Assembly: GCA_000752215.1 (NCBI GenBank)
Contig: CCFG01000017.1
Span: 558,001-622,000, forward strand
DNA from: a bacterium MS4
GTDB taxonomy: Bacteria; Bacillota; Clostridia; Oscillospirales; Acutalibacteraceae
Direction: 5' to 3'
DNA: 64,000 nt
Shown here in pieces: positions 1 to 64,000 of the stretch (positions are counted from its first letter, which is position 1; each line of letters opens with the position of its first letter). The translations under genes and the position numbers were made by a program. The notes under the pieces were generated by a model. That model ran no database searches. It was given only the letters and a program-made list of their open reading frames with translations, and was not told where the DNA came from.

Positions 1-415
1 CTTTCAGTTTGGCCGCGATTTCCGGGCCGGTTTCCGTGCGGAATTTATCGACGTTTCCGCCGCCGCCCATAAAGCCGTACATCTCATCGGCAAGGCTTCC
101 GATAAAGCCCTCCGCGACCAGCTCCCGCAGGCGGTCCAGCGGAAACATGGCGTTCACATCCTTGTTGATATCCGAGTTGTCGAATCCCCCGTGGGTGACC
201 ATCAGCTCGGAAGTGGGGATATCGGACGGAATCACGCGATAGGTGTAATCCCCGGAAGTGTCGTAGGGTGTCTGGGTTTTCTGGTGGATGCCGCCCGCCG
301 TGATAAACGCCACCCTGCATTCGTTCAGCGGCTTTTTCAGCTCCGACCAGACCGGGTTCGGCGTGATCGGCACAAAAATTTCAGACTGCATCCCTTCTAC
401 TACCGTCAGTTTCAT
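1..415 (-). CDS. prdB: D-proline reductase PrdB subunit, N-terminal part (cut by window edge)
   Basis: The frame opens at an ATG at 415 and stays open for 138 codons to the left edge. The protein begins MKLTVVEGMQSEIFVPITP and contains the segment VTHGGFDNSDINKDVN, typical of the PrdB subunit of D-proline reductase. That enzyme reductively opens D-proline to 5-aminovalerate in Stickland fermentation. In known PrdB proteins a selenocysteine (in-frame UGA) lies further on, which would be beyond this edge, so it cannot be checked here. The gene follows the small prd-associated gene and prdA on the same strand, matching the usual order of prd operons. Assignment rests on sequence recognition plus operon context. 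Confidence 0.88.
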   Translation of the reverse strand, partial: MKLTVVEGMQSEIFVPITPNPVWSELKKPLNECRVAFITAGGIHQKTQTPYDTSGDYTYRVIPSDIPTSELMVTHGGFDNSDINKDVNAMFPLDRLRELVAEGFIGSLADEMYGFMGGGGNVDKFRTETGPEIAAKLK

Positions 416-441
416 GGCTTGCCTCCGTTCAAAATTTCGTT

Positions 442-657
442 TCAGGCGCCGTGCGGCGCCTGCTTTGGTTCGGTCACCTGCAGATAGCTGAAATAAAATT
501 CCACCTTCAGGCCGGGCCGCAGAGGAAAATCCGTCAGGACCCAGCGCTTCGGGACCGTGATGACCCCCAGCCTTCCCTGAATATCGACCTTGACAGCCGT
601 ATCGTTGACCTCCACCACTTTTCCCTCCATCAGGATCGGGTTCAGTTCGTATTGCAT
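442..657 (-). CDS. Small proline-reductase-associated protein (CBO2463/CBO2479 type)
   Basis: A 71-residue protein starting MQYELNPILMEGKVVEVND, preceded by a strong AGGAGGG ribosome binding site. It is mostly beta-strand in character, with alternating hydrophobic residues and a VDIQGRLGVITVPKRW segment, and has no membrane segment or cysteines. It sits between prdA and prdB. Clostridial prd operons carry a small protein of this size in the same place, annotated as a CBO2463/CBO2479-domain protein. Its biochemical role is not known to me; position suggests a part in assembly or function of the reductase. Family naming is from context and length, so only moderately certain. Confidence 0.7.
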   Translation of the reverse strand: MQYELNPILMEGKVVEVNDTAVKVDIQGRLGVITVPKRWVLTDFPLRPGLKVEFYFSYLQVTEPKQAPHGA

Positions 658-690
658 CGGGCGGCCCTCCTATTTCTTCGCAGACTGTTT

Positions 691-2445
691 TTACAGGCCC
701 AGAAGAAGATTGTTGCCGTCGACGACCTGCTGCGACCATTTTTTGGGAGCCGGCTTGATTTCGACGCCCATCATCTTGTTTTTCAGCATCTGGACGGCGC
801 GCAGCGCGTCCTTCGGGCAGATTTCCGAGCAGCCGGCGACCTCGTTCTCAAAGCCCTTTTGATCCTTGTTAAGCTCGATCATCACATCCGCATACCGGTT
901 GCCGACCACCAGCTGGCCCTGATAGGCACAGAAGGAAACGCCGACGACGGGGATGCCTCGTTTGCCGATCTGCTCGATATGGGAAATAAAATCGATGTGG
1001 TTGTTTCCGAAGCCTTCGGTTGTAACGATGGCGCCTTCGGCCCCGAGCGCTTCCATCCACGCGCCCAGCCGTTCGGATACAAAGGTTTTTTCATCATTCA
1101 CCTGGGGGCTGCCCACAAAGACGACGCCGAGAAGATTCAGTTCCTCATCCGCCGCCAGCGCCCTGACCAGCGGCTCGCGGAAATAGTGGCGCGTCATTTC
1201 CTTGGTGGACGGACCGATGCACGTCAGCGCGTGAATGCCGCCGTCCAGCACCTCGTTGGGAGAAAGCATGACCGGGACGTTCCCGAGATCCACGTTTTTC
1301 TGCCCGCCCGTCACGCCGCACGGCTCGTTCGGGCAAAGGATATTATCGTGCATTGCGCCCTGGCCCATGATTTCCTTTACCAGAACCACGCGCGGCCTGC
1401 CGTGTTTTTTTACGTCGCGGCAGATTTCTTCGCGCAGCGGGGCCTGATTTGCCGTCTTTAACACGTCGCGCGCCGCCTGAATAATGACGTCCTCACATTT
1501 GTGCGCCGCCAGCGGCCCGCGGCGTTCCATCCCGGTATGGCGCTGAATGATCGTTTCCACGCGGATAATGATATCGTTCCCGTCCGCGCAGCCGGGGTTG
1601 CCAAACGCCATCTTTTCATCCAGATACCCTTCCGAAGAACCGAATTCGTGCACCTGAGTGCCGTCCTCGTCCACGCCGGTCAGCATGAAAACGGCGCCTT
1701 CCATCACATGGGTGACTCCTTCGCCGAGCGTACCGCTCACCTTGGCGGCGATCGGGCATACGTCCATGATCGTGTCGGTGTAAATATGGCGGTCGGCGGG
1801 CTTGATGACATCCATTTTGATCTCTTTTACAAGCGGGTCGGCCTGAAGCGCCTTTTCCAGCAGCCCCCGGTCCAGCGTCAGAACGCCGTCCTCAAACGAG
1901 GTCTTTTCCCCAATGACCACGTCGGCCGCCTGAAAATATTTTTTTGTCAGCGTCCGCAGCGTTTTGTCTTCTCCCTGCGCGGCGGACGGCACAGCGGCGG
2001 ATAAAGCAGCCGGTGCAGCGGCTGCCACAGCCTCCGAGGGGAAAAGGCCGGGCCACGGCAGATCAAGGGACAGCCCTTCCAGACTTTTGATTTCGATATG
2101 CATCATACCCGACGCTCCTTTCGCAAATGGTGTGCCTGCGGGCTCTCCGGCCTCCATGGGGGCGAGCCGTTCGGATTTTTCCTTTTCGGTTTTGCGCGTG
2201 CCCTCCACAATGGACGGCAGGATCGGGGTCAGGGCTTCGCAGTCCGCAAGCAGCGTGGCGCCCAAGGCCTCCTCTACGGTCAGCGCATCGCCGCTCAGCG
2301 TCAGCAGCCCTGCCTCTGCCATGTCGTCAAACAGGCTGGGGTCTTCCAGATCCGCAGCACTGATTACGGTCCCCCTGCGGCGTCTGCAGCAGAAAATGGC
2401 CGGTTCCTTCAAATTGGCTTTCAGCGTTTCAGTCGTCATAGACAT
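691..2445 (-). CDS. prdA: D-proline reductase proprotein PrdA
   Basis: 584 residues when started at the ATG at 2445, which has AGGAG at good distance; upstream in-frame codons overlap prdC and are unlikely to be used. PrdA is made as a proprotein and cleaved at an internal cysteine to give a pyruvoyl-containing large subunit that binds the D-proline amino group. The matching motif ALTCIGPSTKEMTRHYF is visible, with the cysteine near residue 409. Other recognisable stretches are NDIIIRVETIIQRHTGMERRGP and the C-terminal region around IGKRGIPVVGVSFCAYQGQL. An alanine/proline-rich linker lies around residues 130-160. The start overlaps the end of prdC by 17 bases, indicating translational coupling. 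Confidence 0.93.
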   Translation of the reverse strand: MSMTTETLKANLKEPAIFCCRRRRGTVISAADLEDPSLFDDMAEAGLLTLSGDALTVEEALGATLLADCEALTPILPSIVEGTRKTEKEKSERLAPMEAGEPAGTPFAKGASGMMHIEIKSLEGLSLDLPWPGLFPSEAVAAAAPAALSAAVPSAAQGEDKTLRTLTKKYFQAADVVIGEKTSFEDGVLTLDRGLLEKALQADPLVKEIKMDVIKPADRHIYTDTIMDVCPIAAKVSGTLGEGVTHVMEGAVFMLTGVDEDGTQVHEFGSSEGYLDEKMAFGNPGCADGNDIIIRVETIIQRHTGMERRGPLAAHKCEDVIIQAARDVLKTANQAPLREEICRDVKKHGRPRVVLVKEIMGQGAMHDNILCPNEPCGVTGGQKNVDLGNVPVMLSPNEVLDGGIHALTCIGPSTKEMTRHYFREPLVRALAADEELNLLGVVFVGSPQVNDEKTFVSERLGAWMEALGAEGAIVTTEGFGNNHIDFISHIEQIGKRGIPVVGVSFCAYQGQLVVGNRYADVMIELNKDQKGFENEVAGCSEICPKDALRAVQMLKNKMMGVEIKPAPKKWSQQVVDGNNLLLGL

Positions 2446-3769
2446 TGGCTTCGCTCCTGTTCTTTCCATTTTTTTCATCCGGATGCATTCTGCGTACCAG
2501 CGGATGATTGACCGCACGCAGCGCCTGGTCGGTGGTATGATATACTTTCAGGTTCAGCTTTGGAGCGCAGGCCATCACGGTATTGGAACAATCCGTACAG
2601 TTGCCGATCAGCAGTGCTTGCGCTCCCTGCTTTTTCAGCTCCATCACCTTTTGTATCTGACCGGGACAATGTCCCGGGTTCTCACATTTATACGCGCTTT
2701 TGACCTTGACCGCCTGCTTGCAGCAGGCCACACCGCAGACGCTGCTTTCCAGACCGCGCGCGATTTCACGCATCCTGTTTTCGTTTGCGCCGCAGGCGCA
2801 TACGAGAAGCCCGATTTTTTCCGGCCCTTTGGGAAAACATTCCGCCGCGATCAAGCCGCCGGTCGTCTTGCGGACCGCCTTCGCCGGAGTCGTGCGGCTT
2901 CCGGTAAACGGCCCGCCCATGATCAGCTCGCCGTATTCGTTTCCAAGGCCGCCGGCCATCTCAAACACGTCGGAAATCCTCCTGCCGACGGGAACGTCCC
3001 TCAAAACCTTCACTCCGGCATTTTCCCTGAGTTTTCCGGCCACGGTGATATCCTTGTCGATCATCGGTTTTTGCAGAACGACCGCCTCGCGGATACGCAG
3101 CGCCGTTTCTGCGTTGATTACCACGGCGTTCGCTTCAGAAGGAAGTGAATCGGGGGGAAGCAGGACTCCCATGGTTTCACTGACAACGGCCCTTTCTTCT
3201 CCCATCGGATACAGGTCCTCCAGCGTCGCGATACGGTATCTGCCGCCGCGGTCCGCGGCGCGCAGCGCGGCGACGGCTTTTGTATGCCTGCGCTTGATTG
3301 CTACGACCCCGTTAGGGGCCTTCATCAGGTCCATGACGATCTGCAGCGCATCCAGCAGGTTGCCCGCCTCTTCTTCGATCCGCGCAATATTGTGGCACAG
3401 GATCGGCTCACATTCCACCGCGTTTACGACGACCGTCGCGTTCACGCCGAGCCGGCTCCGCAGCTTTTCGGCGGTCGGGAACCCGGCTCCGCCCAGCCCG
3501 ACGAGCCCGGCTTCCTCCACCCTTTCCCACGGAGTTTTTCCCGTAAGCCTTCTGTAGGAGAAAAAGTCGGTGCCCGTATCCCGGACGACGATCTCATCCT
3601 CCGTCACCAGCACGACGGTCCCGGTCACGCTGCTGTGGAGGGCAGCGCCGAGGCCCTCCGGCTTTGCGGCGATCCGTTCGCCGCGCTCCACCCGGTCGCC
3701 CTGCCGGACGATCGGTTCCGACCGGGTACCGATATTCTGTTTCAGATAAAAACGATATTCCGCAGTCAC
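2429..3769 (-). CDS. prdC: Proline reductase-associated electron transfer protein PrdC
   Basis: About 446 residues, related to RnfC, the subunit of the Rnf complex that accepts NADH electrons. The glycine-rich segment EEAGLVGLGGAGFPTAEKL and the soluble-ligand-binding region match RnfC/PrdC. PrdC is thought to pass electrons from NADH to the PrdAB reductase. A cysteine-rich C-terminal half (CACGANENRM, CGVACCKQ, CENPGHCPG, NCTDCSNT) would carry redox centres. Some clostridial PrdC proteins contain selenocysteine, but here the frame has no internal UGA. The GTG at 3769 is preferred because AGGGA lies about 9 bases upstream; the ATG at 3778 has that sequence directly against it. First gene of the prd operon. 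Confidence 0.88.
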   Translation of the reverse strand: MTAEYRFYLKQNIGTRSEPIVRQGDRVERGERIAAKPEGLGAALHSSVTGTVVLVTEDEIVVRDTGTDFFSYRRLTGKTPWERVEEAGLVGLGGAGFPTAEKLRSRLGVNATVVVNAVECEPILCHNIARIEEEAGNLLDALQIVMDLMKAPNGVVAIKRRHTKAVAALRAADRGGRYRIATLEDLYPMGEERAVVSETMGVLLPPDSLPSEANAVVINAETALRIREAVVLQKPMIDKDITVAGKLRENAGVKVLRDVPVGRRISDVFEMAGGLGNEYGELIMGGPFTGSRTTPAKAVRKTTGGLIAAECFPKGPEKIGLLVCACGANENRMREIARGLESSVCGVACCKQAVKVKSAYKCENPGHCPGQIQKVMELKKQGAQALLIGNCTDCSNTVMACAPKLNLKVYHTTDQALRAVNHPLVRRMHPDEKNGKNRSEANVYDD

Positions 3770-3786
3770 CGCACTCATTCCCTGTT

Positions 3787-3833
3787 AAAAAAATCAAAAA
3801 GGGCGGCAGACGCTTTCGCGTTCTGTCGCCCTT
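3787..3833 (-). terminator. Leader attenuator in front of prdC
   Basis: Read on the minus strand, a GC-rich stem starts AAGGGCG and closes CGCCCTT around a GAAA tetraloop, followed at once by a T-rich run. This is an intrinsic terminator placed between the promoter at 3875-3903 and the prdC start at 3769, so transcription would have to pass it to reach the prd genes. A short inverted repeat (GATATA-arm hairpin, 3856-3870) lies just upstream. No known riboswitch class is evident. Confidence 0.7.
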
Positions 3834-3874
3834 GACACGTATGATAAAAGAACCTGATATAGATTATATCTTGT

Positions 3875-3903
3875 ATTATACATGCACTTTATCGATTAGT
3901 AAA
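3875..3903 (-). promoter_or_regulatory. prd operon promoter with overlapping inverted repeat
   Basis: On the minus strand there is a -10 box TATAAT (3875-3880) and a -35-like TTTACT (3898-3903) with a 17-base spacer. An inverted repeat ACTTTA...TAAAGT at 3886-3905 overlaps the -35 region and is a plausible operator, perhaps for the divergent LysR protein. The rest of the 3779-4098 intergenic space holds the leader attenuator and the LysR upstream region. Confidence 0.65.
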
Positions 3904-4098
3904 GTTCGCATTTTGAATGTTATCCATTAGTTATTTTCATGTATTACATTGACATAGGTGTCATTTCTCCTTATACTGGAAAAAAAGGGGGTGGATTCGG
4001 CAATCCGCCATAAAAACCAGTCTGCGCGGCAAAGTCATTCCGGACATTTTGGAGAGCCGCCGGGCAGAATTCCTGTTTTTATGAGATCGCCATGCAGG

Positions 4099-4974
4099 AT
4101 GGTTATCAGTAAATACAAGCTGTTTGAGGATGTCGCGGAGACGAGGAGTTTTACGAAAAGCGCGGAACGCCTGGGCTATTCTCAGTCCGGTGTCAGCCAT
4201 ATCCTGAAAGGGCTGGAGGCGGAGCTCGGTTTCCCCCTGTTTGTGCGTTCCAAACGGGGAGTGACCCCCACGCACAATGCGGAGCTTTTGCTCCCGCTGA
4301 TCCGCACTGTTCTTTCCGAAACCGAAAAGCTGGAGCAGACCATCCACGCGATTCAGGGTCTGGAAGCGGGGAAGCTCGCCATCGCGACGTATGCCAGCAT
4401 ATCCGTCCACTGGCTTCCTCCTCTTTTGCATCAGTTCAAAGAGCGGTATCCGCATATTGATATTATATTAAAGGAAGGCGGAGCCGATGACATTCTGCAG
4501 TGGATTCAGGAAAATATTGTCGATCTCGGGTTTTTGAGCTTGCCGCGCCCCTGCGGGCTGGACTGGATTCCGCTCGCCAGCGACCCGCTTATGGCGGTTT
4601 TGCCAAAGGATTATCCGCTCGCATCGCGCGACGCGTTTCCCATGGAGGAATTTGAGGGGAAATCGTTTATCATTTCTGCTGTGGGGACGGACTACGATAT
4701 ACACCATGCCCTGGAAACCTGCAAGGTTCATCCGGACATGAAATATTCCTCTATGGACGACCGCGCGATCATCTCTATGGTGATTCATCATCTCGGCATC
4801 AGTATCCTGTCCGAACTGATCCTGACGGATTATACGGAGCGGATTACGGCGCTGCCGCTGAAGCCCTTTTTCTGCCGTGAACTCGGCATAGCCATGCGTT
4901 CCTATGCGGAATTGCCGCCGGCCGCCCGGAAATTCGCCGATTTTGCAAAGCAAAAGCTGAGAACGGACGAATAG
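4099..4974 (+). CDS. LysR-family transcriptional regulator
   Basis: 291 residues. The N-terminal winged helix-turn-helix is clear (KYKLFEDVAETRSFTKSAERLGYSQSGVSHILKGLEAE shape, residues about 3-60), followed by a two-lobed LysR substrate-binding domain with the segment KLAIATYASISVHWLPPLL. Start chosen at the ATG at 4099 because LysR domains begin a few residues before this point; in-frame alternatives at 4081 and a GTG at 3958 have no better ribosome site. It is divergent from the prd operon, so it may control it. In Clostridioides difficile the prd genes are controlled by the sigma-54 activator PrdR, so a LysR here would be a different arrangement. Ligand unknown. Confidence 0.85.
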   Translation: MVISKYKLFEDVAETRSFTKSAERLGYSQSGVSHILKGLEAELGFPLFVRSKRGVTPTHNAELLLPLIRTVLSETEKLEQTIHAIQGLEAGKLAIATYASISVHWLPPLLHQFKERYPHIDIILKEGGADDILQWIQENIVDLGFLSLPRPCGLDWIPLASDPLMAVLPKDYPLASRDAFPMEEFEGKSFIISAVGTDYDIHHALETCKVHPDMKYSSMDDRAIISMVIHHLGISILSELILTDYTERITALPLKPFFCRELGIAMRSYAELPPAARKFADFAKQKLRTDE

Positions 4975-5003
4975 ACAATTTGGGATGGATTTTGACACAA
5001 AAA

Positions 5004-5031
5004 CGCCCCTGAAACGAGTTGTTTCAGGGGC
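5004..5031. terminator. Bidirectional intrinsic terminator
   Basis: Perfect stem GCCCCTGAAAC / GTTTCAGGGGC with a short loop, A-rich on the left and T-rich on the right. It lies between the convergent LysR gene and the HPr gene and can serve both. Confidence 0.8.
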
Positions 5032-5088
5032 TGAATTTATATATTGTTTTGCCGTTTCATAAACGCTCATTAGTAAGTGGAAATGTTC

Positions 5089-5349
5089 TCAAAGATTTTC
5101 CAGAAAAAACTTCTTTAATGCCGCAGCGGCCGTCCCTTCGTCCGGTCCGTCGATACTGATTGTGATTTGGTCACCGCATTTTACACCAAGAGCCATTACG
5201 GAAAACAATTTTTTCAAATTAGCGGTACGTCCATCCGCCGTCTTCATTTCTATTGAACTTTGATAAACAGAAGCAACCTTCACTACCAGTCCGGCAGGGC
5301 GGGCATGAATGCCGAGAGGTTCCTCAATGGAATATTGAAATGTTTGCAT
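5089..5349 (-). CDS. HPr phosphocarrier protein
   Basis: 86 residues, the usual HPr length. The phosphorylated histidine motif GIHARPAGLV is present (His15), and the regulatory serine region KKLFSVMALGVKCGD contains Ser at about position 46-47, the site used by HPr kinase in Firmicutes. HPr passes phosphate from enzyme I to the PTS IIA domains in the cytoplasm. It is the last gene of the cellobiose-type PTS operon, 40 bases after the YczE-like gene. It may be a dedicated HPr for this system or the general one; this cannot be told from the window. Confidence 0.92.
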   Translation of the reverse strand: MQTFQYSIEEPLGIHARPAGLVVKVASVYQSSIEMKTADGRTANLKKLFSVMALGVKCGDQITISIDGPDEGTAAAALKKFFLENL

Positions 5350-5389
5350 ATGTTTTCTCCCTTTGAAAAAGGTTTAATTTTTTTTAAAT

Positions 5390-7460
<2,071 letters not shown>

Positions 7461-7472
7461 TCAAGTGCAACA

Positions 7473-7514
7473 GCTTCGGAACCTGCCCCGAAACAACAGG
7501 GCAGGTTCCGAAGC
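7473..7514. repeat. Strong intercistronic hairpin between PTS IIA and GH1 genes
   Basis: A perfect 16-bp stem (GCTTCGGAACCTGCCC and its complement) with a 10-base loop. In the direction of transcription (minus strand) it is not followed by a T-run, so it looks less like a terminator than like an mRNA-stabilising or processing hairpin that could set different levels of the IIB-IIC-IIA part and the downstream genes. Confidence 0.6.
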
Positions 7515-7521
7515 AAAAAAA

Positions 7522-7878
7522 TTAATACTTTTTTTCTAAATCAGAAAACCGTTTGTCCAAGCTGCTGAAAATTTTAATCAACTGTTTCGTAAGATGAATT
7601 TCACTGTAGACTGCCATCAGCGTATCCTGCGCATGGGCAAATAGCAAATTATAATCCTGTTTTTCCCCGCGGATGGCACCCTGAATTGCGTCTGTCTGGA
7701 TGTGATGCGCTTTTACCATCTTTTTTTCTGCGTCTTCGAGCATTTCTGTCGCTTTCTTTAGGTCCTGCTCGGAGATCGCATCCAGAGCAAGTTTACAGCT
7801 TTCCCTGGCATCCCCAGAGAACATAATAATTTGCATCGCATTCGCGGAGACTATATCCATATCATTTTCATCATTCAT
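7522..7878 (-). CDS. PTS lactose/cellobiose-family IIA component
   Basis: 118 residues starting MNDENDMDIVSANAMQIIMFSGDARES, with AGAGGCGAT upstream of the ATG at 7878; an upstream extension would overlap the IIC gene. The all-helical IIA fold and the active-site histidine motif KAHHIQTDAIQG are visible. The protein takes phosphate from HPr and hands it to the IIB component. It lies directly downstream of IIC and is separated from the GH1 gene by a hairpin. Confidence 0.92.
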   Translation of the reverse strand: MNDENDMDIVSANAMQIIMFSGDARESCKLALDAISEQDLKKATEMLEDAEKKMVKAHHIQTDAIQGAIRGEKQDYNLLFAHAQDTLMAVYSEIHLTKQLIKIFSSLDKRFSDLEKKY

Positions 7879-7909
7879 TAAGATCGCCTCTTTTTCTATT
7901 TGATTATTC

Positions 7910-9202
7910 TTAAACCCCAGTGGCTTCCGCCCTTTCTTTTTCATCTACCTGCTTGTCATATGCCCTCACGAAAGGCATCCAGATAATCCCAGAAACAACA
8001 AAATTGATAATTACCAATAAAATTGCCTGGACAGAACGTGTCACCAGCCAAGTGGAGATGGGGTACGGGCAGTACCACAGATTAAACATTATGGCAGGGA
8101 CGGGAGCGAACATGATCACTTTTGTAAAGAGGTAGGTGATCGTTGGTAGAATAATCCCCTGCAGCCAGAACGGAACCATCAAAAGAGGATTCCATACGAT
8201 GCTCCCGAATACAACCGGTTCATTAATATTGAAAATAGCCGGCACAATGCAAGCTTTTCCCAACGCTTTCAACTGCTTTGATTTTGCTCTCATGAGAAGG
8301 AGAACGAGAGGAAGTGTACATCCGATTCCTCCTATCCAAAGATAAGTGCAGTAAACAAGCGGATATGTATAGAAATTCAAGGTTGCAGCCGTGGCAGTCC
8401 CAGCTTGTACCATTGCCACATTTGCCGCGGCAGCTCCATATATGATCGGCGTTTCAAGCGGTGCCAGTACCCAGCCGGAAATCCCCATTGAATAGATAAA
8501 GCAGTCAAGAAATAGAATCAGTATAAATCCCCACGGTTGTTGAGCGAAATTTTGCAATGGCATGAAAACAGCGACAATGATCTGATACAAGTTCAGATTC
8601 AGGAAAGATGCATCCGTTAATAACCAGCCTGCCAAAGTCACAACACCAATCGGCAGCATGGAATCGAACCACGCTTGGACAAAATCCGGAATCACAGAAT
8701 CTTCTTTGAAAAAAGAAAAATTGCTAAAAAGATTCACCACAAAACCAGCTAAAAGTCCGCATATGATTGCCACAAACATTCCGCCTGCACCAAAGCCACC
8801 AATCCCGGAAAGACTGGAAAATGCGGCTTTTCCCGTCGTCAACGCAGTATTTTGATCGGCCATAAACTGTGGATTGATAGAAAGCAGAAACAAAATCAAT
8901 CCTGATATGCCGCCATTGAGGCGGCTCTTTCTCTTTTTCTTTAATTCCATCAAATTAAAGGGAATTAAAAATGCAATAAATATAGAAACCAAACCAAAAG
9001 TCCAGTTGTATCCTGTAAAGAAATTCGGCCACCATTTGATATAATCACACGGAATCGCCAACAAGCAGAAAACTGACCCCAAAAAGATGAGCGGCAGAAC
9101 CTGCATCACTGAATTCTTAATAGCCGTTATCTCAGTATTGCTGCTGATTTTCATTACGCGTGGAGCAAAATTATTTTCCAGCCACTTTTCCAATTTATCC
9201 AT
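7910..9202 (-). CDS. PTS cellobiose-family IIC permease
   Basis: 430 residues with about ten hydrophobic segments. It starts MDKLEKWLENNFAPRVMKI, the typical N-terminus of lactose/cellobiose (Lac family) IIC proteins, and contains the conserved region FNINEPVVFGSIVWNPLLMVP, the sugar-binding loop with the NEPV motif. It carries the sugar across the membrane while IIB phosphorylates it. The C-terminal tail overlaps the region just before the IIA start. Likely substrate is a beta-glucoside disaccharide or aryl glucoside. Confidence 0.93.
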   Translation of the reverse strand: MDKLEKWLENNFAPRVMKISSNTEITAIKNSVMQVLPLIFLGSVFCLLAIPCDYIKWWPNFFTGYNWTFGLVSIFIAFLIPFNLMELKKKRKSRLNGGISGLILFLLSINPQFMADQNTALTTGKAAFSSLSGIGGFGAGGMFVAIICGLLAGFVVNLFSNFSFFKEDSVIPDFVQAWFDSMLPIGVVTLAGWLLTDASFLNLNLYQIIVAVFMPLQNFAQQPWGFILILFLDCFIYSMGISGWVLAPLETPIIYGAAAANVAMVQAGTATAATLNFYTYPLVYCTYLWIGGIGCTLPLVLLLMRAKSKQLKALGKACIVPAIFNINEPVVFGSIVWNPLLMVPFWLQGIILPTITYLFTKVIMFAPVPAIMFNLWYCPYPISTWLVTRSVQAILLVIINFVVSGIIWMPFVRAYDKQVDEKERAEATGV

Positions 9203-9238
9203 AATACTTACCTCCCCGTCTTCTGTTCGAAATCCTCA

Positions 9239-9550
9239 TTATTCGAAATAAGAGAGCAAATGATCCAATGCTTGGTCACCATTGAGCGTAGAATAATATT
9301 CCGGTTTCATTACAATGACCTTGGTTTCGGAATTCTTCACTTTCTCCGTTATTTCATCTGCCGCATATTTTAAATGTGGCCCGATCATCACCGCATCACA
9401 TCCATCGATATAATCCTCGAGTTCTGATTCGCTTCGTGCAGTCACTTTAACATTCAAGCCGCGCTTGACAGCCGCCTTCCGTATGTGAGCCGCCATAAAA
9501 CCGCTGCTTGCACCCAACGCACACATCAAAAGAACATTTAAGTCCTTCAT
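9239..9550 (-). CDS. PTS cellobiose-family IIB component
   Basis: 103 residues with the phosphorylated cysteine in the first loop (NVLLMCALGASSGFMA, Cys near residue 10), followed by a Rossmann-like alternation including AVMIGPHLKYAADEI. It transfers phosphate from IIA to the incoming sugar. It is the first gene of the PTS operon and faces the divergent PRD regulator. Confidence 0.93.
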   Translation of the reverse strand: MKDLNVLLMCALGASSGFMAAHIRKAAVKRGLNVKVTARSESELEDYIDGCDAVMIGPHLKYAADEITEKVKNSETKVIVMKPEYYSTLNGDQALDHLLSYFE

Positions 9551-9700
9551 ATTAGTTTCCCCCTTCCTTAATTATTTTAGAAACGCACTGCCGCCATTTG
9601 AAGCAACTGGCTTTCCTGCAACACTATTATTGCATTCTTCTAAGTTGTACTTCAAATCAATTTCTTTCCGCAGGAGTGGAAAACATTTGTGCGAATTGCT

Positions 9701-9720
9701 TTTTCCTAACCTTAGGAAAA
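9701..9720. promoter_or_regulatory. Palindromic operator between PTS operon and PRD regulator
   Basis: An inverted repeat TTTTCCTAA-CC-TTAGGAAAA with perfect 9-base arms lies in the 234-base divergent intergenic region. It is a likely binding site for the PRD-domain regulator encoded at 9785. A TATAAT-like box for the regulator lies to its right near 9755. Confidence 0.6.
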
Positions 9721-9784
9721 TATTCACCCGATTAATTGAATAGGCGATATGTTATAATAATATAAAAATTGGGGAGGGGAAGGG

Positions 9785-11689
9785 ATGAAAATCAATACAG
9801 ATGCTTTACTCAGCATACTAAAGCAGCATACCGGCTGGGTAGAATCAAAGTATCTTGCCGACACCTTTCGCGTCACTTCCCGTACGATTCGAAACTATGT
9901 CAATCGGCTTAATGCGGAATCACAGAGGCCGCTAATTGAATCCTCTTATCATGGGTACCGTTTCATTTCCGAGGCTGAAAATAGGAACAGCGCGGTTCCG
10001 GAGAAATCCGAGAACCGCACAAATTATGTTGTACGCCGCCTGATCGGCGCTACAGAGCCCGTTAATGTGTACGACCTTGCTGATGAACTATTTATCAGTG
10101 ATTCCACGTTGGAAAGCGATATTAAGCGCGCGAGGAATTCCATAAAATATTTCGAACTGCAGATAATACGCACGCGCGATACAATCATGATTTCCGGGGA
10201 AGAAGTAAATAAACGAAAGCTGATCAATCATTTAATCGCGGTGGAGAATCCGGAAAATTTTATGGCCTTTGCACATTCAAACATTCTTTCAGGGGACTAT
10301 CAGTCAACCCGCCTCGGCAATAAAATTTCGGAGGTTTTTCGCCAGCATAATCTTTACATCAATGATTACGGGCTCAACAATATTATTCTTCATATCATCG
10401 TGACCGTTGACCGGATTAAAAAAGGGCAGAACGTTTCCGAAAAGGTCGCCCTTGCCAAAGTGCAGGAAACAAAGGATTATTTTGTTGCCGTTGAAATTAA
10501 AAAGCTGATGGAAGATATTTACCATATTCCCATCAGTGACGCAGAGCTTTATTATCTGACTTTAATTATTTCAAGCAACAGCAATACGCTGGACTATTCC
10601 TTCGTCACGCGGGACAATATCACCGAATACATTCATGAAAAATATATCCGCATTACCAGGGATGTCATACGCCGACTGGAAGAGACCTATTACCTTGAGC
10701 CGTTTGACGATGATTTTCTGCTCAAGGTCACAATTCATATTCATAATTTGTTTCAGCGCGCGACAAACGGCATTTTCGTCCGCAATCCGCTGACAGAAAA
10801 AATGAAGGCCGCCTATCCGCTCATCTACGACATGGCAGTTTTCGTCGCAAATGAACTGCGCGATCAGGAGGCCCTCTATTTGAACGAGGATGAAATTGCT
10901 TTTCTGGCGTTTCACATTGGTTCCTATTTGGAAAATAACAAGATGATTCGGAACAAAGTAACCTGCATTTTTGTTTATGCTAAATATTACAATATGCATC
11001 AGGCCGCACTCGATCAGATCAAAGAGGCTTTTCGGGATGATATTACGCTCATCAAAGTGGCCTCTGTCACAGACATGGAAACTCTGAAAGTTTCCGCCGA
11101 TTTAATTATTACTTCTGTAAACGGGGATTTTCAGACGGATGGAAAAATCGTCCGTATCAATCCGTTTCTGACGCGGCAGGATATCGAACACATCCGGACG
11201 GAAATTGAAAAAATCAAGACCAAAAAGCGTAACAGCCTTACTTCATCGAACATTAAGCGATTTCTTGGCCGCCGGTTATTTAAAAAAGAGTTTTACGCAA
11301 AAGATGAATTTGAAATGATCGATCTGCTTACCACCGAATGCCATGAGCTCGGACTTTGCGATTCTTCCTTTCGGGATGAGGTTATCGAGAGGGAAAGCCT
11401 TTCGTCGACTTCGTTTGCCAATATGGTCGCGGTGCCGCATTCCCTGAAACAGAACGCGCTGCATTCCTTTCTTTCAGTGGTCATCAATGAAAAGCCGATG
11501 CAATGGGGAAATTATTCGGTAAATATTATTGTTCTTATTGGAATTAATAAAGAAGACAGGCCCGCTTTTCGAGAGCTGTTTGACGATCTGATTAACATAC
11601 TCAGCGAGCCCATTCATGTCAGTGAACTTGTCCGCTGTACGGATTATGACGATTTTGTCAAGGCGCTTACGCATATGATGACGGAATAG
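9785..11689 (+). CDS. PRD-domain transcriptional activator of PTS operon (LicR/BglG-like)
   Basis: 634 residues preceded by GGGGAGGGGAAGGG. Domains in order: N-terminal helix-turn-helix (SKYLADTFRVTSRTIRNYVNRL), a second HTH (VYDLADELFISDSTLESDIKRA), two PRD domains with conserved histidines (for example NNIILHIIVTVDRI and DEIAFLAFHIGSYLE), a IIB-like domain in which the usual phospho-cysteine is missing (TCIFVYAKYYNMHQAA), and a IIA-like C-terminal domain with the histidine motif VAVPHSLKQNA. PRD and IIA histidines are phosphorylated by PTS proteins so that activity follows sugar supply. Divergent from the PTS operon it most likely controls. Confidence 0.9.
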   Translation: MKINTDALLSILKQHTGWVESKYLADTFRVTSRTIRNYVNRLNAESQRPLIESSYHGYRFISEAENRNSAVPEKSENRTNYVVRRLIGATEPVNVYDLADELFISDSTLESDIKRARNSIKYFELQIIRTRDTIMISGEEVNKRKLINHLIAVENPENFMAFAHSNILSGDYQSTRLGNKISEVFRQHNLYINDYGLNNIILHIIVTVDRIKKGQNVSEKVALAKVQETKDYFVAVEIKKLMEDIYHIPISDAELYYLTLIISSNSNTLDYSFVTRDNITEYIHEKYIRITRDVIRRLEETYYLEPFDDDFLLKVTIHIHNLFQRATNGIFVRNPLTEKMKAAYPLIYDMAVFVANELRDQEALYLNEDEIAFLAFHIGSYLENNKMIRNKVTCIFVYAKYYNMHQAALDQIKEAFRDDITLIKVASVTDMETLKVSADLIITSVNGDFQTDGKIVRINPFLTRQDIEHIRTEIEKIKTKKRNSLTSSNIKRFLGRRLFKKEFYAKDEFEMIDLLTTECHELGLCDSSFRDEVIERESLSSTSFANMVAVPHSLKQNALHSFLSVVINEKPMQWGNYSVNIIVLIGINKEDRPAFRELFDDLINILSEPIHVSELVRCTDYDDFVKALTHMMTE

Positions 11690-11773
11690 ATATTTAGAGC
11701 TTAAAAATCCGCCCTTAATACTCGCTTTTTTGTCATGTGCAATCTGGATGGACGCAGGTCTCTATTACAAAAA

Positions 11774-11810
11774 AATGTGGCAGCAGAATACTTAATTCTG
11801 CTGCCACATT
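11774..11810. terminator. Bidirectional intrinsic terminator
   Basis: Perfect 16-bp stem (AATGTGGCAGCAGAAT and complement) with a 5-base loop, A-run on the left and T-rich on the right. It separates the convergent PRD regulator and thioesterase genes. Confidence 0.85.
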
Positions 11811-11816
11811 CTTTTG

Positions 11817-12227
11817 TTAGTCATCCGCCGGCGGGGGCTCAATGCAAAACATGGTGAAGTCTCCCTCGGCTAATACAGCGCTTTCTTCATCCGTAATATC
11901 CACATGGAGAATACAGGTGGTGGATCCGCGGTGAATCACCGATCCTTTCGCAGTAACCGTTCCCTGAGAAACAGACTTGATATAATTCAACCCTCCGCTC
12001 AGTGTTACATAGCGGCCGCCGTTGCTTCTTGCCGCAGCACCCGCCGCACAATCTGCCATGGTATAATAAGCACCGCCGTGAAGGATGCCGAATGGATTGA
12101 GTGAGCACACCCCAATCCTCAATTCCACCTCCACACAATCTCTTTGATATGACTTTACAGATATACCGTTATGCCTCATAAAGTCGTTTCCATCGTTTTT
12201 AAATCCAATCAAGGTTTCCTTATCCAC
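11817..12227 (-). CDS. Hotdog-fold thioesterase (PaaI/YdiI type)
   Basis: 136 residues with the PaaI-type hotdog signature: the helix preceded by GILHGGAYYTMADCAAGAAA, where the HGG motif and the Asp in ADCA are the expected catalytic elements, then beta strands VTLSGGLNYIKSVSQGTVTAKGSVIHRG. Such enzymes hydrolyse acyl-CoA thioesters. Single gene with its own terminator. The natural acyl substrate cannot be read from the sequence. Confidence 0.85.
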   Translation of the reverse strand: MDKETLIGFKNDGNDFMRHNGISVKSYQRDCVEVELRIGVCSLNPFGILHGGAYYTMADCAAGAAARSNGGRYVTLSGGLNYIKSVSQGTVTAKGSVIHRGSTTCILHVDITDEESAVLAEGDFTMFCIEPPPADD

Positions 12228-12252
12228 TTATTTCCCTCCGGGTAAAACATCC

Positions 12253-12269
12253 CATGTCACATAGACATG
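12253..12269. promoter_or_regulatory. Inverted repeat upstream of thioesterase gene
   Basis: CATGTC-ACATA-GACATG, perfect 6-base arms, 26 bases upstream of the thioesterase start. Position suits an operator or a leader hairpin covering the ribosome site; the regulator is not known. Confidence 0.35.
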
Positions 12270-12818
12270 ATTGTCTTCTTTTTTACGTAATTTATGTATT
12301 CGGTTCCGTCGCATGGCTGCTCAAAATGGTGTTTCTTTTCTGCTCCACACAGCTCATGATAAAATGGGCATGCTGCCGCTGCGCACAGAGAAGGCCATTT
12401 TTTAATTATCCACACCTGCTTTTATAACAATAATATTATTACTGAAACCGTGGCCTTTTGCAAGCATTAATTTTAAGCGAAGGAACCGCATTGAACAAGA
12501 ATGCAAATTTCACACCTAAAATTTGGTCGTAAAAACCTTCCCCGGCGGGGAAACCTTCCGGCTAATTAGGGTAATGGGCAGTGTCATAAGGAAGTAATTA
12601 TTAAATCCTACAATAAACAACAGCCATAGAAAGATGGACAGCTAACAAACGGCATAAAATACGGCGGATTGAAGAAATGTGTAATCATCAGAGCTCCGGG
12701 TGATTGACCTGTGCGACCGCACATAAACGTCTCCGGCATCTATATTTACATAACTTGTCAGACCGGGCTAGTCTGATCAGGACCCCACACGGAGCATGGG
12801 GTATGAACAAAAGCAAGC
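12270..12818. other. Intergenic region without a supported gene
   Basis: About 550 bases between the thioesterase upstream region and the PlsY-like gene. It holds AT-rich stretches (12418-12450) that could be promoter for the thioesterase, and a short inverted repeat CTTCCCC-GGCGGGGAA near 12537-12552. No reading frame with a ribosome site and protein-like composition was found. Confidence 0.5.
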
Positions 12819-13430
12819 TCATAACCGACGGCCCTTGAATTTGGCCCGCAAATCTACTTTTCTTTCCGTTCCGGCTATGATTCTTAGCATAGAATCCCGA
12901 TGAAGAAAAAATACGAGTGCGGTACCGGCTAAACTGACGAGACCCGCCTCCAGCCCAAAATTCAGGAAAGCTGGAATCAGAAACAGGATTGGGATCACCA
13001 GAGCGCCGACTGCCAGATATCCCGTCGCAAGGACGGCACAAAGTCCGGCCAGATTCACGAGCAGTCCCCACAGAGGAGAAAACAGCACAAGATAAGTGCA
13101 GGTTACGGCAACGCTCCTGCCACCCCGAAATTTGTGCCAGAAAGGAAACGCGTGACCGGCGGCGGCGCCCAATCCCGCATAAAGGGTAGCGGACGGCCCC
13201 AGTGACCTGAACAAAAAGCGGCAGAGAACGCATGGCAATACTGTCTTAACAACATCTCCGAGCAGCGTGACAGCGGCACACTTAAACCCAAACTGCTCCA
13301 AAATATTCGCCATGCCCGGATTCCCTGTGCCGATTGCAAAGACGCTTTTGCCCGTTTTACGACGGGCAACGACATCGGCCGTCAGAAAGCAGCCGCAAAG
13401 ATATCCGATGATGATACATATAAATTGCAT
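12819..13430 (-). CDS. plsY: PlsY-like glycerol-3-phosphate acyltransferase
   Basis: 203 residues, the usual PlsY length, with five or so membrane segments. The PlsY motifs are present: the first cytosolic loop with SVFAIGTGNPGMANILEQFG, the GHAFPFWHKFRGGRSVAVT segment with the conserved His and the phosphate-binding FRGGR, and the later GYLAVGALVIPILF region. PlsY moves an acyl group from acyl-phosphate to glycerol-3-phosphate, the first step of phospholipid synthesis. Canonical PlsY has G(S/T)GNxGaTN; here the Thr is replaced (GTGNPGMAN), so this may be a specialised paralogue. It follows the small membrane protein gene by 37 bases and shares the two-component-controlled promoter at 13886-13931. 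Confidence 0.82.
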   Translation of the reverse strand: MQFICIIIGYLCGCFLTADVVARRKTGKSVFAIGTGNPGMANILEQFGFKCAAVTLLGDVVKTVLPCVLCRFLFRSLGPSATLYAGLGAAAGHAFPFWHKFRGGRSVAVTCTYLVLFSPLWGLLVNLAGLCAVLATGYLAVGALVIPILFLIPAFLNFGLEAGLVSLAGTALVFFLHRDSMLRIIAGTERKVDLRAKFKGRRL

Positions 13431-13467
13431 ATTCGACCGATGACCTCCTAAAAAAGAGTCGCTTCAT

Positions 13468-13836
13468 TTATTTAATTCCTTTGCAAATGGGGATGAGTGC
13501 CAATAAGATAACAATACCCACAACACCGACGATAATACCTTCGATCATCACTCCCCAGACCATCGTCATGCACATACCAATGCCCAGTGCCAGAGCGCCG
13601 ACTACTCCTATAAATACGGTCAGAACGGTTTTGGCATTCCACCTGATAGGCGCTTTATTTTCCATTTTGCGGCGGACTGCAACCATTATAAGAAGAACCA
13701 TAAGGCCGACCGCACCCATCACTATTCCGGGTTCAAATGCGTTCCATTCGGGAAGCAGGCACAGGCACATGCCGATTGCCAGCAGAATTCCTCCGACGGT
13801 TGACATAACCAGAGTAACGAAATTGCTTCTCTTCAT
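13468..13836 (-). CDS. Small membrane protein with internal duplication
   Basis: 122 residues, start at the ATG at 13836 with GGAGGAA 7 bases upstream; an in-frame ATG at 13851 lies before that ribosome site. About four hydrophobic helices. The two halves resemble each other: AIGMCLCLLPEWNAFEPG followed by IVMGAVGLMVLLIMV, and GIGMCMTMVWGVMIEG followed by IIVGVVGIVILLALI. Function not recognised. First gene after one of the four conserved promoters and directly upstream of the PlsY-like gene, so a role in the membrane with that enzyme is likely. Confidence 0.72.
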   Translation of the reverse strand: MKRSNFVTLVMSTVGGILLAIGMCLCLLPEWNAFEPGIVMGAVGLMVLLIMVAVRRKMENKAPIRWNAKTVLTVFIGVVGALALGIGMCMTMVWGVMIEGIIVGVVGIVILLALIPICKGIK

Positions 13837-13885
13837 AAAATATTCCTCCATATTATCGGATGATTCTCATCCATTTGATGACCTA

Positions 13886-13931
13886 ATCTTACTTCCCGAA
13901 TGTTTATGATTTGCTTATAAAATGTTTGAGA
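13886..13931 (-). promoter_or_regulatory. Response-regulator-type promoter A (11-bp tandem repeats + -10)
   Basis: Three tandem 11-mers on the plus strand (aatgtttatga, tttgcttataa, aatgtttgaga; 13899-13931) end exactly 7 bases from a -10 box TAAGAT on the minus strand (13886-13891). Direct 11-bp repeats replacing the -35 are the classic layout of OmpR/PhoB-type activated promoters. The same layout recurs at 17086, 19312 and 21173. Confidence 0.75.
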
Positions 13932-13987
13932 AATATTAAAATGTCCCGTCCGTACAAAAATGCGGACGGGGCGTCGATATTTTCATC

Positions 13988-14893
13988 CTACATACGGCGA
14001 AGCTGCCTGTTCGCCCTGATTACCATGCAAACACCGGTCGCAAGCAATATCAGACAGACCGCCGAACCGGTGAGAGCGTTCATGAGTCGCCGGATACTCA
14101 GTTCAGTATCGCTTCCGAAAGAGGCGAACATAGCGGTCTGCAGGGACAGCATGGCAACGAGCGCAGAGGCAAAACTAAAGGTTTTGATGGAGACAAGAAC
14201 AGGGCTGTGTATTTTCCGCGTTCCGGCCATGTAGACAACGGCGCGGGTCAAACAGTAAAAGTCGTACAGGGCCACGGCGAAAACAAGCGTCCCATGATAG
14301 AAGAAGCCCTTTCCCTCGCGGACGATGAGGACGACTACTCCTTGTAATGCCGCAGTCATAACAATAAGCAGCACACCGCTGAGGCGGTAAGCCCTGAACT
14401 CATGACGGCGGCGGTCTCTTTCGTCGCTCAAAGCCGCGAGCCTGCGGTTATTGCGCAAAAGCAGGAATCGTGCGACACACAGAACAGCGTAATAGCCGGC
14501 GAGCACCATCAGCCATGTGGAAACGAAATACCAGCCTGCTGCGGCTTTCATGAGCGCCAGCAGAATATCCGTGACAAGTGTTCCGTAAGTCATGGTGATC
14601 GTGCGAAAGGAATAATCCGCCACGAGCTTAGAGGTGAAGCCCGTCTTCTGCGCCGCGCTGTGCAAGCGCTCTTTCAGCGACGCGCTCTTGACCGCAAGGG
14701 TAATTGACCAAGCCGCAAATGTGAGCGATACGGCGGCGCAAACGTAGACGATAGATACCGCGGCTTCAGGAAGGCCATGGTCATTCTCCCTGGCAACGAT
14801 CAGAAGGGCCGCCGCCGAGAAAACAGCGGCGGCGACGCTAGACGGCACGGCCCTGGGGTAAAAACCGGAGATCCATTTTTTCAGCTTCTTCAC
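13988..14893 (-). CDS. Multispanning membrane protein, function unknown
   Basis: About 301 residues if started at the GTG at 14893, which has GGGAG 10 bases upstream; an ATG at 14932 is also possible (314 residues). Seven or eight hydrophobic segments are visible, starting with VPSSVAAAVFSAAALLIVA, separated by basic loops such as RNNRRLAALSDERDRRRHEFR. No family recognised. It lies downstream of the radical SAM gene on the same strand with a gap of about 115-155 bases and probably belongs to the same unit started by promoter C. GC and codon use match the neighbours. Confidence 0.7.
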   Translation of the reverse strand: MKKLKKWISGFYPRAVPSSVAAAVFSAAALLIVARENDHGLPEAAVSIVYVCAAVSLTFAAWSITLAVKSASLKERLHSAAQKTGFTSKLVADYSFRTITMTYGTLVTDILLALMKAAAGWYFVSTWLMVLAGYYAVLCVARFLLLRNNRRLAALSDERDRRRHEFRAYRLSGVLLIVMTAALQGVVVLIVREGKGFFYHGTLVFAVALYDFYCLTRAVVYMAGTRKIHSPVLVSIKTFSFASALVAMLSLQTAMFASFGSDTELSIRRLMNALTGSAVCLILLATGVCMVIRANRQLRRM

Positions 14894-15047
14894 GGTTTTC
14901 TCACTCCCATTCCTGGATTTATCTTGACACAAAGTGCACGTTCTTTGAGCTGCGGCGTCATGTCGCAGCAGCTGTCCACCATGATTTTACACTTCACGCG
15001 CAGCAGCACCTCAAATCGTTATGATAAAACCTTTCCGCGCGGCAGAA

Positions 15048-16433
15048 TTATGAAAACTTTTCGGCGCTCGCTTTGCATCCTGTGCAGTGCCCGGAGCATT
15101 CCCACAGGTTATCCGCTACGGGCGCCCAATGTTCAGCGGGTGTTTTACACTTTCCGGAAAGGTCAAGCACATTTTCAGGGCTTTCCAGATCGGTGGAACG
15201 AGCGGCGGACATTTCCACCATAGACGCCAGTGCACCGGGGTTATCCAGCAGAGGACAGGGACGCAAGTGGTTTTCATTGAAAGGCTGCCCCTTTCGATAG
15301 GCCATGAACAGGGGCGACCGCAGGGCTTCGAGCAGCGTTTTTTGATGGATATTTGAATCGGAATAATGAATAAACGCACAGGGTTCCATATCGCCGCCCG
15401 CGTTGATGTGGAAGTACCGCCTGCCGCCCGCGATGCATCCGCCGGCATATTCGCCGTCGTTCCAGAAATCCAGAGTAAAGATCGGCTTGGTCTCCCTGAA
15501 TTTCCGCACCTGTTCGTACATAAACTTCCGCTGTTCGGCGCTGACCATCAATTCGGGCACGGCTGCTTCCCCGACGGGCATATATGTAAAGAACCAGCAG
15601 AATTTGGCTCCCCAGTCGATCATCTGGTCGAAGTATCCCTCGGAACCGATCATCTGACAATTCTTGCTCGTGTAACAGCAGGAGATGCCGAAAGGCAGGC
15701 GTTTCGCTTTCAGGAGCGCCATAGCCTTTTCCACCTTTCTGAAAGTCCCTTCTCCGCGGCGGAAGTCGGTATCAGCTTCGAAGCCTTCGACGCTGATGGC
15801 GGGGATGAAGTTTTTAACCCGCAGCATATCGTCGGCAAAAGCCTCATCGATGAGAGTGCCGTTGGTGAAGGCGGTAAACTGGCAGTCGGGATGCGCTTCG
15901 CAAAGACGGATGATGTCCGCTTTCCGCACCAGAGGCTCCCCTCCCGAGTACAGATAGAAATAAGTGCCGAGCTTCGTTCCCTGCCGGATAATGCTGTCGA
16001 GCGTTTCGTAGGACATATTCAGCTTGTTGCCGTATTCAGCCGCCCAACAGCCGGTGCAGTGCAGGTTGCAGGCAGAGGTCGGGTCCATCAGGATCGCCCA
16101 TGGGATGTTGCATCCGTAATCCTCTGAAAGGGCCTCCTGCTTCGGGAAACCGAGCAGTGCAGCATTCAGCACAAAATTGTGAAACGTGGTTTTCAGGATG
16201 TCGTTGTCGATGTCCTTCCAGAGCCTCATGATAAACTGGTACCAGATGTTCTCCGGGTCATCCACAATTTTATGGATCGTTTCTTTCGGCCCGTCCGGGC
16301 CGGAGAAATCCTTTCCCCACCCAATGCGGTCGACCCATTCCAGAAGTTTCGGCAGGTTTTTTCCCGGATCGCCCGAAAGGTAGTTCATAGCCTGGTCCAA
16401 TGCAAAGGACTCCGCTTTTTCTTTTAAATTCAT
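15048..16433 (-). CDS. Radical SAM/SPASM-type enzyme
   Basis: 461 residues. The radical SAM cluster motif CNLHCTGC lies at residues 122-129, followed by a SAM-binding YLYSGGEPL segment and a C-terminal cysteine-rich region (CIAGGRRYFHINAGGDMEPCAF, then CPLL and a final CSGHCTGC) that would bind auxiliary iron-sulfur clusters. An N-terminal helical domain of about 100 residues precedes the barrel. The type is widespread in Clostridia with no settled function in my knowledge. Neighbours are a PlsY-like acyltransferase, membrane proteins and SDR enzymes, which points to lipid chemistry; a radical C-C coupling or chain modification of lipids is possible. Starts after AAGGGGGAA. Confidence 0.85.
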   Translation of the reverse strand: MNLKEKAESFALDQAMNYLSGDPGKNLPKLLEWVDRIGWGKDFSGPDGPKETIHKIVDDPENIWYQFIMRLWKDIDNDILKTTFHNFVLNAALLGFPKQEALSEDYGCNIPWAILMDPTSACNLHCTGCWAAEYGNKLNMSYETLDSIIRQGTKLGTYFYLYSGGEPLVRKADIIRLCEAHPDCQFTAFTNGTLIDEAFADDMLRVKNFIPAISVEGFEADTDFRRGEGTFRKVEKAMALLKAKRLPFGISCCYTSKNCQMIGSEGYFDQMIDWGAKFCWFFTYMPVGEAAVPELMVSAEQRKFMYEQVRKFRETKPIFTLDFWNDGEYAGGCIAGGRRYFHINAGGDMEPCAFIHYSDSNIHQKTLLEALRSPLFMAYRKGQPFNENHLRPCPLLDNPGALASMVEMSAARSTDLESPENVLDLSGKCKTPAEHWAPVADNLWECSGHCTGCKASAEKFS

Positions 16434-16493
16434 AGTTTTATTCCCCCTTGAGTTTTAGTTGAATATTGCGTCATGTTTATTACCCGGAGCTGT

Positions 16494-17030
16494 TCACTTT
16501 GAAAGTAAAGCGTTTGCTTTTTCGCATACTTCATAAATTGCATCATACTGATTATCAATCATCGGGGTTACCTTAGCGGTCTTTTTCCGCTGAATGTTAT
16601 GATAACTAAAATATGGCAGAATCCAGCCGATGAAAGCAGGAATCGCCAGAATAATGCAGAGCGGCAGCATGCCGGCAAGGTAAGCAAACACGGAGCCTGC
16701 CATGAATGCGGTTCCGAAAAGGCCGATGCTGAATGCGGCAATCATTGCTCCGGTGGTCTTGGAGCGCTCCAGAGCATCGATCTCGGCAGCGCAGGATTCA
16801 AACTGACGCTGAAGCCTTGTCAGTTCCGCTTTATTGCGAATTTTGCGATCGCGCTTTAATTTCAGCGTAACGGCGGAAATCCCCTGCTGGGAAGGCGCAG
16901 TCCCATCGAGCTCCCAGCCAAAATTAGCATAACCGTCGGTATATACGGATTCCATGCCGCGGTTAACCGTGACCTCTTTGTACTCATAGCCGATAAAATT
17001 ATTTTCGTTCTTTGTAATCTCAGACATCAT
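16494..17030 (-). CDS. Membrane protein with coiled coil, function unknown
   Basis: 178 residues when started at the ATG at 17030 behind GGAGC; a longer frame start at 17081 overlaps the promoter. The N-terminal part is a small soluble domain (YEYKEVTVNRGMESVYTDGYANFGWEL), then a basic coiled coil (KRDRKIRNKAELTRLQRQFESCAAEIDALE), two adjacent membrane segments and a cytosolic helical tail. No known enzyme motif. It is the first gene behind promoter C and precedes the radical SAM gene by 60 bases, so it is probably a partner of that enzyme. Confidence 0.72.
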   Translation of the reverse strand: MMSEITKNENNFIGYEYKEVTVNRGMESVYTDGYANFGWELDGTAPSQQGISAVTLKLKRDRKIRNKAELTRLQRQFESCAAEIDALERSKTTGAMIAAFSIGLFGTAFMAGSVFAYLAGMLPLCIILAIPAFIGWILPYFSYHNIQRKKTAKVTPMIDNQYDAIYEVCEKANALLSK

Positions 17031-17085
17031 CAACAGCTCCTTTTCTGATTTGTTTTTTAACTGACTCCATCCATTTGACATGCCT

Positions 17086-17120
17086 ATTTTACCTATGGAA
17101 TGTTTGTGAATTTCTTAGAT
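17086..17120 (-). promoter_or_regulatory. Response-regulator-type promoter C
   Basis: Repeat units aatgtttgtga and atttcttagat (17099-17120) lie 7 bases from a -10 box TAAAAT on the minus strand (17086-17091). The repeats overlap the last codons of the SDR epimerase gene. Drives the coiled-coil membrane protein and radical SAM genes. Confidence 0.65.
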
Positions 17121-18116
17121 TTTCCCTTCGCTGCTCAGCCATTTCACGGTATCGGCAATCGTTTGGGAAAACGGCCGTGTGTGGAATCCGAGCTCTTTCT
17201 CCGCCTTCTCGGAAGAAAAGTCATTGTTGCGGATCAAATTGTAGAGTTCAAATTTCAGTGCTTCCATATTTTCTTTGTCTTCAGACCCAACGATACTGCT
17301 CTGCGATGCCTGCATCTGCTCAGGAGTCAGAATCGTCTCCACACGCTTCGCCCCGCTTGCCTCGCTGATCAGATCGAACATCTTTCGCATCGAGACCATC
17401 TCATTGCTCATGATGTATCCCTCGCCCTTCCGGCCTTTTTCCACACAGGCAATTACGCCGTCCGCAAGATCGCGAACATCCACGGAATTGAAGGTACCGT
17501 CCACACCCACGGGCATCTGCCCCTGGCAATATCGGATTAGAAAACTGGCAAACAGTCCGAAAGCGCTGTCGTCCGGACCACATATTCCGGAAGGATAGAC
17601 AATGGAGGCATCCAAGTCCTTGCTACGCACCGCTTCCAGAACATATTGGGTCGCAATCGCTTTTGTTTCTGCATAATAGCCGACTACCTGATCGGGGAAA
17701 AATTCTTCCGGCTCCCGGATGATCCGGCCTTTCGGCGCTTCAAGAATCGCCCCGGTGGAGCTTACATGCACCAGCTTTTTTACGTGATGGGCAACACATA
17801 AGTCAACCACATTTTCTGTTCCCGTGACATTGACATCATAAACTTTTGGGTTGGGCTTTGGAGACGTCGTCACGATGCTTGCGCAATGGATCACGACTGC
17901 ATCGTGGCCTTCAGGTACCGCAAAGAAGGGTTTCAGTGAATTCAGGTCTGTCAGATCCCCAAAACACACCTCCGCCTCTTTCGGAACATATTTGACGGCA
18001 GGATCACCGTTCAGCACCAGCACCCGTACTTTTTTCCCTTGCGAGACCAGTTTGTGGGAAATATTGTTGCCTAAAAATCCTGCTGCGCCTGTTAATAAAT
18101 AGATTGTGTCTTTCAT
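17115..18116 (-). CDS. Extended SDR: NAD-dependent epimerase/dehydratase family protein
   Basis: 333 residues. The N-terminal nucleotide-binding motif TGAAGFLGNNIS and the catalytic YxxxK in GYYAETKAIATQYV are present, with VHVSSTGAI giving the Ser. The overall layout (FGDLTDLNSLKPFF, VTGTENVVDLCVAH) resembles 3-beta-hydroxysteroid dehydrogenase or dihydroflavonol reductase-like proteins, which reduce or oxidise hydroxyl groups on varied small molecules. Located downstream of the second SDR gene. A relic of the C-terminus of a second copy lies at 19215-19283. Substrate unknown; a lipid or polyketide-like ketone would fit the cluster. Confidence 0.82.
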   Translation of the reverse strand: MKDTIYLLTGAAGFLGNNISHKLVSQGKKVRVLVLNGDPAVKYVPKEAEVCFGDLTDLNSLKPFFAVPEGHDAVVIHCASIVTTSPKPNPKVYDVNVTGTENVVDLCVAHHVKKLVHVSSTGAILEAPKGRIIREPEEFFPDQVVGYYAETKAIATQYVLEAVRSKDLDASIVYPSGICGPDDSAFGLFASFLIRYCQGQMPVGVDGTFNSVDVRDLADGVIACVEKGRKGEGYIMSNEMVSMRKMFDLISEASGAKRVETILTPEQMQASQSSIVGSEDKENMEALKFELYNLIRNNDFSSEKAEKELGFHTRPFSQTIADTVKWLSSEGKI

Positions 18117-18225
18117 TTTGAGTTCCTTTCTGTTTCCTGTTTCTAAATTTTATATAATCTGCGGGCGTTGTCACAGCACCCTGAGATCTATCGAGAAAAT
18201 CAGACGATCGTTTCCGGGGATTCCC

Positions 18226-18309
18226 TCGGACAATCAAAGCCGTAAATGCAATACAGATAAAACCTATGATCAGCTTTCCGAATATTGATAGATTATAAAA
18301 CCATTTCAT
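18226..18309 (-). pseudogene. N-terminal remnant of a methyl-accepting chemotaxis protein
   Basis: An ATG at 18309 opens MKWFYNLSIFGKLIIGFI, the characteristic start of clostridial chemoreceptors (cytosolic start plus first membrane helix). Similarity is lost after about 27 residues and the frame runs on into the epimerase gene as out-of-frame sequence. It fills most of the gap between the two SDR genes. This is a broken gene end, suggesting that the SDR genes were joined here by rearrangement. Confidence 0.55.
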
Positions 18310-18356
18310 TTTTATCTCCGCTTATATTTTTTAGTATGTGGGGAGTACAGCGCCAA

Positions 18357-19187
18357 TTACTGGGAGCGTCTCAACGGATTGCAGCCGCTGGCGACGCAGC
18401 CGCCGTCACAAAGGATATCCGTACCGGTCAAATAACCGATACGCTCATCGGCAGCGGCTGCATAGAGCTGAGCGATTTCCTCTGGGTGCCCCAGGCGTTT
18501 GATAGCGTTGTATTTCATATATGTCATCGCCTCGTCCTTTTCCAGCTCGCCCATCGGCGTTTCAAAATTACCGGGCGTAATGGAAAGAACGCGCACGCCC
18601 TTTTGTCCGAACCGGGCGGCATCGGTTTTGGCGAACCAGATCACGAAATTCTTGCTGATTCCGTATGCCACCCCGGCGCGGACCTTTCCGGGAAACAGAT
18701 TGACACGGCGCATCATTTTCTTCATGAATTTGCCGCGGTCGACACGGCTGAGTTTGTAGCTTCGCCTTGGCATAATAAATTTTGGCGTAAGATAAGCGGA
18801 CATGGAAGACGTGTCGATGACACACCCGCCGTCGTGCATCACCTCATAAAAGGCATCGTTGACATTGATGGTGCCGAGTGCATTCGCTTCCATGATCTTC
18901 CGTGCATCGCCCATATGAGGGGACATTCCCGCCGCATGGATCACGATTTTCACCTCGCCCCGCGCAAGCGCCGTCTCTGCTAAGGACTGTGTGCTCCTGC
19001 GGTCGGAGATATCACAGCTAAAGGCTTCGGCTTCGATCTCAGAGGCCCGCAGTTCAGCAACGGCATTTTCGAGTTTCTTTGCAGTGCGGCCTGCCAGAAT
19101 CATGTAGTAGCCCTGACTGCCTATGATTTTGGCGGTGGCAAAACCCATGCCGCTTCCGCCTCCCGTAATAACACACACTTTTTTCAT
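18357..19187 (-). CDS. Classical SDR oxidoreductase with insertion
   Basis: 276 residues. Cofactor motif TGGGSGMGFATA, NAG-equivalent HAAGMSPHMG, catalytic Ser in IDTSSMSAYL and YGISK. Between Ser and Tyr there is an insertion of about 40 basic residues (from TPKFIMPRRSYKLS on), as seen in some hydroxysteroid dehydrogenase-like SDRs. The C-terminal GYLTGTDILCDGGC is typical of the family. Probably an NAD(P)-dependent alcohol/ketone interconversion. It is the first complete gene behind promoter B, and the relic of an epimerase tail upstream is in frame with it but has no start codon. Substrate unknown. Confidence 0.83.
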   Translation of the reverse strand: MKKVCVITGGGSGMGFATAKIIGSQGYYMILAGRTAKKLENAVAELRASEIEAEAFSCDISDRRSTQSLAETALARGEVKIVIHAAGMSPHMGDARKIMEANALGTINVNDAFYEVMHDGGCVIDTSSMSAYLTPKFIMPRRSYKLSRVDRGKFMKKMMRRVNLFPGKVRAGVAYGISKNFVIWFAKTDAARFGQKGVRVLSITPGNFETPMGELEKDEAMTYMKYNAIKRLGHPEEIAQLYAAAADERIGYLTGTDILCDGGCVASGCNPLRRSQ

Positions 19188-19214
19188 GACGCTTTCCTTC
19201 CGATTTGAATTTTC

Positions 19215-19283
19215 ATGTTTCAGCCATTCGATAGTATCCGCGATAGAGTCAGCAAAAGGGCACGTATGAAACCCTCTTAATTC
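19215..19283 (-). pseudogene. Relic of a second epimerase C-terminus
   Basis: Minus-strand codons read ELRGFHTCPFADSIADTIEWLKH, split here as ELRGFHTCPFAD and SIADTIEWLKH; the intact epimerase ends with KELGFHTRPFSQ and TIADTVKWL. The match is close but confined to about 23 residues. The frame has no start codon and runs without a stop into the SDR gene. It indicates an earlier duplication of the epimerase followed by deletion. Confidence 0.6.
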
Positions 19284-19311
19284 CGTTCGCCGTGGTTTAT
19301 TTGACAGGCTT

Positions 19312-19357
19312 ATCTTACTGGAGAAATGTTTATGAATTGCTTACGAAATGTTTGAGA
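19312..19357 (-). promoter_or_regulatory. Response-regulator-type promoter B
   Basis: Three tandem 11-mers (aatgtttatga, attgcttacga, aatgtttgaga; 19325-19357), nearly identical to promoter A, end 7 bases from a -10 box TAAGAT on the minus strand (19312-19317). Drives the SDR genes. Confidence 0.75.
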
Positions 19358-19371
19358 AATATTAAAACAAA

Positions 19372-19402
19372 AAAACAGCCTTCCGAAGTGGAAAGCTGTT
19401 TT
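19372..19402. terminator. Intrinsic terminator after histidine kinase gene
   Basis: Stem AAAACAGC / GCTGTTTT with an inner TTCC / GGAA helix; T-run on the minus strand side. Ends the response regulator-kinase operon and insulates promoter B. Confidence 0.7.
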
Positions 19403-19416
19403 GTATTCATCTTGAA

Positions 19417-20484
19417 TCAATGTGTTTTTAATCTCACCATAAAGGCAGTCCCTTTTCCCGGCTCGCTTTTAGCCGTTATTGCGCCGCCCGACAGTTCGAT
19501 TGCTTTAAGCGTCATGGCAAGCCCAAGGCCGTTGCCTTCCTGCGAATGGGAAGTATCGGCCTGATAGAATTTGTCAAAAATGTGTTCCATGGTTTCCCTG
19601 CTCATGCCGCAGCCGGTATCGGATATTGTGACCGTTACAGTATCCTCATCTGAAGTCTGGGTGAGTGTCACCGTCCCGCCCGAATCTGTGAATTTCAGAG
19701 CATTGGAAAGCAGGTTGTTCCATACGATCTCCATCATGCTTTCATCCGCACGGATCACGGCGCGATCCTCGATATCCGCAATAAATTCAATATCCTTTTG
19801 TTCCCACAAATCTTCAAAAGCGAGAGCGCATTCGCTGAGCTGCCGGCACAGATCGTAAGGCTCGACGGAAGGCTTGATCTCCTGATTTTCCAGCTTGTTG
19901 AGCTTCAGAATATTGGTGACCAGCGCCGTGAGCTTCTGGGACGCCGTAATGATCGTAGCGGTGTATTCCTTGCGCTGCTCAGCCGACAGGTTCTCTTTTT
20001 GAAGCGCCATGGCATAGCTCTGAATCACCGAAAGCGGCGTTTTGATCTCGTGGGACACATTGCCGATAAAATCGTCTTTCAGCGTCTCTATACTTCCCAG
20101 CTCTTCTACCATCTTATTAAAGTCCTCGAACATTACGTCCACATAGTCATGTTTGTCGGCTCTGTGGACCGGCTCCAGGTAGACCGAGAAATCCCCCCCG
20201 GCCACATCTTTTGCCGCCTCACTGATCCTTCGCATTGGCCTGTCAAAGGCGCGGACCTTTTGGCGGGCGGTAACAAGACAAAAAATGGCGGTCACAATCG
20301 CCCAGTATCCAAGCATCCCCCAGATGAATTCCGGCGGCATGCTGCCATAATTCACATATTGATCGTAGATCATCCACTGTCCTGCGGAAAGAGTCAGCAG
20401 CACAAAATAGGTCAGCGCATATTCTTTCCACGTAAAGTGCTTTGCCTTGACCCGGCTGTCATCTTCAACCTGTTTCTTTTTCAA
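19417..20484 (-). CDS. Sensor histidine kinase
   Basis: 355 residues. Two N-terminal membrane helices (YALTYFVLLTLSAGQWMIYD and YWAIVTAIFCLVTA) with a short outside loop, a HAMP-like linker, the phospho-accepting histidine in GNVSHEIKTPLSVIQ, then the ATPase motifs VWNNLLSNALKF (N box), DTGCGMS (G1) and GNGLGLAM (G2). The very short extracellular part suggests membrane or internal sensing. It overlaps the response regulator gene by 4 bases. Together they probably control the promoters with 11-bp repeats around the radical SAM/PlsY cluster. Confidence 0.93.
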   Translation of the reverse strand: MKKKQVEDDSRVKAKHFTWKEYALTYFVLLTLSAGQWMIYDQYVNYGSMPPEFIWGMLGYWAIVTAIFCLVTARQKVRAFDRPMRRISEAAKDVAGGDFSVYLEPVHRADKHDYVDVMFEDFNKMVEELGSIETLKDDFIGNVSHEIKTPLSVIQSYAMALQKENLSAEQRKEYTATIITASQKLTALVTNILKLNKLENQEIKPSVEPYDLCRQLSECALAFEDLWEQKDIEFIADIEDRAVIRADESMMEIVWNNLLSNALKFTDSGGTVTLTQTSDEDTVTVTISDTGCGMSRETMEHIFDKFYQADTSHSQEGNGLGLAMTLKAIELSGGAITAKSEPGKGTAFMVRLKTH

Positions 20485-21152
20485 GACAACACCGCCTTAT
20501 ATCCCAATCCATGCACCGTAACGATTTTGAAATCCTCACAGGAAGAAAATTTGTCTCGCAGCTTTGTGACATACACGTCTACCGCGCGCAGACTGGTGTC
20601 ACTGTCTACGCCCCAGAACTCGTCCATCAACTGCGCACGGGAAAAGGTGTGCTTCGGATAGGAAAGCATTTTATACAGGATATTGAACTCCCGCAAAGTC
20701 ACTGAAATTTCCTCACCGCTGACCTTCACCGTCATTTCGTCCGCATCCATGATAAGGCTTCCCACCGTCAGCTTCTTCTCATTGAAGATATTTGCACGGC
20801 GAAGCAAAGCACCAACCCGAAGAACAAGTTCGTCCATGTTGATGGGTTTTACCATATAATCGTCTACTCCGGCCCCGAAGCCCTTTCGCTTGGAGGACAT
20901 ATCGTCGCGGGCGGTCATAAACAGGATGGGAATCGTTTTATTGATTTCACGTACCGTTTTAGCAAATTCAAAGCCGTCGATTTCGGGCATCATGATGTCA
21001 GAAATAATGAGATCATAAGGATTGTTATACATCAGGTCGTAAGCTTCCCTGGGATTCAGACAGCCTTTGGAGGCATATCCACTGTCGTTCAGGGATGTGC
21101 ACACAATCTGATTAAGTTTGATATCGTCTTCAACTACGAGGATATTAACCAT
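20481..21152 (-). CDS. OmpR-family response regulator
   Basis: 223 residues. Receiver domain with acidic pocket (VVEDD), phosphorylated Asp in DLIISDIMMPEIDGF and the KPI motif (MVKPINMDEL), then a winged-helix DNA-binding domain ending KLRDKFSSCEDFKIVTVHG. OmpR-type proteins bind direct repeats, matching the repeats found at four promoters including its own at 21173-21207. First gene of its operon; starts after a GGGGGGA run. Confidence 0.95.
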   Translation of the reverse strand: MVNILVVEDDIKLNQIVCTSLNDSGYASKGCLNPREAYDLMYNNPYDLIISDIMMPEIDGFEFAKTVREINKTIPILFMTARDDMSSKRKGFGAGVDDYMVKPINMDELVLRVGALLRRANIFNEKKLTVGSLIMDADEMTVKVSGEEISVTLREFNILYKMLSYPKHTFSRAQLMDEFWGVDSDTSLRAVDVYVTKLRDKFSSCEDFKIVTVHGLGYKAVLS

Positions 21153-21172
21153 GAAATCCCCCCTTTTTGTGT

Positions 21173-21207
21173 ATTATACCAGATAATTGTTTAAGAATTG
21201 TTAAAGT
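21173..21207 (-). promoter_or_regulatory. Response-regulator-type promoter D (autoregulation)
   Basis: Two 11-mers, attgtttaaga and attgttaaagt (21186-21207), end 7 bases from a consensus -10 box TATAAT on the minus strand (21173-21178). Same spacing as promoters A, B and C, placed directly upstream of the response regulator gene. The remaining 21208-21505 stretch holds only a terminator. Confidence 0.7.
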
Positions 21208-21296
21208 AGATATCAACTTTCAAATTTTAATCATAGGGCTCCGCAGCTACTCTTAGATATCAGTGCCGGAACCGCAGCAGAACGATACACAAAAAA

Positions 21297-21324
21297 GCTT
21301 CCCACTGAAACATCAGCAGGAAGC
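21297..21324. terminator. Intrinsic terminator after ABC permease gene
   Basis: Stem GCTTCC / GGAAGC with inner CTG / CAG pairing; six A bases on the left give a T-run on the minus strand, and T bases follow on the right. About 180 bases past the end of the permease gene. Confidence 0.65.
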
Positions 21325-21505
21325 GGTTTTTGAAAGGAGAGGTCCCAGGGTCTGGATTTATTCTTTGCCGGCTTGTTGGTTCATGGAATACTGGTCTCTC
21401 TCTGTCTTTATAGCTTGCTTCGGTATTTGTGATATGTTCTGGCAGCTATTCATAATTGGCTGTTGCTTTCCAAATTTCGGATATCGCTGGTTGAAGCTGC
21501 CAAAC

Positions 21506-24103
21506 TCAATCGGTGTCATCCCGCAGCGCGTCGATGATGTTCTCTTTTCTGATCTTGCCGACGGCATAGGTCATGGTGACAAAGATGACAAGAAGCACGC
21601 TGAACACGCTGATTCCGATACTGGCCCACGGCAGCACAAACCTGATACCGTCCGCGCCGCCGATGAACATCCCTTTGTAGATCAGCCAGGAGAAGATGAT
21701 TGCCAGGGGAAGCCCGACAAGCAGCGCCCTCACGCCATAAAAGGCACACTCATAACGCATCATTTTATTGAAAGAACGTTCGGACATACCCACGGACTGG
21801 AGCATCGCAAGCTCCCGACGGCGCAGCCGGATGTTCGTGGAAATCGTGTTGAACACATTGGCAACCGCAATCAGCGAAATCATGACGATAAACGTATAGG
21901 CAAACACGTTGGAAATGAAGATATAGTTCCGGTTTTCATCCATCACTTCAGACGTATTCAGAAGCATATACGCGGAGGTAATCCCCGCACCCTGTATCAT
22001 CGTTTTCATTTCAGCAACAGACTGTGACGGGTTCTCAGACTGAAAAGTCAAGCCTTTGACTCTGACATCCACAGAGGCATCGGAGGGGGCAATTTTCTCC
22101 TTCAGAGACCAAGGCGCCATCACCTGAAAGAAGTATGTCTGCTGGTCGGAGACCGCTGTCGTCGGAGGGGCGTCCGGAGATACGACTTCCACACAGGTAA
22201 TGCTCGCGCTTTGCCCATGTCCCCGATTCGGCTCGCCATTTGTTTCGGGAATCAGGGCAGCCTCCACAGAAGATCCCTTGAACATATTACGAAACTCACC
22301 GACTTCTTTTTCACCCTTCTTCTCATTGCTTCCGGTCTTTATTTTAGCAACAGCAATCATTTTTGCGTTTTCCCCGGTATAGTCCTCTGCGGACAGACCC
22401 GCGCTCCTAATGAGGTTCAGATAGGTGCTGTCATCAAGGAATTGAATTTCTATCGGCAGTTCTGCCGTTTTGTCCGGCGAAGATTTCCCTGCGGATTCCC
22501 AGTAATCGTCTGAGAGTTCGTCTGCCTGAACGACACAGGAATACTTCATGACAGCCTGATAGGAGCTTTGGGTAACACCTCCGGCGGTTTTCAGCCGATC
22601 ATAAAGCCTAAGCATTTCGCCATCGTCCATATCCGTCGTTCCAAACCCGATGTCATAAGTGGTAAACGACAATGCCTGTGCCATTGTCTGTTTCAAATCT
22701 GTTACAAAAGCACTGGTCGATATAAACAGCACGACGCTTAAAACAAGTGACAGCACAATACTACGGTAACGTTTTTTGTTCCTCTTGAAATTCTTCAGCG
22801 CAAGAGTCCCCTCCAGACCGCATATGCGCTGCACCAGCTTTGATGTCTCTACGGCTCCCGCTTCCACCTTCACTTCGTTTGTCTGGCGGATACACTCCAT
22901 TACCGGCGTATTGGCGGCTTTTTTTGCCGGGATATAGGCTGAAATCAAAATCGTAACCAGGCTGACCGCCGCTGCACCGGCGAGTGCGAGAACCGACACA
23001 TGCAGGGTCAAAGGAACGCCGGAGTAGAGAATGCTCCCAAAGTTCCCCGCCACAATGAAAATCACAAGCTGAATACCGCCCAAGCCTGCAAGAATGCCGA
23101 TTGGGATGCCGACCGCACCGATGCAGAACCCCTCAAACAGCACCGAATGGCGCAGCTGCTTTGCCGTGGCCCCCACAGAGGCAAGAATCCCGATCTGCCG
23201 TGTACGCTCGTTCAATGAGATACTGAAAGAATTGTGAATCAGAAAGACCGAGCCAATCATAATAATGGCAATTACGATGCCGCCCACTGCGTACAGAAGC
23301 GTGTTAAAAATCTTATCGGATGAATCGAGGCCTATGAAACGCAGCACATCATGATTCAGGATGTAAGCATGGCCCCCCGCCTCATCGCTCGCGTAGGAAT
23401 GAACCCGGCGGGGATTCTTCAGAGTGACAAACAAGCTGAGATCGTCCGCCGTTTCTGAAGTATCCGACATTGTGATCAAGGTATAGCCCGGAGCGGAGTC
23501 CGCCTCAAAAACGGGCGTCCCACAAATACCGACAACCGTATAGGTTTTCTCACCCTGTGATACAAGCGTTTCAGTCCCTGATGTGTATGGATCATTCTGA
23601 CCGAGTTTCTTGTTTCCATTCATGCGGCTTCCCACAGACAGGGAAACCGTATCGCCCACCGCATAGGAAACGCCGCCGTCTGTCGCAGTTTTTCCCGAAA
23701 CAAGAATCTCTCCGCTGTTTTCCGGCAGCCTGCCGGAAAGCAAGGTCACGGGCAAGGCATCAAAGGTTTTCTCGCTGAATCCGGCGATAAAGAGATACGG
23801 TTTACTGAGGTTTTTCCCGCTGTCAAGCGCTGCATAGCCGATGTTTTCGAAGGTTACCGTTTTTGCAGCTTCCTTGTCGCCGGCTCGTTCCTTCACAAAG
23901 GAGGAATCAACATCCAGAAACGCGACGTGCCAATCGCCGTATTTTGCGGCTGCGCCCTCCGCCATATAGTCCAGCAGGGAAACGCCAAAGGTGGCGACCG
24001 CCGTAATCATGGCGGCGGACAGAACAACGCCGATAATTGTTACAAGCGTTCGCGTGTGGTTTTTTCGCAGGCTCTGCAGTGCGATTTTGTTAAAAATATT
24101 CAT
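21506..24103 (-). CDS. FtsX/MacB-type ABC transporter permease
   Basis: 865 residues. N-terminal membrane helix (ALQSLRKNHTRTLVTIIGVVLS), a large extracytoplasmic domain of about 230 residues, a block of three helices with the FtsX signature around SISLNERTRQIGILASVGATAKQL, a second large outside domain, and a C-terminal FtsX block with RLRRRELAMLQSVGMSERSF. This two-fold FtsX layout is seen in mechanotransmission transporters and antimicrobial peptide or lipid exporters of Firmicutes. It overlaps the ATPase gene by 4 bases. Beside a VanS/VanR-like two-component system, a role in envelope stress or peptide resistance is likely. Confidence 0.9.
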   Translation of the reverse strand: MNIFNKIALQSLRKNHTRTLVTIIGVVLSAAMITAVATFGVSLLDYMAEGAAAKYGDWHVAFLDVDSSFVKERAGDKEAAKTVTFENIGYAALDSGKNLSKPYLFIAGFSEKTFDALPVTLLSGRLPENSGEILVSGKTATDGGVSYAVGDTVSLSVGSRMNGNKKLGQNDPYTSGTETLVSQGEKTYTVVGICGTPVFEADSAPGYTLITMSDTSETADDLSLFVTLKNPRRVHSYASDEAGGHAYILNHDVLRFIGLDSSDKIFNTLLYAVGGIVIAIIMIGSVFLIHNSFSISLNERTRQIGILASVGATAKQLRHSVLFEGFCIGAVGIPIGILAGLGGIQLVIFIVAGNFGSILYSGVPLTLHVSVLALAGAAAVSLVTILISAYIPAKKAANTPVMECIRQTNEVKVEAGAVETSKLVQRICGLEGTLALKNFKRNKKRYRSIVLSLVLSVVLFISTSAFVTDLKQTMAQALSFTTYDIGFGTTDMDDGEMLRLYDRLKTAGGVTQSSYQAVMKYSCVVQADELSDDYWESAGKSSPDKTAELPIEIQFLDDSTYLNLIRSAGLSAEDYTGENAKMIAVAKIKTGSNEKKGEKEVGEFRNMFKGSSVEAALIPETNGEPNRGHGQSASITCVEVVSPDAPPTTAVSDQQTYFFQVMAPWSLKEKIAPSDASVDVRVKGLTFQSENPSQSVAEMKTMIQGAGITSAYMLLNTSEVMDENRNYIFISNVFAYTFIVMISLIAVANVFNTISTNIRLRRRELAMLQSVGMSERSFNKMMRYECAFYGVRALLVGLPLAIIFSWLIYKGMFIGGADGIRFVLPWASIGISVFSVLLVIFVTMTYAVGKIRKENIIDALRDDTD

Positions 24104-24789
24104 AACCGTGCCGCCTGCCTCTCATCCCGCACGACTTTTCCGTCTGCGATCGTAATAATACGGTCGGCCTGCAAAGCAATGTTTTCATCGTGGGTGACGA
24201 GCAGCAGGGTCTGCCCATATTTTTGATTGCTTTCTTTCAGCAGCTTGATGATTTCCTGTCCGTTGCGGCTGTCCAAACTGCCGGTCGGCTCATCGGCCAG
24301 CATGACGGCCGGGGCGTTCATCAACGCGCGGCCGATGGCCACGCGCTGCTGCTGACCGCCCGAAAGCTGATTGGGCAGATGCGTTTTACGGTCCTGCAAC
24401 CCAAGCAGTTCCAGCAGATCGTTCAGCCGTTCCCCGTTGACCTTCCGCTTGTCCATCAGGATCGGCAGAGTGATGTTTTCCACCACATTCAAAGTGGGGA
24501 TGAGGTTGTGGAACTGGTAAATCAGCCCGACCTGCCGCCTGCGGAAGATGGCGAGTTTTTCATTGCTTTGGGCATACACATCCTCCCCGTCCAGATATAC
24601 CTTTCCGCTTGTCGGCACGTCCACACCGGCGATGATGTGAAGCAATGTGGATTTACCGGAGCCGGAGGAACCGATGATTGCGGTAAATTCCCCTTTTTCG
24701 ATGGTAAGCGAAACATGGTCAAGCGCGGTAACCCGATTTTCGTCCTTACCATAGACCTTGCATAGGTTTTCAATTTTCAAAAACTCCAT
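24100..24789 (-). CDS. ABC transporter ATP-binding protein (LolD/BceA type)
   Basis: 229 residues when started at the ATG at 24789, where an AAAGGA stands about 10 bases upstream; an ATG at 24810 would add seven residues. Walker A GSSGSGKSTLLH, signature LSGGQQQRVAIGRAL, Walker B VMLADEPTGSLDS and H-loop VTHDENIALQAD are intact. This subfamily pairs with FtsX-type permeases. The gene is 60 bases after the kinase gene and overlaps the permease. Confidence 0.95.
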   Translation of the reverse strand: MEFLKIENLCKVYGKDENRVTALDHVSLTIEKGEFTAIIGSSGSGKSTLLHIIAGVDVPTSGKVYLDGEDVYAQSNEKLAIFRRRQVGLIYQFHNLIPTLNVVENITLPILMDKRKVNGERLNDLLELLGLQDRKTHLPNQLSGGQQQRVAIGRALMNAPAVMLADEPTGSLDSRNGQEIIKLLKESNQKYGQTLLLVTHDENIALQADRIITIADGKVVRDERQAARL

Positions 24790-24871
24790 TATGTGAGGTT
24801 CCTTTCTCATGTTTTACCCATATAATAGAACTTTCAGCTTACATCTTGGTGACTTTCCGGTGAGAGATTCG

Positions 24872-25861
24872 TCACTTTGGGAAACGAATCGCAAATATTG
24901 CGCCGCCCTGCGGATGATTTTTTGCGGTAATCGTCCCGCCCTGCCGGGTGATAATCATCTTGCAGAGAGCAAGCCCAATCCCGTATCCCGTCGCGCCTGC
25001 ATTCTTCCCGCGATAAAACCGGTGAAACAGGTTGGGTAAATCTTCTTTTTCAAAGCCAGCGCCGTTGTCGCGGACAGCAATCCCGGTAAACAGTAAATTG
25101 TCTTCACAAACAATCTCGATCTTCCCGTTATCGCCTGCGCTTTCCATACAATTTTTGAGGATGTTTTGAATTGCTTCCGAAAGCCAGCCGAAATCGCCCT
25201 GAATGACGATCCCCTTCGGCACGTCCGTTTGCAAGGCAATCCCGTGCAGTTCCATCGGAATCAAAAGCGGGTGAAGTGCAGCGCTTATCAAAGCGTTCAC
25301 ATCGATCTGCCCGCTTTGGAACACCACAATACCCGCGTCCAGGCGCGATAATTTCAACAGGGAGGTAAGCAGCCAATCCATCTGTACAAATAGTCCCTTC
25401 GTTTCCCGTATCAATGCTTTCCGTTCATCTTCGTCAGGGTTATTCTCTAACAACGACAGAATGAGGTTTACGGATGTGAGCGGGGTGCGGAGCTGGTGAG
25501 CGATGTCGGCCAGCGAATCGGCAAGATGTTCTTTTTCTTTTTTCAATGCATCGTTTTGTTCCCGAATACGCAGCGTCATTTTAGTGATCTCGCTTTGCAG
25601 AATGGAAAGTTCCCCCTCATCCGATTCACCGATATACAAATGGTCCGCGTTATGAAGCACGAGATCGATTTGATCTGCGATCTGCGCAATGCTCCGATAT
25701 CGGGCTTTGGTAAACGCGAAAAACACTGCGCCAAAAGCGGCGGCAGATGCAATGGCAAGGATCCCAGCCGCGGTATTGACTGCAAATCCCAGCAGCACGG
25801 CGGCGACAGCTATTAAGGAGAACAAAATAGCAAACTGCCGAAACTCTTTATTCCGAAGCAT
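24872..25861 (-). CDS. Sensor histidine kinase of ABC-associated two-component system
   Basis: 329 residues. Two close N-terminal membrane helices with almost no outside loop, phospho-histidine in DIAHQLRTPLTSVNL, N box AIQNILKNCMESA, G1 DNGAGFEKEDL and G2 TGYGIGLALCKMI. Such loop-poor kinases often sense through a neighbouring ABC transporter. It overlaps the response regulator gene by 14 bases and precedes the ATPase gene. Confidence 0.93.
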   Translation of the reverse strand: MLRNKEFRQFAILFSLIAVAAVLLGFAVNTAAGILAIASAAAFGAVFFAFTKARYRSIAQIADQIDLVLHNADHLYIGESDEGELSILQSEITKMTLRIREQNDALKKEKEHLADSLADIAHQLRTPLTSVNLILSLLENNPDEDERKALIRETKGLFVQMDWLLTSLLKLSRLDAGIVVFQSGQIDVNALISAALHPLLIPMELHGIALQTDVPKGIVIQGDFGWLSEAIQNILKNCMESAGDNGKIEIVCEDNLLFTGIAVRDNGAGFEKEDLPNLFHRFYRGKNAGATGYGIGLALCKMIITRQGGTITAKNHPQGGAIFAIRFPK

Positions 25862-26534
25862 ACCCGTCCCCCAATCGATATCCTGTCCCGCGAACGGTCA
25901 GAATGATTTGCGGGTTTGCCGGGTCGTGCTCGATCTTCTCTCGCAGGCGTTTGATGTACACCGTCAGCGTATTGTCATTGACAAACTCGCCCGCAGCATC
26001 CCACAATTCGTCAAGCAGCCTGTTCCTTGTGATAATCCTTTTGGGATTGTTAAGAAACACCAGCAGCAACCGGTATTCTAAAGCCGAAAGAAAAACCTCG
26101 ACGCCGTCCTTTTTTACAACGCCGCTTGCCGTATCGACATGAAGCCCGGAAAGTTCAAAAGCCGATGGAGAACGTCCGCTTTTTCGCAGGGCGGTGCCAA
26201 TTCGTGCGATCAGTTCACGCGGACGAAAAGGCTTGGTGATATAGTCGTCCGCACCCATGTTCAGCCCGGTAACAACACTCGCCTCATCGTCGGAAGCCGT
26301 CAGAAAAATCACAGGAACATCCTGCGCTTCTTTGATCTCCGTGCAAACCGTAAAGCCATTTCCGTCAGGCAAAGAAATATCGATCAGCGCCAGGTCAAAT
26401 TTATTCCCGGCCAGTGCGGAAAGGGCTTCCCCCCGCGTAGAGGCGTGGGTGACTGTAAACCCCTCCGAGCGGAGCAAAAGTACAAGGTTCTTGGCGATTT
26501 TCTTATCATCCTCAACCAAAAATATCCGTTTCAT
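25848..26534 (-). CDS. OmpR-family response regulator of ABC-associated two-component system
   Basis: 228 residues. Receiver with FLVEDDKKIAK, phospho-Asp in LALIDISLPDGNGF and KPFRPREL, then a winged-helix domain ending VRGTGYRLGDGY. First gene of the regulator-kinase-ATPase-permease set, reading toward the transporter. No copies of the 11-bp repeats of the other system were seen upstream, so it probably recognises a different site. Confidence 0.94.
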   Translation of the reverse strand: MKRIFLVEDDKKIAKNLVLLLRSEGFTVTHASTRGEALSALAGNKFDLALIDISLPDGNGFTVCTEIKEAQDVPVIFLTASDDEASVVTGLNMGADDYITKPFRPRELIARIGTALRKSGRSPSAFELSGLHVDTASGVVKKDGVEVFLSALEYRLLLVFLNNPKRIITRNRLLDELWDAAGEFVNDNTLTVYIKRLREKIEHDPANPQIILTVRGTGYRLGDGYASE

Positions 26535-26952
26535 TTATTTTCACCATTCTTTACTTTCCTGTTCCCATATCGTCCGCCGGTCGGTTTTTCAGCGTCAGCC
26601 GGAACAAGCCGTATTTCCCAATTTTTCGTAGCTTTTTTGTCGTGATCCAATCCACGCATACCACTCTATAATTCTATTGTATTTCTTTTGATGGAAATAT
26701 ACAAGAGGCCCTGATTGCTGGCGCACCTTCGTTTCCTGTCCGCGGCACGTTGGGGGTAAGAAAAAATCAAGGAACCTGTCTCTCTGATGACAGATTCCTT
26801 GATTCTTTATTTTCACGCCGGCCGGCGCAGGATTCATCTTTTCCGGGATGGATGTTCAAACTTCTGATAATATAGTCATTTACCCGTCAGAATAGAATGA
26901 TTTCTACTGCGTCTGAGAGAAAGCAGCATTCCTGCGGGCGATATCACAAGTA
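26535..26952. other. Intergenic region with terminator, no gene
   Basis: About 420 bases between the response regulator start and the end of the dapA-like gene. It holds the terminator at 26765-26804 and, to its left, an AT-rich stretch near 26660-26700 suitable for the regulator promoter. No convincing reading frame. Confidence 0.5.
26765..26804. terminator. Intrinsic terminator of the hydroxyproline-type operon
   Basis: Stem AATCAAGGAA / TTCCTTGATT with inner CTGTC / GACAG helix. A-run on the left gives the T-run on the minus strand. Lies about 150 bases after the last gene of the operon. Confidence 0.75.
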
Positions 26953-27864
26953 TTAAAGATTGATATTGTGGCGTTTGAGCATGTCCTCAATCACATGCAT
27001 ATCGGAATTGGATACTTCCTTGACAGGATGCCTCATCCAGCGGTCGCAAACGCCCGCAATTTCCATAACGCCCTTAATCTGAGAAATAACCATCGGATAA
27101 GGCAGAGAGTGGTAGAGCTCGTCAAAGAAAGAAACCAATCTCAGGAACTCTTCGCGTGCAGCGTCCAGTTTTCCGGCCTTGTAGCTGTTCCAAATGTCGG
27201 AGCACATTTCGGGACAAATATTTCCGGGGCCTCCCATGACAAAGCCGTCAACGCCGAGACACATTGCCGGGAAGAATTCAAATTCATCGCCGGAAACCAT
27301 GATAAAATCATTCTTCGGATCGACCGCCTGCAGGATGCTTTGAATTTTGTCGGTTGTCGTGCTCTGCTTCAGCGCCTTGATGTTTGGAAGCTTTGCGAGC
27401 TCTGCCATCAGTTCTGGGCTGCAGTAATGATGATTCTCGGGACAGTTGTAAATCATGAATGGGATCTTTACGATTTCGCTCAGACGAACAAACAGGTCCT
27501 TCAGTTCTTCGTCTGTGAGGAAGAAGAAATCGGTCGGAGTAATCAGGGTCATATCCGCGCCGGCCGCCGCCGCATCGTCGCTGTACTCTTTAATAAGCTG
27601 AGTGCTGTCCCCCAGCGCGCCTGCAATCACGACCACATCGTCACCCGCGGCCTCGCGGACTACTTCGATGATTCTTCTGCGTTCGGCCTTATTAAAGGCA
27701 CGAACCTCCCCGGAATAGCCAAGCGGAAGAAGGGTAGTGGCTCCCTTGCTTACCAGACGGGTTACAAGCCTCTTCATACCGGCTTCGTCAAAAGTTCCGT
27801 CTTTCTTTAATGGAGTAATAAGAGCAGGAGTAATCGTCTTTAAGGCCTCGACATAGTTTTTCAT
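26953..27864 (-). CDS. DapA-family lyase/deaminase, likely for a hydroxyproline-derived pyrroline
   Basis: 303 residues from the ATG at 27864, preceded by GGAGG. A TIM-barrel of the dihydrodipicolinate synthase family: YSGEV phosphate/carboxylate motif region, catalytic Tyr in IPFMIYNCPENHHY and Schiff-base Lys in NIKALKQST. In bacterial trans-4-hydroxyproline catabolism a DapA homologue deaminates 1-pyrroline-4-hydroxy-2-carboxylate to 2-oxoglutarate semialdehyde. The neighbouring racemase/epimerase and multi-subunit dehydrogenase match that pathway. Other DapA-type aldolases (for sugar acids or sialic acid) remain possible. Last gene of the operon. Confidence 0.82.
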   Translation of the reverse strand: MKNYVEALKTITPALITPLKKDGTFDEAGMKRLVTRLVSKGATTLLPLGYSGEVRAFNKAERRRIIEVVREAAGDDVVVIAGALGDSTQLIKEYSDDAAAAGADMTLITPTDFFFLTDEELKDLFVRLSEIVKIPFMIYNCPENHHYCSPELMAELAKLPNIKALKQSTTTDKIQSILQAVDPKNDFIMVSGDEFEFFPAMCLGVDGFVMGGPGNICPEMCSDIWNSYKAGKLDAAREEFLRLVSFFDELYHSLPYPMVISQIKGVMEIAGVCDRWMRHPVKEVSNSDMHVIEDMLKRHNINL

Positions 27865-27950
27865 TTCATTTCCTCCTTTAATTATCAAAAAAGTATCAAT
27901 TTATGTACTCAGCGCCGTTTATGTTTCCAAATAAAGTGATTAAAGATTTT

Positions 27951-29141
27951 TTACCTTGTTACGGACGGCTCCACCCGTTGAAAGCGGTTGAGGCTCAGCG
28001 GCCCCATCTCCATATCCGTCTTCTGTCCGCACACCATCTGACTGACCAGTTTGCCGCTGATCGGCGCAAACATGATGCCGTTACCGCCATGCCCGGCAGA
28101 TACGAATACGCCGGGTACGTTTGTCCTGGACACAATCGGCTCGCCGTCCGGAGACTGCGGACGCAGGCCCGCATAACAGTGAATGACACTTACATCGGCG
28201 AACTTGGGAAAAAATCGGATAGCACGTTTAGCAATCGCCCTTGTCACAAGGTTGTTGCTTACCGTGTCGGTTGCGGCATACTTGCTGAAACCGACCAAAC
28301 CGTTGGTGCTGTTTGTCGGCTCAAACAGAAAACCAATGCCATACTTCTCCATGAACGGACTGACCTTTCGTTTATAGCTGTGATTTTCATTGCGGACGAG
28401 GTTGTATCCGAACTCCATGGTCTTGCGTCGCGTAATGTAAGCATCCCTCTCAATAACAAGAAGGTCGCCTTTCATGATATGGATCGGAAGATATACTCCG
28501 ACCTTTTCGGCTATGCTCTGCGACCAAATACCGCACGCAATGACAACATTGTCCGTAATGATTTCACCCTCATTTGTAATAACCTTGCAGACTCTGCCGT
28601 CAGCATCCTTCTCAAAGCCGGTCACTTCGGTAAAGCGCATCAGTTCGCCGCCGCTTTTTTCGATCTCACGCCCAAGGCCGTACGCGAGCTGCATGGGATT
28701 GAGCGCACCACCGGCGGTAAATTCCAGCCCGCCCGGGATATCGGGGGCGGTATTCGGCTCGTCGTCATGAACTTCCTTCTGATCCATGAAGCGGACCTGG
28801 GAACCGGTAGCCTGCTTCGCTTTTGCAAGTTCCTTCGCAAATTCGACTTCTTCTTCGGTCTCCATCAGAAGCACGCAGCCCCGGTGTACCCATTCAAAAT
28901 CACAGTCGATTTCCTTGTCCATCTTGATAAACTCTTTGATGGTCGCCTCAGCAAACTCCGTCATGTATCCTGGAGGTACGTCGTTGATAAAGGAGTCACC
29001 GTCAGAGCGAGAAGTCGTTCCGCTAGCAAGGTCCCCGCGCTCAACGAGGATAACCTTCTGTCCGGCTTTCGCCAGATAGTAGGCGGCGCAGGTGCCCTGC
29101 ATACCGCCTCCGATCACTACTACGTCAGCAGTTTTAGACAT
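27951..29141 (-). CDS. FAD-dependent oxidoreductase (DAO family), catalytic subunit of imino-acid dehydrogenase
   Basis: 396 residues. N-terminal FAD motif VVVIGGGMQGTCAAYYLAKAG and the C-terminal FAD-contacting GLRPQSPDGEPIVSR and SAGHGGNGIMFAPISG mark the D-amino-acid oxidase/glycine oxidase family. With the next three genes it forms a multi-subunit dehydrogenase of the D-hydroxyproline (LhpBEF) or opine type, where electrons leave through iron-sulfur subunits instead of oxygen. Start at 29141 has GGAGG 8 bases upstream; further in-frame starts at 29144 and 29150 exist. Its first codons overlap the previous gene's end. Confidence 0.88.
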   Translation of the reverse strand: MSKTADVVVIGGGMQGTCAAYYLAKAGQKVILVERGDLASGTTSRSDGDSFINDVPPGYMTEFAEATIKEFIKMDKEIDCDFEWVHRGCVLLMETEEEVEFAKELAKAKQATGSQVRFMDQKEVHDDEPNTAPDIPGGLEFTAGGALNPMQLAYGLGREIEKSGGELMRFTEVTGFEKDADGRVCKVITNEGEIITDNVVIACGIWSQSIAEKVGVYLPIHIMKGDLLVIERDAYITRRKTMEFGYNLVRNENHSYKRKVSPFMEKYGIGFLFEPTNSTNGLVGFSKYAATDTVSNNLVTRAIAKRAIRFFPKFADVSVIHCYAGLRPQSPDGEPIVSRTNVPGVFVSAGHGGNGIMFAPISGKLVSQMVCGQKTDMEMGPLSLNRFQRVEPSVTR

Positions 29142-29961
29142 CATCGTCACCTCCGAGAATTTTCATGGTTACAGGCTTCATTGGCGGCCGCGCAGTATCG
29201 AGGGGGATATCAATACCTCTTTTGCCAGTCGCGTCGGAAAGCATCTTCGTTACAATCTTGGAGCAGGTCCTGCCCTGACACAAACCCATACCGGCCCGGG
29301 TCCTCCGCTTTACGCCGGTAATGGATGTGGCGCCCTCCGCGATCGCCTTGCGAATGTCGCCGACCGTGACTTCCTCGCAGCGGCATACGATCAGATCGTC
29401 CGGATCGTTTTCCTTATATACATAATCCTTACAGCAGCTGTGATCTGCCGGCTTCTCCATTCCAAGGCGAACCATACCTCTGACAGCATCGGCAAATTCT
29501 TTGGGAATGGCAACTGTTACAACCGGAGTATGGTCGTTTCTTTCAGGATTCACCACTCGCACGACGACCGCCTCGCATACGGGCTCGCCGGCGCGGTTTA
29601 CCGCTGTGACCGTTTGCCCTTTTTCAGGGAGAGGAAGGTATTCGTGCGGGAAGCTTACTGTTGCCTGCGTTTCACTATAAGTCTTATCAACCACAAAGAT
29701 GGCCAAGCCGGAGCACTGCGCTACACACATGCCGCAGCCAGTGCATTTTTCTTCCTCCAGCTGCGGGAGGTTGATAATCGGCTCGCCAACACAGATCGCG
29801 CCGAATTTGCATGCGCCTTCGCAGGGATTACAGGGGATGGCCTGGATGCACTCAATAACCGCGACGGGGCCCTTCGCAAATCTTTCATGTGAAGGGATCC
29901 GGTTGAACTTTTTCAGTTCTTCCCAAGAGGGATAGCCGTTCTGCAAAATATTGTCGTTCAT
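29134..29961 (-). CDS. Iron-sulfur subunit with ferredoxin and BFD-type domains
   Basis: 275 residues. N-terminal ferredoxin-like cysteines (CNPCEGACKFGAIC and CTGCGMCVAQC) for [4Fe-4S] clusters, a beta-rich middle, and a C-terminal BFD-like [2Fe-2S] domain (CRCEEVTVGDIR ... GLCQGRTCS). In opine and hydroxyproline dehydrogenases the BFD domain is usually alone or fused to the flavin subunit; the added ferredoxin part would suit electron transfer to ferredoxin in an anaerobe. Overlaps the upstream FAD/NAD gene by 4 bases. Confidence 0.88.
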   Translation of the reverse strand: MNDNILQNGYPSWEELKKFNRIPSHERFAKGPVAVIECIQAIPCNPCEGACKFGAICVGEPIINLPQLEEEKCTGCGMCVAQCSGLAIFVVDKTYSETQATVSFPHEYLPLPEKGQTVTAVNRAGEPVCEAVVVRVVNPERNDHTPVVTVAIPKEFADAVRGMVRLGMEKPADHSCCKDYVYKENDPDDLIVCRCEEVTVGDIRKAIAEGATSITGVKRRTRAGMGLCQGRTCSKIVTKMLSDATGKRGIDIPLDTARPPMKPVTMKILGGDDDV

Positions 29962-31070
29962 TCCGCTACCCCCCTTGCGATGATTCTTTCTTTTGCTTTC
30001 AGACGTCTTTCGCCGAATGGCCCAAGCCTTAAGGACTCAAGGCTTTTACGAATATCGTTTTTGCGTTGCTCCGCTTTTTCCCCGGGGATGTATCCGAGGG
30101 CCTCGGCCATGGCAATACCCGCCAGACGGCCCTCGTCCATTGCCGTATTGGCCTCTTCAACGCCTGCTGTATCGCCGGCAACATATACCCCGCAAACGGA
30201 GGTTTCCATGTTTTCGTCATGCATCGGCATCCAACCGCCCATTTCAGGAATAAAGTCATGCTTCACGCCGTACATCTGGGCGATTTTGGCCAGCGGCCGC
30301 AGACCCGCAGCGATGCAGACGGTATCTACGTCGATGGTCTTCTCAGTACCGGGAATAATGTTCCATTGGTCATCCAATTGCCCGATGACCGCCGCGCAAA
30401 CTTCCTGATTCTCACCCGCGACTGCGCGTACAATGGTATGCCTGAGGTAAAAAGGGACTCCCGCCCGGCGAACTTTGGCAGCATGTACACCGTAACCGCC
30501 GATGTGATCGGCAGCCTCAACAATAGCGACCACGTCTGCGCCCGCCTGCATCAGCTGGTAGCTGACAATCAGGCCGACATTTCCGGAACCGATCATCAGA
30601 ACGCGTTTTCCGGGAAGCACACGGTTGACATTTACCATAGTCTGGGCACAGCCCGCACCCATCACACCCGGGATAGTCCAGCCTTCAAAGTTAATGGCAT
30701 TTTCCTGACCGCCTGTGCAAATCAGTATTTTATCAGCCTGAACAGTGACTATTTTCTTCCCTTCGGCAGTGGATCGAACAACCGACAAATTGTTTCCTTC
30801 ATATAAGCCGATGACACTGCTGTTCAGCCAGACCTCGACACCCGCTTCTTCGGTTTCCTTCAGCAGCTTTTTGCCTATATCAATCCCTCTGATCCCCGCA
30901 CTGTGTGCTTTAGAGCCGAAGAATTTATGAATCTGTTTAAACAACTGCCCCCCGGGACTTGCGTTTTCATCGATCAACAACACGTGGGCACCGGCTCTGG
31001 CAGCTTCGATCGAAGCCGCCAGGCCGGCCGGGCCACCGCCGATAATCGCTATTTCGCGTTTCTCCATCAC
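29958..31070 (-). CDS. FAD/NAD(P)-binding oxidoreductase subunit
   Basis: 370 residues with two Rossmann motifs: IAIIGGGPAGLAASIEAARAG at the start (FAD) and VLMIGSGNVGLIVSYQLMQAG near residue 160 (NAD(P)), plus the VAGDTAGVEEANTAMDEG motif near the end. It corresponds to the alpha subunit of sarcosine-oxidase-like and D-hydroxyproline dehydrogenase-like complexes. Overlaps both neighbours by 4 bases, which indicates equal-ratio translation. Confidence 0.9.
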   Translation of the reverse strand: MMEKREIAIIGGGPAGLAASIEAARAGAHVLLIDENASPGGQLFKQIHKFFGSKAHSAGIRGIDIGKKLLKETEEAGVEVWLNSSVIGLYEGNNLSVVRSTAEGKKIVTVQADKILICTGGQENAINFEGWTIPGVMGAGCAQTMVNVNRVLPGKRVLMIGSGNVGLIVSYQLMQAGADVVAIVEAADHIGGYGVHAAKVRRAGVPFYLRHTIVRAVAGENQEVCAAVIGQLDDQWNIIPGTEKTIDVDTVCIAAGLRPLAKIAQMYGVKHDFIPEMGGWMPMHDENMETSVCGVYVAGDTAGVEEANTAMDEGRLAGIAMAEALGYIPGEKAEQRKNDIRKSLESLRLGPFGERRLKAKERIIARGVAE

Positions 31071-31384
31071 GATTTCCCTTCCTTGTCCTTGTTTTGGGTC
31101 TCAATAACCATTCCCTCTTCAACCGGTGTGATGCAGGTACGCACATTCGGCAAACCATTGACAACCATAACGCAGTCGGTACATTGACCGATCCCGCAAA
31201 ATACGCCGCGGGGTTCATGGTTTTTGCCTGTGTAACGGTTGATGCGGATCCCCTGTGCCAGAAGCGCTGCGGCAATCATAGAATCTTTTTTCACGCTCAG
31301 CGGTTTCCCATCAACCGTAATGCTGACATACTTTTCATTGGTATCTGTCCCTAAAATAGGGTGTTCCAAAATATTACTCATCAT
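31067..31384 (-). CDS. Small [2Fe-2S] subunit (SoxA/HcnA-like)
   Basis: 105 residues. Plant-type ferredoxin-like fold with CGIGQCTDCVMVVNGLPNVRTC providing the cluster cysteines and preceding GKNHEPRGVFC giving the first. Such subunits form the gamma part of multi-component amino/imino acid dehydrogenases. First of the four tightly overlapping dehydrogenase genes, 29 bases after the racemase-like gene. Confidence 0.9.
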   Translation of the reverse strand: MMSNILEHPILGTDTNEKYVSITVDGKPLSVKKDSMIAAALLAQGIRINRYTGKNHEPRGVFCGIGQCTDCVMVVNGLPNVRTCITPVEEGMVIETQNKDKEGKS

Positions 31385-31413
31385 ATTTCCTCCTTATCCC
31401 AGCATCCTGTTTC

Positions 31414-32439
31414 TCAATCCATACTGAACCCATTCTTCAGGGGATCTCTGGGATCTATAAAGAAATCCGTGCTTGCAGTAAAATAAGCCGATCCGGTAAT
31501 CTCCGGGATCCCTGCGGGGAAATCTCCCACCTTGGCTTTTCCTACAATCTCCGCAGTGAAACAGGTCCCAATAATGCTCTCATGTACAAACGGGGTGTTT
31601 TCTTTCAGTTTGCCCTGGACAAACAGGCTGCCCACCCGGGCCGATGTACCCGTACCGCAGGGGGAACGATCGACCGCCGTGGTATCCCCCTCCGTAAGGG
31701 GCATGATCACAACGACTTCCTTATTATCGGCGCCTTGAATATCCGGATCACCGACGATCATAACGCTGGTGATCCGGTTAATGAACGGCTTCTCCGGATG
31801 CTGAAAGCCGATCTCCCTGCTTGCCGCCGCATATACGAGATGGGCCTTCTCCACGATCTCGCTCAGATTCTTCGGAGAAATTTCCTCAATACCGATATCT
31901 TTTGCATTGACGACCGCATATGCGACGCCGCCGTAGTCGACTTCCACTCTTACCTTGCCAAGAGCTCCGATATCAATCTCCCTGGCGTCATATAGAAACG
32001 CCGGAATATTACGGAAAGTCACCTTTTCCACCTGGCCGTCCTTCACGAAGACCTTTGCAACGATCAAGCCCGCGGGCGTATCGAGTTTAACGGTCGTAAC
32101 AGGTTCCGTCATCCTGACGATGCCTGTTTCCACCAGGACGGTGGAAATCGCAATGGTACTATGGCCGCACATGGTCAGATAGCCCGCGGCATCAAAATAG
32201 ACGATGCCCATATCTGCTTCCGGATTGCAGGGCTCTGTGTAAATACAGCCGGACATTCCGTTGCGGCCCCGGGGCTCCATCATCGTAACTCTGCGCACCC
32301 AGTCCAGATGATCCACCACGTACTGCATTTTCTCACCCATCGTTTCCCCGGAAATGCGCGGAACGCCGGAAACGATATGTCTGGTGGGATTGCCCGCCGT
32401 GTGAGTTTCAATGACCTTAAGCATGCAACTTGTATTCAA
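31414..32439 (-). CDS. Proline racemase / 4-hydroxyproline epimerase family protein
   Basis: 341 residues if started at the TTG at 32439 (AAGGTG 7 bases upstream); an ATG at 32424 would trim five residues and an ATG at 32487 would add 16. Both catalytic cysteines are present: MCGHSTIA (Cys near 91) and DRSPCGTGTSA (Cys near 261), so it should be a racemase or 2-epimerase and not a 3-hydroxyproline dehydratase, which has Thr or Ser at the second site. With the D-hydroxyproline dehydrogenase-like genes downstream, epimerisation of trans-4-hydroxy-L-proline to cis-4-hydroxy-D-proline is the best guess; proline racemase to feed D-proline reductase is the alternative. Confidence 0.87.
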   Translation of the reverse strand: MNTSCMLKVIETHTAGNPTRHIVSGVPRISGETMGEKMQYVVDHLDWVRRVTMMEPRGRNGMSGCIYTEPCNPEADMGIVYFDAAGYLTMCGHSTIAISTVLVETGIVRMTEPVTTVKLDTPAGLIVAKVFVKDGQVEKVTFRNIPAFLYDAREIDIGALGKVRVEVDYGGVAYAVVNAKDIGIEEISPKNLSEIVEKAHLVYAAASREIGFQHPEKPFINRITSVMIVGDPDIQGADNKEVVVIMPLTEGDTTAVDRSPCGTGTSARVGSLFVQGKLKENTPFVHESIIGTCFTAEIVGKAKVGDFPAGIPEITGSAYFTASTDFFIDPRDPLKNGFSMD

Positions 32440-32602
32440 CTTAGCACCTTCTTTATTTATTTTCCCTATTTCCTTCGCGTTCGCCACCCACGGCCGGACA
32501 CGTAAAACACTGTAAACCCGATCTATTTAACCGGCACCGTACACCGGCTGCGCCAAACGGGCTTTATGGGCAAAAGACGTTGAGAAAGCCGAATGGATTG
32601 AA

Positions 32603-33775
32603 TTAAAGTTCCGCACTGAGACGGGCATCCATTTCAGGGGAGAGAGATTCGTAACCATTTTCCGTAACAACAAATCCGCTCTCGATTCTGAGGCCATGAT
32701 GCTCCGGATGTCCGAAGAGACTGATGTCGATGGAAATTGTCATACCCGGAACAAGAATGTCTTCACTGTTAGGGCCAAAGAACGGACGCTCCGCTTCCAT
32801 CAGCCCAATGGTGTGCATAAACGGGCATACGATGTAGTCGAACAGGCCGTGTTTCTCATACAATTTACGGGCCGGAACATCAATTTCCTTTCCGCTGTTA
32901 CCCGGTTTAATCATGTCCTTTGTAAGGCGGTAGGCTTCCCTGATGATATTCAGAATATCTTTCTGTGACTGGGTATAAACACCGTTGACCGGGAGCGTTT
33001 CGCCGAACACTCCGGCATAACCGTTGTAGCGGGGAGCCAGGCCCAGCATGACGAGTTCGCCGTCCTGCATAACGCGGTTAGTGGCGGTCGGAACGACAGC
33101 GTTTGACTGGCTTCCACTGCCTACCATGCACGCAAATGCGAAACCGTTTGCATTCATTTTGCGGGAAACATATTCGCCTTCCGCCGCAATTTCTATTTCG
33201 GTTGCACCGGGGCGGACCTTGGCTGCCATTGCTTCGAAGGATGCATATGTAAAGGAAAACGCCTTCCGGATATTCTCAATTTCCCACGGCGATTTGACGT
33301 AGCGGAGCGCTTCATACTCATTCGTGATGTCGATCAGCTCGGCACCCTTGAAACCCTGTTCGAACTGGGTATACAGAGCATGGGGAAAATAGCTCGTTCC
33401 AACGATGCCGACTCTCCTGAAATGCAATCCCCGTTGCGCCATTTCTGCAGCAAGCGTCTCAAATGTGCTGATCGTCGCATTCGGATATTCTTCATCCGGG
33501 ACCATAAAGGTAGAAAAGCAGCGTGTATCAGTGATAGCACTGCTCATCTTTGCAAAAGGTTCACTTTCAGGGCCGCCCAAAAGAAGCGGATCGCCGTTTA
33601 CAGGGAGGAGCACAGCACCTTTTTCAAACTGCGGACACCAGCCAGTGAGATACCAGCCGTCTGCGATGTTGATCTCATCATAATAAATTAAAGCCGCATC
33701 AAGTTTCTTCTCTTGAAGGATTTTGCGGATCTTTTCGATCCTGTTTTTGGTTTCTTCCATGTTGTAATATGACAT
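32603..33775 (-). CDS. M24 (pita-bread fold) creatinase/aminopeptidase-like protein without metal ligands
   Basis: 390 residues. N-terminal creatinase-like domain and a C-terminal M24 domain with FMHTIGLMEAERPFFG and GLRIESGFVVTENG. In metal-dependent Xaa-Pro peptidases two Asp ligands sit in a DxGxxYxGYxxD segment; here the segment reads LGLAPRYNGYAGVFGETL, lacking both. The substrate His of the GSGSQSNAVVP region is also absent. Creatinase itself has lost the metals, so this may be an amidinohydrolase-like or other non-peptidase enzyme. It is the first gene of the hydroxyproline-type operon, behind a LacI-type operator. Confidence 0.8.
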   Translation of the reverse strand: MSYYNMEETKNRIEKIRKILQEKKLDAALIYYDEINIADGWYLTGWCPQFEKGAVLLPVNGDPLLLGGPESEPFAKMSSAITDTRCFSTFMVPDEEYPNATISTFETLAAEMAQRGLHFRRVGIVGTSYFPHALYTQFEQGFKGAELIDITNEYEALRYVKSPWEIENIRKAFSFTYASFEAMAAKVRPGATEIEIAAEGEYVSRKMNANGFAFACMVGSGSQSNAVVPTATNRVMQDGELVMLGLAPRYNGYAGVFGETLPVNGVYTQSQKDILNIIREAYRLTKDMIKPGNSGKEIDVPARKLYEKHGLFDYIVCPFMHTIGLMEAERPFFGPNSEDILVPGMTISIDISLFGHPEHHGLRIESGFVVTENGYESLSPEMDARLSAEL

Positions 33776-33908
33776 ATTTTATTCTCCTTCCAAATTTTAT
33801 TTCTTCTCATATTACTTTGTATTCCATACACGCTGATCATAATTTGCCTGCTGCTCCATAAGCAGGTCAAGATTACAATTTCCCGTGTAATCTTACCAAC
33901 GGTAGTTC

Positions 33909-33922
33909 TGCAAACGTTTTCA
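33909..33922. promoter_or_regulatory. LacI-type operator upstream of the M24/racemase operon
   Basis: TGCAAACGTTTTCA, matching the consensus TGnnAACGTTnnCA found also at 38310, 44169 (inverted) and 44343. It lies just downstream of a likely -10 (TATATT on the minus strand) and 134 bases before the first gene, a position where a repressor would block transcription. Confidence 0.65.
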
Positions 33923-33975
33923 AAAAAATATAAAAAATTTTTCTTTATCAATGCTGTGAAAATTCAGAACCAAGC

Positions 33976-35022
33976 TTACTGATTCCTGTTTGTGCAGCCA
34001 CAGCTTTCACCCATTTTTAAGATGGGATCCAGCAGGATACGCCTTGGGATTGTATTAACAAAATTATGTTTACTGTCTCTGTTAGTGTCTTTCATTTGAG
34101 AAATCAGACGCTCTGCAACCAGTTTTCCAATACTGTCAATCGGTTGCAGAATGGAAGTGATTTTCGGAGTAAAAAGATCGGACTCATCGGCGAAATCAAA
34201 TCCAACCAGTGCAATATCGTCCGGGTACTTGAGCCCTTTCTCCTTTATCGCTTTCATTGCACCACACGTCATTTTATAAGATGTGGCAAAAACCGCTTCA
34301 AATTCGTGTTCAGCTTTGTTTTCCAACAATTTCATCATACAGCGGTATCCGTCTTCGGCAGTATAATCACCGGACATAATCAGTGCCGGATCCACGGAAA
34401 GATTATGGTTCATGAGTGCATGCTTATATCCATCGACGCGTTCCACTGCAGTTGTCTCTGCCGGCTTTCCGGAAATGATTGCAATTTTATTGTAGCCACA
34501 GTCCACTATATGGTTTACCGCCATCATACTGGCCTTAACGTTATCAAGAAGAACGGCATCATAGCTGGTATTAAGATTAGGCAGATTGTCAATAAAAACC
34601 ACTGGAATATCATTTTCAAAATACATCTGAAGCGCTTTGCTGTTCTGTGAAACAGTGGCCAGAACAAGGCCGTCAATCCGTTTTTCGTAAAGCAGCTTCA
34701 AATATTTTTCTTCTTTTTCATCGCTCTCGTTGGAATCAGCAAGGATAATAGAATAACCCGCCTCTGAGAAAATGGTGTCCGCCCCTTTAATAACGTTTGC
34801 AAAGTAGTCTCTGATATCAGGCACTATGATTCCTACTGTATTCGTAGACTGCATTTTTAAAGAACGGGCAATCTGATTTGGTGCATATTTATGTTTTTCC
34901 AAAGCTTTCATGACACGTCTTTTAGTTGCCGGAGCAACATAGCTTTTTCCATTTACAACACGTGAAATTGTAGATACAGACAAGCCTACTTCATTCGCAA
35001 TGTCTTTAAGATTATCCGCCAT
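33976..35022 (-). CDS. LacI-family transcriptional regulator of the pentulose/imino-acid regulon
   Basis: 348 residues. N-terminal LacI HTH (LKDIANEVGLSVSTISRVVNGKSYVAPATK) with hinge helix PNQIARSLK, then a periplasmic-binding-protein-like sugar domain beginning NTVGIIVPDI. C-terminus has CGCTNRN, unusual and possibly redox or metal sensitive. It sits between the pentulose operon and the M24/racemase operon; four LacI-type operators flank these units and the liv-type promoter. Inducer is not known; a pentulose or its phosphate is likely. Confidence 0.92.
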   Translation of the reverse strand: MADNLKDIANEVGLSVSTISRVVNGKSYVAPATKRRVMKALEKHKYAPNQIARSLKMQSTNTVGIIVPDIRDYFANVIKGADTIFSEAGYSIILADSNESDEKEEKYLKLLYEKRIDGLVLATVSQNSKALQMYFENDIPVVFIDNLPNLNTSYDAVLLDNVKASMMAVNHIVDCGYNKIAIISGKPAETTAVERVDGYKHALMNHNLSVDPALIMSGDYTAEDGYRCMMKLLENKAEHEFEAVFATSYKMTCGAMKAIKEKGLKYPDDIALVGFDFADESDLFTPKITSILQPIDSIGKLVAERLISQMKDTNRDSKHNFVNTIPRRILLDPILKMGESCGCTNRNQ

Positions 35023-35048
35023 ACCTTCACTCCAAGCATAAATTTACT

Positions 35049-35084
35049 ATTGTTTTTAAACAATTTTTTGTTTGTTTTAAAACA
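35049..35084. promoter_or_regulatory. Two inverted repeats upstream of lacI-type gene
   Basis: ATTGTTT-TT-AAACAAT (35049-35064) and TGTTTTAAAACA (35073-35084) lie 27-62 bases upstream of the LacI-type start. They resemble half-sites of LacI operators without the central CG and could mediate autoregulation. Confidence 0.4.
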
Positions 35085-35165
35085 TTATTCATTATATCTT
35101 TGATATAAAATTTTGTCAACCTCACTTCTTCTGTGAAAGAAGAAGCCATCGATCCATGCAAATCG

Positions 35166-36020
35166 CTAATGAACACCGACATCCAGAAATTTCTTTCTAA
35201 GAAAATCATTCGCATAAAAAATATCTTTTTTCCAATCTTCCTGTCCGTTATACCAGAATTCTGCCGTATAGCGCCGATTTCCCATCCCGTATGTTTTGCG
35301 GATGATGGAGGTAAAATTTACGTGACCGCTCCCAAACGGAATTTCACGATATTTTCCTGGAACTGTCTCTTTCAGATGCAGCGCAGCAATATGACCATGC
35401 CCTAACTCAATATCATTTAATACATCCCTGTCATATTCTTTGGCGGCATTTGTGAGGTTGCCCGCATCCGGGTAAACGGCAAGATATGGCGAACTGATTC
35501 TGTCCACCCACCCCATTGCTTTCTCCACGGTGTTAAGAAATTCTGTTTCCATGGTTTCAAAGGCCAGCAGGACACCGTACTTTGCCGCGGACTTCACACC
35601 GGCAGCCAGGGCTTCCGCAAATAAGCGCCGTGTTTCATCCGTGGACTCTCCATAATAGATGTCGTATCCTGCAATCTGGATAACACGGATTCCAAGGTCG
35701 CGTGCGAACAGGATCGCTTTCTCCATGATCTCCAGTCCGAGCGCGCGGATGGCCGGATCCGGACTACCGAGCGGATATTTTCTATGGCCGGACAGACACA
35801 TCGTTTCGAAGCGAATCTCTTCCCTATACATCAGGTCCACTATGTCACAGCGTTCCTGTGGGGACATATCCAGACGAACAAGCTTTTCGTCCGTCTCGTC
35901 AATACTGATCTCTACAAAATCGAAGCCGGTTTCTTTGGCAGTTCGCAGTTTTTCTGCCAATGAAAGCGTATTGGGCATTGATTTTTCATACAGCCCAAGG
36001 CTGTAGCTGTGCGCGTTCAT
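35166..36020 (-). CDS. L-ribulose-5-phosphate (L-xylulose-5-phosphate) 3-epimerase, UlaE/SgbU type
   Basis: 284 residues, a TIM-barrel sugar epimerase of the UlaE family. Typical features are the start [20 protein letters not shown], the [12 protein letters not shown] loop and metal-ligand regions [33 protein letters not shown] and YTAEFWYNG. It converts L-xylulose-5-phosphate to L-ribulose-5-phosphate. Its start overlaps the stop of the 4-epimerase gene by 4 bases. Confidence 0.9.
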
Positions 36021-36715
36021 CTTCCCGCCTGCCCATAATAGGCGTTCGCACCGTGTTTGCGTAAGTAATGCTTATTAAGCAGTTCTTGCTGCATTGGTTC
36101 AGCCACGGCGCCGCTCAGCAAAAGATCATGCCACGCCATCATAGCCACTTCCTCCAGCACCACCGCATTATGCACCGCGTTAAAAGGATCCGTCCCCCAG
36201 GTAAAAGGCCCATGGCTGTGCACCAGTACCGCCGGAATATCGTCGGGATTCATTCCGGTAAAGCGCTCAACGATAACCGTACCTGTCTCCTTTTCGTACC
36301 CATCGGCGATCTCATCAGGCGTCATGCGCCGGGTGCAGGGAATCTCCCCATAAAAGTAGTCGCTGTGGGTGGTCCCCAGCGCCGGGATGCCTATGCCTCT
36401 TTGCGCGAAAATAGTAGCCCAGCGGGAATGAGTATGTACCACACCTCCAATGTTTGGGAACGCTTTATACAGCTCAATATGTGTCGGCGCGTCGGAAGAA
36501 GGGCTAAGCCTCCCCTCCACACTTTTTCCGTTTAAATCCATAACCACCATGTCATCAGCCGCCATGGCGTCATATTCAACCCCGGAAGGTTTTATTACAA
36601 TCAGTCCCTTTTCCCGGTCGATTCCGGAAACATTTCCCCAAGTAAATGTGACCAAATGATATCTTGGAAGTAACTGATTCGCTTCAAACACTTTTTGCTT
36701 CAGCTCTTCAAGCAT
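36017..36715 (-). CDS. araD: L-ribulose-5-phosphate 4-epimerase
   Basis: 232 residues of the class II aldolase family. Zinc-binding histidines in [16 protein letters not shown] and [12 protein letters not shown], substrate loop [22 protein letters not shown], and the [14 protein letters not shown] motif all match AraD/UlaF/SgbE. It makes D-xylulose-5-phosphate, which enters the pentose phosphate pathway. Second gene of the pentulose operon, 11 bases after the kinase. Confidence 0.95.
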
Positions 36716-36726
36716 GTAAATCCTCC

Positions 36727-38232
36727 TTAATCATTCCAATAGTCTTCCAACGCATTGGACACTTTTAAATAACGCTCATACTTTTTTTGATAAACAGGAA
36801 CATTTTCTGCAATCGGATAAACCGTATTTTTCAGTTTTACCATGTCCTTCGCGGCCTTTTCCAAATTTTCATATTCCCCGCTGACGACGCTCGCCGCCAT
36901 GGCCGCGCCAAATGCGCCCAGCTCCTTGGTATCGATTAATTCAACAGGCAAATTGAATACATCGGCAAATATCTGAATCCATACCGGAGCGTTACACACA
37001 CCGCCCGCGAGACGAACAGCCCTCGCCTGGTCACAATTTTTCAGGAGCTTTTCAAGATGTACCTTGTGACAGAACACGATTCCTTCATATACACTTCTTA
37101 AAATATGTGCGTCGGTATGGTGGCTGTCCATTCCCACAAAGGCTGCTTTTCCGCGGGAATTATAATTGGAACCATAGATGTATGGAAGAAAGATGATGTC
37201 CTGTTCTTCCGGAGCGATCGCCGTCACCATTTTATCTGCCAACTTGTAAACACTTTCGCCCTTCTCTTTACATTCGGCCTTCTCATGCTTCATAAACATA
37301 TTGATATACCACTCATGGTTGGACGCGGAAGTTGGACTGCTCTCTTCGATGAGGTAATAACCCGGCATACAGTACAGCGAGTTCATCATAACTGATTTGT
37401 CCAGAATGGGAGTCTTTGAAATATATTCATTGATACTCCAGGTTCCGGCGATTACCGCAAGATTATCGCTGTTCGTAATACCCATTGCAATAGCGCACGC
37501 GTCGATATCGAACATACCGGCAGCGCACGGCGTACCCGCGGCTAGCCCGGTCTCGCGGCTTGCCTTTTCTGTTACACGGCCGCACAATTCCGTAGAATAT
37601 TTTAGCGGCGGGAGTTTGTCCCACACCTCTTCCAGACCGAGGAATTTTAAGATCTCGTAGTCGTACGAAGCCGTCTTCAAATTCACCAGGTTTGAACCTG
37701 AAAAATCTGTCATCTCGGCATTTGCTTCACCCGTAAGACGGAACCGGATATAATCCTTACTGCCGAAAATCCACCGGGTATTTTCCAACACAGACGGATC
37801 GTTCTCCTGAAACCATTTGAGGAGGGAAATAGGCTGGCACGTCAGGATTTTTTGATACGTTTTTTTAAAAAGCTTGTCAGCGGAGCCGTCCTTCTCCCAG
37901 CGTACGGGGTATTCATAAGCACGCCCGTCGGTCGACATAATGCCGTTGTAGGCAGGTTTTCCGTCTTTCCCCCACAAATAAATGCCCTTGCCATGGCCGG
38001 AGAAAGAAATACCTTTGATATCGGCGGAATCGATCCCCGCGTTCAAAACAGCATTTTTTATGCTGCGCACGTTTTCCTGCCACAGATAATCCATGTCGCG
38101 TTCCGTATACTGTGCCTTCGGTGTAATCATCGGGATCTGACCTGAAGCACTTCCGACCTCTTTACCATTCTGATCAAAAACAACGGATTTTGTATAGGTT
38201 CCACCATTGTCTATCCCTAAAAAATACTTCAT
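36727..38232 (-). CDS. lyxK: FGGY-family L-xylulose kinase (LyxK-like)
   Basis: 501 residues. Phosphate-binding start [17 protein letters not shown], then [14 protein letters not shown], the segment [14 protein letters not shown] and C-terminal motifs [17 protein letters not shown] and [19 protein letters not shown]. Similarity in layout is closest to Escherichia coli LyxK, which phosphorylates L-xylulose; ordinary xylulokinases differ in the substrate loop. With the 3- and 4-epimerases it completes L-xylulose to D-xylulose-5-phosphate. A LacI-type operator lies 78 bases upstream. No isomerase or dehydrogenase making L-xylulose is in the window. Confidence 0.88.
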
Positions 38233-38309
38233 TAAAATGAATTTCCTCCTTTCCGGATTGCCAACAGCTATTTTCTAAAAAGTGAAAGCAAAGGCCTATG
38301 AAAGAATAT

Positions 38310-38323
38310 TGACAACGTTTTCA
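38310..38323. promoter_or_regulatory. LacI-type operator upstream of L-xylulose kinase operon
   Basis: TGACAACGTTTTCA, same consensus as the other sites in this region. A -10-like TATTAT on the minus strand lies directly upstream, so the operator would cover the transcription start. Confidence 0.68.
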
Positions 38324-38334
38324 TATAATAACAG

Positions 38335-38694
38335 TTACATGCTGTAACCATCCATTTCGTAGTAAGCGCAGTCCTTGCGGCGGTCAAGCCGGCCGAACAC
38401 CATCACAACCGGTACATTGCTTTTAAGCACCAGTGCATACTGGCCAAACGGGATCTGATAATTTTCCTCGCCGATCGGATAGTCCAAGCGAAAGCCAATC
38501 ACGCGCTTTGCGGGAACTTTTAAAATAACGTTGCTTTTCGGCTCTTTATCCGAGAATAAAACCTCCATGTCAATCACTGCGTCCTGATCACCCGCATTGG
38601 TAATCATGAGCGCTTCATGGCCCAGAGGCTCCCTGTCGCCATGCGGAGGAAGATCCCCATCTGCAAATACCCAATACTTTCTTCCTATTTCCAT
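38335..38694 (-). CDS. ASRT-family small-molecule-binding protein
   Basis: 119 residues, start behind AAGGAGC. The pattern IGRKYWVFADGDLPPHG, SHE-like GHEALMITNAGDQDA, VLFSDKEPKSNVILKVPAKRVIGFRLD and FGRLDRR matches the Anabaena sensory rhodopsin transducer (ASRT) family, beta-sandwich tetramers. Outside rhodopsin systems these proteins occur beside sugar genes and have been predicted to bind carbohydrates. Here it stands between the importer genes and the L-xylulose kinase with no rhodopsin nearby, so a ligand-sensing or carrier role in this pentulose system is likely. Conserved function is unproven. Confidence 0.78.
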   Translation of the reverse strand: MEIGRKYWVFADGDLPPHGDREPLGHEALMITNAGDQDAVIDMEVLFSDKEPKSNVILKVPAKRVIGFRLDYPIGEENYQIPFGQYALVLKSNVPVVMVFGRLDRRKDCAYYEMDGYSM

Positions 38695-38838
38695 TTTAGA
38701 AGCTCCTTGTCTTTAAGATGCGTCTCTGAAATGACATTTGTTCCATCAAATAATGAAGTTGAAATTTCTGAATTTTCTTCGATCATTAGCAGCTATATGC
38801 GAGCTGAGCCATCGTTCCGATCAGTTATTCGGTTTTGC

Positions 38839-38865
38839 GGTATGGGCTTCCGTACAGCCCATACC
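38839..38865. repeat. Perfect hairpin between substrate-binding and ASRT genes
   Basis: GGTATGGGCT and its complement with a 7-base loop, in the 205-base gap. No T-run follows on the minus strand, so it looks like an mRNA-processing or stability element more than a strong terminator. Confidence 0.5.
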
Positions 38866-38899
38866 ACAAAATTGCAGAACCATTCATAAAAGCGAATTT

Positions 38900-40102
38900 T
38901 TATTGGCCGCTATAAGTATAACGGGCAACTTTTACAAACGCACCATCTTGAATCTTCAAGATATAGACATCCGCTTCCTTATTGTCGATCTGACCGTCAA
39001 ACTTAAAGTTCATGGTAGCACCTTGGTAATTGGTCTTATTGGAAATGTAGTCGGCCAGCGTGTCCTTTGTAGCACCATTTTTGTATGCGTCTGCGATCAT
39101 ATAAATACAGTCATAGGATCTGGAACCAGTATCGTTCGGATTGGCGCCAAAAGCTGCTTTGTAATCTTTGACAAACTTCTGAACCTTTGGATCCGTATTA
39201 GTCACATCAAAGCCGCATACGGTCAACAGTCCCTCTACATTTTTGCCGCCAAGCGGAAGGATTGCAGGGTTGTTGGCAGACAGGCCACCCATAATGGGAG
39301 TATAGCCTTTTGAATGCGCCTGGGTCGCAAACAGCGCGGCGGGTGTATATTCGCCGGTGAAAACGATGCCGTCACATCCTGCAGCTTTAAAAGCCTCAAC
39401 CTGAGAGGAAAAGTCACGGTCAGTGCTGGGGTTGTACGTTGCTTCAGCGTAAACTTTTTTACCTAACTCTTTTTGTATGTAGTTGGCAAAGACTTCTTTA
39501 GCCGACAGGTCGTTTGTAATATTTCCATAGAATATACCCAGTTTGGTAGCGCCGGCGGCATATATAGCGTCAACTAAACGTTTTGCGGAGATACCATCTG
39601 ACAGAGAAGCACGGAAGTAGTTTTTCCAGGGCTGGGTGGACAATTCGTCCATACTATTGGTGGGAGAAACTATAGCCAATCCTGCGTTAATGTAGGTAGG
39701 CATTGCCGCCATTGTACAGCCGGAGTTCAAATGGCCAATGACGAATTCTATGCTGGGGTCCGCGACGATTTTTGCTGCGACAACGACTGCCTGATTCGGG
39801 GAAGCCTGGTCATCAAAGGATTCTTCTACCAGCTTCTTCCCATTGATACCACCTGCAGCATTGATTTCTTCCACTGCCAGCTGGCAGGCTTTCTGGTACT
39901 GCAAGCCCTGTTCGGACTGGTCACCAGTCAGCGGAACGGCTACTGCGAACTTAATCTCATTACCTGCTGCGGATCCCTGTGCAGCAGACGCCTGTGCGCT
40001 TGCCTCCGACTGAGTTGTCTGGGACGCTCCGGTTGACGAGCAGGCTGCCATGGAGAACACCATACCAAGGAGCACCAAAATTACTGCGGGTCTCTTTTTC
40101 AT
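38900..40102 (-). CDS. ABC transporter substrate-binding lipoprotein (LivJ type)
   Basis: 400 residues. Lipoprotein signal with lipobox VFSMAACSS near residue 21, a Ser/Gln/Ala-rich tether, then a two-lobed amino-acid-binding domain starting EIKFAVAVPLTGDQSEQG. The family binds branched-chain amino acids, but also amides, aromatic compounds and other small ligands. It is the last of the importer genes, transcribed after the two ATPases; ASRT follows. Regulation with a pentulose operon suggests a non-standard ligand. Confidence 0.93.
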   Translation of the reverse strand: MKKRPAVILVLLGMVFSMAACSSTGASQTTQSEASAQASAAQGSAAGNEIKFAVAVPLTGDQSEQGLQYQKACQLAVEEINAAGGINGKKLVEESFDDQASPNQAVVVAAKIVADPSIEFVIGHLNSGCTMAAMPTYINAGLAIVSPTNSMDELSTQPWKNYFRASLSDGISAKRLVDAIYAAGATKLGIFYGNITNDLSAKEVFANYIQKELGKKVYAEATYNPSTDRDFSSQVEAFKAAGCDGIVFTGEYTPAALFATQAHSKGYTPIMGGLSANNPAILPLGGKNVEGLLTVCGFDVTNTDPKVQKFVKDYKAAFGANPNDTGSRSYDCIYMIADAYKNGATKDTLADYISNKTNYQGATMNFKFDGQIDNKEADVYILKIQDGAFVKVARYTYSGQ

Positions 40103-40154
40103 TTCATTTTCCTCTTTTCATATTTATTTTTCCTTACGGAAATTCTGCATTTTG

Positions 40155-40862
40155 TTATGCCCCACCCAGATATGCTTTCTGAACCGTGTCGCTATGCAGC
40201 AGAGCATCCGCATCATCGGCGATCGTAATACGGCCAACCTCTAGAATGTAGCCATAATCAGCCACTTGCAATGCCTGCTTTGCGTTCTGTTCAATCAGGA
40301 GAATGGTTGTTCCGGATTCCTTTACCATACGAATCGCGTTAAACACTTCTTTTACAATGATCGGTGCCAGACCCATGGACGGTTCGTCCAGCATCAGCAG
40401 TTTAGGTCTGGACATCAGTGCTCGGCAGATCACAAGCATCTGCTGTTCCCCTCCGGAAAGAAAGCCCGCCTTCTGATTCCGGCGCTCTTGCAATATCGGG
40501 AACTGCTTGAAATACTTTTCGATATCCGACTCAACCTCTTTATCCTTTCTGATATAGGCGCCCATTTTCAAATTTTCATAAACCGTCTGCCTGGGGAACA
40601 CTTTACGGCCTTCCGGACACTGCGCAATGCCCATTTTTACAATGTCATGGCCCGACTCGTTATTGATTCTGCGCCCGAGATAAATAATTTCGCCTTCACT
40701 TGGCTTTAGTACGCCAGAAATAGTTTTTAAGAGCGTGGATTTTCCTGCACCATTGGAACCGAGGAGGGTCGTCACCTTGCCTTCCTCTACAGAAAGGGAT
40801 ATCCCCTTCAGGGCAGGAATCTGATTGTATTTGACAACAAGATCCTTCACATCAAGAAGCAT
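40155..40862 (-). CDS. ABC transporter ATP-binding protein (LivF type)
   Basis: 235 residues. Walker A LGSNGAGKSTLLKT, signature FLSGGEQQMLVICRAL, Walker B LLMLDEPSMGLAP and the QNAKQAL switch region, all typical of LivF. Starts 3 bases after the LivG-type gene ends. One of two ATPases of the importer. Confidence 0.94.
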   Translation of the reverse strand: MLLDVKDLVVKYNQIPALKGISLSVEEGKVTTLLGSNGAGKSTLLKTISGVLKPSEGEIIYLGRRINNESGHDIVKMGIAQCPEGRKVFPRQTVYENLKMGAYIRKDKEVESDIEKYFKQFPILQERRNQKAGFLSGGEQQMLVICRALMSRPKLLMLDEPSMGLAPIIVKEVFNAIRMVKESGTTILLIEQNAKQALQVADYGYILEVGRITIADDADALLHSDTVQKAYLGGA

Positions 40863-40865
40863 GGT

Positions 40866-41639
40866 TTATTCCTCCCCCTCGCCGATATATGCCTTGATAA
40901 CCTCAGGATTTACCTTGACTTTTTCCGGTACATCCAATGCTAAAAGCTGACCGAAATTCAAAACGGCAATTCTGTTACAGAGGTTTAACATAAACTTAAT
41001 GTTGTGTTCAATGACAATAACCGTAATGTTCAAATCACGGATTTTGGCGATCAAATGCATCAAATCATCCGTTTCCTGAGGATTCATACCGGCCGTCGGT
41101 TCATCCAGCAGCAATACCTTAGGACTGCTAATCAATGCACGCGCAATTTCAACTTTCCGCTGCGTACCATAAGGCAAACAATTTGCCAATCTGTCGGCAA
41201 CATTATCGATCCCAAGGATTTTCAAAACTTCATGGGCCTTATCGTAAGCCTCCCGTTCTTCCCTGCGCTGACTTGGCGTTCTCAGGATCGTTTGGAGCAT
41301 GCTGCTGGTCATATTCTTGTGCATGCCGACCAGCACGTTCCCCAACACCGTCATTTGTGAGAACACCCGAATATTCTGGAAGGTTCGCGCGATCCCTTCT
41401 TTACAGAACAGCGTGACATTTTTTCCAGTCATGTCTTTCCCCTCGAGATATACCTTGCCTTCCGACGGGATATCGAAACCTGTTATATTGTTAAACAAGG
41501 TCGTTTTACCTGCGCCGTTGGGACCGATAATCCCGAATATCTCGTTGTCAAAGACTGTAATATTAATGTCGCTTAACGCTTTCAGCCCTCCAAAGTTCTT
41601 AGAAAGATGTTCGGCTTTCAGCAATTCAGTCATTCTCAT
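40866..41639 (-). CDS. ABC transporter ATP-binding protein (LivG type)
   Basis: About 257 residues from the ATG at 41639 (AAGGGTGTG upstream); an ATG at 41633 is the next choice. Walker A GPNGAGKTTLFNNITG, the LivG-type insertion with ARTFQNIRVF, signature LPYGTQRKVEIARAL, Walker B LLLDEPTAGMNPQE. Overlaps the end of the permease gene by 14 bases. Confidence 0.94.
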   Translation of the reverse strand: MRMTELLKAEHLSKNFGGLKALSDINITVFDNEIFGIIGPNGAGKTTLFNNITGFDIPSEGKVYLEGKDMTGKNVTLFCKEGIARTFQNIRVFSQMTVLGNVLVGMHKNMTSSMLQTILRTPSQRREEREAYDKAHEVLKILGIDNVADRLANCLPYGTQRKVEIARALISSPKVLLLDEPTAGMNPQETDDLMHLIAKIRDLNITVIVIEHNIKFMLNLCNRIAVLNFGQLLALDVPEKVKVNPEVIKAYIGEGEE

Positions 41640-42645
41640 CACACCCTTCCATAGCTTCATGATGGCTCTTATGTCTTAACTTGTTAATTGAGTGAATAAT
41701 GATATCCATCAGGCCATTTTTCCCGAGCAAGCCATTCGGACAAAACAGCATCAGGATGACCATCATTAATCCCATAATCAGCAGTCTGTATTCATACGCT
41801 GTTCTGGATAATTCGGGAACAACAATAAGAATCGCCGCACCTAATATTGAGCCGGGCAGGCTGCCTAAACCGCCGAGAATCGCCATCTGGCACAGGATCA
41901 GGCCTTCGTCAAGGGTAAAATTATCCGGAGATGCATAGCCGGTGTAGCTTACCATAGCGGCACCAGCAAGGCCTGTAATAAAGGATCCTATACCAAAACA
42001 AAGGGCCTTATATTTCGGAATATTGATCGCCGAATACGATGCCGCAATCTCATCATCACGGATTGCTTCCAGCGCCCGTCCGGAATGTGATCTTGTGATA
42101 TTTCTGATTATTATGTATACAATCACCAGCAAGGCAAATACAAAGTAGAAAAAACGTTGGGGTGTGGAGAATTGAAAACCAAATATTTCCGGTGCCGGCA
42201 CTCCCATAATACCGATCGGGCCGCCGGTAACACTTGGTGCATTGATCAAAAATGTCTGAAAAATGATGACAAATCCACACGTGATAAGGGTGAAATAGTC
42301 GAATGAAGTTCTCTGCAGAAACGCGCCCAATATATAGCCAATAATGGCTGAAAACAGAGCGGCGCCCAGAAAGCCCACGAGAAACGGAACATGGAATCTG
42401 GTCATCACAAGAGCATAAAAGTAAGTACCGATGCCCACAAACGCGGATCTGCCAAAATCCAGCATACCGCAAAAGCCCATGATCAAATTGACTGAAAGCG
42501 CCATTATGCTGTACAGCATAATGTTGTTGATGATTCTAAGCACATAATTATTCGTGATGATAAGCGGTGTGCAGGCGTATACAAGTAAAAATACGATTAA
42601 AAGGGGGGTTTTCAGCTTTATATTCATTCTTTTTATTGTTTTCAT
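41626..42645 (-). CDS. ABC transporter permease (LivM type)
   Basis: 339 residues with eight or more membrane helices; conserved LivM motifs NLIMGFCGMLDFGRSAFVGIG near residue 50 and GRALEAIRDDEIAASYSAIN with the GxxxGxAGA segment (GSFITGLAGA). Forms the translocation pore with the LivH-type permease 9 bases upstream. Confidence 0.93.
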   Translation of the reverse strand: MKTIKRMNIKLKTPLLIVFLLVYACTPLIITNNYVLRIINNIMLYSIMALSVNLIMGFCGMLDFGRSAFVGIGTYFYALVMTRFHVPFLVGFLGAALFSAIIGYILGAFLQRTSFDYFTLITCGFVIIFQTFLINAPSVTGGPIGIMGVPAPEIFGFQFSTPQRFFYFVFALLVIVYIIIRNITRSHSGRALEAIRDDEIAASYSAINIPKYKALCFGIGSFITGLAGAAMVSYTGYASPDNFTLDEGLILCQMAILGGLGSLPGSILGAAILIVVPELSRTAYEYRLLIMGLMMVILMLFCPNGLLGKNGLMDIIIHSINKLRHKSHHEAMEGCDEND

Positions 42646-42654
42646 TTTTACTCC

Positions 42655-43536
42655 TCACACCTTTTCTGCGATTTCAGCAGGGAACAGCCCTTTAGGCCTA
42701 ACCAGAATGAAAAGGATAAAGACTCCCCAGACAATAATGTCCTTATTAGCTGTGGAAATATAAGCCGACACAAAGGTTTCTAAAATACCTAAGCACATAG
42801 CGCCTATAATTGCGCCCTTTGTGCTGCCAATCCCTCCCAGAACTGTCGCCATCCAAGCCTTCATTGTGCCATAAGCAAAGCCTATGCCCATATAGATAAA
42901 GCCGTAGTAGCTGCAGAACAGGATGCCGCCAATGGCACCGACTGCTCCGCCGAGTGCATATACCAAGGCAATATTTCTATTCACATCAATGCCCATCAAT
43001 TCTGAGGTTGGGAGGCTTTGGGATACGCCGATGATCGCCTGCCCCCACTTGGTTTTTTTGAGTAAAATGCTTACACCGACCATAACTGCAATAGCAATTG
43101 CCAGAATCCAAATCTGTAATATACCGATGTATAAACCGCCGACCTGGAAGCTGCGGTCACCGCCCATATTAAGATCAAAGCGATATGTCTGCGGACCCCA
43201 AATCAGTTGAATCCCATTGCGCATGATATATGCAATGCCTACCGCCGAAATAGTCGGTGCAATGCGATTCGCACCTTTTATTCGCAACGGCCTGTAAGCA
43301 AAGCGTTCCACGATCAGATTGATTAGAACGGCAGACGCAATACCGGCAATCATTGCCACAAACACATTTCCCGCAGCCAGATAAACCGTATATGTAACAA
43401 AGCAGCCCACTGCATAAACATCGCCATGTGCAAAATTCAGCTGCTCCAAAATACCGTAGACGAAATTATAGCCCAGTGCAATCAGCGCATACACGCTGCC
43501 AACGCTTATTGCATTTATCAACACCTGAAAAAACAA
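42655..43536 (-). CDS. ABC transporter permease (LivH type)
   Basis: 293 residues with about eight membrane helices. The start INAISVGSVYALIALGYNFVYG and the segment NFAHGDVYAVGCF are hallmark LivH sequence, and GVSQSLPTSELMGIDVNR is the ATPase-contact loop. First gene of the importer operon, with a roughly 700-base leader between it and the best promoter. Confidence 0.94.
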   Translation of the reverse strand: MFFQVLINAISVGSVYALIALGYNFVYGILEQLNFAHGDVYAVGCFVTYTVYLAAGNVFVAMIAGIASAVLINLIVERFAYRPLRIKGANRIAPTISAVGIAYIMRNGIQLIWGPQTYRFDLNMGGDRSFQVGGLYIGILQIWILAIAIAVMVGVSILLKKTKWGQAIIGVSQSLPTSELMGIDVNRNIALVYALGGAVGAIGGILFCSYYGFIYMGIGFAYGTMKAWMATVLGGIGSTKGAIIGAMCLGILETFVSAYISTANKDIIVWGVFILFILVRPKGLFPAEIAEKV

Positions 43537-44238
43537 TTTTTTCTCCCCCTTTTTAAGTGACCATGCTCAGATTTGCTGTTCTCTTTTAAGCATATTTTGC
43601 TTACTCCTGTTTCCTCGTCCCACATTTTGGGGCATGCTGCTTAACACATGAAATTATTTTTATGCGGTATTCATAAAACGCCTCCCCGTTTTATTTCTGT
43701 TCTCTTATTATCAATTAAAATTGATGTTCACTTTTTTCCACCTTTATAATAATTTCCCGCTTCTATTAGAATTTTTCCCATTTTCATTCCTCCAAGTATT
43801 CGCGGTTTTACTGTCTGTCGTCTTTATCACCAACTATCCTCATATTTATCCAGCAGAAAGCTCTTTCTGTCACGCCGCCGTGCTGTTTTAGGTGATTCCA
43901 GCCATTCCGTTTTTCCTGTTGGCTCTTTTTCTGCCCGGACAGCCTTTTATTAACATCCAGCACTTCAGCTGTCTCCGGATTCGACTTTTCCTTCTTCATT
44001 ATCCCGGCGAAGACGTTCCGAATCTGGCATTCTTCCCGCGGGCTTAGTCCCCTGCGTCTGCTTCAAGGCCATTTCCCATACCTCTGTGATCCCTTCGCCG
44101 TTTCCAGATCGGCAGATTCCGGAACCAAATCCAACCATCATGAAGATTGTGCAATTAAATGATTTCTTTGCAATCGTTTGCAGACTTTTAATGGTGAATT
44201 GATTCCATATAAAATGTGTTCGCGGTGTTCTTTACTAC
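43537..44238 (-). other. Long liv leader with possible regulator relic
   Basis: About 700 bases between the promoter at 44239 and livH. Minus-strand sequence near 43940-44040 reads GLSPREECQIRNVFAG and then PETAEVLDVNKRLS, which faintly recalls a LuxR-type helix-turn-helix, but the frame is broken by stops on both sides. An open frame of 63 codons (43808-43999) has no ribosome site. Most likely decayed coding sequence. Confidence 0.3.
44169..44182. promoter_or_regulatory. LacI-type operator downstream of liv promoter
   Basis: TGCAATCGTTTGCA (minus strand TGCAAACGATTGCA), about 55 bases downstream of the -10 box at 44239. With the site at 44343 it brackets the promoter at a distance of about 174 bases, suitable for looping repression. 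Confidence 0.5.
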
Positions 44239-44267
44239 ATAATAACTATTATTATACGAGTTGTCAA
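44239..44267 (-). promoter_or_regulatory. Promoter of the liv-type operon
   Basis: On the minus strand: -35 TTGACA (44262-44267), 17-base spacer, -10 TATTAT (44239-44244). Both boxes are close to consensus. Confidence 0.7.
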
Positions 44268-44342
44268 GCATAATATATAACAATTTTATAGATTATGTGT
44301 TTTTTAGAAAAGTGATTGCTAATCGTTATTTTAGGTGTATAA

Positions 44343-44356
44343 TGATAACGTTGTCA
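44343..44356. promoter_or_regulatory. LacI-type operator upstream of liv promoter
   Basis: TGATAACGTTGTCA, matching the consensus of the sites at 33909 and 38310. Lies about 75 bases upstream of the -35 box. Confidence 0.6.
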
Positions 44357-44518
44357 TATAGGAATAAATAAAAAAGCAATTGGTTCAAGCCTTAAAACAA
44401 AATGCAGAAGTCCCGCTGTCAATGGTCTATATGGGAAAGGCAAAGCTTTCTTTGATGAATCCACTTTCAGAATATCGTTCATTTGAATCACCCCTTATAT
44501 TAATTTTGAATAAGAAAG

Positions 44519-44550
44519 AAGGCACCATAGGGCAATCCCTACAGCGCCTT
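44519..44550. terminator. Hairpin in the liv/acetyltransferase intergenic region
   Basis: Outer stem AAGGC / GCCTT and inner stem TAGGG / CCCTA with a mispaired stretch between, followed by T-rich sequence on the right. On the minus strand a GGGGTG ribosome site and a 42-codon frame (44354-44482, start MNDILKVDSSKKA) follow it; no family was recognised and the frame ends in the operator, so I treat it as a gene fragment. Confidence 0.35.
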
Positions 44551-44756
44551 TGTTGTTGGTGTTATTATAGAGCACCCAGAGTCCAATGTCAATATAATAA
44601 AAAAATAAAATTTGCAATTTTTTTACTTGATTATTCATAATTTTTTTAAATTTTGAATAATCAATTGATAATTTATAAAAATCTGCAGATTTTATAACCG
44701 ATTATGCAAAATTCGGTGTGACATTCCAAATCAAATAACAGGATAGGTGAAATAAT

Positions 44757-45341
44757 ATGACTGAAAAAGAAAAAGCAGCTGCAGGACTGTTGTATGATGC
44801 AAATTACGATAAAGAATTAATTTCTGAACGAAATAAAGCAAGACAGATTCTCTTAGAATACAACCGTTTAAATCCCTCAGACTACGCTATGAGAGAAGAA
44901 CTTATAAAAAGGCTTTTGGGAACAATCGGAGAAAGATTTTGTATTGAGCAGCCTTTTTATTGTGACTACGGATACAATATTCATATTGGCGAAAACTTTT
45001 TCTCCAACGTGAATTGTGTCATTTTGGACGGTGCAAAAGTCTCCATCGGAGATAACGTATTTCTCGCGCCCAATGTGGGCATTTACACCGCCGGTCACCC
45101 TTTAGACGTGCCGCAGCGCAATATTGGGCTTGAATATGCATTTCCTGTTGATATTGGAAACAATGTATGGGTTGGCGCTGGTACCTCGATCCTACCCGGG
45201 GTGACCATTGGAAACGATACAGTCCTTGGCGCAGGAAGCGTGGTAGTTAAAAGCATTCCATCCAATGTACTAGCCGCAGGAAATCCTTGCAAAGTTATCC
45301 GGGAGATCACTGAGAGTGACAAAGAAAAATACGAAAAATAG
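44757..45341 (+). CDS. Sugar O-acetyltransferase (maltose/galactoside acetyltransferase type)
   Basis: 194 residues. N-terminal Maa/LacA domain (EKEKAAAGLLYDANYDKELI), then left-handed beta-helix hexapeptide repeats (IHIGENFFSNVNCVILDG, VSIGDNVFLAPNVGIY) with the catalytic His in YTAGHPLD and the NVWVGAGTSILPGVTIG turn. It moves acetyl from acetyl-CoA to a sugar hydroxyl, thought to help export excess sugars. Single plus-strand gene surrounded by minus-strand operons. Confidence 0.94.
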   Translation: MTEKEKAAAGLLYDANYDKELISERNKARQILLEYNRLNPSDYAMREELIKRLLGTIGERFCIEQPFYCDYGYNIHIGENFFSNVNCVILDGAKVSIGDNVFLAPNVGIYTAGHPLDVPQRNIGLEYAFPVDIGNNVWVGAGTSILPGVTIGNDTVLGAGSVVVKSIPSNVLAAGNPCKVIREITESDKEKYEK

Positions 45342-45426
45342 ATCAGGGCGGTGTTCATGTTCTTAAAAAACATCGTCCTGAAATTATAACCACCCGATGG
45401 TATTTTGCCGGTAGATAAAAACTGGT

Positions 45427-46074
45427 TTAGCCTATAACTTTTGGTTCCAGTTGTTGCAACTGAGAGGATGCTTCCTGTGGCTGTTCCGGACAAATTGGGC
45501 CCGTCAGCTCGATTTCTTCCCTATCTTTTTTCAATTTAAACTTCTTTACTAAAGATTTTAATGTTTGCGCCTGCTGAGATAGTTCTTTACTGGCGGAAGC
45601 ACTCTCTTCCAAAGTAGCAGAATTGGTTTGCACCACTCCCGAAATCTGATCCACACCGATTGAAACCTGGGCAATCGCTTCTGACTGGCGGTTGGATGCA
45701 TGTGATATCTGCTCCACCGAATCCAGCACGATTTTTGTGCTTTCGACCACTCTGTTGAGTGCATTCGCTGTTTCGTCCGCGATTCTTGTACCGCTTTCAA
45801 CCTGCTTCATCGAATTCTCAATCAAATGGGTCGTGATTTTTGCCGCCTCCTCGCTTTTACTTGCCAGATTCCTTACTTCTTGCGCAACAACAGCAAAGCC
45901 TTTTCCCGCGGCACCCGCGCGCGCTGCTTCTACAGCGGCGTTCAGCGCCAGAATGTTGATCTGAAACGCAATATCTTCAATCGTCTTAATAATTTTCCCG
46001 ATTTCACTGGATGAACTGTTAATGCGGCTCACCGCCTCGGTCATTTCACCCATTTGGCGGTTTCCGATTTCAAT
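45427..46074 (-). pseudogene. C-terminal signalling fragment of a methyl-accepting chemotaxis protein
   Basis: The frame encodes the conserved MCP hairpin tip ([37 protein letters not shown], i.e. residues about 25-60 of the fragment) and the descending coiled coil, about 208-215 residues. Ligand domain, membrane helices and HAMP are missing. The fragment begins directly after the TAA of the UGSC-like gene and in the same frame, with only a weak ribosome site at the ATG at 46053. It looks like a receptor gene cut by a rearrangement; a soluble short receptor expressed by read-through is possible but less likely. Confidence 0.7.
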
Positions 46075-46665
46075 TTAGTCCATTTTTGCGGGGATTTTCG
46101 CCAGCTTTTCGAGCTTTTCCCCGTTTTCCGTCAGAGAACCGAGAATATAGTCCCATTTCCGGTCGACCTGTTCCGCGATCTCCTCCACCGTGCTGGCCTG
46201 CATGACGTCTACGGAGCACATGCACAAGTTTCCGGCCCGGTAAAGCCCCACCCCTTCCGTGATTCCCGTTCCGGGAGGCGCCGTCATGTAGACGGTGGGG
46301 ATCCCCAGCTTTTCCAGTTCTATGGCGATGACGGTCGTCGAGGATGACGTTCCCATATCCCCGAAGGCAACGATCGCCGCAGCCGGTTTTTCCTTCGAAA
46401 GCATCGCGGCATAATCCTCGAGCATCGCGGCATCTTTTCCGCGGACCGTTTCCGTATACTCTACCCAATTCGTGATGCCAAGCTCCGTAAAATGCTCTTT
46501 TATTCGGTCAAAGACCGTATAATAATTGCAGAAGCCCAGCTTGGTGTTGTTGTAGAATAGGATTTTCCCTTTTCCCAGTTCCTCAATTGTGGGACGGTGC
46601 GCCAGCTTGATCACAGTGCGTTTCTGAATACCTCTCGGGTCCAGCAATGGATGCAGTTTTACCAT
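46075..46665 (-). CDS. UGSC-like protein lacking the selenocysteine/cysteine motif
   Basis: 196 residues from the ATG at 46665, with AGGAGAG 8 bases upstream; a longer frame start at 46695 is less likely. The layout VKLHPLLDPRG, GKILFYNNTKLGF, VAFGDMGTSSSTTVIAIELEKLGIPTV resembles UGSC-family proteins, in which the GD-U/C-GSC motif carries selenocysteine or cysteine. Here that stretch reads GDMGTSS, so both thiol/selenol positions are replaced. Function of the family is poorly known. It directly precedes the chemoreceptor fragment. Family call is my recognition of the pattern and is moderate. Confidence 0.6.
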   Translation of the reverse strand: MVKLHPLLDPRGIQKRTVIKLAHRPTIEELGKGKILFYNNTKLGFCNYYTVFDRIKEHFTELGITNWVEYTETVRGKDAAMLEDYAAMLSKEKPAAAIVAFGDMGTSSSTTVIAIELEKLGIPTVYMTAPPGTGITEGVGLYRAGNLCMCSVDVMQASTVEEIAEQVDRKWDYILGSLTENGEKLEKLAKIPAKMD

Positions 46666-46695
46666 CTTCGTATCTCTCCTTCTCAATGATTTCAT

Positions 46696-47404
46696 TTAAA
46701 AGACCTTACATCCGGCGTCCGGGTAAATCAGGCCGCGATGTGCAAGATATCTCACATGGATAAATTCACCTCCGCGTATTAAAAAATATTTTGATGTGGC
46801 AAAATAACCTTCGGCATACATGGAAATCCCTCTTGCCGTAAATCTGCAGTTTTAAGTTTGAATTAGATTTCCCTCTGCTTTGCGCCACCTTTATTATTGC
46901 AAATGTATAAATTACAGTCAATACATCATGATTATTTGTCAAGATTGCACGATTGACAATACGGTTGACTGTTTTTTTGACCAATTCGAAGCTGCCGCAT
47001 AACATGCCGGTCAGTGATTCCTTTTTGCCGTTCCGTTCGTGAAAGCTTCGAGCAATGGGAATATTCGCAAGCGACGGCCTCCCTTCCAATTCTTTCATTC
47101 GCTGCAACGGAATCTGCGTCAATTCATTTACCACCGACCACCGTACAGTCAATCATTTGGAATCCGGTAATGAAACAACGGCCTGAATTCATGTTCATTC
47201 TGTCCACTGTCCATTCAATGTCCATTATTAGATTGTATTCCGGCATCGGAATGTGGATAAAGACAAAGAAAACCCGCATGGAAATCTGATTTTCTCAGCA
47301 TCCATGCGGGTTGATTTTTTGTGGACCATCGGGGACCCGGGTGTTGCGTTGCAGATCGCAGCCGGCGTGGACATCCGAACCGGATACTCTATATCATTTC
47401 TTAC
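46696..47404. other. Intergenic region, mostly without a supported gene
   Basis: About 700 bases. A terminator lies at 47269-47312 and an AT-rich promoter-like stretch at 46860-46980, with TTGACA-like hexamers near 46943 and 46961. Open frames on both strands (46766-47152 minus, 47014-47289 plus) lack ribosome sites and protein-like composition. Some of it may be decayed coding DNA. Confidence 0.45.
47269..47312. terminator. Intrinsic terminator after the glycyl radical activase gene
   Basis: Stem AACCCGCATGGA / TCCATGCGGGTT followed by GATTTTTTG. About 90 bases past the end of the YjjW-type gene; the strong T-run is on the plus strand, with A-rich sequence on the other side. Confidence 0.7.
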
Positions 47405-48241
47405 TCATGTAATACTTATTTTACGGAATCCGTGTTTCTGTGCCAGTTCATATAAATTCAGCATCGTTTCTTCCGTCGGGGAAGGAGCGTTTTCCAGACT
47501 TCCTCGCACGCCAAAACGACGAAAACGGATCAGCTTTAGTTTTTGCAGAGCTGTTTTTTCCGCCAGTATTTCCGCCGCTCCGCGAATGACGGCTTCAGCG
47601 TCCACCCTGCCATCCAGGCAGACAATACGGATTTCTTCCAGGCGGTTCCTATCCGCGAGATAGCGGAGATTGCTTTTGACGATTTCATTGCTGCCGCCGG
47701 TCAGAGCGCTGAAAACCTGTGGCTCCCAGCTTTTGACGTCCAGCATGACGCCGTCACACAGAGCGGTCAGCTCGGGATAAAGGCTGAAATCCACGGTGCC
47801 GTTACTGTCGATCAACGCAGTCAGCCCAACTTTTTTTACCTCCGTGAAAAGCTCCAGCAAAAATTCCGGGTAAAGCATGCACTCCCCTCCGGAAACCGTA
47901 ATGCCCCGGATAAACGGAATATTCTTTTGTACACGCAGAAAGACCTCCTGGGCGTCGAGCATATGAACGCGCGGAGAAGCACAGTGCGGACAAACCTTGA
48001 TGCAGCGGTCGCACGATACGCATTTCCGATCGTCCCAGACTACCCGGCCGTCCTGTACGAAAAGAGCTTTCGCAGGGCAGCCGTCGACACAGATTCCGCA
48101 ATTACAGCATATCTGCTGGGTTTCCGGATTATGACAGTAGGCACAGCGGATATTGCAGCCCTGTAAAAACACGGAAGTCCTGCTTCCCGGACCATCCACC
48201 AAACTAAAGGGAATGATTTTGTTGACCGGGGCCGAGGCCAT
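47405..48241 (-). CDS. yjjW: Glycyl radical enzyme activase, YjjW type
   Basis: 278 residues. Radical SAM cysteines in GCNIRCAYCHN (residues 29-36) followed by two ferredoxin-type [4Fe-4S] motifs (CCNCGICVDGCP and CVSCDRCIKVCP), then GITVSGGECMLYP for SAM binding. It uses SAM to place the glycyl radical on its partner enzyme. Its start overlaps the stop of the yjjI-type gene in a TAATG arrangement. Confidence 0.92.
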   Translation of the reverse strand: MASAPVNKIIPFSLVDGPGSRTSVFLQGCNIRCAYCHNPETQQICCNCGICVDGCPAKALFVQDGRVVWDDRKCVSCDRCIKVCPHCASPRVHMLDAQEVFLRVQKNIPFIRGITVSGGECMLYPEFLLELFTEVKKVGLTALIDSNGTVDFSLYPELTALCDGVMLDVKSWEPQVFSALTGGSNEIVKSNLRYLADRNRLEEIRIVCLDGRVDAEAVIRGAAEILAEKTALQKLKLIRFRRFGVRGSLENAPSPTEETMLNLYELAQKHGFRKISIT

Positions 48242-49737
48242 TAAAACCGCACCTTTCTATCAGCAACATGGTTATTTCTGTAATTGTTTACCGCACCATG
48301 GGAGGTATCCTGTAAAACAGGGACTCCTTTGCTGAATTTCTCCATTTCACTGCGTTTGGCCAGATAGCCTGTGATCCGGATCAAGTCCCCGTCTTCGGTA
48401 TAGAAGCTTAAATATTTGTCGTCAATGCTGAATGCTCCCTTTACCAAATCCAGAATGGCCGCCGGATTGTTGCGGGCCGTGGTTTCCACCGGAAAAATGT
48501 CGGAGACCCCGGTGGGGAAAAAGCGGTGGAACCGGGCGCTGTGGCGGATATGGTCCATAATGTTGTCCGGTTCGTCGCCGACTACGATGCGCACGCCCGG
48601 GGTCACACCTTTTTGCGGCGCCAGTCCGGCCTGCGCGTGCAGAAAATAGCGGTCCCCGGTCAGCTTTGAGTATACGGCGGGAAACTCTTTTACAAACCCG
48701 TGTATTTTGCACATGATACGATCGCCGAGATCATTTGCCTCCTCATCGCGGCCATAGCGGAAGCCGCCGCGATCTTTCAGCAGCGTATTGACGCATTCGC
48801 ACAATCCGGCCACACCGAACATACCGACAAAGCGGTCCGGGTCCACAAGGCCCTCTTTCACCAGGAAGGAAGTGTCAAAGAAATGGGACTCCTCCACCAT
48901 AAAGCGAACGCGCTCATTCATATACTCTCCCAGCGCCTGCAAAGCTTCGGGCAAAAGCTCTTCCATGAACTGTTCCACTCCGGAAGCAAGGTCCGCCAAC
49001 CTGGGCAGCACAACGCGGGACAGGCAGTATCCGCCCCCTCTCACCGGCAGGATGTTGAAGCAGCTGACAATTCCATAATCGCCGCTGTAGGTCTGCCCGT
49101 GGATACGGTGGTTGCAAAACGCCGGGCTGGCACAGGAAAGCGCGGTCAGAACAGCCTGTTCTCCGAAATCGTCGGGCGTAATATCCGGATCGTATTTCAA
49201 GGTAAAATTCGGTACGGCGTTTTGTAATTCTTTCTCCGCGTCCAGAATGAGCCGGCCTGCGCGAGTCGCTTCCGGGCCAAGGTTCGCATGACAGTAACCG
49301 TTCGCGACCGTGCGGTCGATAAAATTGAGGAAGCGTTTGATCTTTTTGGATGCCTCCTGATCGGAAACACCCTCCAGAAACGGATCGATCAGCTTATCCA
49401 GATTGCCTACATACACCGGACGGCCTGTCACGGAGGGGATATGACCGTACAGGATGCAGAGGGAGGTCAGCAGATCGTCAAGATCCTCCGGCGGCTTCAG
49501 CCGAAGAAATTCACTGCCGTTTTGAACAAATTTCTGAAAATCGGCCAGAATGTAGCGCGGCCGGTAGGGGGCTTTCCCCTCGTTCATATCACACAGAGCG
49601 CCTTTTTCAAAATAGTACCGGAATTTATCCGAAACATGCAGAGGGTCCACGGAATTTTCCGCGGCCTGGGCAAGCTGTAGCAGCTTTTGATCGTAAGTGA
49701 GGTTTTGCGCTGTGATAATATCCATTACCTGATCCAT
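48241..49737 (-). CDS. yjjI: Glycyl radical enzyme, YjjI type
   Basis: 498 residues, the compact size of YjjI proteins. The glycyl radical site is IRITGYLAKR (Gly near residue 457), close to the C-terminus. The likely thiyl cysteine loop is VAGLCECVNTLL (Cys near 313). The reaction catalysed by YjjI is not settled in my knowledge. In Escherichia coli yjjI-yjjW lies next to the deoxyribonucleoside genes deoCABD; here too the pair adjoins phosphopentomutase and uridine phosphorylase. Its start overlaps the stop of the Crp gene (TAATG). Confidence 0.92.
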   Translation of the reverse strand: MDQVMDIITAQNLTYDQKLLQLAQAAENSVDPLHVSDKFRYYFEKGALCDMNEGKAPYRPRYILADFQKFVQNGSEFLRLKPPEDLDDLLTSLCILYGHIPSVTGRPVYVGNLDKLIDPFLEGVSDQEASKKIKRFLNFIDRTVANGYCHANLGPEATRAGRLILDAEKELQNAVPNFTLKYDPDITPDDFGEQAVLTALSCASPAFCNHRIHGQTYSGDYGIVSCFNILPVRGGGYCLSRVVLPRLADLASGVEQFMEELLPEALQALGEYMNERVRFMVEESHFFDTSFLVKEGLVDPDRFVGMFGVAGLCECVNTLLKDRGGFRYGRDEEANDLGDRIMCKIHGFVKEFPAVYSKLTGDRYFLHAQAGLAPQKGVTPGVRIVVGDEPDNIMDHIRHSARFHRFFPTGVSDIFPVETTARNNPAAILDLVKGAFSIDDKYLSFYTEDGDLIRITGYLAKRSEMEKFSKGVPVLQDTSHGAVNNYRNNHVADRKVRF

Positions 49738-50507
49738 TACGTACTCCTTCTCTCCATCTCAATTTCATTAAAATCCAAATGATTGTTTCCAGGGGGGCAG
49801 GAAAGATACTCTTTTTCCAGAAGCGTTTTCATCCTCTGATAACCTTCCCTGCGAACAGAAATCCCACGGCCCTCCATACAAACCAGACCCCATTTTTTCA
49901 ACTGCTGAATCCCACGGATAACCGTTTTCAAGCTGGTATTGATTTCGTCGGCCATTTTCTGCCTTGTGGCACAAATGCGCACGGTCCCTTCCTTTGCGTC
50001 CCTCTCGTAGTACCGGCAGAGCAGAAACATCAGTCTTTCCGTTGCGCGCAAAGACAGAAAATTCCTTTCGTTGCTGGACTGCTCCAGAAGGCGACGCGTG
50101 ACTGCGCGGGCCCTTTGAAACAGCACCTCCCCGTTGCCCTGGACCCATGCAAGATAGGCTTCCTGCCCGATGGTGATTATCCGGCAATCGCTTGTAGCGG
50201 TCAGCGTTCCCCGGTAAAAAGGATACCCGGCAATCAGTTCGAATTCCCCGAACAGCGAGGGGGCCGTAAATTCGGCGACTACGTAAATATTGCCCGAAGA
50301 ATCCTGATTCGCCGTCTGTATACTTCCGTGCACAAGAACATATACAAAATCGGCGCGGTCGAGCGGGCTGGCAAGAATATCGCCCTTTTTCAGGTTCTGG
50401 ACCGCACAGCGCTCCCTGAGAGGACCCGGCATGGAGGCAAACAGCTTAAGCAGTTTTTCCTTTACCGGTTCATCCAGAGAATGAAGATATTGCAGAATAT
50501 CGGCCAT
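49737..50507 (-). CDS. Crp/Fnr-family transcriptional regulator
   Basis: 256 residues with strong AGGAGG. An N-terminal cyclic-nucleotide-binding-like barrel (VYVLVHGSIQTANQDSSGNIYVV, FTAPSLFGEFELIAG), a long dimer helix and a C-terminal winged HTH (CATRQKMADEINTSLKTVIRGIQQL). No N-terminal cysteine cluster of the Fnr type. First gene of the unit with yjjI-yjjW and therefore likely their regulator; divergent from the phosphopentomutase gene. Confidence 0.88.
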   Translation of the reverse strand: MADILQYLHSLDEPVKEKLLKLFASMPGPLRERCAVQNLKKGDILASPLDRADFVYVLVHGSIQTANQDSSGNIYVVAEFTAPSLFGEFELIAGYPFYRGTLTATSDCRIITIGQEAYLAWVQGNGEVLFQRARAVTRRLLEQSSNERNFLSLRATERLMFLLCRYYERDAKEGTVRICATRQKMADEINTSLKTVIRGIQQLKKWGLVCMEGRGISVRREGYQRMKTLLEKEYLSCPPGNNHLDFNEIEMERRST

Positions 50508-50692
50508 GGGAAATCCTCCTGTTCAAAAATTAACTCTTTTAGCAAAATTGAGCAAGGTCATTTGTCCATTTTCCAAAATTTCTATATAAATTTTAAAAAA
50601 CCGGACGCTTTGGTACACTTGTCCTTTCCGATCATTGCTGTGTGAACTATAATGAATTCATAAAACAATACAAAACACGGAAAGGATGATAG

Positions 50693-51871
50693 ATTACGAA
50701 AAGGATCTTTTTAATTGTGCTTGACAGCTGCGGCATTGGAGGCGCGCCCGATGCCGCCGAATACGGGGATACCGGAAGCGACACGCTCGCGGCCGCTGCC
50801 CGGAGTCCCTATTTCAATATGCCCAACATGGGAAAGCTGGGCCTGTTTAATATAAACGGAGTCTCCTGCCGCCCCGCGGAAAAGGCACCGCAGGGAGCTT
50901 TTGCCCGGATGGCCGAGCATTCAAAAGGCAAGGATACCACCATTGGCCACTGGGAGATCGCGGGAATCGATTCCCCCGCTCCGCTGCCGACTTATCCGAA
51001 TGGATTTCCGCAGGAGATTCTGGACGAATTTTCACGCCGCACAGGCCGCAAAGTATTGTGCAACAAGCCGTACTCGGGAACCGATGTCATCCGTGATTAC
51101 GGGCAGGAGCACGTGGAAACGGGCGCTTTGATTGTGTATACCTCCGCCGACAGCGTCTTCCAGATTGCCGCGCATGAGCAGATCGTTCCGCCGGAGGAGC
51201 TTTACCGCTGCTGCCGTGAAGCACGCGGGATTCTCAGGGGGGAACATGCGGTCGGAAGAGTGATCGCCCGTCCCTTCACCGGGGAATCCCCGAATTTCGT
51301 GCGTACATCGAACCGTCATGATTTTTCACTCGAGCCGCCAGCCGACACCATGCTCGACTGGCTCTCCGCAGCAAAAAAAGACGTGATTGCCGTTGGAAAA
51401 ATCAACGATATTTTCGCGGGACGGGGTATCACCGAATTTATGCGGACATCGGGAAACCAGCAGGGAATCGAAGAAACCATCCGGCTGACACACCGCGATT
51501 TTGACGGGCTTTGCTTTACAAATCTGGTTGATTTCGATATGCTGTACGGCCACAGGAACGACGTGGACGGCTACGCGAAGGCGCTGACGGAATTCGATCA
51601 AAAGCTTCCCGAAATTCTTGCCGGCCTGAAAGAGGACGATTTGGTAATGATCACCGCCGACCACGGGTGCGACCCTTCGACTCCGTCAACGGACCACTCG
51701 CGGGAATGTACGCCGTGGGTCATTGCGGGCCCCGGCGTAAAACCCGGCGCCAATCTCGGCACCTTGCCCACTTTCGGGGATATCGCCGCGACTGTTCTTG
51801 ACTTTTTTGGTCTGGAACCTTCTTTGTACGGCAACTCCCGCCTTCAGGACCTTCTTCGGAACGCCCGGTAG
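50693..51871 (+). CDS. deoB: Phosphopentomutase with non-canonical start
   Basis: About 392 residues. Alkaline-phosphatase fold metalloenzyme: metal Asp in VLDSCGIGGAPDAAEYGD, GKDTTIGHWEIAG with the phospho-Thr, and TADHGCDPSTPSTDHSRE with metal ligands. It interconverts (deoxy)ribose-1-phosphate and -5-phosphate. Family proteins begin MKRIFLIVLDSCG, but here the matching codons are ATT ACG AAA AGG, preceded by an in-frame TAG. AAAGGATG stands 5-8 bases before. So initiation would be at ATT (50693) or ACG (50696), or at a GTG (50717) that removes the first beta strand. The body is intact. Confidence 0.88.
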   Translation: MTKRIFLIVLDSCGIGGAPDAAEYGDTGSDTLAAAARSPYFNMPNMGKLGLFNINGVSCRPAEKAPQGAFARMAEHSKGKDTTIGHWEIAGIDSPAPLPTYPNGFPQEILDEFSRRTGRKVLCNKPYSGTDVIRDYGQEHVETGALIVYTSADSVFQIAAHEQIVPPEELYRCCREARGILRGEHAVGRVIARPFTGESPNFVRTSNRHDFSLEPPADTMLDWLSAAKKDVIAVGKINDIFAGRGITEFMRTSGNQQGIEETIRLTHRDFDGLCFTNLVDFDMLYGHRNDVDGYAKALTEFDQKLPEILAGLKEDDLVMITADHGCDPSTPSTDHSRECTPWVIAGPGVKPGANLGTLPTFGDIAATVLDFFGLEPSLYGNSRLQDLLRNAR

Positions 51872-51883
51872 AGCAGGAACCCA

Positions 51884-51922
51884 AAAGAGCCTCCCTTGGA
51901 CATTGTCAAAGGGAGGCTCTTT
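51884..51922. terminator. Bidirectional intrinsic terminator
   Basis: Stem AAAGAGCCTCCCTT-type arm and its complement around 51884-51922, T-rich on both outer sides. Separates the convergent phosphopentomutase and uridine phosphorylase genes. Confidence 0.85.
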
Positions 51923-51944
51923 ATTTTCTGCTTTGTGACGGGGA

Positions 51945-52715
51945 TTATGCCTTGGACTTCTCTTTTTTGATGAGGCTGCGCAGCGCCTCAACCGCAGTTT
52001 CAATCGCCGGAGCCGTCTCCCAGACACCGACTTCCCCGCTGTTTTGAAGAGCCTCACGCTCAAGATTGCGGCACAGCAAAAGCACGGTGGCACACCGGAC
52101 ACGCAGCGTGGACGCTACGATAAACAGGGTGGATGATTCCATTTCCGAACCGAGCGCACCTGCTTTTTTCCAGGCCTCCCATTTCTGGTGAAGCTCGTAG
52201 CTGACAGGCATACGGTCGGGGTCGTGCTGACCGTAATAGGAGTCCTTGCATTCCACCACGCCAAGATGATGGCGCTTTCCGAGCCTTGCCGCCGCCTCGT
52301 CGAGTTCGCGCACCAGACCGTGATCGGCTATGGCCGGATATTCAATGGGAACATATTCGCGGCCGGTACCGTCTTTTCGGATTGCGCCGGTCGGAATAAT
52401 CAGGTCCCCCGGCACCAGGCTGCTGTCGATCCCGCCGCAGGTGCCGACGCGGATAAACGTATCGGCGCCGAGCTGAACCAGCTCTTCCATGGCGATCGAA
52501 GCGGAAGGCCCGCCGATTCCGGTCGAAGTGACACTGACCTTTTCGCCTTCCAGCGTCCCGGTATAGGTGACGTATTCCCGATATGTTTTGATATGTACGG
52601 CGTTGTCCAGATAAGCTGCGATTTTGGGTACGCGGCCGGGGTCCCCCGGAAGGATCACATATTTTCCGACGTCACCCACCGCACATTTCAAGTGATGAGT
52701 TAGCTGTTGTTCCAT
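51945..52715 (-). CDS. udp: Uridine phosphorylase / NP-I family nucleoside phosphorylase
   Basis: 256 residues. NP-I family motifs: [18 protein letters not shown] phosphate loop, [38 protein letters not shown], and the substrate segment [16 protein letters not shown]. Sequence type fits uridine phosphorylase, which releases uracil and ribose-1-phosphate for DeoB. Preceded by AAGGAGAAATG-type ribosome site. Lies between phosphopentomutase and the ECF genes. Confidence 0.9.
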
Positions 52716-52819
52716 TTAAGCATTTCTCCTTATTTCAGTGATTTCTATAGAATCAATCGGAACGTTTCCTAAGCAAAATCCGGAACGCCCCATTCAATTG
52801 CTTTATTTTTTAATTGATT

Positions 52820-52921
52820 TACAGCATTTCCAGTTGATTCTGAAACAAACTTGTGTTTCTCCCCCGCCTTCGGCGGGGGAGAAACGTGTTTTGTCTCGCA
52901 AACTGAAATGGAATTGCTGTA
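52820..52921. repeat. 102-bp quasi-palindromic element
   Basis: Outer arms TACAGCATTTCCA and TGGAATTGCTGTA (with internal differences) enclose a perfect 13-bp stem TTTCTCCCCCGCC with 3-base loop (52856-52884). The whole element is symmetric about 52870. It could be a small non-autonomous palindromic repeat (REPIN/MITE-like) or an mRNA hairpin between the ECF genes and udp. The flanks of the 52716-52950 gap hold nothing else clear. Confidence 0.55.
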
Positions 52922-52950
52922 GGTCAGAAATGTAACCGGTCAGACTGTTT

Positions 52951-53775
52951 TCAGGAAACCGTCTTTGCATTGACCGCTTTTAAAATTGCCTGTGATGTTT
53001 CCTCCATCGTGACAATATTCCCGCCTAAGTTAAGTGTTTTGCAAAGCCGGCTGACATAAGGCTGTTTCAGCATCGATTTTTCCAGCGCCTCAAAATTCCA
53101 GAATATTTCAGACGGCGCACCGCTGGTGACCACCTTTTTATTGGCCATAACAATGACACGGTCAAAGTTATTTACCACAAATTCCATGTCGTGGGAGATC
53201 GTGATCAGTGTTTTTCCTTCTTTGTGCAGATGCTCCAGAATGGAAGAAAGACGGAGATTTCCCGTCAAATCTTGCCCGGCGGTCGGTTCGTCAAAGATCA
53301 TGACCTGCGTGTCCATTGCGATAATCGCGGCAATGGAGATGAATTTTCTGATGGAAAACGGAAGGTTAAACGGATTGACATCTCTGTATTGAGCCAGATT
53401 GGTGATTTCCAGCGCGTAATCGACCAGTTTTTTGGTTTCCTGCTCCGTTTTGTTCAGCACCTTCGTTCCAAAGGCGACTTCATCGTAAATGGTCGAATGG
53501 AAAATCTGATCGTCCGGGTTCTGAAACACATAGCCGACATTGCGGCTCATCTGGGCAATGGTATGATCTTTACTGTTCATATCGCCAATGATGACATCCC
53601 CCTTGGTGGGGCGCAAAAGGCCGTTGAGCATTTTTACGGTTGTGGTTTTTCCGGCTCCGTTCTGGCCTATAATGGCAATGCATTCGCCTTTTTCGATCTC
53701 CATGCTGATATCGTCCACCGCCAGAAATCCACCGGGGTATTCAAAACTGACATGATCCAGCGTTATATAGGCCAT
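52951..53775 (-). CDS. ECF transporter ATPase with degenerate signature motif
   Basis: 274 residues. Walker A IGQNGAGKTTTVKML, Q-loop VFQNPDDQIF and Walker B VMIFDEPTAGQD are intact, but the ABC signature LSGGQ is replaced by LPFSIRKF. The C-terminal tail of about 40 residues is of the ECF ATPase kind. It pairs with the canonical ATPase encoded next to it; asymmetric ATPase pairs, one with a degenerate site, are known for ABC proteins. Its start overlaps the end of that gene. Confidence 0.88.
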   Translation of the reverse strand: MAYITLDHVSFEYPGGFLAVDDISMEIEKGECIAIIGQNGAGKTTTVKMLNGLLRPTKGDVIIGDMNSKDHTIAQMSRNVGYVFQNPDDQIFHSTIYDEVAFGTKVLNKTEQETKKLVDYALEITNLAQYRDVNPFNLPFSIRKFISIAAIIAMDTQVMIFDEPTAGQDLTGNLRLSSILEHLHKEGKTLITISHDMEFVVNNFDRVIVMANKKVVTSGAPSEIFWNFEALEKSMLKQPYVSRLCKTLNLGGNIVTMEETSQAILKAVNAKTVS

Positions 53776-54638
53776 TAGCTTTTTCCTCCCTTTGCAAGGT
53801 GGCTTTTGACGATGTCTACAGCCTGATCTTCCGTAATCGGTATATTCTTAATCGGCAGGCCGAGTTTTCTCAATTCATTGCCCAGAATGGACATTTGGGG
53901 AAGCTGAACATTTTTCTTCAGAAGAGAGATGTCCGACAGAATCTCCTGCTTCGGTCCCGCTTTTATCAATTCACTGTCTTTGAGAACAAGAATTTCGTCG
54001 GCGTATTCCGCAAGAAGGTCCACCTTATGCTCAACCAATAGAATGGTCTTATGTTCATTTTTCATTTCGCTGATGATTTTAAATACGCTTTCCGTTCCCT
54101 CCGGGTCCAGCTGGGAGGTGGGTTCGTCGATAACCAGAATGTCCGGCTTCAGCACAATTGTGGAAGCCAGCGCCACCCGCTGCTGCTGGCCGCCCGAAAG
54201 CTCAAAGGGATTTTTCAGCGCAATGGCCGTAATATCCGTCAATTCCATGACATCTGTCACGCGCTGTTCGATCTCATCGGGATCGAAGCCAAAATTTTCA
54301 AGTCCAAAAGCCACTTCTTCAAAAACGGTGTCTTTTACCCCGCTGATCTGATTAAAAGGATTCTGGAACACATATCCGAATTTCAGGGCAAGCTCACCCG
54401 GGCCATACTCTGTGGTCGGCTTTCCGTCAACCAGGACCTCGCCTTCCAGCGTGCCCTTGTAAAAATCCGGTGCAAAACCGCGCACCAGCGAACAGAGCGT
54501 CGTCTTTCCCGACCCGTTTTCTCCGATTACGCCGTAAAACTTTCCCTCTTCAATTTTGAAGCTCATGTTTTTAATGGCAGGTTTCTCGGACAGAGGATAT
54601 GTATACGTAACATTCTTGAATTCAACTACAGTACCCAC
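53775..54638 (-). CDS. ECF transporter ATPase (canonical)
   Basis: 287 residues. Walker A IGENGSGKTTLCSLV, VFQNPFNQISG, signature FELSGGQQQRVALAS, Walker B ILVIDEPTSQLDPEG, H-loop VEHKVDLLAEYAD. Energises the ECF importer with its partner ATPase and the T component. Overlaps the EcfT gene by 13 bases. Confidence 0.94.
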   Translation of the reverse strand: MGTVVEFKNVTYTYPLSEKPAIKNMSFKIEEGKFYGVIGENGSGKTTLCSLVRGFAPDFYKGTLEGEVLVDGKPTTEYGPGELALKFGYVFQNPFNQISGVKDTVFEEVAFGLENFGFDPDEIEQRVTDVMELTDITAIALKNPFELSGGQQQRVALASTIVLKPDILVIDEPTSQLDPEGTESVFKIISEMKNEHKTILLVEHKVDLLAEYADEILVLKDSELIKAGPKQEILSDISLLKKNVQLPQMSILGNELRKLGLPIKNIPITEDQAVDIVKSHLAKGGKS

Positions 54639-55417
54639 AGCAATATCCTCCCTATCAATACAGCCGCCGTTACGATTACGGAAATCACAATCGCTTTGGC
54701 CTCATTCCCTGACTTTTTCAGTTCCAGAAGGCGCGTCTTTGGACATTTCGTATCAAAGCCCCTGCATTCAAGGGTCAATACGCGTTCTTCCGTATTCATG
54801 ATGGAACTGACAACCAAAGGAACAATCATTGGAAAAAACGCTTTGCAGCGGACTATGATATTTCCTTCCGTCTCAATCCCGCGCGCTCTCTGCGCATTCA
54901 TAATGGTTTTAGAGCTTTTTCCCAGAACTTCGATCATCTGAAAGGTCGAAAGAAAAACGAAGGAAGCCTTATAGCTCATTCCCATTTTTTCAAGGGCATA
55001 AGTCATTTCCTTGGTCTCAGTCGTCTGGAACAGCCACAGAAGGATGCCCGCGATGTTTAAAATGATGAAGCACAGAAAAATCGCATGCTGAAGCCCATCC
55101 TCATAAATGCTGAGGAATCCGAAGCGGAACAGGACCGCGTCGCTGCGGATCAGCAGAGTCTGCACAATAAAGATAAAGGCGACGAAGATAAATATACTTT
55201 TGAAAAAGCCAAAAAACTTTTCCCATATGCCGCTGACAGCGAAAAGGACAGGGATCATCAGAAAAAGCGGAATCAGATACAACGCATAACCGTTTACCTT
55301 AACGGTCGAAAGAGCAGTTACGCATATGCAGTACAAAATGACGATCCAGCCTTTTGTTGTGGGATACAAGGCGGCTATCGGGTTTTCCTTAACAGCGCTA
55401 AGTTTTTCTCTGAACAT
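54626..55417 (-). CDS. ECF transporter transmembrane T component
   Basis: 263 residues from the ATG at 55417 (AAGGAG 7 bases upstream); an upstream in-frame ATG at 55456 has no such site. About five membrane helices, and the coupling motif region ALEKMGMSYKASFVF and NAQRARGIETEG, with the ARG signature that binds the ATPases. Follows the S component gene. Confidence 0.9.
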   Translation of the reverse strand: MFREKLSAVKENPIAALYPTTKGWIVILYCICVTALSTVKVNGYALYLIPLFLMIPVLFAVSGIWEKFFGFFKSIFIFVAFIFIVQTLLIRSDAVLFRFGFLSIYEDGLQHAIFLCFIILNIAGILLWLFQTTETKEMTYALEKMGMSYKASFVFLSTFQMIEVLGKSSKTIMNAQRARGIETEGNIIVRCKAFFPMIVPLVVSSIMNTEERVLTLECRGFDTKCPKTRLLELKKSGNEAKAIVISVIVTAAVLIGRILLWVL

Positions 55418-55498
55418 ATGTTGACTCCTTATAAAAGCAGATACCACCTTTTTCATCGTTCAGGGGGGAAAGATAGTATCTGCCTTTTAGTATCCGGT

Positions 55499-56119
55499 TT
55501 ATGCGGTTTTTGAGGTGGAGTTTTTGACGTAGTTGTTGCCCAGACTGTATTTGATCAGGTTCCTTGCGGGAATGACTTTAATGATTAACCGGGTAACAAC
55601 AATCGCGATGATTCGGTCTATGCATGTAAACAACAGGCTCGTACCGATAACCGCCTTCCAGATATTGACGCCGGAAGCCATCAGGGTAGCGGCAAACAGG
55701 GAATCGGTGGAGCTGGTGACGCCGCCGTATACCAGAACGGCAATCGGCGCCGAAACAATGGTGGATACCAGGGATGTCAGCGCAATGGAGATCACGATCT
55801 TCCACCAGGTATCAAACATTTTTGCACGGGCCAGGAAGCCTGCGACAAGGCCCACCGAAATGCTTGTAAGCGCGAACGGGATGCCGCTCGGATTGGTGAT
55901 ACCGTTTACAAGGCTGCCGATCAGCCCTGTCAAAGCGCCTACCCAGGGTCCGCAGAGCATGGAAACGAAGAATGTACCGATCGTATCAAGGAAGAGCGGC
56001 AGGGACAGAGCGTGGTGGATCTGTGAGCCGACGAAGTTTACGGCCACGGCAATCGGCATTGTCAGCAGAGCCAGCGTGGAAAAATCTTCTTTTATGGAAT
56101 GTTTTTTCTTTTCAATCAT
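55499..56119 (-). CDS. ECF transporter substrate-specific S component
   Basis: 206 residues from the ATG at 56119 behind AGGAGG. Six membrane segments, with SLPLFLDTIGTFFVSMLCGPWVGALTGLIGSLVNG, i.e. the FLDTIGT and GPWVGALTG motifs common in S components. First gene of the S-T-A-A set. Substrate is not readable directly, but uridine phosphorylase, phosphopentomutase and a LacI regulator around it point to nucleosides. Confidence 0.88.
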   Translation of the reverse strand: MIEKKKHSIKEDFSTLALLTMPIAVAVNFVGSQIHHALSLPLFLDTIGTFFVSMLCGPWVGALTGLIGSLVNGITNPSGIPFALTSISVGLVAGFLARAKMFDTWWKIVISIALTSLVSTIVSAPIAVLVYGGVTSSTDSLFAATLMASGVNIWKAVIGTSLLFTCIDRIIAIVVTRLIIKVIPARNLIKYSLGNNYVKNSTSKTA

Positions 56120-56341
56120 TTGGGGTTCCTCCTCATATTTGTTTACAATAAATGCACTATGTAGTTCAACAAAAAGTCGCAATCGTTCGGTTCTCAAAGC
56201 TTCCTACTGAACGAAATCAACAGCACCTCCTCAGAATTTTCTTGCTTACCCTTCCAGCCTCGAAAAAGGCCCGGTGAATCTCCTCCTATCTTCCTTCTGA
56301 AACCAATTTTTGCTTTATATAAAGAAAAATTTGCGCAATCG

Positions 56342-57352
56342 TTACAGTCTCTGGGTGCTCGCCCGCACCATCAGGACAGGTTCGCATTTCTCCAGGTCCG
56401 CGGCAGGATGCTTCTTTTCGATCAGTTCGATGAGCTCCTCTGCCGCGCGTTTTCCGATATCCTCAATCGGGATATGCACCGTGGTAAGCGGAACTTCTAA
56501 AACGTCGGAAATAAAAATGTCATCATATCCGACCACGGAAAGATCTTTTGGAATGGATAGCCCGTAGTTGCGGATCGCCTTGTAAATTCCAAGGGCGATC
56601 ATATCGTTGAATGCGAAAATTGAGGTAACGCCTTTTCCAAGAAGATACGGCAGACCCTCCTGTCCGCTTTCCAGTTTGTAGTTTCCCATGTATACCAGCG
56701 ATGGATCAAAGGGGATTCCCGCTTCCTCCAGCGCTTTGCGATAGCCTTCCAGACGTTTGATGGAACTGATGTAATCCTTTGGGCCGGAAATAACGCCGAT
56801 TTTGCGATGCCCATAGTCGATCAGATGGCGGGTAGCAAGATATCCGCCGTAAACATGGTCACATATGTCCGCGCAGGAAGTGGCCCCGTTAATGATGACG
56901 TCCATTGCGATTGCGGGAATACCCGAACGGATTACGGTCTGGAATCCGCTTTCCAGATTTTTCAGACTGGAAATCGAGGAATGAGGAAAGATGACACCGT
57001 CGATTCCCTGGTTCAAGAAAATATTCAGGTACTCCATGTCGTTTTCATTTTCCTGTGAGGAGCTTACCTGAACGACCTGATATCCTTTCACCTTCGCCTG
57101 CTTCACAATCCCGCTGATGACCTGAGCGGAGAAAATATTCACGGAATCGGAGACAACACCGATAATATGGGATTTCTTTGTAACAAGGCTTGCCGCAAAG
57201 TGATTCGGATAATAATTCATCTCTTTGGCAACAGCCATTACTTTTTCCCGTGTGACCTTGGAAACCCTTGATTCCCGATTGTTGAAAACCAGTGAAACAG
57301 TGGTGGTGGAAACACCTGCTTTTTTTGCAACATCCTTAATGGTCGCGCTCAT
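56342..57352 (-). CDS. LacI-family regulator of the nucleoside/ECF region
   Basis: 336 residues from the ATG at 57352 with GGAGGCG upstream; a frame start at 57463 lies in the promoter region. LacI HTH TIKDVAKKAGVSTTTVSLVFNNRES and a sugar-binding-type domain (HIIGVVSDSVNIFSAQVISG). It precedes the ECF operon by 220 bases on the same strand. A palindrome upstream suggests autoregulation. A nucleoside or pentose-phosphate effector is likely. Confidence 0.92.
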   Translation of the reverse strand: MSATIKDVAKKAGVSTTTVSLVFNNRESRVSKVTREKVMAVAKEMNYYPNHFAASLVTKKSHIIGVVSDSVNIFSAQVISGIVKQAKVKGYQVVQVSSSQENENDMEYLNIFLNQGIDGVIFPHSSISSLKNLESGFQTVIRSGIPAIAMDVIINGATSCADICDHVYGGYLATRHLIDYGHRKIGVISGPKDYISSIKRLEGYRKALEEAGIPFDPSLVYMGNYKLESGQEGLPYLLGKGVTSIFAFNDMIALGIYKAIRNYGLSIPKDLSVVGYDDIFISDVLEVPLTTVHIPIEDIGKRAAEELIELIEKKHPAADLEKCEPVLMVRASTQRL

Positions 57353-57447
57353 GATTTTCGCCTCCGTATATCGAACTGTATCCCGGACCGAACATTCTTG
57401 CACAAAGCTGCCTGAATCTTCAGAAACGAGAATTTTAACCGATTTGT

Positions 57448-57459
57448 TAAAACGTTTTA
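57448..57459. promoter_or_regulatory. LacI-type operator upstream of the lacI gene
   Basis: Perfect palindrome TAAAACGTTTTA within TTGTTAAAACGTTTTATCAA, about 95 bases upstream of the LacI start at 57352. Central CG is typical of LacI-family operators. Confidence 0.6.
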
Positions 57460-57697
57460 TCAACTTGCTATTCAGTATAACACAAATTTTAATTTAGTCA
57501 ATACATGCAAAAAAAATAGTAATTAAAAATTATATTATTGACTTATACTAATATTCTTGATACAATTTCAAATAGAAAATACAAACCTTAAAATTCCGGA
57601 AAGAGGGTTTTTACAAATTGATAAAACGGTAAACTAAAAATCAAAACATATCGATGCTGTGATTACAAATCCCAATAAAGACAGTGAGGAAAACCTT

Positions 57698-58330
57698 TTG
57701 AAATCAAAGAAACCTATCAGACATCTCATCCTCTGCATCCTGACGATCAGCTTCGGCCTTTTCATTAACGGGATCGGACTCGCTTTTCTGTATTCCGTTG
57801 AGCTCGGCTCTTCCCCGATGGGAACCTTCGCGGATGGGCTGCACAATATACTGCATATCTCGCAGGGAAACGCGAACATCCTTGCCAACGCCGCTTTCCT
57901 GATCGTGCTCCTGATCCTGGCAAGAAAATACATCAGCGTGGGTACCGTTCTTTGTACCTTCACACTCGGCCTTTATGTAAATCTGGCCTCCGCCATCATC
58001 AGCCCGCTGAATCTGGGAGCTTTGCCCTTACCGGGAAAAATCGCGGTATCCGCCATAGGTACCGTTCTAATGGGAATCGGGCTGGGCATTTATGTCTCTG
58101 TAGAATTCGGTCTGGGGCCTCTTGAAGCGATCGTGGATATTATTTATCGGCATACCAAATTAAAATACAAAACGGCGAAAATCATTTTTGATGCGCTTTT
58201 AGGGGTCCTCGGCGTTTTGTTCGGCGGAAAAATCGGCGTTGGCACCGTGATCTCCATTCTGTGCACCGGCATTGTTATGGATGCCGTAATCGGGAAAACC
58301 AAACCCTTTCTAACAAAAAAAGTGTCTTAG
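57698..58330 (+). CDS. YczE/YitT-like integral membrane protein (second copy)
   Basis: 210 residues if started at the TTG at 57698 (GAGGA 7 bases upstream); a GTG at 57659 would add 13 residues. Six membrane helices, with VELGSSPMGTFADGLHN matching the family motif and a repeated half VEFGLGPLEAIVDIIYR. Same family as the protein at 5390-6010. Divergent from the LacI gene, so it may take part in nucleoside-related transport, but no function is proven for the family. Confidence 0.8.
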   Translation: MKSKKPIRHLILCILTISFGLFINGIGLAFLYSVELGSSPMGTFADGLHNILHISQGNANILANAAFLIVLLILARKYISVGTVLCTFTLGLYVNLASAIISPLNLGALPLPGKIAVSAIGTVLMGIGLGIYVSVEFGLGPLEAIVDIIYRHTKLKYKTAKIIFDALLGVLGVLFGGKIGVGTVISILCTGIVMDAVIGKTKPFLTKKVS

Positions 58331-58406
58331 TATTTGATTTTTTCAAGCCCTCCCCTTCATTCTTTTTGTCTTATTCCTTTATCCTATTCAGATATTTTAT
58401 ATCTAA

Positions 58407-58468
58407 ATAAAACCTCCTTACGGGCTTCCCGCATTTGCTGCTGCAAGAAGTTCATAAGGAGGTTTTAT
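58407..58468. terminator. Terminator-like hairpin
   Basis: Arms ATAAAACCTCCTTA and TAAGGAGGTTTTAT (14 bp) around a 34-base loop that itself contains a short GGG/CCC helix. It lies downstream of the YczE-like gene and downstream of the minus-strand frame at 58636. The remaining 58331-58635 sequence has no gene. Confidence 0.6.
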
Positions 58469-58635
58469 AGCATTGTTCTCTGCACGCGATCATTGTAATT
58501 AGACGCGAGCATTCTAAGACGAGGGTACATAAAGAAAGTTAGGTAGGTACGATAACACGAAGCAATAAAGTGCAAACCACCCGTCATCCTTGTAAACTGT
58601 AATTTCTTACATAGGAATCTCAAAGTGAAAAAATA

Positions 58636-59076
58636 TTATCCTATCGTCAATCCATTCAGCCAATTTCGCAGTTGTTGAATCTCTGATTGTGATTTGTCCC
58701 GGAACAGGTCGTCGTCCCACAAAAACTGCCATTCGTCTAATAAAAACAACATTCTAGTCCGGATATCATCCGGGAAAGCAGCGGCATATTTGTCGCAATT
58801 ATTTTCCCATACAAAATGCATATGTTCCATGAATGTCAGATGTGCGAAATATACGGAACGCAATTGAGTTATACTCTCATACCACTGGTACATCAAACTC
58901 TCACAAGAGTTAACTGTCTCGTCGAGGATGCGCACGAAACCTTTATAAGTTTTTGTATGATAAACCAGTATTGTAATCAGGAAGTTAGACGCATCGTTAT
59001 AAAGTGACGACCCGAATTTCACAGGATAGACAGCCAGCAGTCGGAAATGTATAATAATATGAGCGTTTCCATGCAA
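58636..59076 (-). CDS. Hypothetical protein
   Basis: Open frame of 146 codons with no clear ribosome site at its first ATG; a shorter start near MYQWYESITQLR is possible. The last 90 residues look helical and protein-like (FAHLTFMEHMHFVWENNCDKY, LLDEWQFLWDDDLF, QSEIQQLRNWLNGL), with many aromatic residues. No family recognised. It shares its upstream region with the divergent XRE regulator. Reality of the gene is uncertain. Confidence 0.35.
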   Translation of the reverse strand: MHGNAHIIIHFRLLAVYPVKFGSSLYNDASNFLITILVYHTKTYKGFVRILDETVNSCESLMYQWYESITQLRSVYFAHLTFMEHMHFVWENNCDKYAAAFPDDIRTRMLFLLDEWQFLWDDDLFRDKSQSEIQQLRNWLNGLTIG

Positions 59077-59108
59077 CGCAAGGGATTCTTAAGAATAGAG
59101 GTCTATCT

Positions 59109-59723
59109 ATGGAATTTAATGAAAAACTGCAACAGCTTAGAAAAGAAAAGTCAATGACGCAAGAACAACTCGCAGAAGAATTATTTGTGTCCAGAACTGC
59201 TATATCAAAATGGGAAAGCGGCAAAGGATATCCGAATATTGATTCACTTAAAAGCATATCGAAACTTTTCTCTGTATCTATCGATAATTTGTTGTCGGGT
59301 GAGGAATTGATTTCTCTTGCCGAAAGCGAAAACCGCACGAATATAAATAAGATTTACAGCTTGATTTTTGGAATTTTAGATTTGATGGCATTGACCTTTC
59401 TATTCCTTCCCCTGTACGGATACCAGGAAGGCGAATTTGTTCGCAAGGGAAATCTGTTCGCGCTTCAGGACATTTCCGCTATTACCCGTGCTATATTTTT
59501 TATCTTTCCTATCCTGATGGCTGCATTTGGTATTATTGAATTAGTTATGCAGCATTATGATAATGATAAATTGCTGAATATCAGCAAAATATGTTCCATA
59601 TTTTTACAAGCGTTTATAATACTCGCACTGATTGCCACACACCATCCCTACGCTATAGCGCTTATGTTTGTCTTATTTATGATTAAGGTTGTACTTTTGA
59701 TAAGGAGCAGCCGTAGTATGTAA
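59109..59723 (+). CDS. XRE-family regulator with membrane domain
   Basis: 204 residues. Residues 1-60 are a Cro/C1-type HTH (LQQLRKEKSMTQEQLAEELFVSRTAISKWESGKGYPN); the rest has four hydrophobic segments (for example IYSLIFGILDLMALTFLFLPL). Membrane-anchored XRE proteins of this sort are common in Firmicutes, often near transporters or envelope genes. Followed by a terminator. Confidence 0.85.
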   Translation: MEFNEKLQQLRKEKSMTQEQLAEELFVSRTAISKWESGKGYPNIDSLKSISKLFSVSIDNLLSGEELISLAESENRTNINKIYSLIFGILDLMALTFLFLPLYGYQEGEFVRKGNLFALQDISAITRAIFFIFPILMAAFGIIELVMQHYDNDKLLNISKICSIFLQAFIILALIATHHPYAIALMFVLFMIKVVLLIRSSRSM

Positions 59724-59744
59724 AATGGCTTAAATCCTTGAGAT

Positions 59745-59777
59745 AAAACCTCTGACACGAAAAGTGTCGGAGGTTTT
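59745..59777 (+). terminator. Intrinsic terminator after XRE gene
   Basis: Stem AAAACCTCTGACAC / GTGTCGGAGGTTTT with GAAAA loop and following T bases. Confidence 0.8.
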
Positions 59778-59886
59778 TTGCGTTGTGACGATTGGTTTCT
59801 TGAATATTTTCATGCTCGGCCACACAATGAAGATGTGGCTTGCGCACAGTTACACAACAATAAAACAGAAAAGGAAGAAAGATACG

Positions 59887-60546
59887 ATGAAAAATAAAAA
59901 GCATTTTATTTTTGCTGGAACACTGCTCCTGCTATTCCTTCTATTCACAGTAGGAGCTTTAACATTTGATGTTAGCCCCATAGGGCCAGAGAAATCCGTT
60001 GTTGCATTTGCTGCCTTAAATAGTTCCATGTTCAAATTACTTGGAGAAAACCTAGTGTGGTATCATATCACAGACTGGCTCGGTGTTGTGGCTATCCTTG
60101 TCGCTTTGGGATTTGCAATATTAGGGTTGGTGCAACTAATTGAAAGAAAAAGTATCAAGCGCGTAGACAGCAGCATACTGGTGCTTGGGGTATTTTATAT
60201 TGTGATAATGGCTTCATATCTATTTTTTGAAATTTTCGTTGTTAACTACAGGCCGATTCTGTTAGGCAGCACATTAGAAGCGTCCTACCCGTCTTCCCAT
60301 ACGATGATTGTTCTATGTATCATGTCTACCGCAATGATGCAGTTTCATACACGGATTAAGAATAAACCCTTAAGAATTGCGGCTGAGGCCATATCCGCTG
60401 CTGTAATTGCTGTAACAGTGATCGGGCGTTTTGTTTCAGGGGTGCATTGGTTCACCGATATTATAGGCGGTTTACTATTAGGCTCCGCACTTAATATGTT
60501 TTATTATGCAACGGTTAAGCAACTATCAAAAAATGAACAATCCTAA
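59887..60546 (+). CDS. PAP2-family membrane phosphatase
   Basis: 219 residues from the ATG at 59887 (GGAAGAAAG upstream); an earlier in-frame start would overlap the terminator. Five to six membrane helices. PAP2 motifs: YRPILLG region, [10 protein letters not shown] and [16 protein letters not shown] with the catalytic histidines. Such enzymes dephosphorylate lipid phosphates such as undecaprenyl-pyrophosphate or phosphatidic acid at the membrane. Confidence 0.87.
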
Positions 60547-60657
60547 ATTACGGATTGTTACTCACATATCGCGGCGTCTGGGGGCTTCGGGAGTACCCGG
60601 CAGGGTAGCTATTTATGGTGCACCTCTTGACATCCTGTGCTTATATGAGATAATATA

Positions 60658-60673
60658 AATCAAACGATTGATT
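60658..60673. promoter_or_regulatory. Inverted repeat operator of tetR-type gene
   Basis: AATCAA-ACGA-TTGATT, 20 bases before the TetR start. Position and symmetry suit autorepression. Confidence 0.5.
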
Positions 60674-60693
60674 GAATATGTGCTGAGGTGTTT

Positions 60694-61299
60694 ATGTCTG
60701 AACCGGATACAAAACTAAAAATGATACGGGCAGCCAAAAAACTATTTTCACAAAACGGATTTGACGGTACGTCAACAAGGGACATTGTCTCTGCTGCTGC
60801 AGGCGTAAACATCTCGCTGATTTCGTATTATTTTGGAAGCAAGGAAAATCTGTTTTTTGCGCTGTTTGAAGGATTCCCGGCCCCCGCATATGACAGAATG
60901 CCAGAGAATTGCGACCGGCTTCTGGAGGAACTGTCCGGTATCATTGCCGGAATTGTAATGTTGCGATTTGATGAACCGGATTTGGTCACTATTTTACAGC
61001 AGGAACTTTATCGGCAGAGTGCAAGATCGGAAAAGCTGGTGGAGCTTTTGGCCCCCACTTGGAACCGCATCCGTGCGCTTATTGAGTTGGGCAAGACGCA
61101 AGGCCTTTTCCGGGTAGAGCACGTGGACACAGCATTATCCTTTGTCATGGCGGCAGCGTCTTTTCCGAGACAGCACTCTTTTTATCGGGGTTATCTGCGG
61201 GAAAAAGAGAATCCGCAGGACGTCTCCAGAGAAACCTTAACGTTTATTCTCAGAGGTTTGGGGTGCGTCGAGCAAGAGCAGGGAGGCGAGTTAAAATGA
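60694..61299 (+). CDS. TetR-family transcriptional regulator
   Basis: 201 residues from the ATG at 60694 (GAGG 5 bases upstream). HTH region TSTRDIVSAAAGVNISLISYYFGSKENLFFALF is typical. Its ligand domain is divergent. Its stop overlaps the hydrolase start (ATGA), so the two are translationally coupled and the hydrolase substrate or product may be the ligand. Confidence 0.92.
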   Translation: MSEPDTKLKMIRAAKKLFSQNGFDGTSTRDIVSAAAGVNISLISYYFGSKENLFFALFEGFPAPAYDRMPENCDRLLEELSGIIAGIVMLRFDEPDLVTILQQELYRQSARSEKLVELLAPTWNRIRALIELGKTQGLFRVEHVDTALSFVMAAASFPRQHSFYRGYLREKENPQDVSRETLTFILRGLGCVEQEQGGELK

Positions 61300-62498
61300 A
61301 GTTGTTTTTTAAGGATCAGGCGTTTTCTTTTGAGCTACTGCGGGCAGTTTCCTACAGCGGCTATCAGGGTGCGGAGTTGGGAGAATGTCTGGCGATCGCG
61401 GCAAATATCCGCGAGGGAGACTTTAACAGTTGGTTCGTCGAGTGGAACAAGGCCGCCGAGCGCCTGCACAAACTTGGCAAGTCCTGTCTGGAGAACGGCC
61501 GGGAGGTCAGTGGCCGGGAGGCTCTGCTGCGTGCGTCCAATTACTACAGAACGGCGGAGTTTTTTCTCTCCCCCGACGATCCTCGGCGGAAGGTGTCGTA
61601 TCGGGGAAGCACCGACACCTTCCGGGAGGCCATGCGCCATATGGACTTCCACTGCGAAGCCGTGAAATTTCCCTATGAAGGAAGTTATCTGTCCGGCTAT
61701 TTTTACCGCGCTTCCGGTGACGACGCCTCCGTCCCGAGGGCAACTCTGGTAATGCTGGGAGGCTTCGATTCCACTTGCGAGGAGCTTTATTTTGCCGGTG
61801 CGGCCGCTGCGATCAAGAGAGGATACCATTGCCTGATTTTCGACGGACCCGGTCAGGGCGAAACCCTGCGCATTCAGAAAAAGCCCACGCGCTTTGATTT
61901 TGAAGTGCCTGTGGGCGCGGCACTGGATTATCTGGAAACACGGCCCGAAGTCGATCAACTCCGCATCGCGCTGATGGGAATGAGTATGGGTGGATATTAC
62001 GCGCCTCGGGCGGCGGCATTTGATAAAAGAATCTCCGCTTGCATCGCCTATGACGTCCTTTACGACGTATGGACGTCGATGCTGAATAAAAATCCCAAGC
62101 TGCGGATCGTCGAACGGCTTTCACCCGCAGCCGCTGAGTTTGTCATGGGTATGGCTATGAAAACCAACGCCTCTCTGCGCTGGATGGTTCAAAACGCTCT
62201 GTGGGTTTACGGACTGGAGCATCGGTATGAACTCCTGAAAGCCGTTCCCCAATATACCCTGCGGGAGGTGGCCGGCCAGATCAAATGCCCTATGCTTATC
62301 CTTGTTGGAGAGGCTGATCATTTTGTCTCTGCGGAACAAGTTAACGAGCTTGTAAAACGGCTGCACTGTCCTTCCACGGTGCGAATATTCACGAAAAAAG
62401 AGGGTGCGGAGGAACACTGTCAGGAAGGAAATCACGCGCTGCTGCATCAGGTCGTTTTCGATTGGTTAGATGAGCAACTGCCTTCCAAGCCCATATAA
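61296..62498 (+). CDS. Alpha/beta hydrolase (FrsA/pseudooxynicotine hydrolase-like)
   Basis: 400 residues from the ATG at 61296 with GGGAGG upstream. N-terminal helical cap of about 120 residues (GECLAIAANIREGDFNSW), then an alpha/beta fold: oxyanion region MLGGFDSTCEE, nucleophile GMSMGGYYAP, catalytic Asp in ILVGEADHFVS and His in CQEGNHALLHQ. Members act on C-C or ester bonds of various small compounds. Coupled to the TetR gene. Confidence 0.88.
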   Translation: MKLFFKDQAFSFELLRAVSYSGYQGAELGECLAIAANIREGDFNSWFVEWNKAAERLHKLGKSCLENGREVSGREALLRASNYYRTAEFFLSPDDPRRKVSYRGSTDTFREAMRHMDFHCEAVKFPYEGSYLSGYFYRASGDDASVPRATLVMLGGFDSTCEELYFAGAAAAIKRGYHCLIFDGPGQGETLRIQKKPTRFDFEVPVGAALDYLETRPEVDQLRIALMGMSMGGYYAPRAAAFDKRISACIAYDVLYDVWTSMLNKNPKLRIVERLSPAAAEFVMGMAMKTNASLRWMVQNALWVYGLEHRYELLKAVPQYTLREVAGQIKCPMLILVGEADHFVSAEQVNELVKRLHCPSTVRIFTKKEGAEEHCQEGNHALLHQVVFDWLDEQLPSKPI

Positions 62499-62516
62499 GA
62501 ATTGGTATGCGTAAAT

Positions 62517-62558
62517 AGAACAGGGTGCCTGCTTATTTGGTTGCAGGCACCCTGTTCT
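62517..62558. terminator. Bidirectional intrinsic terminator
   Basis: Perfect 16-bp stem AGAACAGGGTGCCTGC and complement with a 10-base loop. Between the convergent hydrolase and P-type ATPase genes. Confidence 0.85.
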
Positions 62559-64000
62559 ATTTGGAAGAGCTATTTTCCTTATTTGTTATCAGCAATGCCG
62601 AACTAATCACCACAAACACCGAGCCGACATTATGCACCAGCGCCGCCGTTACGGGATTCAGCATTCCGACTGTCGATAAAATTACGGCAATTGCGTTCCA
62701 GATCATCGCAACGGTAATATTGAAATTGATGCGCTTCATTGCCTTTTGGGCCATCCAAAAAAGATAAGGAACCCGCTCAATATTATCGCTGACAAGTACC
62801 GCGTCCGCGGCCTCCACGGCAATATCGCTGCCGACCCCGCCCATTGCGATCCCGGCATAGGCCGTTTTCAATGCGAGGGCATCGTTAATGCCGTCGCCGA
62901 TCATGCAGATATTTTCCCCGCTGTTGCTGTATTCCTTGATCGCGTTCATTTTTTCTTCCGGCAGCATGTTGGGTTTTACGTCCTCAATTCCGACTTGTGA
63001 AGCAATAAATTTTGCGGTTGCCTCGTTATCTCCTGTCAGCAGGACGGGGCGTACCCCAATGGATTTTAATTCTGCGATCATGGTCTTTGCCGTTTCCCGC
63101 AAAACGTCTGCCAGCGCGATAATGCCCGCAAAATTGCCGTCCACGCAGACGTAAATAACGGTTGCGCCCTTTTGCAGATACCCGTCCGCCATCTGCAATG
63201 CCGAATCAGGAATATCAATCCCTTCCTGCTTTAGGTACTCCGCTTTCCCGGCCAGAATATTACGTCCGTCTGCTTTTGCGCCGACCCCCATGCCGGCTGC
63301 CAAAACAAATTCCTGTATCTCCTGCGGAGAGCCGCCCTGATTGAGATAATAGTTGAGAATCGCTTTTCCCAGAGGATGTTCGGAATGCTGTTCCGCCAGG
63401 GCAGCCAACCTGAGTATTTCATTGGAACTGAGGGTGGAGTCGCAGCTTTCTACGCCGACCACTTCGGGTTTGCCGTGTGTGAGTGTTCCGGTTTTGTCAA
63501 AAGCCACGCGGTCGATTTTGGCGAAACGCTGCAGCGCATCGCCGGATCGGACGAGAATACCGAATTTCGTTGCGTTTCCGATGCCCGCCATCACTGCGGT
63601 CGGCGTTGCAAGGATAAACGCACAGGGGCAGAATACAACCAGCACCGTGACGGCCCGGATCAGCTCCCCTGTAAACAGCCATGTCAGCCCCGCCGCACCG
63701 AGAGCGACAACGACAAGCCATGTTGCCCAACGGTCCGCCAGCTTCACGATGGGCGCTTTATTGGCATCCGCATCTTCGGCAAGCTGAATCATCCGCTGGA
63801 GCAAGCTGTCGCCGCCGACCTTTGTGGCACGCATTTCAAAAGTGCCGAATTGGTTGATGGTTCCGCTTGTGACCTTATCGCCGACGGTTTTGTCAACAGG
63901 AATGGATTCGCCGGTCATGACGGACTGGTCGATAGATGTTTCGCCGGAAGTGATGATCCCGTCTACGGCAATCGTCTCGCCCGCAAAAACGACCAAAACG
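62557..64000 (-). CDS. Heavy-metal P1B-type ATPase, N-terminus beyond window
   Basis: At least 480 residues, open to the right edge. Actuator motif TGESIPVDK, metal-site CPC in VVFCPCAFILA, phosphorylation motif DKTGTLTHG, SEHPLG, and hinge GDGINDALAL are all present. The last helices read ALVHNVGSVFVVISSALL. N-terminal metal-binding domain and first helices lie outside. CPC shows a transition-metal exporter, but the ion (copper, zinc, manganese) is not clear from this part. Confidence 0.93.
   Translation of the reverse strand, partial: VLVVFAGETIAVDGIITSGETSIDQSVMTGESIPVDKTVGDKVTSGTINQFGTFEMRATKVGGDSLLQRMIQLAEDADANKAPIVKLADRWATWLVVVALGAAGLTWLFTGELIRAVTVLVVFCPCAFILATPTAVMAGIGNATKFGILVRSGDALQRFAKIDRVAFDKTGTLTHGKPEVVGVESCDSTLSSNEILRLAALAEQHSEHPLGKAILNYYLNQGGSPQEIQEFVLAAGMGVGAKADGRNILAGKAEYLKQEGIDIPDSALQMADGYLQKGATVIYVCVDGNFAGIIALADVLRETAKTMIAELKSIGVRPVLLTGDNEATAKFIASQVGIEDVKPNMLPEEKMNAIKEYSNSGENICMIGDGINDALALKTAYAGIAMGGVGSDIAVEAADAVLVSDNIERVPYLFWMAQKAMKRINFNITVAMIWNAIAVILSTVGMLNPVTAALVHNVGSVFVVISSALLITNKENSSSK

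Follow-up and report, generated by a model that had tools for sequence, protein, structure and literature searches.

Ordered 11-bp direct repeats at four neighbouring promoters and their predicted control by an OmpR/PhoB-family response regulator

The pho box of Escherichia coli consists of two 11-nt direct repeats, each with 7 well conserved and 4 less conserved nucleotides (PMC4415409, PMC3348028). In Clostridioides difficile, DRTTAAGNWWWDRTTAAGNWWW has been described as the consensus of the tandem 11-bp direct repeats of the OmpR-family regulator RR_1586 (PMC6222199). Here we describe four promoters, S1 to S4, that carry tandem 11-bp units within a 64,000-nucleotide stretch of the genome of bacterium MS4 (hereafter the window). 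Very likely, S1-S4 are operators of the response regulator encoded beside them (RR, 20481-21152), which would bind them and act, when phosphorylated, as a class II activator. No description that we recognised as this regulon was found in the open-access literature.

The four sites and the genes beside them

The four sites, the genes that follow them, and the gene remnant and hairpin described below all lie on the minus strand. At each site, AAACA(A/T)T-type heptads succeed one another at an 11-bp pitch, and the last unit ends exactly 7 bp 5' of a TA(A/T)(A/G)AT box. Two sites have four units: S1 (13886-13938; TAATATT-TCTC-AAACATT-TTAT-AAGCAAA-TCAT-AAACATT-CGGGAAG-TAAGAT) and S3 (19312-19364; TAATATT-TCTC-AAACATT-TCGT-AAGCAAT-TCAT-AAACATT-TCTCCAG-TAAGAT), scoring 48.1 and 50.4 by a four-unit model. 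The others have two: S2 (17086-17116; AAGAAAT-TCAC-AAACATT-CCATAGG-TAAAAT) and S4 (21173-21203; TAACAAT-TCTT-AAACAAT-TATCTGG-TATAAT). A canonical -35 is absent at S1-S4, and none of the four was among the listed canonical -35/-10 matches. The 7-bp spacing and the -10 boxes TAAGAT, TAAAAT, TAAGAT and TATAAT, read directly, are exactly as given in an initial annotation of this DNA, which had also described identical repeats in two or three copies. Recurrence at four promoters held; identity did not, the units being ordered and non-identical, and their number was corrected to four for S1 and S3 and two for S2 and S4.

S4 lies at the promoter of the RR-HK operon, which would thus be autoregulated; the placement of one site 5' of the RR gene had been noted earlier and recurs in other genomes. 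RR (223 aa) has a receiver and a winged helix (Pfam Response_reg, 1.4e-25; Trans_reg_C, 4e-18), and its gene overlaps by 4 bp that of a putative cognate histidine kinase (HK, 19417-20484; HisKA, HATPase_c), in which a HAMP match falls under the Pfam cut-off. A terminator-like hairpin (19372-19402) lies 3' of HK, its T-run abutting S3. S3 precedes the genes for a classical short-chain dehydrogenase (SDRc, 18357-19187; Pfam adh_short_C2 / adh_short) and an extended SDR of epimerase / HpnA-like type in Pfam and NCBIfam searches (SDRe, 17115-18116). Between S3 and SDRc lies the C-terminal remnant of an SDRe-type gene (19212-19307), with 16 of 32 amino acids identical to SDRe (tblastn, E 5e-9).

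The stop codon of SDRe overlaps the first unit of S2, which stands 5' of CC-rSAM-M314. CC (16494-17030) is a small membrane protein with an N-terminal beta-alpha-beta domain and two long helices; its conserved start is at about 17030, not 17081 (alignment of 30 sequences, the window's included). Its predicted structure (pLDDT 88.7) gave no PDB match at E<=0.001. Its N-terminus has what we take to be a DUF4177-like look; the Pfam scan did not return DUF4177 for it. rSAM (15048-16433) is a radical SAM/SPASM-like enzyme (Pfam Radical_SAM 3.1e-16; SPASM slightly under the cut-off). M314 (13988-14932) is an uncharacterised multi-helix membrane protein with an uncertain start codon. Structure comparison of M314 yielded no match at E<=0.001; CDF-fold zinc transporters were matched weakly (best E 2.1e-3, TM about 0.5), and no Asp or His was conserved at >=70% in 31 aligned sequences, so that we do not claim a metal transporter. 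S1 precedes a small duplicated membrane protein (SMP, 13468-13836; conserved start 13836 in an alignment of 23 sequences, the window's included), for which no Pfam family above the cut-off was found. A PlsY-like acyltransferase gene (12819-13430; Pfam G3P_acyltransf 4.8e-33) follows; the protein is under the NCBIfam PlsY cut-off (96.6 vs 137.2 bits). We include it because it lies 37 bp 3' of SMP and the order is the same in one congener (G009); a homologue occurred in 1 of 80 loci.

In this genome, then, the regulon appears local, with four adjacent units, RR-HK, SDRc-SDRe, CC-rSAM-M314 and SMP-PlsY, whose operon limits are presumed. The initial annotation had already named the SDRs, rSAM, CC, SMP and the PlsY-like enzyme, and these are retained; M314 was missing from its list.

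Rarity in the genome and recurrence in relatives

Counts of the single unit were uninformative and were dropped (29 with <=2 mismatches in the window vs 24.9 expected, no enrichment); the signal is the tandem arrangement and spacing rather than the single unit. AAACAWT-N7-TAWRAT had 5 matches in the 3.74-Mb genome, and four of these are S1-S4 (reversed pattern, 2), and a two-unit pattern with <=3 mismatches occurred 4 times genome-wide, exactly at S1-S4 (reversed control, 0). Both patterns were built from S1-S4 themselves; tests with models from other genomes therefore carry more weight, and in these the letters alone are independent, since the PWMs were seeded with a pitch (11 bp) and a spacer (7 bp) read from the window. 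By such models the four sites took the top four ranks in the window (30.8, 27.8, 27.4, 25.1; next 12.4), and the best score among 60 simulated windows was 20.0. S4 had the top score, 31.1, by a PWM from RR promoters of other genomes.

Genome-wide, ranking covered 150 first-look candidates (150 of 1297 for model R2). R2, trained on 30 sites, all from other genomes, again put the four sites in the top four places (E 0.0019, 0.0027, 0.048, 0.486; fifth 9.7). The four-unit model R1, trained on 43 other-genome sites, returned S3 (E 3.2e-10), S1 (1.6e-9) and S4 (0.0016), with the next match at 0.34, and missed S2. S2 was likewise weak by the two-unit RR-promoter PWM (14.0, a score that 8 of 60 simulated windows attained), in place of which a target-type submodel was used for its score; it was singled out solely by that submodel (25.1) and by R2 (E 0.486, fourth genome-wide). 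An ABC operon at 21506-24810 had no site in the window and genome model scans. The initial annotation had named random occurrence of the repeat through the genome as evidence against a regulon; the search returned four sites in 3.74 Mb.

The loci compared were 80 around RR orthologues (84-66% identity), chosen for RR, and one congener, 81 in all. They held 137 sites scoring >18, of which 133 were on the RR strand (reversed control, 1); 79 of the 137 were outside the training set, and 76 of these 79 were on the RR strand. The operator was found in 69 of the 80 loci, the remaining 11 having no RR-strand site above 18. A strict core regular expression was too narrow for other genomes and was set aside (11 and 5 matches per strand in the 80 loci; reversed, 2 and 1). 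An HK homologue was present in 79 of the 80 loci and a YKKIE-repeat protein in 26, and M314 homologues lay 5' of RR in many. Among the upstream regions examined, the operator preceded homologues of SDRe (9/11), SMP (15/38), M314 (26/46, all four-unit), CC (7/68) and rSAM (3/7), and none of three SDRc homologues. In G009 a two-unit site lay 5' of RR and four-unit sites lay 5' of CC and of SMP-PlsY; the four units of S3 are one base apart from that CC operator. In some other genomes, where ORFs next to sites were read by eye and partly annotated, the operator stood 5' of DegV-type and ABC-transporter genes, with an ABC-type ORF 3' of a site in four loci (L026, L058, L069, L129).

Operator and regulator also co-occurred, imperfectly, across the family. 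Among 150 genomes (our own included), with 38 first-look candidates scored per genome, RR was present in 24 and the operator in 14, with 11 genomes having the two together (Fisher p 4.7e-8). With strict filters and a threshold of E<=0.001, no operator was seen in 13 of the 24 RR-bearing genomes, and one was seen in 3 of the 126 without RR. Within the genus, the two genomes with a close RR orthologue had strong operators, and the other nine had none below E 0.013. The paucity of genomic sites, the same genes in other genomes and this co-occurrence support the earlier proposal of a regulon, in which binding itself is predicted.

Identity and action of the regulator

Its two Pfam domains, together with direct repeats that recur every 10-11 bp or so at the target promoters, place RR in the OmpR/PhoB family; its closest solved chain is 1kgs, response regulator D (7.4e-34). 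Residues 189-201, position 195 excepted, were conserved at >=0.86 in 81 orthologues, the stretch 189-205 being hardly above the rest of the protein (0.88 vs 0.84). RR fell under the curated NCBIfam PhoB cut-off (160 vs 296.2 bits) and HK under that for PnpS. The genome held 18 PhoB-model matches, none above the cut-off, with RR 14th; on the PhoB score and the 13 better matches, a phosphate regulon was rejected. Nor did any of the four sites lie 5' of a Pfam-annotated phosphate gene in this genome. RR was also under the curated VanR cut-offs (136.2/460, 134.1/480, 123.4/350 bits), and no ABC transporter under the operator, as in a BceRS/antimicrobial-peptide module, was found in this genome. 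In its working RR would resemble a class II activator of PhoB type, yet it is not PhoB.

The proposed sequence of events is as follows: HK would phosphorylate RR, which would then sit head to tail on the 11-bp direct repeats ending 7 bp 5' of a -10 that has no -35; bound there, it would substitute for the -35 contact and recruit RNA polymerase, as in PhoB-like class II activation. The two units at its own promoter here would hold one dimer, and the four ordered units of the strongest target promoters two. We infer activation rather than repression, as well as these dimer counts.

Direct-repeat binding is described as frequent among OmpR-family proteins (PMC6222199), and 13 proteins of this genome match the PhoB model better than RR does; a different OmpR-type regulator, such as RR2 (25848-26534) or a chromosomal PhoB/PhoP-like protein, might thus bind the repeats, the local RR being merely a target. 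We consider this unlikely: RR2 homologues occurred in 4 of the 80 loci vs operators in 69, operator and RR co-occur across genomes, and G010, whose RR2 homologue is 91% identical and whose RR homologue just 45%, had no operator below E 0.19. Quite unlikely, too, is that RR mainly represses at S1-S4 and that these promoters have no -35 because they are weak or rely on other contacts. The units do end near the -10, where bound protein could obstruct polymerase; against this, direct repeats over the -35 region are the layout reported for PhoB-activated promoters (PMC4415409, PMC3348028), and repression would not be expected to require a fixed 7-bp spacing.

The repeats might instead be phased A-tracts, acting as an UP element or through curvature, or the product of a recent duplication of promoter DNA. 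A-rich heptads do recur about once per helical turn, and S1 and S3 share a 59-bp block of 85% identity. That block is, however, the sole match between their 400-bp regions, many genera keep both the C in AAACA and the succession of unit types, and strong sites are missing from those members of the genus that have no close RR orthologue, all of which makes this explanation very improbable. Activation by RR remains the preferred reading.

Possible role and comparison with described systems

With the same ladder of units beside the same genes in relatives, the system looks like a widespread, unstudied control circuit for membrane-associated proteins. From the several membrane proteins among its members, and from the DegV-type and ABC-transporter genes that follow the operator in some other genomes, an envelope or membrane-lipid response may be guessed at, doubtful as that guess is. 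A tentative but possible extension is that Firmicutes have an envelope-response system, not described before and spreading horizontally, in which the two-component system and a four-step operator code (TAATATT / AAACATT / AAGCAAT / AAACATT) would drive a kit of uncharacterised coiled-coil and membrane proteins (CC, SMP, the YKKIE-repeat protein and one with a CDF-like fold that has no evident metal ligands), with SDRs, radical SAM, PlsY-like, DegV or exporters as lineage additions.

The analysis yields a well-defined operator, open to direct testing, for a regulator common to many gut and environmental Firmicutes. It joins in one regulon the SMP, CC, M314 and YKKIE families, which have no Pfam or NCBIfam match above the cut-off, and S1 or S3 thereby offers a direct route to their inducing signal.

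Like the locus described here, PhoB with its pho box and the PhoP-type Pho regulons combine an OmpR-family regulator, 11-nt direct repeats and an activator over the -35 region (PMC4415409, PMC3348028); the heptad here is AAACAWT vs CTGTCAT for PhoB, units number up to four, and the members include no phosphate genes. RR_1586 is likewise a clostridial OmpR-type regulator that has tandem 11-bp direct repeats, one site lying at the operon that encodes it, but it has another consensus and sporulation and germination targets; "radical SAM" and "dehydrogenase" do not occur in the main text of that report (PMC6222199). In KdpE of E. coli, too, an OmpR-family domain sits on a pair of AT-rich half-sites in direct repeat, but these are of 6 bp and the target is a potassium pump, a distinction drawn from description only (PMC3264566).

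Repeat operators of the window and their rarity

The operator system in the window is real and well conserved. Four candidate operators, each a set of repeat units with a −10 box, lie on the minus strand: S1 (13886-13938) before the genes for a small membrane protein (SMP) and an acyltransferase-like protein (PlsY); S2 (17086-17116) before CC, rSAM and M314 (a membrane protein, a radical SAM protein and a further membrane protein); S3 (19312-19364) before the dehydrogenase genes SDRc and SDRe; and S4 (21173-21203) before an OmpR/PhoB-family response regulator (RR, 20481-21152) and its kinase (HK, 19417-20484). Direct reading of the minus strand placed all four sites where the initial annotation had put them, each with the fixed 7-base gap to the −10 box; the repeats, which it had called identical, differ between and within sites. 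In each, the last unit (AAACATT or AAACAAT) is followed by 7 bases and then by TAAGAT, TAAAAT, TAAGAT or TATAAT (S1 to S4). S1 and S3 are four-unit ladders at 11-bp pitch (TAATATT, AAACATT, AAGCAAA/T, AAACATT), and two units are clear in each of S2 and S4. None of the four was among the canonical −35/−10 matches of the region, and single repeat units showed no enrichment, with 29 in the window against 24.9 expected. The T-run of a terminator-like hairpin (19372-19402, minus strand) merges into the first unit of S3; similar sequence lies 5′ of the CC operator in the congener G009 (locus L094) and in loci L014 and L022.

A whole-genome motif search had been proposed, and when run on the 3.74-Mb genome it restricted the two-unit pattern (up to 3 mismatches) to S1-S4, with no match in the reversed control, rather than scattering it at random. 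AAACAWT-N7-TAWRAT, derived like the two-unit pattern from S1-S4 themselves, had five matches, four of them S1-S4 (reversed control 2). Two models built from sites in other genomes, their letters independent of S1-S4, were also searched, with 150 first-look candidates scored each. R1 (43 sites) returned S3 (E 3.2e-10), S1 (1.6e-9) and S4 (0.0016), with background from 0.34, and missed S2 among the 150 of 1254 candidates scored. R2 (31 bp, 30 sites; 150 of 1297) recovered exactly S1-S4 (E 0.0019, 0.0027, 0.048 and 0.486; next 9.7). A 34-site submodel scored the four sites in the window at 30.8, 27.8, 27.4 and 25.1; the next score was 12.4, and the best over 60 simulated 64-kb windows was 20.0. 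Under the RR-promoter PWM, S2 scored 14.0, a value that 8 of 60 simulated windows also attained; by this PWM, S2 is not convincing on its own. The layout that seeded the PWMs came from the window.

The operator and the regulator in relatives

From 585 stretches encoding RR relatives, the 80 best were retained (RR identity 84-66%). Homologues of HK occurred in 79, CC in 66, M314 in 45 and SMP in 38; those of SDRe (12), rSAM (8), SDRc (3) and PlsY (1) were rarer. In 33 of the 80, the RR promoter cleared a low EM threshold of 6, and in 25 of these it scored at least 20; in a few, the site was offset in register within a longer ladder. Among 173 regions upstream of other cluster genes, a cut-off of 8 returned 60 with a site, against 7 in the reversed control, and a cut-off of 15 returned 59, against 0. 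Operators preceded M314 in 26/46, SMP in 15/38, SDRe in 9/11, CC in 7/68, rSAM in 3/7 and SDRc in 0/3; few are expected at CC because it often lies directly 3′ of HK. Across 81 loci, a scan found 137 sites with scores above 18, of which 133 were on the RR strand (reversed control 1); 58 sites had served in training, and 76 of the 79 others were on the RR strand. Such a site was found in 69 of 80 loci and, above 18, not in the other 11. The consensus extends to a weak CATCAAA starting six bases past the −10 box, likely the transcription start site.

Operator and regulator also co-occurred. Among 11 genomes of the genus, two had RR at high identity, both with strong operators (Fisher 0.018); in the other nine, including G010 with a 45% RR homologue, no operator was found below E 0.013. 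Across 150 family genomes, that of the window included, 24 encoded RR (E ≤ 1e-80), 14 carried the operator (E ≤ 1e-3 under strict filters, with 38 candidates scored per genome) and 11 had both (Fisher p 4.7e-8). The two surveys are taken to cover the same 150 genomes; those listed are the ones with matches plus some others. Thirteen RR-bearing genomes had no operator detected at these settings, and three had the operator without RR: in G150, HK and CC homologues adjoin the sites; in G039 and G053, no cluster genes were found in the stretch read around them. Away from the RR contig, sites adjoin an SMP gene (L125, L126), HK and M314 homologues (L127) or an unrelated ORF (L128).

Loci L017, L021 and L057 each hold two same-family RR-HK pairs (RRs 57-82% identical to the window RR), which suggests duplicated, possibly diverged circuits. 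RR orthologues outside Firmicutes, in Treponema saccharophilum (NZ_AP025289.1, 5165-5830; 65.8% identity), a Spirochaetia record (71%) and an Eggerthellaceae record (74%), these two records being loci L050 and L075, point to lateral transfer.

Rearrangement of the cluster

In G009, whose RR is 89% identical to the window RR, a two-unit operator precedes RR-HK and four-unit operators precede CC-rSAM and SMP-PlsY; SDR and M314 homologues were not detected in the stretch read. Given this order, S3 was probably the operator of CC ancestrally; the SDR block of the window would then separate the two, and CC would depend on S2, the weaker site. The 3′ end of SDRe runs into S2. The C-terminal remnant of a second SDRe-type gene (19212-19307, minus strand) just past S3, before SDRc, is a decayed copy, a sign that the block has undergone rearrangement.

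The neighbouring minus-strand genes (21506-26534) encode an ABC permease/ATPase and a second two-component system. They are 62-90% identical to same-locus genes of Anaerovirgula multivorans, and the second regulator (25848-26534) has 91% identity in G010 (loci concerned: L014, L096); this is likely an exchanged island.

Possible role, mechanism and known systems

By hydropathy, HK has one strong membrane segment (53-71); a second, with a short outside loop, was guessed by eye. The CC structure model shows a small domain of beta-alpha-beta topology and a pair of long helices, and had no PDB match at E ≤ 0.001. M314 weakly resembles the CDF transporter fold in structure comparison; its aligned homologues have no conserved Asp or His. 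Elsewhere the operator precedes DegV-type genes (L042 by Pfam, L055 by resemblance), ABC-type genes (L026, L058, L069, L129) and YKKIE-repeat genes (27 sites, 26/80 loci). The YKKIE-repeat protein is small (e.g. L029:2804-3151), and many of its records are titled Lachnospiraceae; the one scanned matched no Pfam or NCBIfam family above cut-off. Our best guess, a doubtful one, is a response of the envelope or membrane lipids.

Across 81 orthologues, RR residues 189-201, the presumed recognition helix, show conservation of at least 0.86, except position 195; mean conservation of 189-205 (0.88) is slightly above that of the rest of the protein (0.84). RR would act by class II activation at the putative operators, as a single dimer at S4 and as a pair of dimers at S1 and at S3.

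The open-access literature searched gave no recognisable account of this regulon. The nearest described clostridial case found is RR_1586 of C. difficile (PMC6222199). In the established PhoB layout (PMC4415409, PMC3348028), two 11-nt direct repeats span the −35 region; the window operators are likewise direct repeats at 11-bp pitch upstream of a −10 box.
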